A stretch of DNA of 39,374 nucleotides from the NCBI GenBank assembly GCA_011048995.1, contig DSCS01000052.1, positions 1-39,374 on the forward strand. The letters run 5' to 3'. The translations under genes were made by a program, and so were the position numbers. This DNA is from Bacillota bacterium (GTDB taxonomy: Bacteria > Macinerneyibacteriota > Macinerneyibacteria > Macinerneyibacteriales > DSCS01). Below are positions 1 to 39,374 of the stretch, piece by piece (position 1 is the first letter of the stretch; every line of letters starts with the position of its first letter). Below the pieces are notes generated by a model, which saw only the letters and a program-made list of their open reading frames with translations, had not been told where the DNA came from and did not search any database.

Positions 1-138
1 ATCATTATTCTGAAACTGCAGAACAGAGCCCTGAAGTCCGATATCGAAAAAATTCTTCAAATGGACAATATAAGGAAATGGGCCTATCAAAATAAATTGA
101 CTGAAAAATGGGAGGAGCGGCGCGTTGAATCCCCGTAA
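1..138 (+). CDS. ftsL: FtsL-like division protein, 3' end only
   Basis: The window opens inside a reading frame that runs from base 1 to a TAA at 136-138 and gives 45 residues. The visible part is a charged heptad-like helix (LKLQNRALKSDIEKIL) followed by DNIRKWAYQNKL, which resembles the periplasmic coiled coil and tail of FtsL. FtsL is a small bitopic protein that joins FtsB and FtsQ and activates FtsWI. Its position directly before ftsI is the usual place of ftsL in dcw clusters. The frame overlaps the ftsI start by 14 nt. The transmembrane segment and start lie outside the window, and short coiled coils are weak evidence, so the call rests partly on context. Confidence 0.6.
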   Translation: MIILKLQNRALKSDIEKILQMDNIRKWAYQNKLTEKWEERRVESP

Positions 139-1783
139 AGGAATTCATTACGGAAAAATCCTGTTTGCCCTGGCATGTGCCGGGTATTTGATTATTGCTG
201 TCCGTCTCCTGAATATTCAAGTCTTCCAAAATAAGGAATCCCGGGCTTTGACAGAGACCCGCTATCAGAATGTGGTCGAAAATGCCTTGGCATCTGAGCG
301 CCGGTTTCAGCCTTTAAGAGGGAACATCTATTCCAAAAACGGCCATCTCCTGGCTACGACACTTTACCGGTATCGAATTTTTGCCGACGGTTCTCTGATA
401 GAGCCTCATGAAAAGGAAAGGACATTGCGTTTATTAAGCGAAGTGGCCGGAAAGGAGATAAAACGGATTTCAGCGGGAATTGAGAATAAATCGCGTTATA
501 TTCCCGTGATCCGGCGGCTGGACCCGGGAAAAGCAGAAAGTGTCAGGGAAAAAAATGAAAGCCGGGGCCTCTTTTTCAGAATGGATGATCCGGTACGTTT
601 CTATCCTTCCGACACTTTGGGGGCCCATGTGTTAGGATATGTCAATTATGCCGGGCAATCAACAGGGGTTGAGAAAGCCTTTGACATGGTTTTAAGCGGA
701 ATCGATGTCACCGATATCCATGAGCTGCCTGCTGACGGGGCTGATGTCGTGTTGACAATAGATACAAATATTCAGTATTTCTTAGAAGAGGCTTTACGTT
801 GGGGATATGAGCAATTCAGTCCGCTTTCTGTTTCCGGCGTGATCATGGATCCGGCAACAGGGGAGATTTTGGCCATGGGCAGTTATCCTTCTTTCGACCC
901 TAACCGTTTTTATGATTACGCGGAAAGTGACAGGATCATAAACAGGGCTATCGCCCATTCTTTCGAACCGGGGTCGAGTTTCAAGCTTGTAGCCTTGGCG
1001 GCCTCTTTGGAGGAAAAGATCGTGACAGAAGAGAGTGTGATCGATTGTGAGGGAGGAGAGATCAATTATAAGGGTGAATTTATCAGAGACACCATGACCA
1101 ATAAAAAATTGACATTCCCTGAAGTCTTTCAGCGCTCAAGCAATGTAGGTGTCATCAAACTGGCTGACAGGCTGGGAAAAGAAAAGCTCTATTATTACGC
1201 AAAATTATTCGGGTTTACCGAAAAAAAATCGTTGGAGCTGCCCAGTGAAGCTATGTGTCGGATCAAAGATGTCAGACAATGGGTTCCCGCCGAATTAGGC
1301 ACATTTTCAATCGGCTATGGTATGTCCGTTAATTTATTAAGGCTGACAGCCGCCTATGCCGTGCCGGCAAACGGGGGTGTACTTCCCGAGCTCCATATTA
1401 TTAGCCGTGTCGATTACCCATACAGTGATTCTTACCATATCAAGCCTGTTACCATCCGACGTGTTCTTGATAAAAAGACAGCTGAACGCGTCAGAGATAT
1501 TCTGAGAAGTGTTGTTGAGAAAGGGCTGCAGGACAAAGCCAGCCCTCGGGGAGTGGCCGTTGCCGGGAAAACGGGGACGGCCACAAAATTCGATTCTGTT
1601 AAGAGAAAATATGACAGGAAAAGAGTTGTGGGGACCTTCGTGGGGTTTTTCCCGGCCGACAGGCCTCAATATGTGATGGGTATTATGGTCGATGAGCCTG
1701 CCGGAGGCGGGTATGCCTCGCAGTTTGTGGTTCCCGTCTTTAAGCGGGCGGCTGAGAATGTCGCCAGGTACAGTGGGTTATGA
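125..1783 (+). CDS. ftsI: Class B penicillin-binding protein (FtsI/PBP3-type transpeptidase)
   Basis: Septal peptidoglycan D,D-transpeptidase that works with FtsW in the divisome, anchored in the inner membrane with a periplasmic catalytic domain. The 552-residue protein has one N-terminal membrane segment (about 11-30), a dimerisation-domain motif RGNIYSKNG near residue 65, and all three penicillin-binding motifs: SSFK (S284 nucleophile, K287), SSN (338-340) and KTGT (482-485). No PASTA domain follows, unlike many SpoVD/PBP2x proteins. The start is a TTG at 125, supported by GGAGGAG at 111-117 seven bases upstream. The stop overlaps the murF ATG (ATGA). Family assignment is firm. The ftsI name follows from motif set plus dcw position. 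Confidence 0.95.
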   Translation: MNPRKGIHYGKILFALACAGYLIIAVRLLNIQVFQNKESRALTETRYQNVVENALASERRFQPLRGNIYSKNGHLLATTLYRYRIFADGSLIEPHEKERTLRLLSEVAGKEIKRISAGIENKSRYIPVIRRLDPGKAESVREKNESRGLFFRMDDPVRFYPSDTLGAHVLGYVNYAGQSTGVEKAFDMVLSGIDVTDIHELPADGADVVLTIDTNIQYFLEEALRWGYEQFSPLSVSGVIMDPATGEILAMGSYPSFDPNRFYDYAESDRIINRAIAHSFEPGSSFKLVALAASLEEKIVTEESVIDCEGGEINYKGEFIRDTMTNKKLTFPEVFQRSSNVGVIKLADRLGKEKLYYYAKLFGFTEKKSLELPSEAMCRIKDVRQWVPAELGTFSIGYGMSVNLLRLTAAYAVPANGGVLPELHIISRVDYPYSDSYHIKPVTIRRVLDKKTAERVRDILRSVVEKGLQDKASPRGVAVAGKTGTATKFDSVKRKYDRKRVVGTFVGFFPADRPQYVMGIMVDEPAGGGYASQFVVPVFKRAAENVARYSGL

Positions 1784-3123
1784 CAACACGCTTTATTGAT
1801 TATTCTGCTGTTTACCATACCGGACGTGTCGGGCGTTGGGACCGTTATCCTTCTTTTTCCGGGGCGGTCCTGGATTCAAGAAAAGTCTCTCCGGGCATGC
1901 TTTTTATTGCCCGCAAAGGAGCTCATACAGACGGGAATCTCTTTATTAATGATGCAGTGTCCCGGGGAGCCGCTTTTGTGATTGCCGAGAACATCTCCTT
2001 CACCGAAAAAGAATTATCCGTTCCCGTGCTTTTGACCGATGATCCGGTAAAGACATTATTGGACCTTGTCTCTTCTCTCCGGGGCCTGATCGCTCATCAG
2101 CGTATTGTCGCTGTTACGGGCTCATTCGGAAAAACAAGCACAAAAGATTATATACACGGGGCTCTCTCTCTCCTCTATAAGACAGGAAAGACAGAAGGCA
2201 ATTTGAATACCGAGTGGGGGGTACCGCTGACCTATCTGAATAATATGGACAGGGAAGTCCTCGTAATGGAGATGGGGATGGACCGTTTCGGAGATATCGG
2301 GATCTTAGCTGAGGCCGTGAAGCCTGATATCGGCGTTATTACTAATATCGCCCCTGTGCATATGGAATTCATGAAGACCATCGACTTTGTTTATCGGGGG
2401 AAAACAGAATTATTTAAAAAAATGGATGAAAAATCTTTCAAATTAATATGCGGAGATGACCCTGTTCTGGCCAGGGCCCGGGATGAGTTCAGCCATATCT
2501 TTTCCTATGGGGAAACAAAGGGCAACGATTATCGTATTGCGCGTATTGAACCCGGGAAGGGACAGGTTGCCTTTTGTGTCAATGAAGAGTCATATACCGT
2601 TCCTGCCTGGTCTGTCCATTTTGCCCAAAATGCTGCAGCGGCTGTGGCTGTGGCCTTGAACATGGGAGCCTTACCCCGCGAGATCAAAGAGGGATTAAGC
2701 CGTTGTATGCTGAGCCCGGGGAGATTATCTGTAACGGAGACACCGGAAAGGGTTCTTATTGACGACACATACAACTCTTCTCCGGCGGCTTTAAAGGCGG
2801 TTATCACAGAGGCCGGAGAGCGGTATGGGAGCCTGCGTAAGCTTTTTTGCCTGGGAGACATGCTGGAATTAGGGGAGGAAAGCGGACGTTACCATAAAGA
2901 GGCCCTGGACCTTTGTTCTGGCCTGACCCGCGCCCACGCCTTGCTTCTGGGCCCTGAGTTCTACCGCTGGAAAGAAGAGTTTCCTCAATTTGAGTTTTTT
3001 ATGGGGCGCAAGGATTATTCTGACCGGTTGAATGCAGTAAAAAAGCAATACCGGGTGATTGTCGTAAAGGGCTCACGCGGTTTGAAAATGGAAGAATTCT
3101 TAGAGGAGCTGAAGGGAGAATAA
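1780..3123 (+). CDS. murF: UDP-MurNAc-tripeptide--D-Ala-D-Ala ligase
   Basis: Cytoplasmic Mur ligase that adds D-Ala-D-Ala to the UDP-MurNAc tripeptide, the last soluble step of peptidoglycan precursor synthesis. The 447-residue protein has an N-terminal substrate domain with the MurF/MurE-like DSRKVSPGMLFIA motif, an ATP P-loop TGSFGKTS at 113-120 (canonical is TGSNGKTT), and the NTEWGVPLT segment typical of MurF. DDTYNSSPAAL in the C-terminal part is also characteristic of MurF and helps exclude MurE. The start overlaps the ftsI stop as ATGA. No murE precedes it, although the two are usually adjacent. Confidence 0.95.
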   Translation: MTTRFIDYSAVYHTGRVGRWDRYPSFSGAVLDSRKVSPGMLFIARKGAHTDGNLFINDAVSRGAAFVIAENISFTEKELSVPVLLTDDPVKTLLDLVSSLRGLIAHQRIVAVTGSFGKTSTKDYIHGALSLLYKTGKTEGNLNTEWGVPLTYLNNMDREVLVMEMGMDRFGDIGILAEAVKPDIGVITNIAPVHMEFMKTIDFVYRGKTELFKKMDEKSFKLICGDDPVLARARDEFSHIFSYGETKGNDYRIARIEPGKGQVAFCVNEESYTVPAWSVHFAQNAAAAVAVALNMGALPREIKEGLSRCMLSPGRLSVTETPERVLIDDTYNSSPAALKAVITEAGERYGSLRKLFCLGDMLELGEESGRYHKEALDLCSGLTRAHALLLGPEFYRWKEEFPQFEFFMGRKDYSDRLNAVKKQYRVIVVKGSRGLKMEEFLEELKGE

Positions 3124-3124
3124 T

Positions 3125-4210
3125 ATGCTCTATCATATTTTTATGCCTTTGATCAAGTATTTCGCCGGCTTTAATGTATTCCGTTATATCACCTTCCGGT
3201 CGGCGTATGCATTGATTACGGCTCTTGTTATCAGTTTCTTTTTCGGCCCGCTGATCATCCGTTTTCTTAAAAAAATCAATTTTTCACATATCCGTGAATA
3301 TGTTCCTGAAACGCATCAAAAAAAAGCGGGAACACCGACCATGGGCGGATTACTGATCCTGATTTCCATTATTGTTTCTACGCTTTTATGGGCGGATATA
3401 AAGAACCCTTATGTCCTTATTGCTTTGGGGACCGTTCTCTGGCTGGGAGCCCTTGGCTTTTTGGATGATTATCTGAAAATCACCAAAAAGAACCCCGAAG
3501 GCGTTATCGCCCGCTATAAACTGATCATTCAAGGGACTTTGGGCCTGGCTGTCGGTGCTGTTCTTTACTTCTTTCCCCAGGATGCCGCTTTGCGGGGTTC
3601 CATCGCTGTTCCCTTTGTAAAAGATGTTTTTTTGGATCTGGGACTGATCTATATTCCTTTTGTCATGCTGGTGATAATGGCAACATCGAACGCTGTCAAC
3701 CTGACCGACGGGCTGGACGGACTGGCCATCGGAAATGTCGGGCTTGCTATTTCTGCTTTTGCCCTGATAGCTTATGTGACAGGGCATACACAATTTGCCG
3801 ATTATCTGAATATTCCGTTTCTTCCGGGAACAGGGGAATTAACCGTCTTTGCCATGGCCATTGTCGGGGCAGCTTTAGGGTTTCTCTGGTTTAATGCTTA
3901 TCCTGCCTCTGTTTTTATGGGTGATGTCGGATCTCTCCCTTTAGGAGGAGCCCTGGCGATTATTGCGATTCTTATCAAAAGGGAGATCCTCATCCTTATC
4001 ATCGGCGGGGTTTTTGTGATGGAGGCGCTTTCTGTTCTGCTGCAGGTCGCCTATTTCAAAAAAACAGGGGGGAAGCGCCTCTTTTTGCGGGCGCCGATAC
4101 ATCATCATTTTGAGATTTTAGGGTGGAGTGAAAATAAGGTAACGGTTCGTTTTTGGATTATGGGTATAATGTTGGCGCTGTTGGGGTTAAGTACTCTTAA
4201 ACTGCAATAG
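3125..4210 (+). CDS. mraY: Phospho-MurNAc-pentapeptide transferase
   Basis: Integral inner-membrane enzyme that transfers phospho-MurNAc-pentapeptide to undecaprenyl phosphate to make lipid I. The 361-residue protein is hydrophobic throughout with about ten membrane segments. It carries the family signatures: HQKKAGTPTMGG at 64-75, an early DDYLK aspartate pair, NLTDGLDG at 192-199 with D195 and D198, and a histidine triplet H326-H328 in APIHHHFE. Length matches the family (about 360). It starts one base after the murF stop, with a GGGAG ribosome-binding site inside the end of murF. Confidence 0.97.
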   Translation: MLYHIFMPLIKYFAGFNVFRYITFRSAYALITALVISFFFGPLIIRFLKKINFSHIREYVPETHQKKAGTPTMGGLLILISIIVSTLLWADIKNPYVLIALGTVLWLGALGFLDDYLKITKKNPEGVIARYKLIIQGTLGLAVGAVLYFFPQDAALRGSIAVPFVKDVFLDLGLIYIPFVMLVIMATSNAVNLTDGLDGLAIGNVGLAISAFALIAYVTGHTQFADYLNIPFLPGTGELTVFAMAIVGAALGFLWFNAYPASVFMGDVGSLPLGGALAIIAILIKREILILIIGGVFVMEALSVLLQVAYFKKTGGKRLFLRAPIHHHFEILGWSENKVTVRFWIMGIMLALLGLSTLKLQ

Positions 4211-4221
4211 GAGTGTGCGGA

Positions 4222-5580
4222 GTGAATCGGGACGGAGTTTTAATCATCGGTTTGGGAGTCAGCGGTTTAGCCGCGGCTCGATTAGCCCGTAAAAAGAAAA
4301 TGACTGTCTACGTGACCGAACACCGCAGGCATGCCGCCAATGAGGAGCGCTTTCGCGAGTTGGAACAGCTTGGTATTCCCTTTGAAACAGAGAATACGCA
4401 ACGCTTTTTCCCTTTATGCCGCCAGGCTGTCTTGTCACCCGGAATCCCGGTTTCGTCTCCTTATATCCGTGAGGTGAAAGAGCATATGGCCCTGATCGGG
4501 GAATTAGAGTTTGCTTTTCAAAATATGGCTCCCGGCAAGACAATTATCGCAGTAACGGGGACAAACGGAAAATCAACGACAGTGCGCCTGATTCAGGCTC
4601 TTTTAGAGGGGCAGGGCTATACGGCTGCTTCTGTGGGAAACATCGGACTTCCGCTTTCCGACTACTTCGACGGGCCGGAAGAGTTTTTGGTTTGTGAAGT
4701 CTCTTCTTATCAGTTGGAGACCATTGTGACCTTTAAGCCGCAAACAGCGGTGATCACCAATATTACCCCCGATCATTTAGACCGTTATGAGAACTCGTTT
4801 GAGCGTTATTTCAAAACCAAGCTTAGGATTGCAGAAAACATGGATTCTTCAGGCCGGCTGGTTCTGAACGGCGAAGACGATCGACTGAAAAAGGCTGCAT
4901 CCGATTATGCGCCTCGAACCTTCCTCTTCCGCCTTGAAGGACTGAAAGAACAGGGAACTACTGTCACAAAGGGTTATATCTGTTATCAGGACGGCAGTGC
5001 TCAAGAAAAAATTCTTCGTGTGAAAGATCTGGCTTTGCCGGGAAGACATAATTTAGAAAATGCTTTAGCTGCCGTAACGGCGGTCATGCCCTTTGTCCGA
5101 TCGCAGAAACGGCTGTCTCAAAGTCTGGCGGATTTCCCGGGGATTGAACATCGCCTGGAACAGGTCTGTGAGATCAACGGCATCCTCTTTGTCAATGACT
5201 CTAAGGGGACGAATGTCGACTCGACACGGAAGGCCTTGACAGCTTTTCCGGGTAAAAAGGTGGTATTAATACTCGGCGGAGATGATGCCAAAAAAAGCGA
5301 TTTTTCTCCTTTAATCCCTTTGATCAGGAAGAATTGCGCTTCCGTTATCCTCTTGGGAGAGACGACTCCGAGGATCGCGCCGCTTTTAGAGAAAGAAAAA
5401 GTGGCTTTTGTGAAAACCGGAAGCATGAAAGAGGCTGTGGACAGGGGTTTTAAAGCAGCCCGGAAGGGGGAGATCGTTTTGCTCTCCCCGGCGGCAGCCA
5501 GTTTTGATCTCTATAGCGATTTTGAAGAGCGGGGAAGAGATTTTAAGGAAAAAGTCTTTCAGCTGGGGGAATGTGTATGA
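4222..5580 (+). CDS. murD: UDP-MurNAc-L-alanine--D-glutamate ligase
   Basis: Cytoplasmic Mur ligase that adds D-glutamate to UDP-MurNAc-L-Ala. An N-terminal Rossmann-like GLGVSGLAAA motif, the ATP P-loop TGTNGKST (about residue 113 from this start), the EVSSYQLE segment and NDSKGTNVDST in the C-terminal domain all fit MurD. I place the start at the GTG at 4222 because AGGAG at 4209-4213 lies eight bases before it. An upstream in-frame GTG at 4213 would have no spacing from that site. The stop overlaps the ftsW start. About 452 residues, close to the usual MurD length. Confidence 0.95.
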   Translation: MNRDGVLIIGLGVSGLAAARLARKKKMTVYVTEHRRHAANEERFRELEQLGIPFETENTQRFFPLCRQAVLSPGIPVSSPYIREVKEHMALIGELEFAFQNMAPGKTIIAVTGTNGKSTTVRLIQALLEGQGYTAASVGNIGLPLSDYFDGPEEFLVCEVSSYQLETIVTFKPQTAVITNITPDHLDRYENSFERYFKTKLRIAENMDSSGRLVLNGEDDRLKKAASDYAPRTFLFRLEGLKEQGTTVTKGYICYQDGSAQEKILRVKDLALPGRHNLENALAAVTAVMPFVRSQKRLSQSLADFPGIEHRLEQVCEINGILFVNDSKGTNVDSTRKALTAFPGKKVVLILGGDDAKKSDFSPLIPLIRKNCASVILLGETTPRIAPLLEKEKVAFVKTGSMKEAVDRGFKAARKGEIVLLSPAAASFDLYSDFEERGRDFKEKVFQLGECV

Positions 5581-6695
5581 TGAAGAGGCCGAAAGCCGTT
5601 GTCATCGATATGAAGGTCATTCTTGCAGCGTTTTATGTCTTTTCTGTCCTGGCGATGTGGACGGCAAGTGTGACGCCGGCCATGCGGAATACCGGTAACC
5701 CTCTTTTCTTTTTCAAAAGACATTTGGTAGCGGCGGCTGTGGGGTTAGTGATCTATTTCCTCTGTTCCCGGCTTGTATTAAAACGGCTTTTGCCTTTGAC
5801 TCCCTGGCTGCATTTATTCTCACTTCTTTTATTGTTTGCCGTTTTCCTGCCCCGATTGGGCGTTGAGATAAACGGGGCCCGGCGATGGATTGATATCGGC
5901 TTTTTGCGTTTTCAACCGTCAGAATGGGCCAAGTTGACGCTGATCCTCTATCTGACCGCTTCGTTCCACAAAGAAGCCGGAGGATACAGGAGGCTCGGAG
6001 ATCACTTTTCGCTGAACAACTACCCTCTTCTGATGACAGCGGTGACGGCGCTGCTTATCTTTGCAGGGAATGACTTTTCGACGTCGATTGTGATTTTGGT
6101 TCTTTACGGGATCATTTATTTCGTATCGGGCCGTAATCCCAAAGCGGTGATGTTCTGGGCCTCCTCAGCTTTACTGACAGGCCTTCTTGTTGTTTTGCGG
6201 GGAGGCGGATTCCGGAGCGGACGGCTGGACTCCTGGCTTAATTATCTCTTTCACGGAGGCCCCCCGGCCTATCAGTTACGTCACTCCATCGCCGCTTTTC
6301 AGATGGGCGGCTATTTCGGACGGGGTTTCGGTTCCGGGGCCTATAAGAGCCTTTTGCCTGAAGCGCATACGGACTTTGTTTTTGCCGTTATCGGGGAGGA
6401 GATGGGTTTTGTCTTCATTTTGGGGCTCATTGCCCTCTATTTGATCATGTTTTATAAACTCATCCGGCTTTCGGATGAGTCAAAACATGACTATGAGCGT
6501 TATTTTCTGCTGTTAACGGGATCCCTTTTCGCTTTTCAATCGATTATTAATATGGGTGTTACGGTCGGGCTTTTCCCGGTCACCGGGATGACATTGCCGT
6601 TGATCAGCTATGGCCGGACTTCTTTTCTTATTTTTATGGCTCTTTTGGGCATGGTGCGCAGCATTGAAAAAGATATTATGCGGAGGATAGCATGA
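5577..6695 (+). CDS. ftsW: FtsW-type SEDS peptidoglycan glycosyltransferase
   Basis: Polytopic inner-membrane SEDS protein that polymerises lipid II at the septum, paired with the FtsI transpeptidase. About ten membrane segments are visible. SEDS signatures include NGARRWIDIG, LRFQPSEWAKL, the YQLRHSIAAFQMGG stretch, GRGFGSGAYKSLLPEAHTDFVF with the acidic residue of the extracellular loop, and IGEEMGF. GMTLPLISYGRTS near the end is also typical. I place the start at ATG 5577, which overlaps the murD stop as ATGA and lies six bases after GGGGGA (5565-5570). An in-frame ATG at 5571 would abut that site. RodA is the close alternative; location in the dcw cluster favours FtsW. Confidence 0.93.
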   Translation: MMKRPKAVVIDMKVILAAFYVFSVLAMWTASVTPAMRNTGNPLFFFKRHLVAAAVGLVIYFLCSRLVLKRLLPLTPWLHLFSLLLLFAVFLPRLGVEINGARRWIDIGFLRFQPSEWAKLTLILYLTASFHKEAGGYRRLGDHFSLNNYPLLMTAVTALLIFAGNDFSTSIVILVLYGIIYFVSGRNPKAVMFWASSALLTGLLVVLRGGGFRSGRLDSWLNYLFHGGPPAYQLRHSIAAFQMGGYFGRGFGSGAYKSLLPEAHTDFVFAVIGEEMGFVFILGLIALYLIMFYKLIRLSDESKHDYERYFLLLTGSLFAFQSIINMGVTVGLFPVTGMTLPLISYGRTSFLIFMALLGMVRSIEKDIMRRIA

Positions 6696-7705
6696 AAGTC
6701 CTTATTGTTGCGGGAGGAACAGGCGGGCATATTTATCCGGGAATGGCACTGGGTAAGACAATCACGGAAAAAAACGCCGAAGTGCTTTATGCTGGAACAA
6801 TTCATCGCATGGAAGCCTCTCTTTTTGAGAAAGAGAAACTGCCGTTCCGGGGGTTCCCTCTTTACCGTCCCGGAGAAAAGGGGTTGAAGTTTTTATGCAA
6901 TGGGTGGACCTTTTTCACAATCAGAAGATGGCTGCAGAAAGAGGGGTTTGATGCGGTGATCTGCGCAGGAGGATATATCAGTTTCTATTTCGGCCTTGCA
7001 GCGAGACTTTCAAAAATCCCCCTTTATCTTCTGGAACAGAATGTGATTCCCGGCCGGGTGACCCGGCTTTTGGCTCCTCACGCGGCCAAGGTCTTTGTTT
7101 CTTTTGAAGAGAGCCTCTCCTATTTCAAAAAGGAAAAAGCGCTTTGGACGGGAAACCCTGTCCGAAAGAAGATTCTCAATGTCTGTCCCCGGGGGAAAAG
7201 CCTTACAATACTCGGCGGAAGCCTCGGCGCAAGGGCTTTGAATGAAGCCGTATTGATTATGGAACAGAGCGGAGTTTTAAAGGCGTTCGATTATCCTGTT
7301 TTGTGGATAACGGGGGAGCGTGATTATGAAAAGATCGCTGCAGCGGTGCATGAGCGCCCCGGGCTTCATCTGATTCCCTATTGTCATCATATGGAAGAGA
7401 TCTATGCCGAGACGGCCTGGGTTGTCTCCCGTGCGGGAGCCACTGTATTGGCAGAATTAAAGGCTTTACAATTACCGGGAGTATTGGTGCCGTATCCTTA
7501 TGCCAAAGATAATCATCAAAAAGCTAATGCGGACGCTATGATGCAGAATGGATCCTATCGTGTTGTGGAAGAAGGGGAGTCTTTCGGTTGCCGTCTGGCC
7601 CGGGCCATGGAAGAAATAACTGCCGGCTTATCAAAACCAGGCCCCTTTTCTCCAATGCCGCGAAGCAGGGACGCTTCTGAGCGCATAGCGGAGGCCCTAT
7701 TATGA
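6692..7705 (+). CDS. murG: UDP-GlcNAc:lipid I N-acetylglucosaminyltransferase
   Basis: Peripheral inner-membrane GT28 glycosyltransferase that converts lipid I to lipid II. The N-terminal GGTGGHIYPG loop, a LEQNVIPGRVTR segment, the GGSLGARALNE nucleotide-binding loop and SRAGATVLAEL in the C-terminal domain are MurG signatures. At 337 residues it is slightly shorter than E. coli MurG (355). The start ATG overlaps the ftsW stop (ATGA) behind CGGAGGA at 6681-6687. It sits in the conserved ftsW-murG-murC order. Confidence 0.96.
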   Translation: MKVLIVAGGTGGHIYPGMALGKTITEKNAEVLYAGTIHRMEASLFEKEKLPFRGFPLYRPGEKGLKFLCNGWTFFTIRRWLQKEGFDAVICAGGYISFYFGLAARLSKIPLYLLEQNVIPGRVTRLLAPHAAKVFVSFEESLSYFKKEKALWTGNPVRKKILNVCPRGKSLTILGGSLGARALNEAVLIMEQSGVLKAFDYPVLWITGERDYEKIAAAVHERPGLHLIPYCHHMEEIYAETAWVVSRAGATVLAELKALQLPGVLVPYPYAKDNHQKANADAMMQNGSYRVVEEGESFGCRLARAMEEITAGLSKPGPFSPMPRSRDASERIAEALL

Positions 7706-9036
7706 AGATTCATTTTATCGGGATCGGAGGGATCGGAATGAGCGCCTTGGGCGATATTTGTCTGGAATTAGGCTATGAAGTCTCAGGCTCTGATCTGAAA
7801 GCCAATGAAAGGACAGAAGCGCTGCAGAGCCGCGGGGCGAAATTTTTTGCCGGGCATCAAGCCTCAAACATTCCTGCAGGCTGCCGTACGGTGGTCTTTT
7901 CCAATGCTGTAAAACCCGATAACCCTGAGATACGGGAAGCACTCAAAAAAGGAGCGTCTCTTTTATCAAGAGGAGCGTTTTTGAACCAGCTTTTCGAAAT
8001 AAAAGAAACATTCGGTGTTGTGGGAAGTCATGGAAAAACCACAACAGCTTCTTTTGCCGCTTCGGCACTGATGTCCCTTGACGATACAGCTTCTTATTAT
8101 ATCGGGGGTATCTTAAAACAGACCGGCCGGAACGGCCATTGGGGAGAAGGGGCGTTGGCTGTGATAGAGTTGGATGAAAGTGACGGCTCCTTTTTGTCAT
8201 TTCGAAAGGGGAAAGGGGCTTTAATCACAAATATTGAATGGGAACATGTGGATTATTACCCTTCTGAAAAGGATTATAAAGATGCTTTTGCAGAGTTTGC
8301 CCGCTCCTTTTCGGGCCCCCTCTTCATAGGAGAAAGCGCGTTTGAATCCCTCAAAACAGAGATGACTAAGGGAGAAGATGTGCTCACTGTGGGGCTTTCA
8401 AAAGGAGAGTGCCGTCCACAAACATGGGGGAATGACTTTTTTGTTGCAGACGGACACAGATGCAATCTCAAAAAGCAGGGCGCTCATATGGTCTTTGATG
8501 CTTTTTTAGCCTATACCGCTTTGACAGAGACAGGGTGCGACAAGAACGCCGTTATCCGGGGATTGGAAGCGTATGAAGGGACAGGACGGCGAATGGAACT
8601 GCTGGCCAGCGTTAAGGGAATTTCTCTTTATGATGATTATGGACATCATCCCGGAGAGATCGAAGCTGTGTTGAAATCATTTGGCAGAGATATGCAGACG
8701 ATGGTTTTATTTCAGCCGCATCGGTATAGCCGTTTCGAGCGCTTTTACAAGCGCTTTGTGGATTTATTCTCTTCCTATGGGGATTATATTATTGTTTTGC
8801 CTGTCTATGCGGCGTCAGAACAGATGACCGGAGGACCGCAGAGTCCCGCCTTCGTCCATGAATTAGAGCAAACAAGGGAAAATGTCTTCTATGCCGGCTG
8901 TCCTGAGGAGGCATACCATCTCATGAAGGCATATCTTTCTTCGCCCATGAGGCTTATCTCCTTCGGCGCCGGAGACGGGAATGCTGTCGTAAAACGATTA
9001 GCTGCCGAATTAAGGGAGGGGACATGGCCTATGTAA
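7702..9036 (+). CDS. murC: UDP-MurNAc--L-alanine ligase
   Basis: First Mur ligase, adding L-alanine to UDP-MurNAc in the cytoplasm. The 444-residue protein begins with the nucleotide-binding loop GIGGIGMSAL (7-16), has the ATP P-loop GSHGKTTT (108-115), ELDESDGSF, and the YDDYGHHPGEIEAVL motif characteristic of MurC/Mpl. LFQPHRYSRFE follows. It overlaps murG by ATGA. No murB or ddl follows, whereas many dcw clusters place them here. The recycling ligase Mpl is the main alternative, but the position between murG and ftsQ favours MurC. Confidence 0.95.
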   Translation: MKIHFIGIGGIGMSALGDICLELGYEVSGSDLKANERTEALQSRGAKFFAGHQASNIPAGCRTVVFSNAVKPDNPEIREALKKGASLLSRGAFLNQLFEIKETFGVVGSHGKTTTASFAASALMSLDDTASYYIGGILKQTGRNGHWGEGALAVIELDESDGSFLSFRKGKGALITNIEWEHVDYYPSEKDYKDAFAEFARSFSGPLFIGESAFESLKTEMTKGEDVLTVGLSKGECRPQTWGNDFFVADGHRCNLKKQGAHMVFDAFLAYTALTETGCDKNAVIRGLEAYEGTGRRMELLASVKGISLYDDYGHHPGEIEAVLKSFGRDMQTMVLFQPHRYSRFERFYKRFVDLFSSYGDYIIVLPVYAASEQMTGGPQSPAFVHELEQTRENVFYAGCPEEAYHLMKAYLSSPMRLISFGAGDGNAVVKRLAAELREGTWPM

Positions 9037-9725
9037 CAAGGAAAAAAAGGAAGGCAAGAACCCGATGGCTGTTGAGGTATCTTTTGCTGGGAGTTTTTCT
9101 TTGGGGGATGCTGCGGGGTGGCGCAGCTCTTCTGGGGTCATGGGATGTCCTGCGTATTCAAAATGTCGAAGTTTACGGCCTGACGCGTCGGCCTGTCCCG
9201 GACAGTGTTGAAGCTGCAAAAGGAGAAAACCTCTTAAAAGTCGACGCCGGTGAGATCAGAAAGGCCTTTTTGGACTTTCAGGACATCCGGAAAGTGGTGG
9301 TTCATAAACGTTACCCCGATACGCTGATCATCCGCCTGGAGGAGCGTATCCCGCTGGGGCTGATCAGCCGGGACAATAAGATTTTTTGCGTGGATAAAGA
9401 AGGGGCCTTCTTCCCTTCCAACGGACAGGAGGATCTCCCTGTGATCAAGGGGAAAGAGTCTTTGGCCGAAGGGCTGCGTTTGTTGGAGAGGGTCTCTCCT
9501 TCAGATCCTGTCCCGGTTGCCTCCCTGGACTGTACAAGCCCTTTTGAGGTCGTTATGACGGTTCAAAGGGAAACGGATGGTTTATTGGCCTGCAATTTCG
9601 GGCGGGGTGATATGGATGAAAAGTGGGGTGTTTTCATGGATTTAATGAAGGATGGCATTCAGGCAACTTATGTTGATTTACGTTTTATACCTTATGTAGT
9701 GGTAAGAAATGGCGGAGGTGACTGA
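9024..9725 (+). CDS. ftsQ: FtsQ/DivIB-type cell division protein
   Basis: Bitopic divisome scaffold that links early and late division proteins. The 233-residue protein has a basic N-terminus (VTRKKRKARTR), one membrane helix at about 15-35, a POTRA-like domain beginning LRIQNVEVYGL and including KVVVHKRYPDTLIIRLEER, then a beta domain with FCVDKEGAFFP. This layout is diagnostic of FtsQ/DivIB even though sequence conservation is low. The start ATG at 9024 lies inside murC (13 nt overlap), with GGGAGGGG just upstream. Its TGA shares one base with the ftsA ATG. Confidence 0.88.
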   Translation: MAYVTRKKRKARTRWLLRYLLLGVFLWGMLRGGAALLGSWDVLRIQNVEVYGLTRRPVPDSVEAAKGENLLKVDAGEIRKAFLDFQDIRKVVVHKRYPDTLIIRLEERIPLGLISRDNKIFCVDKEGAFFPSNGQEDLPVIKGKESLAEGLRLLERVSPSDPVPVASLDCTSPFEVVMTVQRETDGLLACNFGRGDMDEKWGVFMDLMKDGIQATYVDLRFIPYVVVRNGGGD

Positions 9726-10990
9726 TGGAAAATGAAAAAATTCTCATGAGTCTCGATCTGGGTTCACAGAATATCAAAGCAATGATCGGGGCCATTGACC
9801 ATTCAGGGACATTAGAAGTCAAAGGAATGGGCGTGGTGACATGCAGCATGGGAAATTGCGGGATCAGTGAGGGGATTATTAAAAATATCGAGATGACGGT
9901 TCGGAATATTTCTCAGGTCGTTAATGATGCTCAAACGCAATATGGCGAGAATATTCACGAAATGATCGTAGGCTTCAGCGGGCGTCATATTGAATCGCGG
10001 AATGAAGAGGGAAGCGTCGTCGTTTCGGGACGGGAACATGAAATCGATGAGGATGATATCGAGCGGGTCAAAGACCAGGCAAAAACGAAAGTCGAGCCGC
10101 TACCTGAATCCAAAGCTGTCGTCAAACAAATTCCCCGTTGGTATAGTATCGACGGGGAAGACAGGATCAAAGAGCCTCGGGGCATGTCAGGCATCAAATT
10201 GGGCGTTGACATGCATATTATTCTCAGCAATACCCAGCAGATCCGGAACATCGAAAAATGTGTGATGAAAGCTGATTTAGGCCTCAAAGACACTGTGCCC
10301 AATCTATTGGCTTCCAGTATGGCTGTTATGGATAAGGATGAATCCGAATTAGGATGTTTAGTTATGGATATGGGAGCCGGGACCACAGATATTGCTGTTT
10401 TCATGGACGATGCCCTCCATTACAGCGATGTGCTGGAAATCGGAGGGAATATTGTAACACGGGATCTGGCTACGGTGTTGAAAACGCCGAAAAATAAAGC
10501 CGAACAACTGAAAATCAAATACGGGACAACCTATGTGGATGAAAGCCTCGATCCTGACGAGTTGATCGAAGTCCCGGCCGTAGGCGGCCGCCCTCCCAGG
10601 CATATCAAACGTGAAAACCTGGAAGAGATCATCCGCCCCCGTCTTGAGGAGATCGGGGACCTGATTTTTGACCGGATCAGGCGAAACAATATTAATATTA
10701 CCCGGGATCTTCCTGCAGGCATAATATTGACAGGCGGAATGGCCCGGCTTCACGGATTTGACCGGCTGCTGGAGCAGATGTTCGATGTCCAGGTCAAAAT
10801 CGGTAAGCCGGGGATAACAGGCTCGCTGACCGGGCTGGATGTGAGCCAGCCTCAATTTGCAGCTGCCGTCGGTCTTTTATTATATGGAAAGAACCACTTG
10901 AATGAATATGAAGAGCGTTTTATAGGGGATTTACCTGCCGTATACAGGAAAATAACAGGTTACTTGAAAAGGCTTTTCAGTAACCGGTAA
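9725..10990 (+). CDS. ftsA: Cell division actin-like protein FtsA
   Basis: Actin-fold ATPase that tethers FtsZ filaments to the membrane and recruits later divisome proteins. The 421-residue protein shows the N-terminal SLDLGSQNIKAMIG phosphate-1 motif, the FtsA-specific 1C region (VGFSGRHIESRNEEG), the phosphate-2 motif MDMGAGTTDIAVF and an adenosine motif ILTGGMARLHG. It ends in an amphipathic basic helix YRKITGYLKRLFSNR, the expected membrane-targeting sequence. A strong ribosome-binding site GGAGGTGA occupies 9714-9721. ftsZ follows 11 bases later. Confidence 0.96.
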   Translation: MENEKILMSLDLGSQNIKAMIGAIDHSGTLEVKGMGVVTCSMGNCGISEGIIKNIEMTVRNISQVVNDAQTQYGENIHEMIVGFSGRHIESRNEEGSVVVSGREHEIDEDDIERVKDQAKTKVEPLPESKAVVKQIPRWYSIDGEDRIKEPRGMSGIKLGVDMHIILSNTQQIRNIEKCVMKADLGLKDTVPNLLASSMAVMDKDESELGCLVMDMGAGTTDIAVFMDDALHYSDVLEIGGNIVTRDLATVLKTPKNKAEQLKIKYGTTYVDESLDPDELIEVPAVGGRPPRHIKRENLEEIIRPRLEEIGDLIFDRIRRNNINITRDLPAGIILTGGMARLHGFDRLLEQMFDVQVKIGKPGITGSLTGLDVSQPQFAAAVGLLLYGKNHLNEYEERFIGDLPAVYRKITGYLKRLFSNR

Positions 10991-11001
10991 GGGAGGTCGT
11001 T

Positions 11002-12096
11002 ATGATAAGCATTGAAAGAACAGAAGCGGAGAGGTTTAATGTCAAGATCAAAGTCTTTGGAATCGGAGGAGGCGGATGCAATGCTCTGAACAACATGGTC
11101 GGTTCCGGATTGCTGAAGGAACTTGATTTTGTCGCCGTCAACACGGACCTTCAGGTCCTGGACCAAAACAAGGCCCGGCACAAGCTGGCTATTGGAAGCA
11201 AGTTGACCGGAGGGCTGGGTGCCGGAGGGAATCCCGAAATCGGAGAAAAAGCAGCCACAGAAGACAAAGAAAAGATCCGTGAGATGATCGAAGGGTCCAG
11301 TCTCCTTTTTCTGACAACAGGTATGGGCGGAGGCACAGGGACCGGAGCAACTCCCGTCATCGCGTCATTAGCCCGTGAGATGGGGATTCTGACTGTAGCT
11401 GTTGTGACAAAACCGTTTGAATTCGAGGGAAAGCCCCGCATGGAGAACGCGGAAAAAGGGATAGAACAGGTAAAAGAGTCAGCTGATGCGGTCATAGTCA
11501 TTTCGAATCAACGACTTGTGCTTCTGCAGGAGGGAAAAGTCTCTTTCTTACAGGCGTTTCGGATGGTCGATAATGTCCTTTTGGATTCTGTCCGTGGAAT
11601 AACCGAATTGCTGGATACGACCGGTGTGATCAATGTAGACTTCAGCGACCTCTCAAAGGTCATGAAAACACCCGGAGATGTCTTCATCGGCATGGGCTTG
11701 GGCGTCGGAGAAAACAAAGCCGTAGAAGCGGCTCAAAAAGCCGTGGAGTGTCCTTTGATGGAAGATGTCACAATGGAAGGCGCCGATGAGATACTTGTCA
11801 ATGTGACCACGGGACAGGATTTTGAAATGGGAGAAGTGGAGCGTATTGTCAAGGTCATCCAACAGAAAACAAACGGATACGGAAACCTCAAATACGGCGT
11901 CGTCTATGACAGAGATATGAGTGAGGAGATCAAGGTAACCGTAATCGCAAAAGGGTTCCGGGAAAACAAAAAACAGGGGATCAATAAGCTGAAAGAGATG
12001 GCAGGAACCGAAAACAATCTGGACCGCTTAGTTCTGACAAACCCTGATCTGCCGGAATTTGAAACCCCGGCCGTCTTCAGGCGTAAAGCCGATTAA
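11002..12096 (+). CDS. ftsZ: Cell division GTPase FtsZ
   Basis: Tubulin homologue that forms the Z ring. The 364-residue protein has the N-terminal GIGGGGCNALNNM loop (20-32), the tubulin signature GMGGGTGTG at 107-115, and the catalytic T7 loop N211-x-D213-x-x-D216. The C-terminal tail is short: only about 25-30 residues separate the folded core from a terminal peptide LPEFETPAVFRRKAD. That peptide resembles the FtsA/ZipA-binding end but differs from the usual DIPAFLRR form. A GGGAGG ribosome-binding site precedes the ATG. It closes the dcw cluster. Confidence 0.98.
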   Translation: MISIERTEAERFNVKIKVFGIGGGGCNALNNMVGSGLLKELDFVAVNTDLQVLDQNKARHKLAIGSKLTGGLGAGGNPEIGEKAATEDKEKIREMIEGSSLLFLTTGMGGGTGTGATPVIASLAREMGILTVAVVTKPFEFEGKPRMENAEKGIEQVKESADAVIVISNQRLVLLQEGKVSFLQAFRMVDNVLLDSVRGITELLDTTGVINVDFSDLSKVMKTPGDVFIGMGLGVGENKAVEAAQKAVECPLMEDVTMEGADEILVNVTTGQDFEMGEVERIVKVIQQKTNGYGNLKYGVVYDRDMSEEIKVTVIAKGFRENKKQGINKLKEMAGTENNLDRLVLTNPDLPEFETPAVFRRKAD

Positions 12097-12104
12097 GGAG
12101 TCTT

Positions 12105-13145
12105 ATGGTCGATATGGTTTATGTGCTGGATTTTTTGCAGAAAATCGTTTCTGTCCCTTCACCTACCGGATCAACTGAGAAGGCCATGAAGCTTATCCGG
12201 GAGGAAGCGGAACGTATGATGCCGGGTGCCGAAATGAAGCTTTTGAAAAAAGGGGCTTTTGTCGTTAAAATCCCCGGGGAGAGCAAAGAAGCGTTGGTGA
12301 TGGATGCGCATGTGGATACGTTAGGCGCTATGGTCAAGGAGATCAAGCAAAACGGCCGACTGGCATTTGTCCCCATCGGCGGGTATCTGATGTCTGCCGT
12401 GGAATGTGAAAATGTCTTGATTCATACCCGGAAAAACGGGGAGATCACAGGGACGATCCTCTCAAATTCCCAATCGGTACATGTCTATGAGGATGCCCGT
12501 AAATTAGAGAGAAAACCTGAAAATATGGAGATACGCCCTGATATCAGAGCTGTTTCTTCGGAAGAAACAATGAAAGCCGGTATTGCCGTAGGGGATTTTG
12601 TCTCCTTTGAACCCCGTTTTGTTATAACGGAGACGGGGTATGTCAAGAGCCGTTTTCTGGATGATAAGGCCGGAGTGGCGCTGCTCATGGGTGTTTTGAA
12701 AGCCGTTGCGGATGAAAAGTGGATCCCGCCCCGGACTCTTCTTTTTTATTTTAACAATACAGAAGAAGTCGGAGCCGGCGCAGCCAACGGGCTGGATCAT
12801 CATTGCGCTGATTTTATTGCCGTTGATATGGGGGCTCCGGGAAGGGGGCAGGAGTCGGATGAGTTCAGCGTGAGCCTATGTGCCAAAGACAGCAGCGGCC
12901 CTTATGACCTCTCCTTGAGAAGAGAGCTGGAGGTTTTGGCCGAAGAGATGAAGATCCCTTTCAAAGTGGATATTTATCCTTTTTACGGTTCCGATGCTTC
13001 AGCGGCAAGGCGTACCAGGCTGGATTTAAGGACGATTGTCCTGGGTCCGGGGGTCGAAGCCTCCCATGCCTATGAAAGGACACATAAAGATTCCCTTGAA
13101 GCCACGGCTGCTTTATTGTATAATCTTGCGAAAAGCGAGCGATGA
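12105..13145 (+). CDS. M42-family metallo-aminopeptidase
   Basis: Dinuclear-metal aminopeptidase of the M42 (glutamyl aminopeptidase/TET-like) family, probably cytoplasmic because no signal peptide is present. Expected metal and catalytic residues are visible: DAHVD with H69 and D71, LDDK with D186/D187, NTEEVG with E220/E221, VDMG with D241, and a C-terminal SHAYERTH (H321, H327) that supplies the last histidine. Length 346 fits the family. It starts eight bases after ftsZ, with AAGGAG overlapping the ftsZ stop, and overlaps ecfT by ATGA. Substrate preference cannot be read from sequence, and its link to division genes is only positional. Confidence 0.88.
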   Translation: MVDMVYVLDFLQKIVSVPSPTGSTEKAMKLIREEAERMMPGAEMKLLKKGAFVVKIPGESKEALVMDAHVDTLGAMVKEIKQNGRLAFVPIGGYLMSAVECENVLIHTRKNGEITGTILSNSQSVHVYEDARKLERKPENMEIRPDIRAVSSEETMKAGIAVGDFVSFEPRFVITETGYVKSRFLDDKAGVALLMGVLKAVADEKWIPPRTLLFYFNNTEEVGAGAANGLDHHCADFIAVDMGAPGRGQESDEFSVSLCAKDSSGPYDLSLRRELEVLAEEMKIPFKVDIYPFYGSDASAARRTRLDLRTIVLGPGVEASHAYERTHKDSLEATAALLYNLAKSER

Positions 13146-13954
13146 AATTTTTAGGCGGATTTACTATTGGGCAATACATCCCGCTGGATTCGGCGGTTCA
13201 TAATCTCGACCCCCGGACCAAATTTATCGGATTGACGGGAGTGATGGCTTATATTTTCCTCTTTCCCTCCCTTGTTGTCTATCTGTTCCTTATGGTGTCT
13301 CTTCATCTGGTTTTGATGTTCTCATCTCTTCGTTACCGCTATATCTGGAGAGGGTTAAGGCCGGTTCTTTTTCTCATTCTCTTCTCCGCTTTTTTTAATC
13401 TCTTTTTCACTCCCGGAGAGACATTATGGTGGAAAATCACAAAAGAAGGGCTATATTTTGGCCTTTTGTATGCCATGAGAATCTATCTTTTGGTCTTCAG
13501 TTCCATCATTCTGACATTTACCACATCTCCGATCAGGCTGACAGATGCCATGGAATACTTTATGAAACCTTTAAAAATACTCAAAGTCCCTGTTGAAGAT
13601 ATTGCGCTGATGTTAGTGATCGCATTGCGTTTTATTCCTACTCTTTTAGAGGAGATCGATCGGCTGATAAAAGCTCAGATGTCGAGGGGTGTCGATTTTG
13701 ACAGGGGGAACCTGTTTAAAAGAATTAAACGGCTTCTTCCCGTCTTTGTCCCTCTCTTTGTCTCGTGCTTTAAAAGAGCTGAGGAGCTGGCTGATGCCAT
13801 GGAAAGTCGCTGTTACCGGGGAGGTGAGCTGAGGACGAAGCGCGAAAAATTGTCGTATCGGGCAGCAGACCGTTTAGCCATGGTTTTTTTGATCATTGCC
13901 GGCATACTATGCGCTTATCTGTTCTATGCTTTGTCACCGGCCCTTTTTATATAG
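13142..13954 (+). CDS. ecfT: Energy-coupling factor transporter transmembrane protein EcfT
   Basis: Membrane coupling subunit of ECF vitamin/metal transporters, which links a substrate-binding S component to the EcfA ATPases. The 270-residue protein has about five to six membrane helices and the typical opening LDSAVHNLDPRTKF. Two cytoplasmic coupling-helix motifs occur: QMSRGVDF (S181-R182-G183) and AMESRCYRGG (S222-R223-C224), versions of the A-R-G motif that contacts the ATPases. No EcfA or S component is adjacent, so this is an orphan T component here. It overlaps the peptidase stop by ATGA, which suggests translational coupling. Confidence 0.88.
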   Translation: MKFLGGFTIGQYIPLDSAVHNLDPRTKFIGLTGVMAYIFLFPSLVVYLFLMVSLHLVLMFSSLRYRYIWRGLRPVLFLILFSAFFNLFFTPGETLWWKITKEGLYFGLLYAMRIYLLVFSSIILTFTTSPIRLTDAMEYFMKPLKILKVPVEDIALMLVIALRFIPTLLEEIDRLIKAQMSRGVDFDRGNLFKRIKRLLPVFVPLFVSCFKRAEELADAMESRCYRGGELRTKREKLSYRAADRLAMVFLIIAGILCAYLFYALSPALFI

Positions 13955-14306
13955 GATTTTTTATTTTTTAGCCTTGTTATTGTTCTTGTTTACGGCCGTT
14001 TTGTATACGGCAAGGCATGTCTCATTCAAAGCGGGGCCGGAAACGAAAGAGAGTCTCTCGGGTAACGATGGTTTCGGGAAAGCGGAAGATTCCTTTTCCT
14101 TTCCTTTGGAATTGAATACCGCAGGAGAAGATGAGCTTACGCATGTCAAAGGTATCGGGCCTGTTTTGGCAGAGCGCATTGTAGATTACCGCCGGAAGAG
14201 GGGGATGTTTCGGTCAACCGATGAACTTCTCCGCGTCAAGGGTATCGGGCCGGCGACTTATGAGAAAATTAAACCCTTTTTAACTGTGGAAGGCAGGTCG
14301 GAATGA
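13926..14306 (+). CDS. comEA: ComEA-like helix-hairpin-helix protein
   Basis: Small membrane-anchored DNA-binding protein resembling the competence protein ComEA, which binds incoming DNA at or outside the inner membrane. A hydrophobic anchor (FYFLALLLFLFTAVLY) is followed by a linker and two helix-hairpin-helix motifs, VKGIGPVLAERIVDYR and VKGIGPATYEKIKPF, ending the protein. I use the ATG at 13926, which overlaps ecfT by 29 nt. A TTG at 13896 and TTGs near 13974 are possible alternatives, and none has a clear ribosome-binding site, so translation may depend on coupling. Other genes of the uptake pathway seen here are comFC and pilB/pilC; comEC is not in the window. Confidence 0.8.
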   Translation: MLCHRPFLYRIFYFLALLLFLFTAVLYTARHVSFKAGPETKESLSGNDGFGKAEDSFSFPLELNTAGEDELTHVKGIGPVLAERIVDYRRKRGMFRSTDELLRVKGIGPATYEKIKPFLTVEGRSE

Positions 14307-16723
14307 AAATACGGGGACCTCTTCTTTTTCTCTTATGGTTTTGCCTTGTATTTCCGGCACGGGCCCATGTCACTTTCAACTATCAGATACATGTCTACCC
14401 GACAGGGAAAATAAAGGAAAGCATGACAAAGAACTCCTATTGGGGAGTGGCTCTTAGCGGAGGAGGAGCACTGGGTTTTGCCCACCTGGGGGGGTTAAAA
14501 GCGCTCTTCGAAGAAGGCTTGATCCCCGACATGCTTTCCGGGACCTCCATGGGAGCCATAATCGGGGGATTTCTGGCCGCAGGATATGATATAGACGAAA
14601 TCATCGCTTTGATAGAACAGACAGATTTTTTCGAGATGTTTTTGGACGTCCCGGACAGGAGTAATGTCAGAATGACACAAAAGGAGCAGTATGATGTCTT
14701 CATGGGAAGAATCAGTTTTTCTTCCCGGGGGCCGCAGATCCCGGAGGGCATCTTACCCGGGTATGAGCTTCAGAAACTTTTTCTGACCCGTTTGTCCACG
14801 GTATCGGCGGCGGAAGGGTTAAATGATTTTAATCTGCTTTACTACCCTTTCAGGGCCGTCTCTGCTGATTTGATCACGGGCCAAGGGTATATCTGGCAGA
14901 AAGGCGATCTGGGATTGGCGGTCCGAGCCAGTATGAATATCCCCGGTGTCTTCCCCCCTCTCAAATATCAGGGAACGGCCCTTGTAGACGGAGGAATCTA
15001 TCATAATCTCCCGGTTCAGGAATTAGAAGAGCTGGGGGCTGACATGCTGATCGCTTTTGATTTTCCCCCTGCAGATGAGGACTTGGATTCAGCACTGTCA
15101 TCTTTAAAGAAGATGGCTTCGAATCTGGTGGAGAGTGGAGAAAAGGAGGCTAAAAAGAGAGCCGATTATATTTTGACCTTTCCTGTCGAAAAGTTTAACA
15201 GTAGCCATTTTAATAAAGCTGAAGAACTTTATGATTTAGGGTATAAGCATGCGAAGAGACATCTGGGAGAGATACGGGGAAAAATCGGGATGTCGCAAGT
15301 GAAGTATTATGTGGAAAAAGTCCGAATGGAAGGCCGGGAGCAATTTGTCGGAAAGTACATCGCTGAGGAAGAAATCTACAGAACTTGTCTGGAGTTCCTC
15401 TTGCCCGCTCAGCCCTGGGCTTTTGAAGCGGAGCTCGAAGGCCACGGGCTTCGCATTACTCGTTTTGTCCCCATGAAGGAGATACGGATATCAGGCCCTG
15501 AGGGCAAAGTCACTTATATGACCGAAAGTTTGGCGGAAGTCCGTCATTTGCTTAAAGTGATCAAAAATGTTGAAGAAGGGCAGGGTTTTTACGGCGTCCA
15601 TATTGAAGGTTGGGACTTTGACGGGGGGATCCTGACTCTGAACACGTCCAGGCTGAAGATAGAAAATATTGAAATCGAAGGCAGCCGTTTTGTCTCTGTG
15701 GATAAAGTCAGGCAGATCATGGGGTTCAACCAAGGCCAGTTCTTTGGGCCGGACCTTCTTCGTGGCCTGGACAGGCTTTATTCCACCGGGTTGTTTTCGA
15801 TCCTGATACCCTATCTGGAAAGAGACGGAGAAGAAGTCACCCTGAAATTACATGTCAAAGAGAGAGAAAACAATGTTATCAGCATGACAGGGAATTACCG
15901 CTCTGATAAAGGTTTTATGAGTTATCTTCGTTTTGACCGGAACCGGATCTTTCGATGGGGTGATTTCGCCGGAATTGATATTTCCATCAGTAGAGATTTT
16001 TCTATGAGCCTCTTCGCGGGAACCACTTCTTTTTTAAAGACGCCTCTTGCCGTGACCTATTCTTTCTCTTATGAAGAAGGAAGCTATTTTCCTTCGGTGT
16101 CCTATACGGAGTTTTTGAAAGCGGTACGGCTGGAAATTTCCGATAACGGATATTATTTGAAGAGAAGTGCACGCCTCCTGTATCGCTCCTTTAACCGCTA
16201 TGAAGACGGGGAAGAAGAAAAACAATGGCTTCTGGAAGGAGCTTTCAGGGCGGATACCTTGAACGATCTCAATCTGCCCACACGGGGTGTTTTTCTCAAA
16301 GGGCTTTATGAGTATCCTCTGAGCGGTTCCCGGTACCATAAATACCAGCTTCAGGGAGAGGGGTACTGGGAAATCCTGCCATTGAATTTTTCTTTTTATA
16401 CGGTTTTCTTTTTGGGAAAAATAAGCAATGAGCAGGGATTGAACCTCAAAGTCCGTCATGAAAACTTCTTTGACCATGACAGGGATGCCAGGTATAATAG
16501 TATAAGTCATATTCGAATGGGGGGAAAAGCACAGGGACTCTCTTCCTGGGCCGTTCCTTTCTTTTCGGCGGGTTGGGTTTCCCGGGACGGGGAAAAGGGA
16601 GCGTTTTATTTTAGGGCCGGCGTTGAACAAAGGATACTTCTTCTCAAGTATGTTCGATGGGAATATATTTGGGGAGCAGGAGAAGATACCATTGAATTTT
16701 CTGTAGGAGCGCGGATACGATGA
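14303..16723 (+). CDS. Patatin-like phospholipase with POTRA and outer-membrane beta-barrel
   Basis: A 806-residue exported protein in three parts. First is a signal peptide (about 1-21, ending PARA). Second is a patatin hydrolase domain with oxyanion loop GGG (53-55), nucleophile elbow GTSMG with S82, and dyad D229 in VDGG. Third is a POTRA-like segment (IENIEIEGSRFVSVDKVRQI, about 450-535) leading to a BamA/Omp85-type barrel that ends near the C-terminus with IEFSVGARIR. The architecture matches the PlpD/type Vd family, in which the barrel anchors or exports the lipase. It implies an outer membrane. Start and stop overlap both neighbours by ATGA. Substrate and whether the lipase is surface-exposed or periplasmic are unknown. 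Confidence 0.88.
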   Translation: MKIRGPLLFLLWFCLVFPARAHVTFNYQIHVYPTGKIKESMTKNSYWGVALSGGGALGFAHLGGLKALFEEGLIPDMLSGTSMGAIIGGFLAAGYDIDEIIALIEQTDFFEMFLDVPDRSNVRMTQKEQYDVFMGRISFSSRGPQIPEGILPGYELQKLFLTRLSTVSAAEGLNDFNLLYYPFRAVSADLITGQGYIWQKGDLGLAVRASMNIPGVFPPLKYQGTALVDGGIYHNLPVQELEELGADMLIAFDFPPADEDLDSALSSLKKMASNLVESGEKEAKKRADYILTFPVEKFNSSHFNKAEELYDLGYKHAKRHLGEIRGKIGMSQVKYYVEKVRMEGREQFVGKYIAEEEIYRTCLEFLLPAQPWAFEAELEGHGLRITRFVPMKEIRISGPEGKVTYMTESLAEVRHLLKVIKNVEEGQGFYGVHIEGWDFDGGILTLNTSRLKIENIEIEGSRFVSVDKVRQIMGFNQGQFFGPDLLRGLDRLYSTGLFSILIPYLERDGEEVTLKLHVKERENNVISMTGNYRSDKGFMSYLRFDRNRIFRWGDFAGIDISISRDFSMSLFAGTTSFLKTPLAVTYSFSYEEGSYFPSVSYTEFLKAVRLEISDNGYYLKRSARLLYRSFNRYEDGEEEKQWLLEGAFRADTLNDLNLPTRGVFLKGLYEYPLSGSRYHKYQLQGEGYWEILPLNFSFYTVFFLGKISNEQGLNLKVRHENFFDHDRDARYNSISHIRMGGKAQGLSSWAVPFFSAGWVSRDGEKGAFYFRAGVEQRILLLKYVRWEYIWGAGEDTIEFSVGARIR

Positions 16724-19317
16724 AGATTATTGCGGGACATACGAACATGGATTTTGACTGTTTGGCCTCTTTGGTTGCTGCCGGGCTGCTTTATCCCGAT
16801 CATATCCCTGTGCTTCCGGACAATGCTGAGCGGGGTGTCCGCGACTACATCAGCAATGAGGATCTGGGTGTGAAATTTCTTTTTTCCTCCCAATTGGATG
16901 CTCCCTGTAAAGAAATGATCTTAGTGGACAATAATGACATCAACCGTACAGGAATCAACGGGGACTATCTGAAAGATTGTTCTGTTACCCTGATCTATGA
17001 CCATCACCCTGAAACAGAAGAGTTTTTAAGGAACAGTGAAATAAAAGGGGTCTATAAACCTTACGGAGCTAATATCACCCTTCTTATGGAAGAGATCAAA
17101 AAAAATGACATTCCCTTGAATGAGGCCCATGTCCGTCTTTTTTTGTTGGGGCTGTATGAAGATACGGGCTTTTTCAGTTATGTTTCGCTTCAGGAGGCTG
17201 ATGTCAGGAATTTTTATGATTTATTTCAGCGGCTCAGTAATAAAGATATGTCCTATATCTCCCGTTATTTAGTGACGGACTTGACAGCTGAACAGCTCTC
17301 CGTGATGGACGATTTGGCGAAACAGAGTCTTTATATGGATACCCCGCGCGGAAAAATCGCTTTTTGCACTGCAGAAAGAGAAGAGTATATTTCAAATATC
17401 TCTTTTGTGGCTCAGCGCCTCCTTGTCATTCTCTCTGTGGAAGCCGTCTTTGTCCTGACCCGTTTAGGTAAAAGTGTTTATTTTATGGCCCGGAGCCGAA
17501 ACAAAGAGATCGACGTACGAAAATGCGTGGCTCCTTTGGGAGGAGGCGGGCATCCCTCTGCTGCCTATGTGGCGTTGAAAGAGACATCTTTTATTGATGC
17601 GCGGGAACGTGTTTTTGACATTATTTTACGCTGTTACCAAAAGACGCGCGCTTTAAAAGAAATAATGAATGCCCATGTCGTCACCGCATCGGAAGAGGAG
17701 TCCATAGCGGAGGTGCGGGAGAAGATGCTGGCGTATAATCACTCAAAGATCCCTGTGCTCAGCTGCTCCGGGAAGATTGAGGGGCTGGTAACTCAAAAAG
17801 AGATCAACAGGCTTTATCAGCATGGGTTCGGCCATCTTCCTGTCAGGGATTATACGGACAGGGAGATCCCCGTTCTGACAGAAGAAGATGATCTGTCTCA
17901 AGCCCGCAAGGAGATATTGGAAAACAGAAAATCAATTGTTTTGGTGTCATCACAAGGCGCCCTTTCGGGGATCATCACAAAAAATGATTTGCTTCTTTTA
18001 GATTTTCTGGGGGAAGGCCCTCAAAAAAACATCATCAATCTTTCCTCTGAAATCCGATACGGGCTTAAGGGTAAATATTTCAGCCGTGTTCGATCAGCAG
18101 GGGAAATGGCGGATAAAAGGGGTTATCGGGCCTATGTCGTCGGAGGTTTTGTTCGGGATCTTCTCCTGAAACGTCCCACCTTTGACATTGACCTGGTCGT
18201 CGAGGGGAGCGGTATTGACGTGGCACGTGATCTGGCGGAGTGTGAAGGAGGCAAAGTCATTGCCCATAAAAAATTCCAGACAGCGACAGTCATATTCGAT
18301 GATGGTTTTAAGATGGATATTGCCACAGCCCGCTCAGAGACCTACGAACGGCCCGGGGCTCTCCCTGTGGTCATGCGCTCGCCATTGAAATATGATCTCT
18401 ACCGCCGTGATTTTACCATCAATGCCATGGCGATCTCGCTTTCCGAAGAGAGTTTCGGTGATCTTTATGACTATTTCGGAGGCTACGAAGATTTAAAAAA
18501 GGGGATATTGAAAGTCCTGCATACGATCAGCTTTATTGAGGATCCCACAAGGGTTTTAAGGGGAATACGTTTTGCCGCCCGTTTTGACTTTTCTTTCGGG
18601 AAACAGACATTGAGCCTTTTAAAAAATGCATTGGAGATGAAGGCGCTTCACTATCTTTCCGGACGCAGGATCAAAGATGAACTCTTTCTGATCTTTCAGG
18701 AAGATTATCCGGAAAATGTCTTTTCTTTGATGGAATCGCTGGAAATCTTCCCGGAGCTGATGGAAGGCACTCATTTTACTCAGGAAAAGGTGAAGGTGTT
18801 CAGGGAAATTCGCCATATTCATCATTGGTTCCGTCTGCTCTATTTAAAAAAGAAAGTGAGGGAGCGTTTTCTCTACTTGATGGCTCTTTTCAGCGGAATG
18901 GAACCCCGTTTAAAAAAAAGCTGTATTGAGCGTTTTGAATTAACTAAAAAATTTCAACAGCTTTCCGATCAAGTCGAAGAGTTTATTCAGGAGCAGTACA
19001 AAACTGTTCATGCGAAAAAGTTTCTGAAAAAAAGCCAGATCTATGACCTGTTCCGCCGCCTGGATGTCGAGGCCTTGCTTTATCTCATGGCGGCGTATTC
19101 TCATAATGAGCGCTTTCAACAATACGCTTCGCTGTTTATTATCGAGATTTCACGAAAAAAGCAATTGATCAACGGAAATGATATACAGAAGGCCGGATTA
19201 AAAAGGGGGGAAGACTTACGGAAAATTATCGATACGATCCACAGGATGCATATCGACGGGGAGATCAAAACAAGGGAAGAGGCTCTGGCCTGTTTAAAGA
19301 AGTGGGTTCCTTCTTAG
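16720..19317 (+). CDS. DHH phosphoesterase-CBS-tRNA nucleotidyltransferase fusion
   Basis: An 865-residue multidomain enzyme. Residues 1-300 form a DHH/DHHA1 phosphoesterase (HTNMDFDCLAS, VDNND, YDHHPETE, GGGGHPSAA). Residues about 315-435 hold two CBS domains (NAHVVTASEEESIAEV and PVLTEEDDLSQARKEI). From about 460 comes a class II nucleotidyltransferase with VVGGFVRD near 473, metal-binding D489-x-D491, and RRDFTINAMA and GIRFAARF downstream. Family members with this layout (for example in Aquifex) add A or CCA to tRNA 3' ends. The tRNA in this window lacks an encoded CCA, so such activity is needed. It might be the A-adding half of a split CCA system; specificity cannot be decided by eye. 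Ends overlap both neighbours. Confidence 0.88.
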   Translation: MKIIAGHTNMDFDCLASLVAAGLLYPDHIPVLPDNAERGVRDYISNEDLGVKFLFSSQLDAPCKEMILVDNNDINRTGINGDYLKDCSVTLIYDHHPETEEFLRNSEIKGVYKPYGANITLLMEEIKKNDIPLNEAHVRLFLLGLYEDTGFFSYVSLQEADVRNFYDLFQRLSNKDMSYISRYLVTDLTAEQLSVMDDLAKQSLYMDTPRGKIAFCTAEREEYISNISFVAQRLLVILSVEAVFVLTRLGKSVYFMARSRNKEIDVRKCVAPLGGGGHPSAAYVALKETSFIDARERVFDIILRCYQKTRALKEIMNAHVVTASEEESIAEVREKMLAYNHSKIPVLSCSGKIEGLVTQKEINRLYQHGFGHLPVRDYTDREIPVLTEEDDLSQARKEILENRKSIVLVSSQGALSGIITKNDLLLLDFLGEGPQKNIINLSSEIRYGLKGKYFSRVRSAGEMADKRGYRAYVVGGFVRDLLLKRPTFDIDLVVEGSGIDVARDLAECEGGKVIAHKKFQTATVIFDDGFKMDIATARSETYERPGALPVVMRSPLKYDLYRRDFTINAMAISLSEESFGDLYDYFGGYEDLKKGILKVLHTISFIEDPTRVLRGIRFAARFDFSFGKQTLSLLKNALEMKALHYLSGRRIKDELFLIFQEDYPENVFSLMESLEIFPELMEGTHFTQEKVKVFREIRHIHHWFRLLYLKKKVRERFLYLMALFSGMEPRLKKSCIERFELTKKFQQLSDQVEEFIQEQYKTVHAKKFLKKSQIYDLFRRLDVEALLYLMAAYSHNERFQQYASLFIIEISRKKQLINGNDIQKAGLKRGEDLRKIIDTIHRMHIDGEIKTREEALACLKKWVPS

Positions 19318-19991
19318 AAAATGTTCTTTTTCCCCAATATTGCCCTTTGTGCGGGGCTAAGACATCAACAGAAAGCGGGCTGTGCTCTTCTTGCTGTGAC
19401 AGGCTTCCTTTTATCGGGGAGAGATCCTGTATACGCTGCGGCCGGCCGCTGGGATATGAAGGTTATTGCGTTTCCTGTGTTTCCTCTTCCCGCAGTGAAG
19501 GCTGGTCGATCAGGCGTTTTCTCTTCAGGTATGACGATATCATGGCTCACTTGATTCATTTGATGAAATACAAAGGCGACAGGGCCTTGCTGCGTTTTTT
19601 TGCGCGGGAGCTGGGGGCGTTTTTCGAGCGGGTTTATGCTGTTTCCCCTCCGGCGGCGGTTGTCCCTGTTCCTCTCTCTGTCAAGAGAGAACGGCAGAGA
19701 GGTTTTAATCAGGCCCGGGAGCTCTCCCGGTTTCTGCCGCTTCCTGTTGAACAGAACTATTTGAAACGTGTTAAAAATACAAAGCCTCAGTCTGTTTTTT
19801 CTGAGACAGCTCATCGAAGAAAAAACGTGCAGGAAGCTTTTCGGGCGTCTGGGGATGTCAAGGGGCGCTATCTTCTGCTTGTGGATGATATTGTGACATC
19901 GGGTGCTACGGCGGAAGAGGCGGCGAAGACATTGAAAAGGGCAGGAGCCAAGCGTGTGGATGTTATGGCTCTTTGTCTGGCCAGGAGTTAA
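19302..19991 (+). CDS. comFC: ComFC-family phosphoribosyltransferase-like protein
   Basis: 229-residue ComF/ComFC protein associated with natural transformation. The N-terminus has a four-cysteine zinc ribbon (CPLCG at 14-18, CSSCC, CIRCG, CVSC), and the C-terminal half has the PRPP-binding motif LLLVDDIVTSGAT of type I phosphoribosyltransferases. RERQRGFNQARELSRFL is the characteristic ComF segment. The start is a GTG at 19302 inside the end of the nucleotidyltransferase gene (16 nt overlap), with only a weak purine-rich stretch before it. In other bacteria ComF proteins act in the cytoplasm on imported single-stranded DNA. The family is also widely kept as a housekeeping gene, so competence is an inference. 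Confidence 0.88.
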   Translation: MGSFLENVLFPQYCPLCGAKTSTESGLCSSCCDRLPFIGERSCIRCGRPLGYEGYCVSCVSSSRSEGWSIRRFLFRYDDIMAHLIHLMKYKGDRALLRFFARELGAFFERVYAVSPPAAVVPVPLSVKRERQRGFNQARELSRFLPLPVEQNYLKRVKNTKPQSVFSETAHRRKNVQEAFRASGDVKGRYLLLVDDIVTSGATAEEAAKTLKRAGAKRVDVMALCLARS

Positions 19992-19992
19992 G

Positions 19993-20883
19993 ATGAGTTT
20001 TAATGTAAGGCCCGTGATAAAAGAGGATAAAGCCCCTCTTGCGAACATGGTGCGCAGCCTTTGGGAAGGCACAGATTATCTTCCGGGTCTTTTCGATGAT
20101 TGGGTCCGTGATAATGCCGGAGAGTTTTGTGCTGTTGAATGGGATGGGCGTTTAGTGGGCTGCGGCAAACTGACATGGCTTACTGAAAAAGATGCCTGGC
20201 TTGAAGGGCTTCGGTCGGACACTACCTTTAAACATCGGGGGATCGGAAAGGCTTTTTTAGAATATATGCTGCCCCGGGTGGCCCGGGAGAACCCGGAAAC
20301 CGTCCGGTTTGCGACTTATTGGGGGAATATCGGGTCTGTTAAAAATGCTGAGCGCTTCGGTTTTCTGAAAGAAAAAGAACTGAATGTAAAGTCAAGGGAG
20401 ATCGCGTCCGGTTCCATTGAATCTCCTGATGGCCGTTACCGCCCGGCAGACAGGGCAGAAAAGCGTCTCTTTTTAAACCGAACTTCTTTTTTTTCTCAAT
20501 GCGGCGAGTATATTCTTGACGGCTGGCGGGCCTATCCTGTAAAAAAGGAAATCCTTGAAGTTTTGACAGATGAAAGCCGATTTTTCCGTATTTTGGATGA
20601 AGAGAGCCCTGCATGGCTCGCTTTTGCCATGGAAAACCCTCCTGCAGAAGTGAAACTCACTCTTTTTGAATGTTCTTCCCCGGGATCCGGACGCAGACTG
20701 CTCCGTTCTTTTTTGTACGAAATGCAGAAAGAGGGAATCCGCTATGTGGAAACTGTCCTTCCTGATGACCTGATACTGCGGCATGTTTTTGCCGCCGAAG
20801 GCTTTTTCAGCTGGGAGAGGGAGCATGATTATTGGATTTACGGCTTGCCCCTTTCTCTGCTGAGCGAGCGTTACGGAGGTTAA
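19993..20883 (+). CDS. GNAT-family N-acetyltransferase, probably tandem domain
   Basis: 296-residue protein with an N-terminal GNAT fold. FNVRPVIKEDKAPLANMV opens it, and the acetyl-CoA loop follows in HRGIGKAFLEYML, then FATYWGNIGSVKNAERFGF. The C-terminal half looks like a second, degenerate GNAT domain: GSGRRLLRSFLYEMQKEG mimics motif A and RHVFAAEGFFSWE mimics motif B. The acceptor substrate is unknown. I place the start at ATG 19993 because AGGAG at 19983-19987 lies five bases upstream; the frame stays open back to 19954 inside comFC but without a site. It sits one base after comFC and one base before the Nudix gene. Confidence 0.8.
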   Translation: MSFNVRPVIKEDKAPLANMVRSLWEGTDYLPGLFDDWVRDNAGEFCAVEWDGRLVGCGKLTWLTEKDAWLEGLRSDTTFKHRGIGKAFLEYMLPRVARENPETVRFATYWGNIGSVKNAERFGFLKEKELNVKSREIASGSIESPDGRYRPADRAEKRLFLNRTSFFSQCGEYILDGWRAYPVKKEILEVLTDESRFFRILDEESPAWLAFAMENPPAEVKLTLFECSSPGSGRRLLRSFLYEMQKEGIRYVETVLPDDLILRHVFAAEGFFSWEREHDYWIYGLPLSLLSERYGG

Positions 20884-20884
20884 G

Positions 20885-21535
20885 ATGTTTTATCCGCCGT
20901 TGAGAGAGCCCGAGGAATGGGAACTGATTTCTACAGGAAACCCTCGGCCGGCGTCGGCTGTCCTTATTCCTTTTATCAGAGAAGAAGGGGAGTGGTTTAT
21001 TGCTTTGGAAAAAAGAACAACGGGGATCTCTCACCCGGGCCAATTCGCTTTTCCAGGCGGACATCGGGAAAGTACGGATGGGTCATTTCTTCAAACAGCC
21101 CTCCGGGAAACAACCGAGGAGATGGGAATCCCTACGGAGAGGATCACTCCCGTAGGGAAAATCGGAATCGTTGTCAATCCGGGGGGACGGGTCATCCACG
21201 GGTATGGGGGGGTTTTTAATATTTTATCACGGAAGGAACTGACTCCTTCACCGCTTGAGGTGGAGTCGATTCACTTTATTTCCCTGAAGAGCTTGCTGGT
21301 GCCTGAGGCGTTCAAGACATGCACTTTGGAGTGGAACAGGAACCCGCAGAAGGATGAGGGCCCGGTTTCCGGGTGTTTTACTCCAAAAGCTCTTGAAGAA
21401 GTATCCCGTCCGTTGAAACATGAGATTCTTTTCTTTAAGGCCCCGTTCGGCATGATCTGGGGGATTACAGGCCGTTTTCTTTTCATGGTGCGTTCTTTGG
21501 CTGCTAAAGACTCCCTGATGTCCAATTTTTCTTGA
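20885..21535 (+). CDS. Nudix hydrolase, CoA pyrophosphatase (NudL-like) type
   Basis: 216-residue Nudix protein. The CoA-pyrophosphatase signature is visible: LEKRTTGISHPGQFAFPGG followed by a Nudix helix with R74-E75 and E78-E79 in ALRETTEEMGI. D65 stands where the canonical box has glutamate, as in other NudL-type enzymes. Members split CoA and related nucleotides into phosphopantetheine and 3',5'-ADP; the exact substrate is inferred. A GGAGG site at 20875-20879 precedes the ATG. The stop TGA lies within the -35 hexamer of the next promoter, so this gene marks the end of the long upstream unit. Confidence 0.85.
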   Translation: MFYPPLREPEEWELISTGNPRPASAVLIPFIREEGEWFIALEKRTTGISHPGQFAFPGGHRESTDGSFLQTALRETTEEMGIPTERITPVGKIGIVVNPGGRVIHGYGGVFNILSRKELTPSPLEVESIHFISLKSLLVPEAFKTCTLEWNRNPQKDEGPVSGCFTPKALEEVSRPLKHEILFFKAPFGMIWGITGRFLFMVRSLAAKDSLMSNFS

Positions 21536-21559
21536 CTTTCACGCCCCTTTCTTTACAAT
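21532..21559 (+). promoter_or_regulatory. Sigma70-type promoter upstream of ftsH
   Basis: TTGACT at 21532-21537 and TACAAT at 21554-21559 are separated by 16 bases, five of six matches to consensus in each hexamer. Expected transcription start is near 21566. The -10 overlaps an in-frame ATG at 21558, which rules that codon out as the ftsH start for this transcript. An imperfect inverted repeat, CCCTTT (21545-21550) and AAAGGG (21566-21571), flanks the -10. Confidence 0.7.
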
Positions 21560-21587
21560 GCAACAAAAGGGTGAAGGAGAATTGTTA

Positions 21588-23408
21588 ATGGGGAAATTTA
21601 AAGATATCATGATATGGATTATTCTCTTTTTTGTCTTTATGCTGGCCTTCAGCTGGCTGAACAAGTGGCAAAACAGAGTGAAAACAGTGGAAATCACTTA
21701 CAGTGAGTTTATTGCTCAAGTGGAGACAGGAAATGTGGAGTCTGTGGATATTCAGGAAATGGATGTTTCCGGCTCTTTTAAGGAGCCTTATCCGGATCAG
21801 GCCAAAGAGTTTAAAACCGTTATCCCCCTGGATCAGGCCAATACCATTGAGCGTCTTTTAGAGCGTGAATCGGACATCAATATAAAAAAACCCTCATCGG
21901 GGGATTTGAAGCTTTTTTTGATCTATGTCCTTCCGACACTGATATTTGTCGTCTTTTTTGTCATGTTCCTGCGCAATATGCAGGGGGGCAATAATAAAGC
22001 GTTTTCCTTCGGGAAAAGCAAGGCCCGCATGATCGCCAAAGGGGATGTGGGGGTTACTTTTGCCGATGTCGCAGGATGTGAGGAAGCAAAAGAAGAATTG
22101 GAAGAGATCATTGATTATTTAAAAGCCCCCTCTCGTTTCCAACGCCTGGGGGGGAAGATCCCCAAAGGGGTTCTTTTGGTCGGGGCTCCGGGAACGGGAA
22201 AGACATTGCTGGCCAAAGCTGTGGCCGGAGAAGCCAATGTCCCGTTTCTCTCTCTCAGCGGGTCGGATTTTGTGGAAATGTTTGTCGGTGTCGGAGCAGC
22301 TCGTGTGCGGGACCTCTTTGAACAGGCGAAGCGCGGCGCTCCGGCCATTATCTTTATTGATGAAATCGATGCCGTAGGACGTTCCAGGGGCTCCGGATTG
22401 GGTGGGGGGCATGATGAAAGGGAACAGACGCTGAATCAACTCCTGGTGGAGATGGACGGATTTGAGACCAAATTAGGGGTTATTCTCATTGCGGCGACTA
22501 ACCGTCCTGACGTTTTAGACCCGGCACTGCTGCGTCCGGGGCGTTTTGACCGTCAAGTCGTCGTCGATCTACCGGATGTGAAAGGACGCGAGGAGATCTT
22601 AAAAGTACACACACGCTCTATTCCGGTAAGCCCGGATGTCCGTCTTGATATCTTAGCCAAAGCAACGCCTGGTATGAGCGGGGCGGATTTAGCCAATATG
22701 ACCAATGAAGCCGCTCTTCTGGCTGCCAGGGAAAATAAAGAGCAGGTCGAGATGGAGGATTTTGAAGAAGCAAAGGACAAAGTCCTTATGGGGAAGGCCA
22801 GAAAAAGCCTTGTCATCACCGATGAAGAAAAGAAACGCATCGCCTATCATGAATCGGGGCATGTGCTGATCGGTAAACTGACCAAAAACGGAGACCCTAT
22901 CCATAAGGTCACCATTGTTCCCCGCGGCCGGGCACTGGGAGTGACTCATTTCCTTCCCCTGGACCAAAAACATCTCTACACCAAAGATTATCTCACCGGA
23001 TTGATGGAGCGGATCCTCGGAGGGCGTGCAGCCGAAGAGATCGTCTTCGATGAATACAGCAGTGGAGCTGCTGACGATTTAGAGCGGGTCACCGATATTG
23101 CCAGGAAGATGGTGACAAATTGGGGAATGAGTGAAGAGATTGGCCCGGTGACTTTCGGAAAAAAAGAGGAGCATATTTTCCTGGGCCGGGACCTCGGAAG
23201 CAGCCGTGACTTTAGTGAGAATACAGCTGAGAGGATTGACAGGGCTGTGGGAAAGATCGTCTTTGAAGCCTATAAAAAAGCCAAGACCATTTTGGAGAAG
23301 AATAAAGATACGCTGATCCGCTTAGCTGAGGCCCTTCTTGACAGGGAAGTTTTGGAAGCACCTGAAATCGATGCACTGATAGAAGAAGGGCAGGGGCGAA
23401 ATGGATAA
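21588..23408 (+). CDS. ftsH: ATP-dependent zinc metalloprotease FtsH
   Basis: Membrane-bound AAA+ protease that degrades misassembled membrane proteins and regulatory proteins. The 606-residue protein has two N-terminal membrane helices (about 6-24 and 105-125) around a periplasmic domain, Walker A GAPGTGKT with K205, Walker B IIFIDEID, the second region of homology [20 protein letters not shown], and the zinc motif HESGH at 421-425 with a downstream acidic ligand region. The start at ATG 21588 is chosen because AAGGAGA at 21574-21580 is correctly spaced and an upstream ATG at 21558 lies in the promoter. It heads the ftsH-folE-cdaA-cdaR unit. Confidence 0.97.
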
Positions 23409-23973
23409 GGAAAAAATCAAAAAAGCCGTACGATCCCTGTTAGAAGCTATCGGAGAAGACCCGGACAGGGAAGGCCTTTCAGCGACTCCGTCAAGGGTTG
23501 CCGACATGTATGAAGAGATCTTCAGCGGCCTGGAAAAAAGAGAAGAGGAATTAACGAAGATCGTTGTGACCTTTCATGCTAATTTTGATGAAGATGAAAT
23601 GGTCATTGTCAAAGACATTCCTTTTTATTCTATGTGTGAGCATCATCTCCTTCCCTTTTTCGGAAAAGCTCATGTGGCCTATATTCCGAAAGAGAACCGC
23701 GTGACCGGACTCAGCAAGATCGCCCGGGCGGTGGACCTGATTTCACGGGCGCCCCAACTTCAAGAACGCCTTACAACGCAAATTGCCGATACATTGATGA
23801 CCCTGGTTCAACCTTTAGGTGTTTTTGTTATTGTTGAAGCAGAACATCTCTGTATGATTATGAGAGGAATAAAAAAACCGGGGTCCAAAACCGTGACTTC
23901 GGCCATGAGAGGGGCCTTTAAACGCAAATCGACACGCGAAGAAGCATTATTCCTGATCAAGGGAGGTCACTGA
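23401..23973 (+). CDS. folE: GTP cyclohydrolase I (type IA)
   Basis: Converts GTP to 7,8-dihydroneopterin triphosphate, the first step of folate (or pterin/queuosine) synthesis. The 190-residue protein contains [21 protein letters not shown], the zinc and active-site segment [29 protein letters not shown], and [19 protein letters not shown], all typical of FolE1. Its length matches the family. The start ATG overlaps the ftsH stop by 8 nt. Folate supply suits the neighbouring ThyX-type thymidylate synthase, but that gene is in another unit. Assignment is firm. Confidence 0.96.
23961..23967 (+). promoter_or_regulatory. Ribosome-binding site of cdaA; points to a possible ATT start
   Basis: GGGAGGT lies inside the last codons of folE. 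It is 16 bases before the TTG at 23984 but seven bases before an in-frame ATT at 23975, so spacing favours the rare ATT codon. Confidence 0.5.
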
Positions 23974-23983
23974 TATTAATTTT

Positions 23984-24814
23984 TTGATCTATCTTCAAAA
24001 CATCACAATCCTTGATATTCTGGATATTTTAATCGTCACAACGATTGTTTACTATCTTCTTATGACATTCCGAGGGATCAAAGCTCTTCAGATGACAATA
24101 CTGTTGCTGATCATCCTTTTCCTTTTCTTTGCTGCTCAATGGCTGCAATTGAACCTTCTTCATTATCTGAGCAGTGTTTTGTTGGTGATCTGGGGGGTCT
24201 TTTTCCTTTTGATCTTTCAGCCTGAGTTCCGTAATATTTTGACGAAGGTCTCTAAACTTCCGCTTTTTTCCTTCATATTGCGTAAAGCTGTTTCAGAGGA
24301 AGAGGCCTATATCAATGAGATCATTGAAGCGGTTATGGAGATGTCTTCTAAAAGAATCGGAGCTCTCATTGTATTTGAGCAGAATACGGATATACGAAAT
24401 TACATCGATAATGCGGTTATTTTAGATGCTGCCGTCACAAAAGAGCTTTTGGTTACGATCTTCTCTCTCAATACACCCCTTCACGACGGAGCCGTTATTA
24501 TTCGAAACGGTCGTGTTTACGCAGCACGCTGTGTCCTTCCTTTGCCTGAGGGGGCCAATATTCCCCGTGAATTCGGGACAAGGCATCGGGCTGCCGTCGG
24601 GCTGAGCGAGTTGACGGATGCGGGTGTCATCGTCATTTCTGAAGAGACTAAGCGCATCTCTTTTGCCCACAGAGGACAGTTCCTGACACGGGGGATGAAT
24701 CGAAATGAAGTGAAAGATATTCTTTATGATCTTCTGATTGAAAAGGAAAAATTGGGACAGGAAACTGCCGGCCCGGAAAAGAGAGAGGAGAACGATGCAA
24801 AAGAAACCCCGTAA
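23984..24814 (+). CDS. cdaA: Diadenylate cyclase CdaA
   Basis: Membrane-bound enzyme that makes the second messenger c-di-AMP from two ATP. Three hydrophobic helices fill the first 90 residues. The DAC domain follows, with the DGA motif (about 168-170) in LHDGAVIIRNGRVYAARC and the RHR motif (about 200-202) in GTRHRAAVGLSE. At 276 residues from TTG 23984 it matches CdaA. An in-frame ATT at 23975 is better spaced from the GGGAGGT site and would add three residues (I/M-N-F). The cdaR gene follows, overlapping by 20 nt, which is the conserved cyclase-regulator pair. glmM, the usual third member, is missing here. Confidence 0.93.
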   Translation: MIYLQNITILDILDILIVTTIVYYLLMTFRGIKALQMTILLLIILFLFFAAQWLQLNLLHYLSSVLLVIWGVFFLLIFQPEFRNILTKVSKLPLFSFILRKAVSEEEAYINEIIEAVMEMSSKRIGALIVFEQNTDIRNYIDNAVILDAAVTKELLVTIFSLNTPLHDGAVIIRNGRVYAARCVLPLPEGANIPREFGTRHRAAVGLSELTDAGVIVISEETKRISFAHRGQFLTRGMNRNEVKDILYDLLIEKEKLGQETAGPEKREENDAKETP

Positions 24815-25715
24815 GTTCCCCTCAGAGTTTTTTTTGAGAAATACCCTCTATAAGATCCTGGCTTTGGTTATCGCTCTGCTCTTGTGGTTTTCATTGGTCC
24901 GTCACCGGGTCGTGACAGAGACCCTTTATTTGCCGATCCGGTTTTCAGGATTAAAAGAAAACCTGGTCATTGCCTCCTTCGAACCGTCTGAGGTGGCTGT
25001 CTTTATCCGGGCCAAGGGGGTAGAGATCATGCAGATGAAAAAAAAGGAACTTTATTACGATGTTCATCTGGCAGGATTTGAAAAAGGGAAATATGAATTA
25101 GAGATGGATAAACGCCATATCATGGGAACAGAGAATCTCAGCCTTTTCGAGTTGACGGAGAGATATCATGCTGTCCAGGTCGTTATCGATGAAAAAGAAG
25201 AGAAGTATGTTCCCATAAATATTGTTTCAAAAGGGGCTCCCCCCCGGGGCTATAAGCTTTTGGAGCCTATTATTCTGATGCCCTCTGTCGTCAAAGTCCG
25301 CGGCCCTAAAAGTGTCCGGGCCTTGGAGACTTCCCCTGTGGACATTGAAGGGAAAACAGAATCTTTTCAAAAAGAAGTGACATTAAATATCCCTGAACAT
25401 ACAACCTTGCTTCGCAACGAAGATGACAAGGTCTTTGCTCAGATCGAGATCGTGAAGTTGAAAACTGTTGAGATTCAGGAGATTCCTCTTCGGATCAAGG
25501 GGAGCTATTCACTTGTTTATCCGAAAGTCGTAACACTGAAGATGGAGGTCCCCGTTTCGATGGAAGGAGAGGCGCTTCGCAGAAGCGTCGATGTTGAGTT
25601 GGATTTGCAGGGATATGAAAAGGGGAACTATAACCTTGTCCCCTCCATCACACATCCGGAAGGTGTCAGTTTAATCGATCTACATCCCAGCAGCATTCAA
25701 GTCATCATTGAATAA
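24795..25715 (+). CDS. cdaR: YbbR-domain protein, CdaA regulator
   Basis: Membrane-anchored extracytoplasmic partner of CdaA. The 306-residue protein has a basic N-terminus, one membrane helix (LYKILALVIALLLWFSLV, about 18-36) and about three YbbR repeats. The repeats show the recurring patterns LPIRFSGLKENLVI, VPINIVSKGAPPRGYKL with VKVRGPKS, and IPLRIKGSYSLVY with VPVSMEGEAL. The start ATG at 24795 follows AGGAG at 24786-24790; the frame is open upstream to 24738 inside cdaA but lacks a site. In Firmicutes CdaR modulates CdaA; that role is inferred here from order and family. Confidence 0.9.
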   Translation: MQKKPRKFPSEFFLRNTLYKILALVIALLLWFSLVRHRVVTETLYLPIRFSGLKENLVIASFEPSEVAVFIRAKGVEIMQMKKKELYYDVHLAGFEKGKYELEMDKRHIMGTENLSLFELTERYHAVQVVIDEKEEKYVPINIVSKGAPPRGYKLLEPIILMPSVVKVRGPKSVRALETSPVDIEGKTESFQKEVTLNIPEHTTLLRNEDDKVFAQIEIVKLKTVEIQEIPLRIKGSYSLVYPKVVTLKMEVPVSMEGEALRRSVDVELDLQGYEKGNYNLVPSITHPEGVSLIDLHPSSIQVIIE

Positions 25716-25739
25716 GGCCGGTTGAAAAAGACAGGCCTT
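25714..25739 (+). other. Inverted repeat after cdaR overlapping the next promoter
   Basis: AAGGCC (25714-25719) and GGCCTT (25734-25739) form a stem that can extend by two pairs past one mismatch, with a loop of about eight bases. No T-run follows, so it is a poor intrinsic terminator. The loop contains the -35 hexamer of the next promoter, so it may be an operator or a weak end for the cdaR transcript. Confidence 0.4.
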
Positions 25740-25750
25740 TATGATATGAT
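25722..25750 (+). promoter_or_regulatory. Sigma70-type promoter upstream of the STAS-pilB-pilC unit
   Basis: TTGAAA at 25722-25727 and TATGAT at 25745-25750 are 17 bases apart, each five of six to consensus. The expected start is near 25757, about 24 bases before the ATG at 25781. The ribosome-binding site AAGGGG is at 25771-25776. Confidence 0.65.
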
Positions 25751-25780
25751 AAAGGAAATACTCCCATTGAAAGGGGTTTT

Positions 25781-26371
25781 ATGGAAAAATTGATCAAAGA
25801 GATCAAAGAAGCCGGTAAAGATAATAAGGTCACAGTGATGGCGCTGCAGGGGTACCTTGATTCAGGGACTTCCAATATTCTTGTCCAGCGTTTTACCCGT
25901 TTGCTGGCGGAAGACAAGCTTTACTTCGTTTTAGATATGGCTGAAGTGGAGTTCGTGGCCGCTGTAGGGTGGAATACGATTATCGGCGTTTTGAACAATA
26001 TCAAATCGGGCGGAGGGGATATTCACATCACAGCATTGAGACGAGACCCTGAAAAGGCTTTTCATCTTCTGGAATATGACCGGGTCCTCTCATATTACAA
26101 GGAATCTGCAGATGCGATCCTCTCTTTTTATGATTCCCGGATACCGGTTACAGAGATTGAGAATATCAACCTTGATACGGTAGAGGATTTTACAGGAGTC
26201 CGCTACCTTACATTAAAAGAAAAAATATCACGGATACTGGAGACTTATCCCGATATCAGCATTTTCAAAATGAAACAGCTGCTGAAGACTCCTGCTTATG
26301 ATTATACGAAAGTCTCTCTCTTATCATTGATAATGACAAAAGGCAAAATAACCGGCCGTAAAGGCCGTTAG
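25781..26371 (+). CDS. STAS-domain protein lacking the usual phospho-serine, with C-terminal extension
   Basis: 196-residue cytoplasmic protein. Residues about 12-110 match an anti-sigma-factor-antagonist (STAS) fold: KVTVMALQGYLDSGTSNILVQRF, YFVLDMAEVEFVAAVGWNTIIGVL and GGGDIHITALRRDPEKAFHLLEYDRVLSYY. The phosphorylated serine normally precedes the conserved glycine in D/S-S-S-G. Here the sequence is A60-A61-V62-G63, so canonical kinase control is unlikely. The last 65 residues (SRILETYPDISIFKMKQLL, then YTKVSLLSLIMTKGKI) look helical and could be a small winged-helix-like module; I do not recognise it. It lies ten bases before pilB in the same unit, suggesting a regulatory or structural role with the pilus motor. 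Confidence 0.7.
   Translation: MEKLIKEIKEAGKDNKVTVMALQGYLDSGTSNILVQRFTRLLAEDKLYFVLDMAEVEFVAAVGWNTIIGVLNNIKSGGGDIHITALRRDPEKAFHLLEYDRVLSYYKESADAILSFYDSRIPVTEIENINLDTVEDFTGVRYLTLKEKISRILETYPDISIFKMKQLLKTPAYDYTKVSLLSLIMTKGKITGRKGR
26350..26369 (+). other. Short hairpin just before the pilB ribosome-binding site
   Basis: AAC-(c)-GGCC and GGCC-GTT can pair (seven pairs, one bulged C) around a GTAAA loop. It lies in the last codons of the STAS gene and ends directly before AGGAG at 26370-26374. It may tune pilB translation; chance is possible because the stem is short. Confidence 0.3.
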
Positions 26372-26381
26372 GAGTTAAGAT

Positions 26382-28094
26382 ATGGCTGACCCGAAACGTT
26401 ACAAAAATGTCTACTCAAGGGTAGGGGAGCTTCTGATAAGCAAAGGCCTGATCACCGGGGAACAGCTCAATGCCGCTTTGGATTATCAAAAAAAAGAAGG
26501 CATAAAGCTGGGAAAGGCCATTGTCGAATTAGGCTTAGTGGACAAAGACGATTTTTTGGGGGTCTTGGCCGAGCAGTTAAACGTCGACCTTGTCACAAAG
26601 GACATGTTTTTCAATGTCAGTCCTGATGCCGTCTATAAGATTCCCAGAGAAGTCGCTCAAAAATATAATGTTCTTCCCATCCGCTATGATCAGCGTACAG
26701 ATAAGCTTTATGTGGCCACAGAGCATCCTGAGGATATTATCCTTCTGGAAAACTTAAAAAGCATCGTCTCAATGAATATTGTGACCATGCTGGCTGATGC
26801 CGAAGATATCAGTTCCAGCATCGAAAGGCTTTATTCTGAGATCCAAAAAGTCAAAGAGATCCAGATGGAAACCGAAGGAGAGATCTCTTTCGGCCAGGAG
26901 GAGGAGCGGGAACCGGAAATGGTGGTCTCAGAAGAGGATGAGGCTCCGGCCATACGTCTTGTCAATTATATTCTCATCGAAGCCATCAATAAGAATGCTA
27001 CGGATATTCATATCGAGCCCTTTGAATATATGCTGAAGATCCGTTTCCGTATCGACGGCAAGCTTTTGGAGATCGTCACGCCGCCCAAAAAACTTCAGCC
27101 TGCTATTATTTCCCGGATCAAGATCATTGCCAATATTAATATTGCGGAGAAACGTATTCCTCAGGATGGCCGATTTTCATTTAAACATAAAAACTATAAT
27201 GTGGATATCCGCGTTTCGACTCTACCCACCAGCTATGGAGAAAAGATCGTCATGCGGATTTTGAACAAATCCATGGGTTTGCTGGATGTCGAAAGCCTTG
27301 GGATATCTCCCCGGGTCTTGCCCCAGTTCATTGATAATTTCAAAAAACCTTATGGCATTATTCTTGTTTCCGGCCCCACCGGAAGCGGTAAAACAACGAC
27401 CATGTATGCGATTTTACAAGAATTGGTGACTCCTGATAAAAATATCATTACTATCGAAGACCCCATCGAGTACAATATGGATAATGTCAACCAGGTTCAG
27501 GTGAATGAGAAAGCCGGATTGACTTTTGCAGCCGGATTGCGCTCCATGCTTCGCCAGGATCCTGATGTCATCATGGTCGGGGAGATCAGAGACAGGCAGA
27601 CAGCTGAGATCGCTATCAGGGCAGCTTTGACAGGGCACATGGTCCTTTCTACGATACATGCCAATGACGCCCCGGCTACTGTAGCCCGTCTTTTAGATAT
27701 GGGGATTCCTCCCTACCTGGTCGGCTCATCTTTGAATATGGTCGTTGCTCAGCGCCTTGTCAGGCGCATCTGTGACAGTTGTAAAGAGGCGTATGTGGCT
27801 GACAGTGAGGCATTAGAGAAATACGGGCTGAAAAAAGACACGGTGCTTCACAGGGGGCAGGGGTGTTTATCCTGTAACAACACCGGCTATTCAGGGCGCC
27901 TGGGTATATTCGAAATCCTCTCAGTAAGCAAGCCGTTACGGAAGATGATCTACCGCAATGCAGACTCCGATGAATTAAGGGGGGAAGCCTTAAGTGAAGG
28001 GATGTTCTTGATGCGCGATGATGGGATGGAGAAGGTCGAACGGGGGATCACGACTGTAGACGAAGTCTTCGCTGCGACTTTCGGAGAGGACTAG
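26382..28094 (+). CDS. pilB: Type IV pilus/type II secretion assembly ATPase (PilB/GspE)
   Basis: Hexameric cytoplasmic ATPase that powers pilus extension or pseudopilus assembly. The 570-residue protein starts with an MshEN-type domain: paired motifs RVGELLISKGLITGEQLNAAL (R13, G22, L33, Q36) and KLGKAIVELGLVDKDDF, which in relatives bind c-di-GMP. The motor domain has Walker A GPTGSGKTTT with K337, an Asp box in ITIEDPIEY, Walker B DPDVIMVGEIRD and a His box TGHMVLSTIHAND. A zinc tetracysteine CDSC...CLSCNNTGY follows. AGGAG at 26370-26374 precedes the ATG. PilT, PilM-Q and pilins are not in the window, so pilus versus secretion cannot be fully separated; the ComEA and ComFC genes nearby favour a pilus. 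Confidence 0.93.
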   Translation: MADPKRYKNVYSRVGELLISKGLITGEQLNAALDYQKKEGIKLGKAIVELGLVDKDDFLGVLAEQLNVDLVTKDMFFNVSPDAVYKIPREVAQKYNVLPIRYDQRTDKLYVATEHPEDIILLENLKSIVSMNIVTMLADAEDISSSIERLYSEIQKVKEIQMETEGEISFGQEEEREPEMVVSEEDEAPAIRLVNYILIEAINKNATDIHIEPFEYMLKIRFRIDGKLLEIVTPPKKLQPAIISRIKIIANINIAEKRIPQDGRFSFKHKNYNVDIRVSTLPTSYGEKIVMRILNKSMGLLDVESLGISPRVLPQFIDNFKKPYGIILVSGPTGSGKTTTMYAILQELVTPDKNIITIEDPIEYNMDNVNQVQVNEKAGLTFAAGLRSMLRQDPDVIMVGEIRDRQTAEIAIRAALTGHMVLSTIHANDAPATVARLLDMGIPPYLVGSSLNMVVAQRLVRRICDSCKEAYVADSEALEKYGLKKDTVLHRGQGCLSCNNTGYSGRLGIFEILSVSKPLRKMIYRNADSDELRGEALSEGMFLMRDDGMEKVERGITTVDEVFAATFGED

Positions 28095-28095
28095 A

Positions 28096-29346
28096 ATGCC
28101 CGAATATCGCGTCACTTATTTTGAGACCAACGGAAGTAAAGTGAAACAGGATATTTTTGCCGTCAATAAGGAAGAGCTTGTTTCCATGCTCCGGGATAAG
28201 GATAAGACAATCCTGGATATCCGTGAAAAAGGAGCCGTTTCGAAATACTCCTTTTCTGATTTTATCAAGGCTTTAAACCGCATCAATATTTCCGGGACAT
28301 CGGTCGACAGCACCACATTGATCATGTTCTCTCGCCAACTGGGGTCAATGATCTCAGCCGGCCTTCCCATTATGCAGTCATTGGAGACATTGGCCCGGGA
28401 TGAGAAGAATGATGAGTTTAAAACCATTCTGGGGCGCGTGATAGATGACATCCGCGGAGGAGTCGCCTTTTCAGACTCTATAGCAAAGTACCCTAAAGTC
28501 TTTGACCGGCTTTTCGTCAATATGATTAAAAGCGCAGAGGCCTCCGGAGGGCTGGATGTGACTCTTATCAGCATCAGTGAATATATGGAGCGGCTCAAAG
28601 ATATTCGCGATAAAATTAAGTCAGCGACACGTTATCCGCTTTTTGTCTTCTCTTTTATCCTTTTAGCCACATTAGGTGTGATGCTTTTTGTCATTCCGAA
28701 ATTTAAAAAGATCTATACCGACATGGGGGCGGATCTTCCTTCTATTACGCTGATGATTATGAATGCCGCTGAATTTATGCGGAAAAATTTCTTTTTCCTG
28801 TTCATTTTCATCACAGGCCTGATTCTGCTGATGAAATATCTTATCCGCAGCAATGAATCTGTGAGATACCATTATCATAATTTTTTGCTGAAATTCCCGA
28901 ATCTGGGCCCGATTTATCAGATGGGCATTTTGGTCAATTTTTCCAAGACCTTCGGCCTGCTTATCTCATCGGGTATCAATATTCTGGAGTCGTTGGAGCT
29001 TTCCCGGAATATTATTAATAATGAGATCTATCGCCGCTCGCTGGAGCGTGTCCGTAAAAAGATTCAGCAGGGATATACCATTTACGGCAGTATGCAGGAG
29101 GAAGGCTCCATTTACCCCTCTATTATGGTTCAAATGGTAGGCACAGGAGAAGAGACAGGCTCTCTGGATGAAATGCTTCTAAAGTTCAATCAATTCTATG
29201 ATAATGAGATTAATAAAAAGGTGGATAGGATCAGTCAGATCATTGAACCCATGCTGATTGTCTTCATGGCTGTTGTGGTTATGATCCTGACCTTAGCCAT
29301 TTATATGCCGATTTTTTCCATGGGAAAAGCTATGCAGGGATATTAA
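28096..29346 (+). CDS. pilC: Type IV pilus/type II secretion inner-membrane platform protein (PilC/GspF)
   Basis: Polytopic platform protein that couples the PilB motor to pilin assembly. The 416-residue protein has two repeated T2SSF domains: one around 75-190 (LIMFSRQLGSMISAGLPIMQSLETL) and one around 275-395 (LVNFSKTFGLLISSGINILESLEL, then MVQMVGTGEETGSLDEML). A membrane segment follows the first domain, another precedes the second, and the third is near the C-terminus (MLIVFMAVVVMILTLAIYMPIF). A typical short N-terminal region (YRVTYFETNGSKVKQDIFA) is present. It starts one base after pilB. Confidence 0.93.
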   Translation: MPEYRVTYFETNGSKVKQDIFAVNKEELVSMLRDKDKTILDIREKGAVSKYSFSDFIKALNRINISGTSVDSTTLIMFSRQLGSMISAGLPIMQSLETLARDEKNDEFKTILGRVIDDIRGGVAFSDSIAKYPKVFDRLFVNMIKSAEASGGLDVTLISISEYMERLKDIRDKIKSATRYPLFVFSFILLATLGVMLFVIPKFKKIYTDMGADLPSITLMIMNAAEFMRKNFFFLFIFITGLILLMKYLIRSNESVRYHYHNFLLKFPNLGPIYQMGILVNFSKTFGLLISSGINILESLELSRNIINNEIYRRSLERVRKKIQQGYTIYGSMQEEGSIYPSIMVQMVGTGEETGSLDEMLLKFNQFYDNEINKKVDRISQIIEPMLIVFMAVVVMILTLAIYMPIFSMGKAMQGY

Positions 29347-29358
29347 GGCTGAAAATAT

Positions 29359-29387
29359 TTGATTTGAAGACGAGACCCCTGTATACT
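29359..29387 (+). promoter_or_regulatory. Sigma70-type promoter upstream of thyX
   Basis: TTGATT at 29359-29364 and TATACT at 29382-29387 are 17 bases apart; matches are four of six and five of six. The start is expected near 29394, giving a leader of about 14 bases to the ATG at 29408 behind GGGGGA (29400-29405). Confidence 0.6.
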
Positions 29388-29396
29388 CGCTTCAAA
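29363..29396 (+). repeat. Long inverted repeat across the thyX promoter
   Basis: TTTGAAG-a-CGAG (29363-29374) and CTCGCTTCAAA (29386-29396) are complementary over 11 pairs with a single bulged A, around an 11-base loop ACCCCTGTATA. The loop and right arm include the -10 hexamer. It could be a repressor operator, or a hairpin at the 3' end of pilC read-through RNA; the run after it is A rather than T, so it is not a standard + strand terminator. Confidence 0.6.
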
Positions 29397-29407
29397 AAAG
29401 GGGGAAT

Positions 29408-30871
29408 ATGAAAGTCATCCTTGCGGGCATGAACATCGATGCCTCTCTTCTTTCGCTTATACGCTCTGCATTGCTTGATGAAGAACCCCGGGCCCGGGAA
29501 GAGTTGATCCGTCTGTTAAAAGCCGGAGCTTTGACACCCGAGACTCTTTCTGCAGCCTATGCCCGGATCAGCCGCTCTCCGGTTTCCGTAGAAGATCTGA
29601 GAAAGGCCGCTGTAGAGGAAGTGGAGAAGGCCCGCCGCTCCAATGAAAAAATCATTTATGGGATGGGGCACGGTTCTATTGCAGAGCATGCCGTCTTTAA
29701 TTTTGATATTTTAGGAATATCCCGATTGGCATCAGAATGGCTTCAGGAGCATCGGCTTGTCTCTTTTACGGAAAAGTCTCAGCGGTATATCAAATTAGAT
29801 AAAGACTATATTGTCCCGGACGAGATCAAAGATGATAAAGAGCTCACAAGAGAATTTAATGAGCGGTTGAGCCGGGGAGCCTTTCTCTACAATAAATATT
29901 ATACTGCAATAATGAATTATCTGAAAGAGCATGAGCCTCATTTGTCTGAACGTGACCGCTCGGGAAAAGCTAAGGAAGATGCCCGTTATATTCTTTCTCT
30001 GGCCACGACATCACAGATGGGAATGACTGTGAATGCCCGCAATCTGGAATATATCCTTCGAAAGCTGGCCGCTTCTCCCCGTTTTGAATTGCAAAAACTG
30101 GGGGAGATGCTTTACAGGCTTGTCAGGGACATTGTTCCTTCCCTGGTTGTCTTTCATGAACCCGGCGAGTATGATCTGAAACCCTGGAAAGGACGTTTTT
30201 CAGTGAAGGCGGAGCGGCTCGAGCCGGGGCCGGAAACAGTTCGTCTGATATCCAGGACCAATGACGGAGAAGATAAGGTGATTGCCGGCCTGATTTTCCA
30301 GGATTCTCCGTATGATTATCAGTCCGTTTTGGATCATTTGACATCTGTCGATAAGAAGGGAATCGTCAAAGAAGTTATGAAGGGGATCAATTTTTATGAC
30401 AGTGTTGACCGGGCCTTTGAATTAGCATCCGCTACCTTTGAAGTCCTTGTCTCTGCGTCCTGTTATGCCCAGCTGAAGCGTCATCGGATGATGTCCCGGT
30501 TGGCGGGAAGTTACGCGCCTGATCTTGGGGTCACTGTTCCGGATTCCATTAAAGCCATAGGGGAGGAAGAAAGCTTTCTGGAAGAGGTGGAAAAAGTCAA
30601 CGAGTTTTATGATAAAGTGAAAATATATGACAGAAACGGAGCTGATTATGTTCTTACCAATGCCCATCGCCGGAAAGTGACGGTGAAAGCAAATCTGCGG
30701 GAATGGTATCATTTTGTCAGGCTCAGAAGCGATATTCATGCCCAATGGGAGATCCGGGCTTTGTCCGAAAGGATAAGATCAAAGCTGAATGAGGCGTACC
30801 CTCTTTTAACAGGCCTTCTTCTGGGGAAGGATGATTTTATGAGATTAAAAACTGAGAAAAAGGGAGAATAA
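29408..30871 (+). CDS. thyX: Double-domain FAD-dependent thymidylate synthase (ThyX family)
   Basis: 487 residues, about twice the length of a single-domain ThyX, with two ThyX-like halves. ThyX makes dTMP from dUMP with methylene-tetrahydrofolate, FAD and NADPH. The first half has E114-H115-R116 then S124 (degenerate first arginine of RHRx7S), with SFTEKSQRY. The second half has a complete R358-H359-R360-x7-S368. Each half also shows the late helix pattern (NARNLEYILRKLAA, and WYHFVRLRSDIHAQWEIRAL). Intramolecular pairing of the halves could build the active sites that four subunits form in classic ThyX. The start follows GGGGGA. The next gene begins one base after its stop. Confidence 0.85.
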   Translation: MKVILAGMNIDASLLSLIRSALLDEEPRAREELIRLLKAGALTPETLSAAYARISRSPVSVEDLRKAAVEEVEKARRSNEKIIYGMGHGSIAEHAVFNFDILGISRLASEWLQEHRLVSFTEKSQRYIKLDKDYIVPDEIKDDKELTREFNERLSRGAFLYNKYYTAIMNYLKEHEPHLSERDRSGKAKEDARYILSLATTSQMGMTVNARNLEYILRKLAASPRFELQKLGEMLYRLVRDIVPSLVVFHEPGEYDLKPWKGRFSVKAERLEPGPETVRLISRTNDGEDKVIAGLIFQDSPYDYQSVLDHLTSVDKKGIVKEVMKGINFYDSVDRAFELASATFEVLVSASCYAQLKRHRMMSRLAGSYAPDLGVTVPDSIKAIGEEESFLEEVEKVNEFYDKVKIYDRNGADYVLTNAHRRKVTVKANLREWYHFVRLRSDIHAQWEIRALSERIRSKLNEAYPLLTGLLLGKDDFMRLKTEKKGE

Positions 30872-30872
30872 T

Positions 30873-32258
30873 ATGAGATTATCAATTTACGGGGCAGCCC
30901 GGACGGTAACAGGGTCAAAACATCTTTTGGAAACAGCCGGGAAACAGCTTCTCGTCGATTGCGGTCTCTTCCAGGGCAAGAGAAAAGAGGCTTTCGAAAT
31001 GAACAAAAAGCTGGAGGGCATCGAACCGGAGGCCGTAGACGCCGTTCTTTTGACGCACGCCCATATAGATCATTCGGGAAGCATCCCCACATTGGTCAGC
31101 CGTGGTTTTGAAGGGGATATTGTTTGTACCCATGCGACCCGGGATTTGGCCAATATTATGCTCAGGGATTCTGCGCATATCCAGGAATTCGATGTGGCTT
31201 ATGTGAACAAGAAAAGGGCCAGGCAGGGGAAAAACCTGTTTGAGCCGCTTTACGTCATGGATGATGCCATTAAAGCCCTTGAATATTTCGTCAGTTATAA
31301 TTATAACCGGATATTTTCTCTGAACGACGATGTCAACCTGAAATTTTATGATGCCGGCCATATTTTAGGCTCTGCTATGATCATGGTTCAATCGGAAGGG
31401 AAGAATATTCTCTTTTCCGGAGATCTGGGACGGAATCATCTCCCGATTCTGAAAGACCCTGATGCTGTCGATATCCCGACAGATTATCTGGTGATCGAAA
31501 GCACATACGGGGACCGCCTTCATGATAATATTGAAAACATGGAAAAAGACTTGGGCCGGATTATCAGCAAAACCGTTAACCGGGGAGGAAAAGTCATTAT
31601 TCCTTCTTTCTCCGTAGGGCGGACACAGGAAGTCGTCTACGCTTTGCACCGGCTCTTTCTCCGTAAAGAGATCCCCGATGTCCCTGTCTTTGTGGACAGC
31701 CCCCTCAGTGTCAATGCGACATCAGTGTTCCGCCTTCATGCGGAATGCTTTGACAGGGAGACACAAGATTTCCTCATCAAAGAGGGGGACCCGTTCGGCT
31801 TTGATTCTTTACGTTATATTCAGCACGTGGAAGATTCGAAAAAGCTGAATGATTCTGATGAGCCTATGGTGATTATTTCGGCTTCGGGCATGGCGGAAGC
31901 CGGACGCATTCTTCACCATTTGAAAAATAACATTGAAGATGAGCGCAATACTGTTCTTTTTGTGGGTTTTCAGGCTCAAAATACTTTGGGTAGGAAAATA
32001 TTGACAGGGGAGAGCCCTGTGAAGATATTCGGAGAGCCTTATGAAGTCCATGCCGGAATCGAGCGCATTGAGTCTTTTTCTGCTCATGCGGATCGGGATG
32101 AATTATTGGGCTTTGTCAGAAACTTAAAAACACAGCCTAAAAAAATCTTTGTGGTTCACGGAGAAGAAGATTCCGCCTTGGCGTTTGCTGAATCCCTTAG
32201 ACAAATAACGCCTGCAGAGGTCTTTGTCCCTGAGATGGGAGAATCCTTCGAGCTTTAG
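30873..32258 (+). CDS. Metallo-beta-lactamase/beta-CASP RNA-processing nuclease
   Basis: 461-residue cytoplasmic enzyme of the CPSF73-like beta-CASP family, whose bacterial members process or degrade RNA. The metal motifs are H62-x-H64-x-D66-H67 in THAHIDH, AGHILGSAM, SGDLGR, and a C-terminal SAHADRDEL with VVHGE. The beta-CASP insert has ESTYGDR, PSFSVGRTQEV and the ISASGMAEAGRILHHL segment. KH-type or RNase J-specific C-terminal extensions are absent, so this is closer to the short TTHA0252-like group than to RNase J. It is one base downstream of thyX, and its substrate RNA is unknown. Confidence 0.9.
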   Translation: MRLSIYGAARTVTGSKHLLETAGKQLLVDCGLFQGKRKEAFEMNKKLEGIEPEAVDAVLLTHAHIDHSGSIPTLVSRGFEGDIVCTHATRDLANIMLRDSAHIQEFDVAYVNKKRARQGKNLFEPLYVMDDAIKALEYFVSYNYNRIFSLNDDVNLKFYDAGHILGSAMIMVQSEGKNILFSGDLGRNHLPILKDPDAVDIPTDYLVIESTYGDRLHDNIENMEKDLGRIISKTVNRGGKVIIPSFSVGRTQEVVYALHRLFLRKEIPDVPVFVDSPLSVNATSVFRLHAECFDRETQDFLIKEGDPFGFDSLRYIQHVEDSKKLNDSDEPMVIISASGMAEAGRILHHLKNNIEDERNTVLFVGFQAQNTLGRKILTGESPVKIFGEPYEVHAGIERIESFSAHADRDELLGFVRNLKTQPKKIFVVHGEEDSALAFAESLRQITPAEVFVPEMGESFEL

Positions 32259-32282
32259 TTCCTTCGCGCGTGCTTATCTGTC

Positions 32283-32310
32283 TTGACAAAGGAAGAAGGG
32301 CCATTATAAT
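32283..32310 (+). promoter_or_regulatory. Consensus sigma70-type promoter of the tRNA-Arg unit
   Basis: TTGACA at 32283-32288 and TATAAT at 32305-32310 match consensus perfectly with a 16-base spacer. The start is expected near 32317, only about five bases before the mature tRNA 5' end at 32322. It is the strongest promoter in the window. Confidence 0.88.
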
Positions 32311-32321
32311 ACTGCTCGTAC

Positions 32322-32394
32322 GTGCCCGTAGCTCAATGGATAGAGCGACAGACTCCGGATCTGTAGGCTGAAGGTTCGACTCCTTTCGGGCACA
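32322..32394 (+). tRNA. tRNA-Arg (anticodon CCG)
   Basis: A 73-base cloverleaf folds completely: acceptor GTGCCCG with CGGGCAC, D stem GCTC/GAGC, anticodon stem ACAGA/TCTGT with loop CTCCGGA giving anticodon CCG (reads CGG), five-base variable loop AGGCT, T stem GAAGG/CCTTT with loop TTCGACT, and discriminator A. The 3' CCA is not encoded; TTG follows. It decodes a single arginine codon. A protein gene begins 22 bases after its 3' end without any visible terminator. Confidence 0.96.
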
Positions 32395-32415
32395 TTGCTT
32401 TTGGCAGGGAAAACA

Positions 32416-33747
32416 ATGAAAAAAAAAATCTCAAAGGGCATTATCGCCCTCATTTTTCTTATCCTCTTCATCATCGGGGCATACTATTATTTCAATCGTG
32501 GCCAGGCTCCTGATTATTTCCCCGATGACACAGTGGCTTTTGCAAAAATCCGATCTTTTAAATCTTTTCTTCATTTAGATTCCCCTGTTATCGACCAATA
32601 TATCGGTGATTTTAAAGATAAAGCATGGATCCGCTGGCTTCCCGATAAGGATTTTTATGTGGCGGTGGATAAAGAGAAGAATTATTATATTTTTATCGAA
32701 CTTTCTTTTCTGGCTCCGCTTTTAAAATCATTGGGAACCGTTGAGGGGAATATTCTATGTATTTCCAGCAATCCCGGCTATATTCTGAAACCGGGTTCTG
32801 TTCATCCCCGGCAAAAAGAACGAATGAAGGGCGGCGGAGATCTGCGCTTTGTTCTGAACAAATCCGATGAGTTTTTTCCTGAGATCGAGGCCGGTGACAG
32901 CATATGGGGAAGGGCCGATGTCTTAAAAAAGCATAATGCTGTGAAGATATCCTATTCTTTTGAGAACCCTCTGAGAGGGGAAGCAGGGCAGGCGGCAGCA
33001 GAGAAAAGCCTGAAATATGTTCCTGCAGATGCTAATTTTCTCCTAAAAGTCAACATGTCTGATTTTGAGAAACATTACGCTCGTTTGCGTAAAATGGTTT
33101 TTTCCACACAGTTGTTTCAAAATTTTTTAAAAACCCGTAAAAATGTTTTTGAAAAAACAGGAATCGACATTGAAAAGCAGATCATGCCCCTTTTGGAAAA
33201 GGGGATGCTCATCGGGGCCCGCAACGGAGATGATTATTTTGCTGTCATGGGAAAAGAAGAGGGCTCCCGTGAAATGGCCGCCATGGCCCGTGAACTGGAA
33301 AAACGTTACCCCGTAGCCTTCAGGGAGAGGGATTTTGACGGCATCAAAGCCACCACAGTCGAGATAACGGGAATTACAGGGGTTTTGGCCAGAAGTTTTT
33401 TTAAAAAGAAAATAGAAGGGGTGAAAAAGCCTTATTATCTTCCGATGGATGACTATCTTCTTTTTTTTGACAGTCTACCGGCTGTGAAGATCTATCATAA
33501 CAAAAGGTTGACCATCGGTATACGCCCTTCTTCCCGCCCCGGGGAGTTCATCAAAGGCCTTATGGCGCGGCCGTCTCATCTCAGTCTCTATATGGACAGT
33601 CTCTATCTCAATGCTGTTTACCCCGATGAGAGTGTATTTAATAATTTTTCCAGGATTTTTATTTCAGCAGACTTTGCTGAAAGAGAGATCCAGGGCGATG
33701 TTGTCATTAAATTGAAGCGAAACATTCAAACGGAGGATGATGTATGA
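32416..33747 (+). CDS. Unrecognised membrane-anchored protein
   Basis: 443 residues that I do not recognise with confidence. A short basic start (MKKKISK) and one hydrophobic helix (GIIALIFLILFIIGAYYYF, about 8-26) suggest a signal anchor, with the remainder outside the cytoplasm. Two similar openings, YFPDDTVAFAKI near residue 35 and YVPADANFLLKVNMSDFEKH near 205, suggest two related domains. They resemble the pattern of DUF3352-type periplasmic proteins; this is only a resemblance. No enzyme motif is visible. I use ATG 32416, five bases after AGGGA (32406-32410), rather than a TTG abutting the tRNA. The stop overlaps the ackA ATG as ATGA. Confidence 0.75.
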   Translation: MKKKISKGIIALIFLILFIIGAYYYFNRGQAPDYFPDDTVAFAKIRSFKSFLHLDSPVIDQYIGDFKDKAWIRWLPDKDFYVAVDKEKNYYIFIELSFLAPLLKSLGTVEGNILCISSNPGYILKPGSVHPRQKERMKGGGDLRFVLNKSDEFFPEIEAGDSIWGRADVLKKHNAVKISYSFENPLRGEAGQAAAEKSLKYVPADANFLLKVNMSDFEKHYARLRKMVFSTQLFQNFLKTRKNVFEKTGIDIEKQIMPLLEKGMLIGARNGDDYFAVMGKEEGSREMAAMARELEKRYPVAFRERDFDGIKATTVEITGITGVLARSFFKKKIEGVKKPYYLPMDDYLLFFDSLPAVKIYHNKRLTIGIRPSSRPGEFIKGLMARPSHLSLYMDSLYLNAVYPDESVFNNFSRIFISADFAEREIQGDVVIKLKRNIQTEDDV

Positions 33748-34943
33748 AAATTTTAGTGCTTAATTCAGGGAGTTCTTCCATCAAATTTCAAATGTTGGAT
33801 ATGGCCACGAAAGAGACTCTCATCAAAGGGCTTGTGGAACGCATCGGGTTGGAAGAATCTTTGATTTCCTGGAAATCAGGCGGGGAGAAGTATAAAAAAA
33901 CAATGCATTTCCCCGGGCATAAGGAGGGATTAGCCGCAGTGTTGGATATATTAAAGGATCGTGATCACGGGGTCATCTCAGATTTTAATGAGATCGATGC
34001 TGTGGGACATCGCTATGTCCATGGTGGAGAGATCTATAAGGATTCCGCTGTTGTCACAGAAGAGGATATTGCGGCGTTGGAAGGGCTGAATCACCTGGCT
34101 CCCCTTCATAATCCGCACAATTTAGTGGGTGTCAGGGCTATGCTGGAACTGATTCCCCGTGTTCCCAATGTGATCGTCTTTGACACCTCTTTTCATTCGA
34201 GGATGCCCGAGAAAGCCTATATGTTTGCGTTACCGTATGAGCTTTATGAAAAGTACGGTATTCGCCGTTACGGTTTTCACGGGACTTCTCATCACTATGT
34301 GGCTTTGGAAGCAGCTTCAATGATCAATAAACCTTTTGAGAAATCCAAAATCATCACCTGTCATATGGGGAACGGGACCTCTTTCAGCGCTGTTCAGAAC
34401 GGCCATTCCGTAGACACCTCGTTAGGCTTCAGTACAATGTGCGGTATTCCCATGGGAACACGAGCCGGAGATTTCGACCCGGGGATTTTGACTCATCTGC
34501 TCAATACCGGAGATTTCACTTCTGATGACTTACATGACTTGATCTACAAAAAAAGCGGAATGCTGGGAGTTTCCGGTATCTCCAGCGATATGAGGGATAT
34601 CGAACAAAAGGCATGGAATGAAAAAGATAAAAGGGCACAGCTGGCCCTTGATCTTGTCCATTATCATGCAAAAAAATATATCGGGGCGTATTTATCTGTG
34701 ATGAACGGCGCCGATGCTTTGGTTTTCACCGCAGGCATCGGAGAGAACGGATGGGAGACCCGCGAAGAGATCTGCAGTGACATGGAATTTTTAGGGATTC
34801 AGATCGACAGGGAGAAAAACAAGGTCCGGGGAAAAAGAGTTGATATATCAGCTCCCGGAAGCCGTGTTAAAGTCCTTGTTATCCCTACCAATGAAGAGCT
34901 TATGATTGCCGAAGAGACGTTGTCCTTGACTCAAAACAGGTAA
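33744..34943 (+). CDS. ackA: Acetate kinase
   Basis: Interconverts acetyl phosphate plus ADP with acetate plus ATP, the ATP-yielding end of fermentative acetate production. The 399-residue protein has [11 protein letters not shown] at the start, [40 protein letters not shown], the [25 protein letters not shown] segment in two parts, and FTAGIGENG near the end. All are acetate-kinase-family signatures, and the length is typical. GGAGG at 33732-33736 is well placed. No pta is adjacent. Propionate kinase is a near relative and would also suit the downstream propionyl-CoA genes. Confidence 0.94.
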
Positions 34944-34953
34944 GGAGGCTATT

Positions 34954-36627
34954 GTGGAGGAATTCAAAAAAATAAAGAAAGCTCATGACCAATGGGAAGA
35001 GACGACAGTCAAAAAGGTTACCAGCCGCTTTCCCGAAAGAAAAGAGACCTTTGTCACAGGCTCAGATATTCCCGTAGAAAGGGCTTATTACCCCGCTTCC
35101 TTTGATGAGGAAAAATGGAATGAAGAAATCGGGTTCCCCGGCGAGTATCCTTTTACTCGGGGTGTTCAGCCTACGATGTATAGAGGACGCTTTTGGACCA
35201 TGCGTCAATATGCCGGGTTCGGGACGGCAGAGGAGTCCAATAAACGTTATAAATACCTTTTGGAGCAGGGTCAGACAGGGCTTTCTGTGGCTTTTGATTT
35301 ACCTACACAGATAGGGTATGATTCCGACGACAATATGAGTATCGGAGAAGTGGGGAAGGTCGGTGTCGCTATTGATACGTTAAAAGATATGGAGATCCTT
35401 TTCGACGGGATTCCCCTGGATAAGGTCTCCACATCGATGACGATCAATGCCCCGGCATCAGTCCTTTTGGCGATGTACATTGCCGTAGGTGAAAAACAGG
35501 GAGTTTCCCGGGATCAATTGAGAGGCACCATTCAGAATGATATTCTCAAAGAGTATATTGCCCGCGGGACATATATTTTTCCTCCCGAGCCTTCAATGCG
35601 GTTGATTACCGATATTTTTGAGTTTTGTTCTCAGGAAGTCCCTAAATGGAACACCATCAGTATTTCCGGATATCATATCAGAGAGGCTGGCTCAACAGCC
35701 GTTCAGGAAGTGGCTTTTACCATCGCCGACGGCATGGAATATGTCAATGCAGCTGTTAAAGCGGGGTTGGATGTGGATCAATTCGCCGACAGACTCTCCT
35801 TCTTTTTTAATGCCCACAATGACCTTTTGGAAGAAGTGGCCAAATACAGAGCCGCTCGTCGGATCTGGGCTGTCATTATGAAAGAAAGATTCAAAGCGCG
35901 CTCGTCGAAATCTCAGATGCTGCGTTTTCATACCCAGACCGGCGGCTCTACGCTCACAGCTCAACAGCCGGACAATAATATTGTCAGGGTGGCGATTCAG
36001 ACTTTGGCTGCCGTGCTGGGTGGTACACAAAGCCTGCACACCAATTCCAAAGATGAAGCTTTGGCCTTGCCGACAGAGGACTCTGTGCGCATTGCATTAA
36101 GAACCCAGCAGATCGTAGCTCATGAGTCCGGAGTGGCCAATACGGTGGATCCTTTAGCCGGGTCTTACTATGTTGAGGAATTGACCAATAAGATCTATCA
36201 TGAGGCCATGGCTTATATTGAAAAGATTCAGGAGATGGGCGGCATGGTCAAAGCAATAGAGAAGGGTTATGTGCAAAAAGAGATTCAGGATGCCGCTTAC
36301 CGTTATCAGAAAGATGTTGAAAAAGGAGAGCGTATTGTCGTCGGAGTGAATAAATTTGCCGTAAAAGAAGAAGCCCCGAAGGATCTTTTAAAAATGGATC
36401 CTACGCTGCGTGAAATTCAAATCAAAAAACTGGCCCATATCAAACAAGAGCGTGATAACGAGGCCGTCCGCCGCTCTTTGCAAAACTTGGAGGAAGCGGC
36501 GAAACGGAGCGATGTAAATCTGATGCCTTTGATCATAGAAGCCGTCAAAGGTTACGCCTCATTAGGGGAGATCTGTAATGTGCTCCGCGATGTTTACGGT
36601 GAGTATCGCGAGTCCATTGTTCTTTAG
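34954..36627 (+). CDS. mcmA1: Methylmalonyl-CoA mutase, large (substrate-binding) subunit
   Basis: Catalytic barrel subunit of the two-subunit adenosylcobalamin mutase that interconverts succinyl-CoA and (R)-methylmalonyl-CoA. The 557-residue protein shows [61 protein letters not shown] and [17 protein letters not shown]86 and R204 correspond to the tyrosine and arginine that select methylmalonyl-CoA, rather than the Phe/Gln pair of isobutyryl-CoA mutase, and H241 is the conserved active-site histidine. The C-terminal B12 domain is absent and supplied by the next gene. The start is a GTG with AAGGAGG five bases before it. Confidence 0.93.
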
Positions 36628-36641
36628 AGGAAGGGGACGTC

Positions 36642-37040
36642 ATGAAAGAAAAAAAATTGAGAATACTGATTGCCAAGCCCGGACTGGACGGACATGACCG
36701 CGGGGCTAAATATGTCGCCAGAGCTTTAAAAGATGAAGGCTATGAAGTGATCTATACCGGAATCCGTCAGACAGCGGAGAGTATTGTCAAGACGGCGATT
36801 CAGGAAGATGTCGATTTTGTGGGGTTAAGCCTTTTGTCCGGAGCCCATAATGAACTCTTTCCAAAAATCGTGGAACTGCTGAAAGAAAACGATGCCGAAG
36901 ATATTGTAGTCTTTGGGGGCGGTGTCATCCCGGAGGAAGATATTCCTTTCCTCCGGGAGAAGGGGATTCAGGCTGTTTTTACGCCGGGGACTCCTATTAA
37001 GACGATCGTTGATTTTATTGAATCCCAAAGGAATGATTGA
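36642..37040 (+). CDS. mcmA2: Methylmalonyl-CoA mutase, small B12-binding subunit
   Basis: 132-residue cobalamin-binding Rossmann domain that completes the mutase. The base-off/His-on motif is D16-G-H18-D-R-G21 in KPGLDGHDRGAKYV, followed by GLSLLSGAHNEL and VFGGGVIPEEDIP, the lower-ligand and tail-binding segments of B12 domains. Length matches the small subunit of split mutases. A GAGGAAGGGGA site precedes the ATG, and the gene lies 14 bases after the large subunit. Confidence 0.94.
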   Translation: MKEKKLRILIAKPGLDGHDRGAKYVARALKDEGYEVIYTGIRQTAESIVKTAIQEDVDFVGLSLLSGAHNELFPKIVELLKENDAEDIVVFGGGVIPEEDIPFLREKGIQAVFTPGTPIKTIVDFIESQRND

Positions 37041-37044
37041 GTAG

Positions 37045-38001
37045 ATGAGAGACTTAGCCCGTGATATTGTCCTGGGGAAGACCCGGGCTATTGCCCGGGG
37101 TATTTCTCTGGCCGAAAATGACAGCCTGGGACGTGAAGAACTCATTGACCTGCTTCATCCCCATACGGGGAAAGCAAGGATTTTGGGGATCACAGGCCCT
37201 CCGGGAGCAGGAAAAAGCACATTGGCTGATCTTTTGATTGCCGGAGAGCGCCGCAAGGGCCATAAAGTGGCTGTCGTGGCTGTAGATCCCAGTTCGCCCT
37301 TTACCGGAGGGGCTCTTCTCGGTGACCGGTTGAGAATGCAATCCCATGCAGAGGATGAGCATGTCTTTATCCGGTCCATGGCTTCACGGGGTCATCTCGG
37401 CGGAGTTTCACGGGCTACGGTCGATGCTATTAAAGTTTTGGATGCGGCCGGCTTTGATACTGTGATCGTCGAGACGATCGGCGTGGGACAGACAGAAGTC
37501 GATATCATCGAACTGACAGACCTTGTCCTGTTGGTTCTGGTCCCCGGAATGGGAGATGAAATACAGGCGATGAAAGCCGGAGTCATGGAGATCGGCGATA
37601 TTTTCGTCATCAATAAAAGCGATAAAGAGGGGGCCGATAAGCTTCGGACGGAAGTGGAGTATGTCCTGGGGTTTAAATATGCCCATGAAATGGAGAAGAT
37701 GAATCCTGTCTGTATGGTTTCGGCCAAAATGAAGCAAGGCTTGGAGGCGTTGGAAGAGGAAGCCGAAGAATGGTTTCAGCATCTCAGCCTTTCCGGACTT
37801 TTGGAGCAAAAAAGAAAAGAACGGATACAGAAAGAGCTAAAACGCATCTTTTCGGCAAAAATCCATGAATTGCTTGACAAAAAAATGGATTTTTATAATA
37901 ATGTGGAGGAATGGGCGGAGATGATCTATCAGAAAAAGGTTCAACCTTACCGTTTTATAAATGAAAGTTTGCACGATTTTTTAAAAAAGGAGAGTGAATG
38001 A
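37045..38001 (+). CDS. meaB: MeaB/ArgK-type GTPase, mutase chaperone
   Basis: G3E-family P-loop GTPase that guards cofactor loading and integrity of the B12 mutase. The 318-residue protein has a Walker A GPPGAGKST at 51-59, VDPSSPFTGGALLGDRLRM, the VETIGVGQTEVDI switch region and the base-recognition motif NKSD. The helical C-terminal dimerisation part (from about 255) is present. It starts four bases after the small subunit with no obvious ribosome-binding site, so coupling is likely. The stop overlaps the epimerase ATG. Confidence 0.93.
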   Translation: MRDLARDIVLGKTRAIARGISLAENDSLGREELIDLLHPHTGKARILGITGPPGAGKSTLADLLIAGERRKGHKVAVVAVDPSSPFTGGALLGDRLRMQSHAEDEHVFIRSMASRGHLGGVSRATVDAIKVLDAAGFDTVIVETIGVGQTEVDIIELTDLVLLVLVPGMGDEIQAMKAGVMEIGDIFVINKSDKEGADKLRTEVEYVLGFKYAHEMEKMNPVCMVSAKMKQGLEALEEEAEEWFQHLSLSGLLEQKRKERIQKELKRIFSAKIHELLDKKMDFYNNVEEWAEMIYQKKVQPYRFINESLHDFLKKESE

Positions 38002-38411
38002 CTATGATCAGAAAGATCAACCATGTCGGAATCGCCGTCTCGTCTTTGGATGAGCATATTCCTTTTTACCGTGATGTCTTAGGTTTGACGTTCGCCGGTA
38101 CAGAGGAAGTGCCCGGGCAGAAAGTGCGGGTAGCGATGTTTCAAGTGGGTGAGGTCAAAATCGAACTTTTGGAGCCCCTTTCAGAAGAGAGTCCCATAGC
38201 CAAATTTATTGAAAAAAAGGGGGAAGGGATTCATCATCTTGCTTATGAGACCGATGATATTGAAAACGAACTGGAGGGAATGAAAGCTAAAGAAATACGC
38301 TTGATCGATGAAGAGCCTCGACACGGGGCTCATGGGAGCCGTATTGCTTTTCTTCATCCCAGATCATCTGCCAAAGTATTAACAGAATTATGCCAATCCG
38401 GAGAGGAGTAG
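37998..38411 (+). CDS. mce: Methylmalonyl-CoA epimerase
   Basis: Vicinal-oxygen-chelate metalloenzyme that interconverts (R)- and (S)-methylmalonyl-CoA, joining the mutase to the biotin carboxylase/decarboxylase. The 137-residue protein has INHVGIAVSSLDEHIPFYRD with a metal histidine, GEVKIELLEP, GEGIHHLAYETDDI with the second histidine, and LHPRSSAKVLTEL with a glutamate ligand. GGAG at 37989-37992 lies five bases before ATG 37998, preferred over the second ATG at 38004. Length and motifs fit the family. Confidence 0.93.
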   Translation: MTMIRKINHVGIAVSSLDEHIPFYRDVLGLTFAGTEEVPGQKVRVAMFQVGEVKIELLEPLSEESPIAKFIEKKGEGIHHLAYETDDIENELEGMKAKEIRLIDEEPRHGAHGSRIAFLHPRSSAKVLTELCQSGEE

Positions 38412-38415
38412 GATT

Positions 38416-39374
38416 ATGTCCATCGACCGCAAAATTTTGGATTTGAAAGAAAAAATGGAAAAGTCCCGTTTCGGGGGCGGAGCACCCGCTATCGAAAAAC
38501 AGCATGCCCGGGGGAAAATGACTGCACGGGAACGTATTGAACTGCTTATGGATCAGGGGAGTTTTGAAGAGATCGATGCGTTGAGGACTCATAACTGTAA
38601 TGAATTTGGTATGGAAAAGAAAAAATATTACGGAGACGGAATGGTGACAGGATACGGTACCGTTGAAGGGCGCCTGGTCTTTGTCTATTCCTTTGATTTT
38701 ACGGTGATCGGGGGGTCTCTTTCTGAAACTGTAGCGGCGAAAATCGTAAAAATCATGGAGATGGCTGCCAAAACCGGGGCTCCGATGGTGGGGATCAATG
38801 ATTCTGGCGGAGCACGCATTCAGGAAGGTGTCGGAGCATTGGCCGGATATGCGTCCATTTTTTACCGCAATGTCATGTATTCGGGCGTTGTGCCCCAGAT
38901 CACGGCTATAGTGGGGCCCGCTGCAGGCGGGGCTGTCTATTCTCCTGCAGTGACGGATTTTATCTTCATGGTGAAAGAGACGTCTCAAATGTTTGTCACC
39001 GGCCCGAAGGTGGTAAAGGCCGTTACACATGAAGATGTGACCAAAGAGGAGTTGGGCGGAGCGATGGTCCATGCGACAAAAAGCGGTGTGACCCATATGA
39101 CTTATGATAATGAAAAGGACCTTTTTGAAGGAATTCGTGCTCTCCTCTCTTATCTGCCGCAAAACAATACCGAAGAGCCGCCTGCGTCCAACACGGAAGA
39201 CCCGGTGGACCGTGTTGATGAGGAGCTGAATTATATTATTCCTGATAACCCCAATAAGCCCTATGATGTCAAAGATATCATTACCCGAATCGTAGATGAC
39301 GGAAAGTTTTTTGAAGTGCAGGAGTATTATGCTCCCAATATTGTGATCGGTTATGGGCGTTTAAACGGAAAAAG
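38416..39374 (+). CDS. Acyl-CoA carboxyltransferase beta-type subunit (PccB/MmdA), 5' part
   Basis: The frame is open from ATG 38416 to the window end, giving 319 residues of a roughly 515-residue protein. KQHARGKMTARERIELLMD, GDGMVTGYGTVEGRLVFVYSFDFTV, GINDSGGARIQEGV and IVGPAAGGAVYSPAVTDF are crotonase-fold carboxyltransferase signatures. The family covers propionyl-CoA carboxylase beta and methylmalonyl-CoA decarboxylase alpha (sodium pump); position after mutase and epimerase fits both, and the missing downstream genes would decide. A weak AGGA site lies just before the start. The 3' end is cut by the window. Confidence 0.92.
   Translation, partial: MSIDRKILDLKEKMEKSRFGGGAPAIEKQHARGKMTARERIELLMDQGSFEEIDALRTHNCNEFGMEKKKYYGDGMVTGYGTVEGRLVFVYSFDFTVIGGSLSETVAAKIVKIMEMAAKTGAPMVGINDSGGARIQEGVGALAGYASIFYRNVMYSGVVPQITAIVGPAAGGAVYSPAVTDFIFMVKETSQMFVTGPKVVKAVTHEDVTKEELGGAMVHATKSGVTHMTYDNEKDLFEGIRALLSYLPQNNTEEPPASNTEDPVDRVDEELNYIIPDNPNKPYDVKDIITRIVDDGKFFEVQEYYAPNIVIGYGRLNGK

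Follow-up and report, generated by a model that had tools for sequence, protein, structure and literature searches.

Mixed operons that begin with a tRNA gene are already known. A paper on E. coli tRNA operons states, with Inokuchi and Yamao (1995) cited, that the tRNA genes of the mixed operons known are always the first (PMC1183518), and in the metY-nusA-infB operon of E. coli, which the tRNA also leads, tRNA and mRNA are reported by citation to be separated through a cut by RNase III (PMC2777011). The tRNA(Tyr-Gly-Thr)-tufB and tRNA-Trp-secE-nusG clusters of gammaproteobacteria have been described as kept over long times (PMC8765398), and the trl locus of Helicobacter pylori as co-transcribed with tRNA-Gly (PMC3120642). 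In mitochondria and in the Plasmodium apicoplast, excision of tRNAs is described to make the ends of mRNAs, an arrangement called tRNA punctuation (PMC4995348).

Here we describe a locus of Candidatus Mcinerneyibacteriota in which a gene for tRNA-Arg(CCG) stands before an ORF of its own lineage, ackA and the genes of a methylmalonyl-CoA mutase pathway. This Arg(CCG)-ORF-ackA case is new, and no study of the operon was found in the literature searched, which took in few subscription papers. The window, i.e., the whole stretch of DNA that was analyzed (39,374 nt), is an entire contig, one of the 75 that make up a 1.88-Mb genome. Among the matches listed, the closest named relatives of its ackA lie on JAFGWL010000056.1 (87% identity) and on VSIX01000003.1 of Mcinerneyibacterium aminivorans (65% identity). 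These two loci, from the same genus and the same order, respectively, and both from Candidatus Mcinerneyibacteriota MAGs, were used for comparison (L004 and L005). We read the locus as a tRNA-led mixed operon, with one promoter for the tRNA, the ORF, ackA and the mutase pathway and with excision of the tRNA by RNase P and RNase Z, and give this reading a probability of about three in four.

Promoter, tRNA Gene and Leader

All features described here lie on the forward strand of the window. The sigma70-type promoter (32283..32310) consists of a -35 element (TTGACA, 32283-32288) and a -10 element (TATAAT, 32305-32310) that are separated by 16 nt and match the consensus at 12 of 12 positions in our consensus scan, in agreement with the perfect pair that an earlier note on this DNA had placed before the tRNA. 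Spacers of 16 nt are typical of stable-RNA promoters. The exact combination TTGACA-N16-18-TATAAT occurs this single time in the window, against a mean of 0.02 in shuffles. The gene for tRNA-Arg(CCG) follows at 32322..32394 and was recognized by both ARAGORN and the Rfam model RF00005 (70.9 bits). Its discriminator base is A32394, with no CCA encoded 3' of it; the tRNA thus belongs to the 41 of 43 tRNA genes in this genome without an encoded CCA. The genome carries a gene for RNase Z (G000:C3:84440-85255), scoring above cut-off, and one for RNase E/G too. RNase Z is described to cleave tRNAs that lack CCA directly 3' of their discriminator base (PMC8549757), so that with the CCA-less tRNA and the enzyme both present, as RNase Z cleavage would require, such a cut would here create the 5' end of the mRNA.

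The start codon of the next gene (ATG, 32416) is separated from the tRNA by a 21-nt leader (32395..32415), the 22nd base after the tRNA being the first coding base. This corresponds to the protein gene start 22 bases downstream of the tRNA, with no intervening terminator, that had been proposed earlier: the scan of the window revealed no clear terminator between tRNA and ATG, as a weak terminator-like match at 32374-32391 is the T-arm of the tRNA itself and another match at 32435-32450 is located within the ORF. The best site for a second promoter with its -10 element in the 3' half of the tRNA or in the gap scored 7/12 in the consensus scan of the window, and a promoter-like site at 32401 (9/12) starts in the gap and has its -10 element within the ORF. 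Judged by these consensus scans only, a promoter precedes the tRNA and neither a terminator nor a good promoter precedes the protein gene. With a protein gene shortly behind the leading tRNA gene and co-directional with it, the locus has the layout of a tRNA-led mixed operon. The Shine-Dalgarno sequence of the 443-aa ORF is weak, which counts against the tRNA-led model.

Upstream of the promoter, and 63 nt before the tRNA, ends a metallo-beta-lactamase (MBL) gene (30873-32258) encoding beta-CASP and RNA-specificity domains, with a homolog at the same place in the same-genus relative and none at the M. aminivorans locus.

Several further roles for the region were considered and rejected. The tRNA is the sole Rfam match above gathering score in the window, which leaves no candidate attenuator or riboswitch among these families. 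A structured leader was likewise discarded: over its first 66 nt, the putative mRNA is no more stably folded than shuffled sequences (z -0.86), and the 5-pair hairpin at the extreme 5' end is made mostly of G-U pairs. As for a link through codon usage, the operon shows no enrichment in CGG, to which tRNA-Arg(CCG) corresponds, with 2 such codons in the ORF, 1 in ackA and 5 in the mutase gene, versus 9 in the MBL gene and 14 in thyX.

Protein-Coding Genes of the Putative Operon

The ORF behind the leader (32416..33747) encodes a 443-aa protein with a hydrophobic N-terminal stretch. A search of 98 genomes recovered it from three, its own included, and among these genomes it is restricted to the phylum. 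No family of Pfam or NCBIfam matched the protein above cut-off. DUF3352 (PF11832) was rejected as an assignment, since it reached 13.0 bits versus a gathering cut-off of 26.8 (E 0.04), and one of the three members of the protein family has a match of any kind to it. An AlphaFold model built on the alignment of three rows has a mean pLDDT of 50.9, too low for a fold search.

The ackA gene for an acetate/propionate family kinase (33744..34943; TIGR00016) starts within the end of the ORF, the two sharing an ATGA at 33744-33747, and the 4-nt overlap claimed beforehand was recovered exactly. The large (N-terminal) chain of methylmalonyl-CoA mutase (34954..36627; TIGR00641) begins with GTG at 34954, 10 nt after ackA, and is followed 14 nt further by the B12-binding C-terminal chain (36642..37040; TIGR00640); both gaps lie within the 15 nt given in the earlier note. 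The gene for the mutase-associated GTPase, meaB (37045..38001; PF03308), comes 4 nt after the B12-binding chain and overlaps by 4 nt with that for methylmalonyl-CoA epimerase (37998..38411; TIGR03081). At the end of the cluster, an mmdA-like gene (38416..39374; TIGR01117, 468.6 bits over positions 2-315 of 512) is truncated by the contig end and for this reason does not reach the full-length cut-off of 998.8.

In a search of the genome, ackA was the only gene for an acetate/propionate kinase to score above the family cut-off, which gives more weight to the question of how this operon is driven. A second, weak match to the ackA family (79.5 bits, below cut-off) lies at G000:C6:4046-4585 (L304) and is perhaps a kinase of the butyrate type.

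Conservation in Related Genomes

All three ORF-carrying genomes keep the order of promoter, tRNA-Arg(CCG), ORF, ackA and mutase gene, and TTGACA-16-TATAAT precedes the tRNA in each of them. The earlier note had suggested looking for the same tRNA position in relatives, and tRNA-Arg(CCG) indeed stands before the ORF in both. The gap between tRNA and ORF measures 21 nt in the same-genus relative, as in the window, and 21 or 27 nt in M. aminivorans, where two ATGs are possible; the ORF and ackA share 4 nt in the former and are 3 nt apart in the latter, whose ORF protein shows 28% identity. Upstream of the promoter, M. aminivorans carries atpD and a gene for a TrmN-like methyltransferase in place of thyX and the MBL gene, and since these neighbors differ, the conserved block starts at the promoter.

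Between the window and the same-genus relative, 318 of 802 four-fold sites are identical (40%). The two sequences share 19 of 21 leader positions, 11 of 11 positions from the -10 element to the tRNA and all 73 of the tRNA itself, versus 11 of 24 between the MBL stop and the -35 element. That the leader has stayed so similar despite four-fold identity of 40% points to selection acting on tRNA and mRNA as one unit. When the 27 tRNA units common to this genome (G000) and that of the same-genus relative (G001) were ranked, the trailer of tRNA-Arg(CCG) was the fourth most conserved, and the three better-conserved trailers contain, in our own reading, hairpins or a terminator.

The arrangement was also sought around ackA more widely. 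Among 80 ackA loci examined of 138 found, some of which end at contig ends, nine have any tRNA gene, and a co-directional tRNA at most 2 kb upstream of ackA was present only in the two Mcinerneyibacteriota loci, these also being the only ones with Arg-CCG before ackA (2/80). Arg(CCG)-ORF-ackA was thus seen only in this phylum among the loci examined.

Other tRNA Genes Preceding Protein Genes

Within the genome, the next gene is co-directional for 18 of 25 usable tRNA units, and for nine of the 25 it lies at most 50 nt away without a terminator; an intrinsic terminator follows the unit in 8/25 by our scripted rule. The same measure gave 6/20, 2/29 and 0/23 in the control genomes G012, G014 and G064, each represented by its 30 best-scoring tRNA loci only. 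With gene starts set by a simple rule throughout, the rate of tRNA-led genes in this genome is high but not unique. Inspection by eye reduced the nine by three, the Phe and Pro-GGG units for -10-like sequences in the gap and the Val unit for lack of a Shine-Dalgarno sequence, and added the Thr block before tuf, near a contig end, and Trp-secE, for a final tally of eight. Besides the Arg(CCG) locus these are Gly-CCC-guaB, Ser-CGA-murI, Leu-UAG-tig, Leu-CAG with an aminotransferase-like gene, Arg-CCT with a gene of unknown function, Trp-secE and Thr block-tuf. In the other tRNA-led genes (among the tRNA units L084-L107), the distance from tRNA to gene is 15-45 nt with no terminator, and their leaders are less similar between the two same-genus genomes than 32395-32415.

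A same-order relative, 88% complete (G002), has a counterpart for five of the nine units. The downstream gene is kept in four of them (Arg-CCG, Gly-CCC, Arg-CCT and Leu-UAG), the upstream gene in none of these four, and the Pro-GGG unit shows the reverse, with its upstream gene kept and its downstream gene not. When all units are compared with this genome, downstream genes are kept in 7/15 and upstream genes in 6/17, with no general downstream excess, so that this neighbor test is only suggestive. A co-directional tRNA-Leu(UAG) gene lies no more than about 0.4 kb ahead of tig at 17 of 30 loci from diverse genomes (L243-L272; 15 of 28 outside the genus), which looks like an old tRNA-led operon. 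Gly-CCC stands before guaB only at the two Mcinerneyibacteriota loci among 30 guaB loci, and one locus (L283) has Asn-GTT there.

We entertain, as a speculation more doubtful than probable, that Mcinerneyibacteriota might use tRNA genes as growth-linked starts of key operons, namely those of EF-Tu, SecE, trigger factor, IMP dehydrogenase, glutamate racemase and acetate/propionate kinase with mutase, with 5' ends made by RNase Z and stable-RNA promoters co-controlling energy metabolism and translation.

Proposed Expression of the Locus and Alternatives

In the model that we favor, one strong sigma70-type promoter would transcribe tRNA-Arg(CCG), and RNA polymerase would run on into the ORF and the ackA, mutase, meaB, epimerase and mmdA genes. 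The tRNA would be excised from this transcript by RNase P and RNase Z and later receive its CCA, presumably from a CCA-adding enzyme, whereas cleavage between 32394 and 32395, directly behind the discriminator base, would leave an mRNA with a 21-nt leader, in which the shared ATGA would couple translation of ackA to that of the ORF. That tRNA and protein genes are transcribed together appears well supported by comparison, because the same unit is found in three genomes, the leader is conserved between the two closest, no clear terminator is present and the gap holds no good second promoter in the window or in the same-genus relative. We infer that the most likely mRNA 5' end is 32395, made by tRNA 3' processing as the earlier note proposed; RNase E/G could make other mRNA ends. 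The supply of fermentative enzymes may plausibly be tied to a stable-RNA promoter, as the note also suggested, and the operon may respond to growth rate.

The locus might instead consist of two adjacent units, the tRNA transcript ending by Rho or at an unrecognized signal and ORF-ackA being served by a promoter inside the tRNA, the ORF or ackA. Promoter-like sites of 9 to 10 of 12 do occur in the window, at 33617 in the ORF, at 34411 in ackA and at 34926 just before the mutase gene, and the AT-rich ORF of M. aminivorans holds 16 such sites scoring at least 9. Yet the ORF of the same-genus relative contains no promoter-like site of 9 or more, the window site at -127 from ackA is absent from that genome, and the scan found no clear terminator after the tRNA. 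A separate promoter after the tRNA was what the earlier note had named as evidence against its proposal. This objection has little force for the window and the same-genus relative, in which the gap reaches 7/12 at best, and more for M. aminivorans, where a 9/12 site with a 19-nt spacer lies at the tRNA 3' end, in the gap region. On balance, we consider two separate units unlikely.

It seems less likely still that the tRNA is internal to a longer transcript coming from thyX and the MBL gene, with the perfect promoter supplementing read-through. All of thyX, MBL, tRNA and ORF are co-directional, no terminator was apparent in the scan from the end of the MBL gene (32258) to the promoter, and the MBL gene holds a promoter-like site at 32001 (10/12), but M. 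aminivorans kept the promoter-tRNA-ORF block behind other upstream genes, and the stretch from the MBL stop to the -35 element is conserved no better than at the neutral rate (11/24). As to a chance neighborhood without joint transcription, retained by slow rearrangement only, close tRNA-gene neighbors are also common in the compact control genome G012 (6/20 units); a unit kept across two families, when four-fold identity is already down to 40% within the genus, and with a conserved leader, makes this explanation highly improbable. We regard the conserved, lineage-specific tRNA-led operon as real, and read-through from upstream genes as well as weak internal promoters may contribute to its expression.

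Comparison With Known Systems

In this genome, from a little-studied phylum, the sole acetate/propionate kinase found is encoded behind a tRNA promoter, so that a link of energy metabolism to stable-RNA output becomes open to testing. The locus suggests that tRNA-led operons can extend past translation genes and that selection may hold them down to the leader sequence. Its importance is moderate because the general arrangement is known.

As in the metY-nusA-infB operon of E. coli, as described, a tRNA leads a protein operon; there it is cut from a joint transcript, and here we infer its excision. The two differ in their other genes and in the nuclease, RNase III in E. coli and RNase Z expected here, since tRNA-Arg(CCG) has no encoded CCA. 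The gammaproteobacterial tufB and secE clusters resemble our locus in that tRNA genes directly precede protein genes, and both pairs are also present in this genome, but those clusters, as reported, lead genes of translation and secretion, whereas tRNA-Arg(CCG) leads a lineage-specific ORF and a fermentation pathway. The trl locus of H. pylori is described as a small locus between two tRNA genes for which co-transcription was shown, unlike the metabolic operon presented here, whose co-transcription is predicted from sequence. Finally, tRNA punctuation in organelles is, in the account cited, an organelle-wide processing of polycistronic transcripts, whereas the Mcinerneyibacteriota locus would be a single unit of promoter, tRNA and operon with putative processing at the tRNA 3' end.
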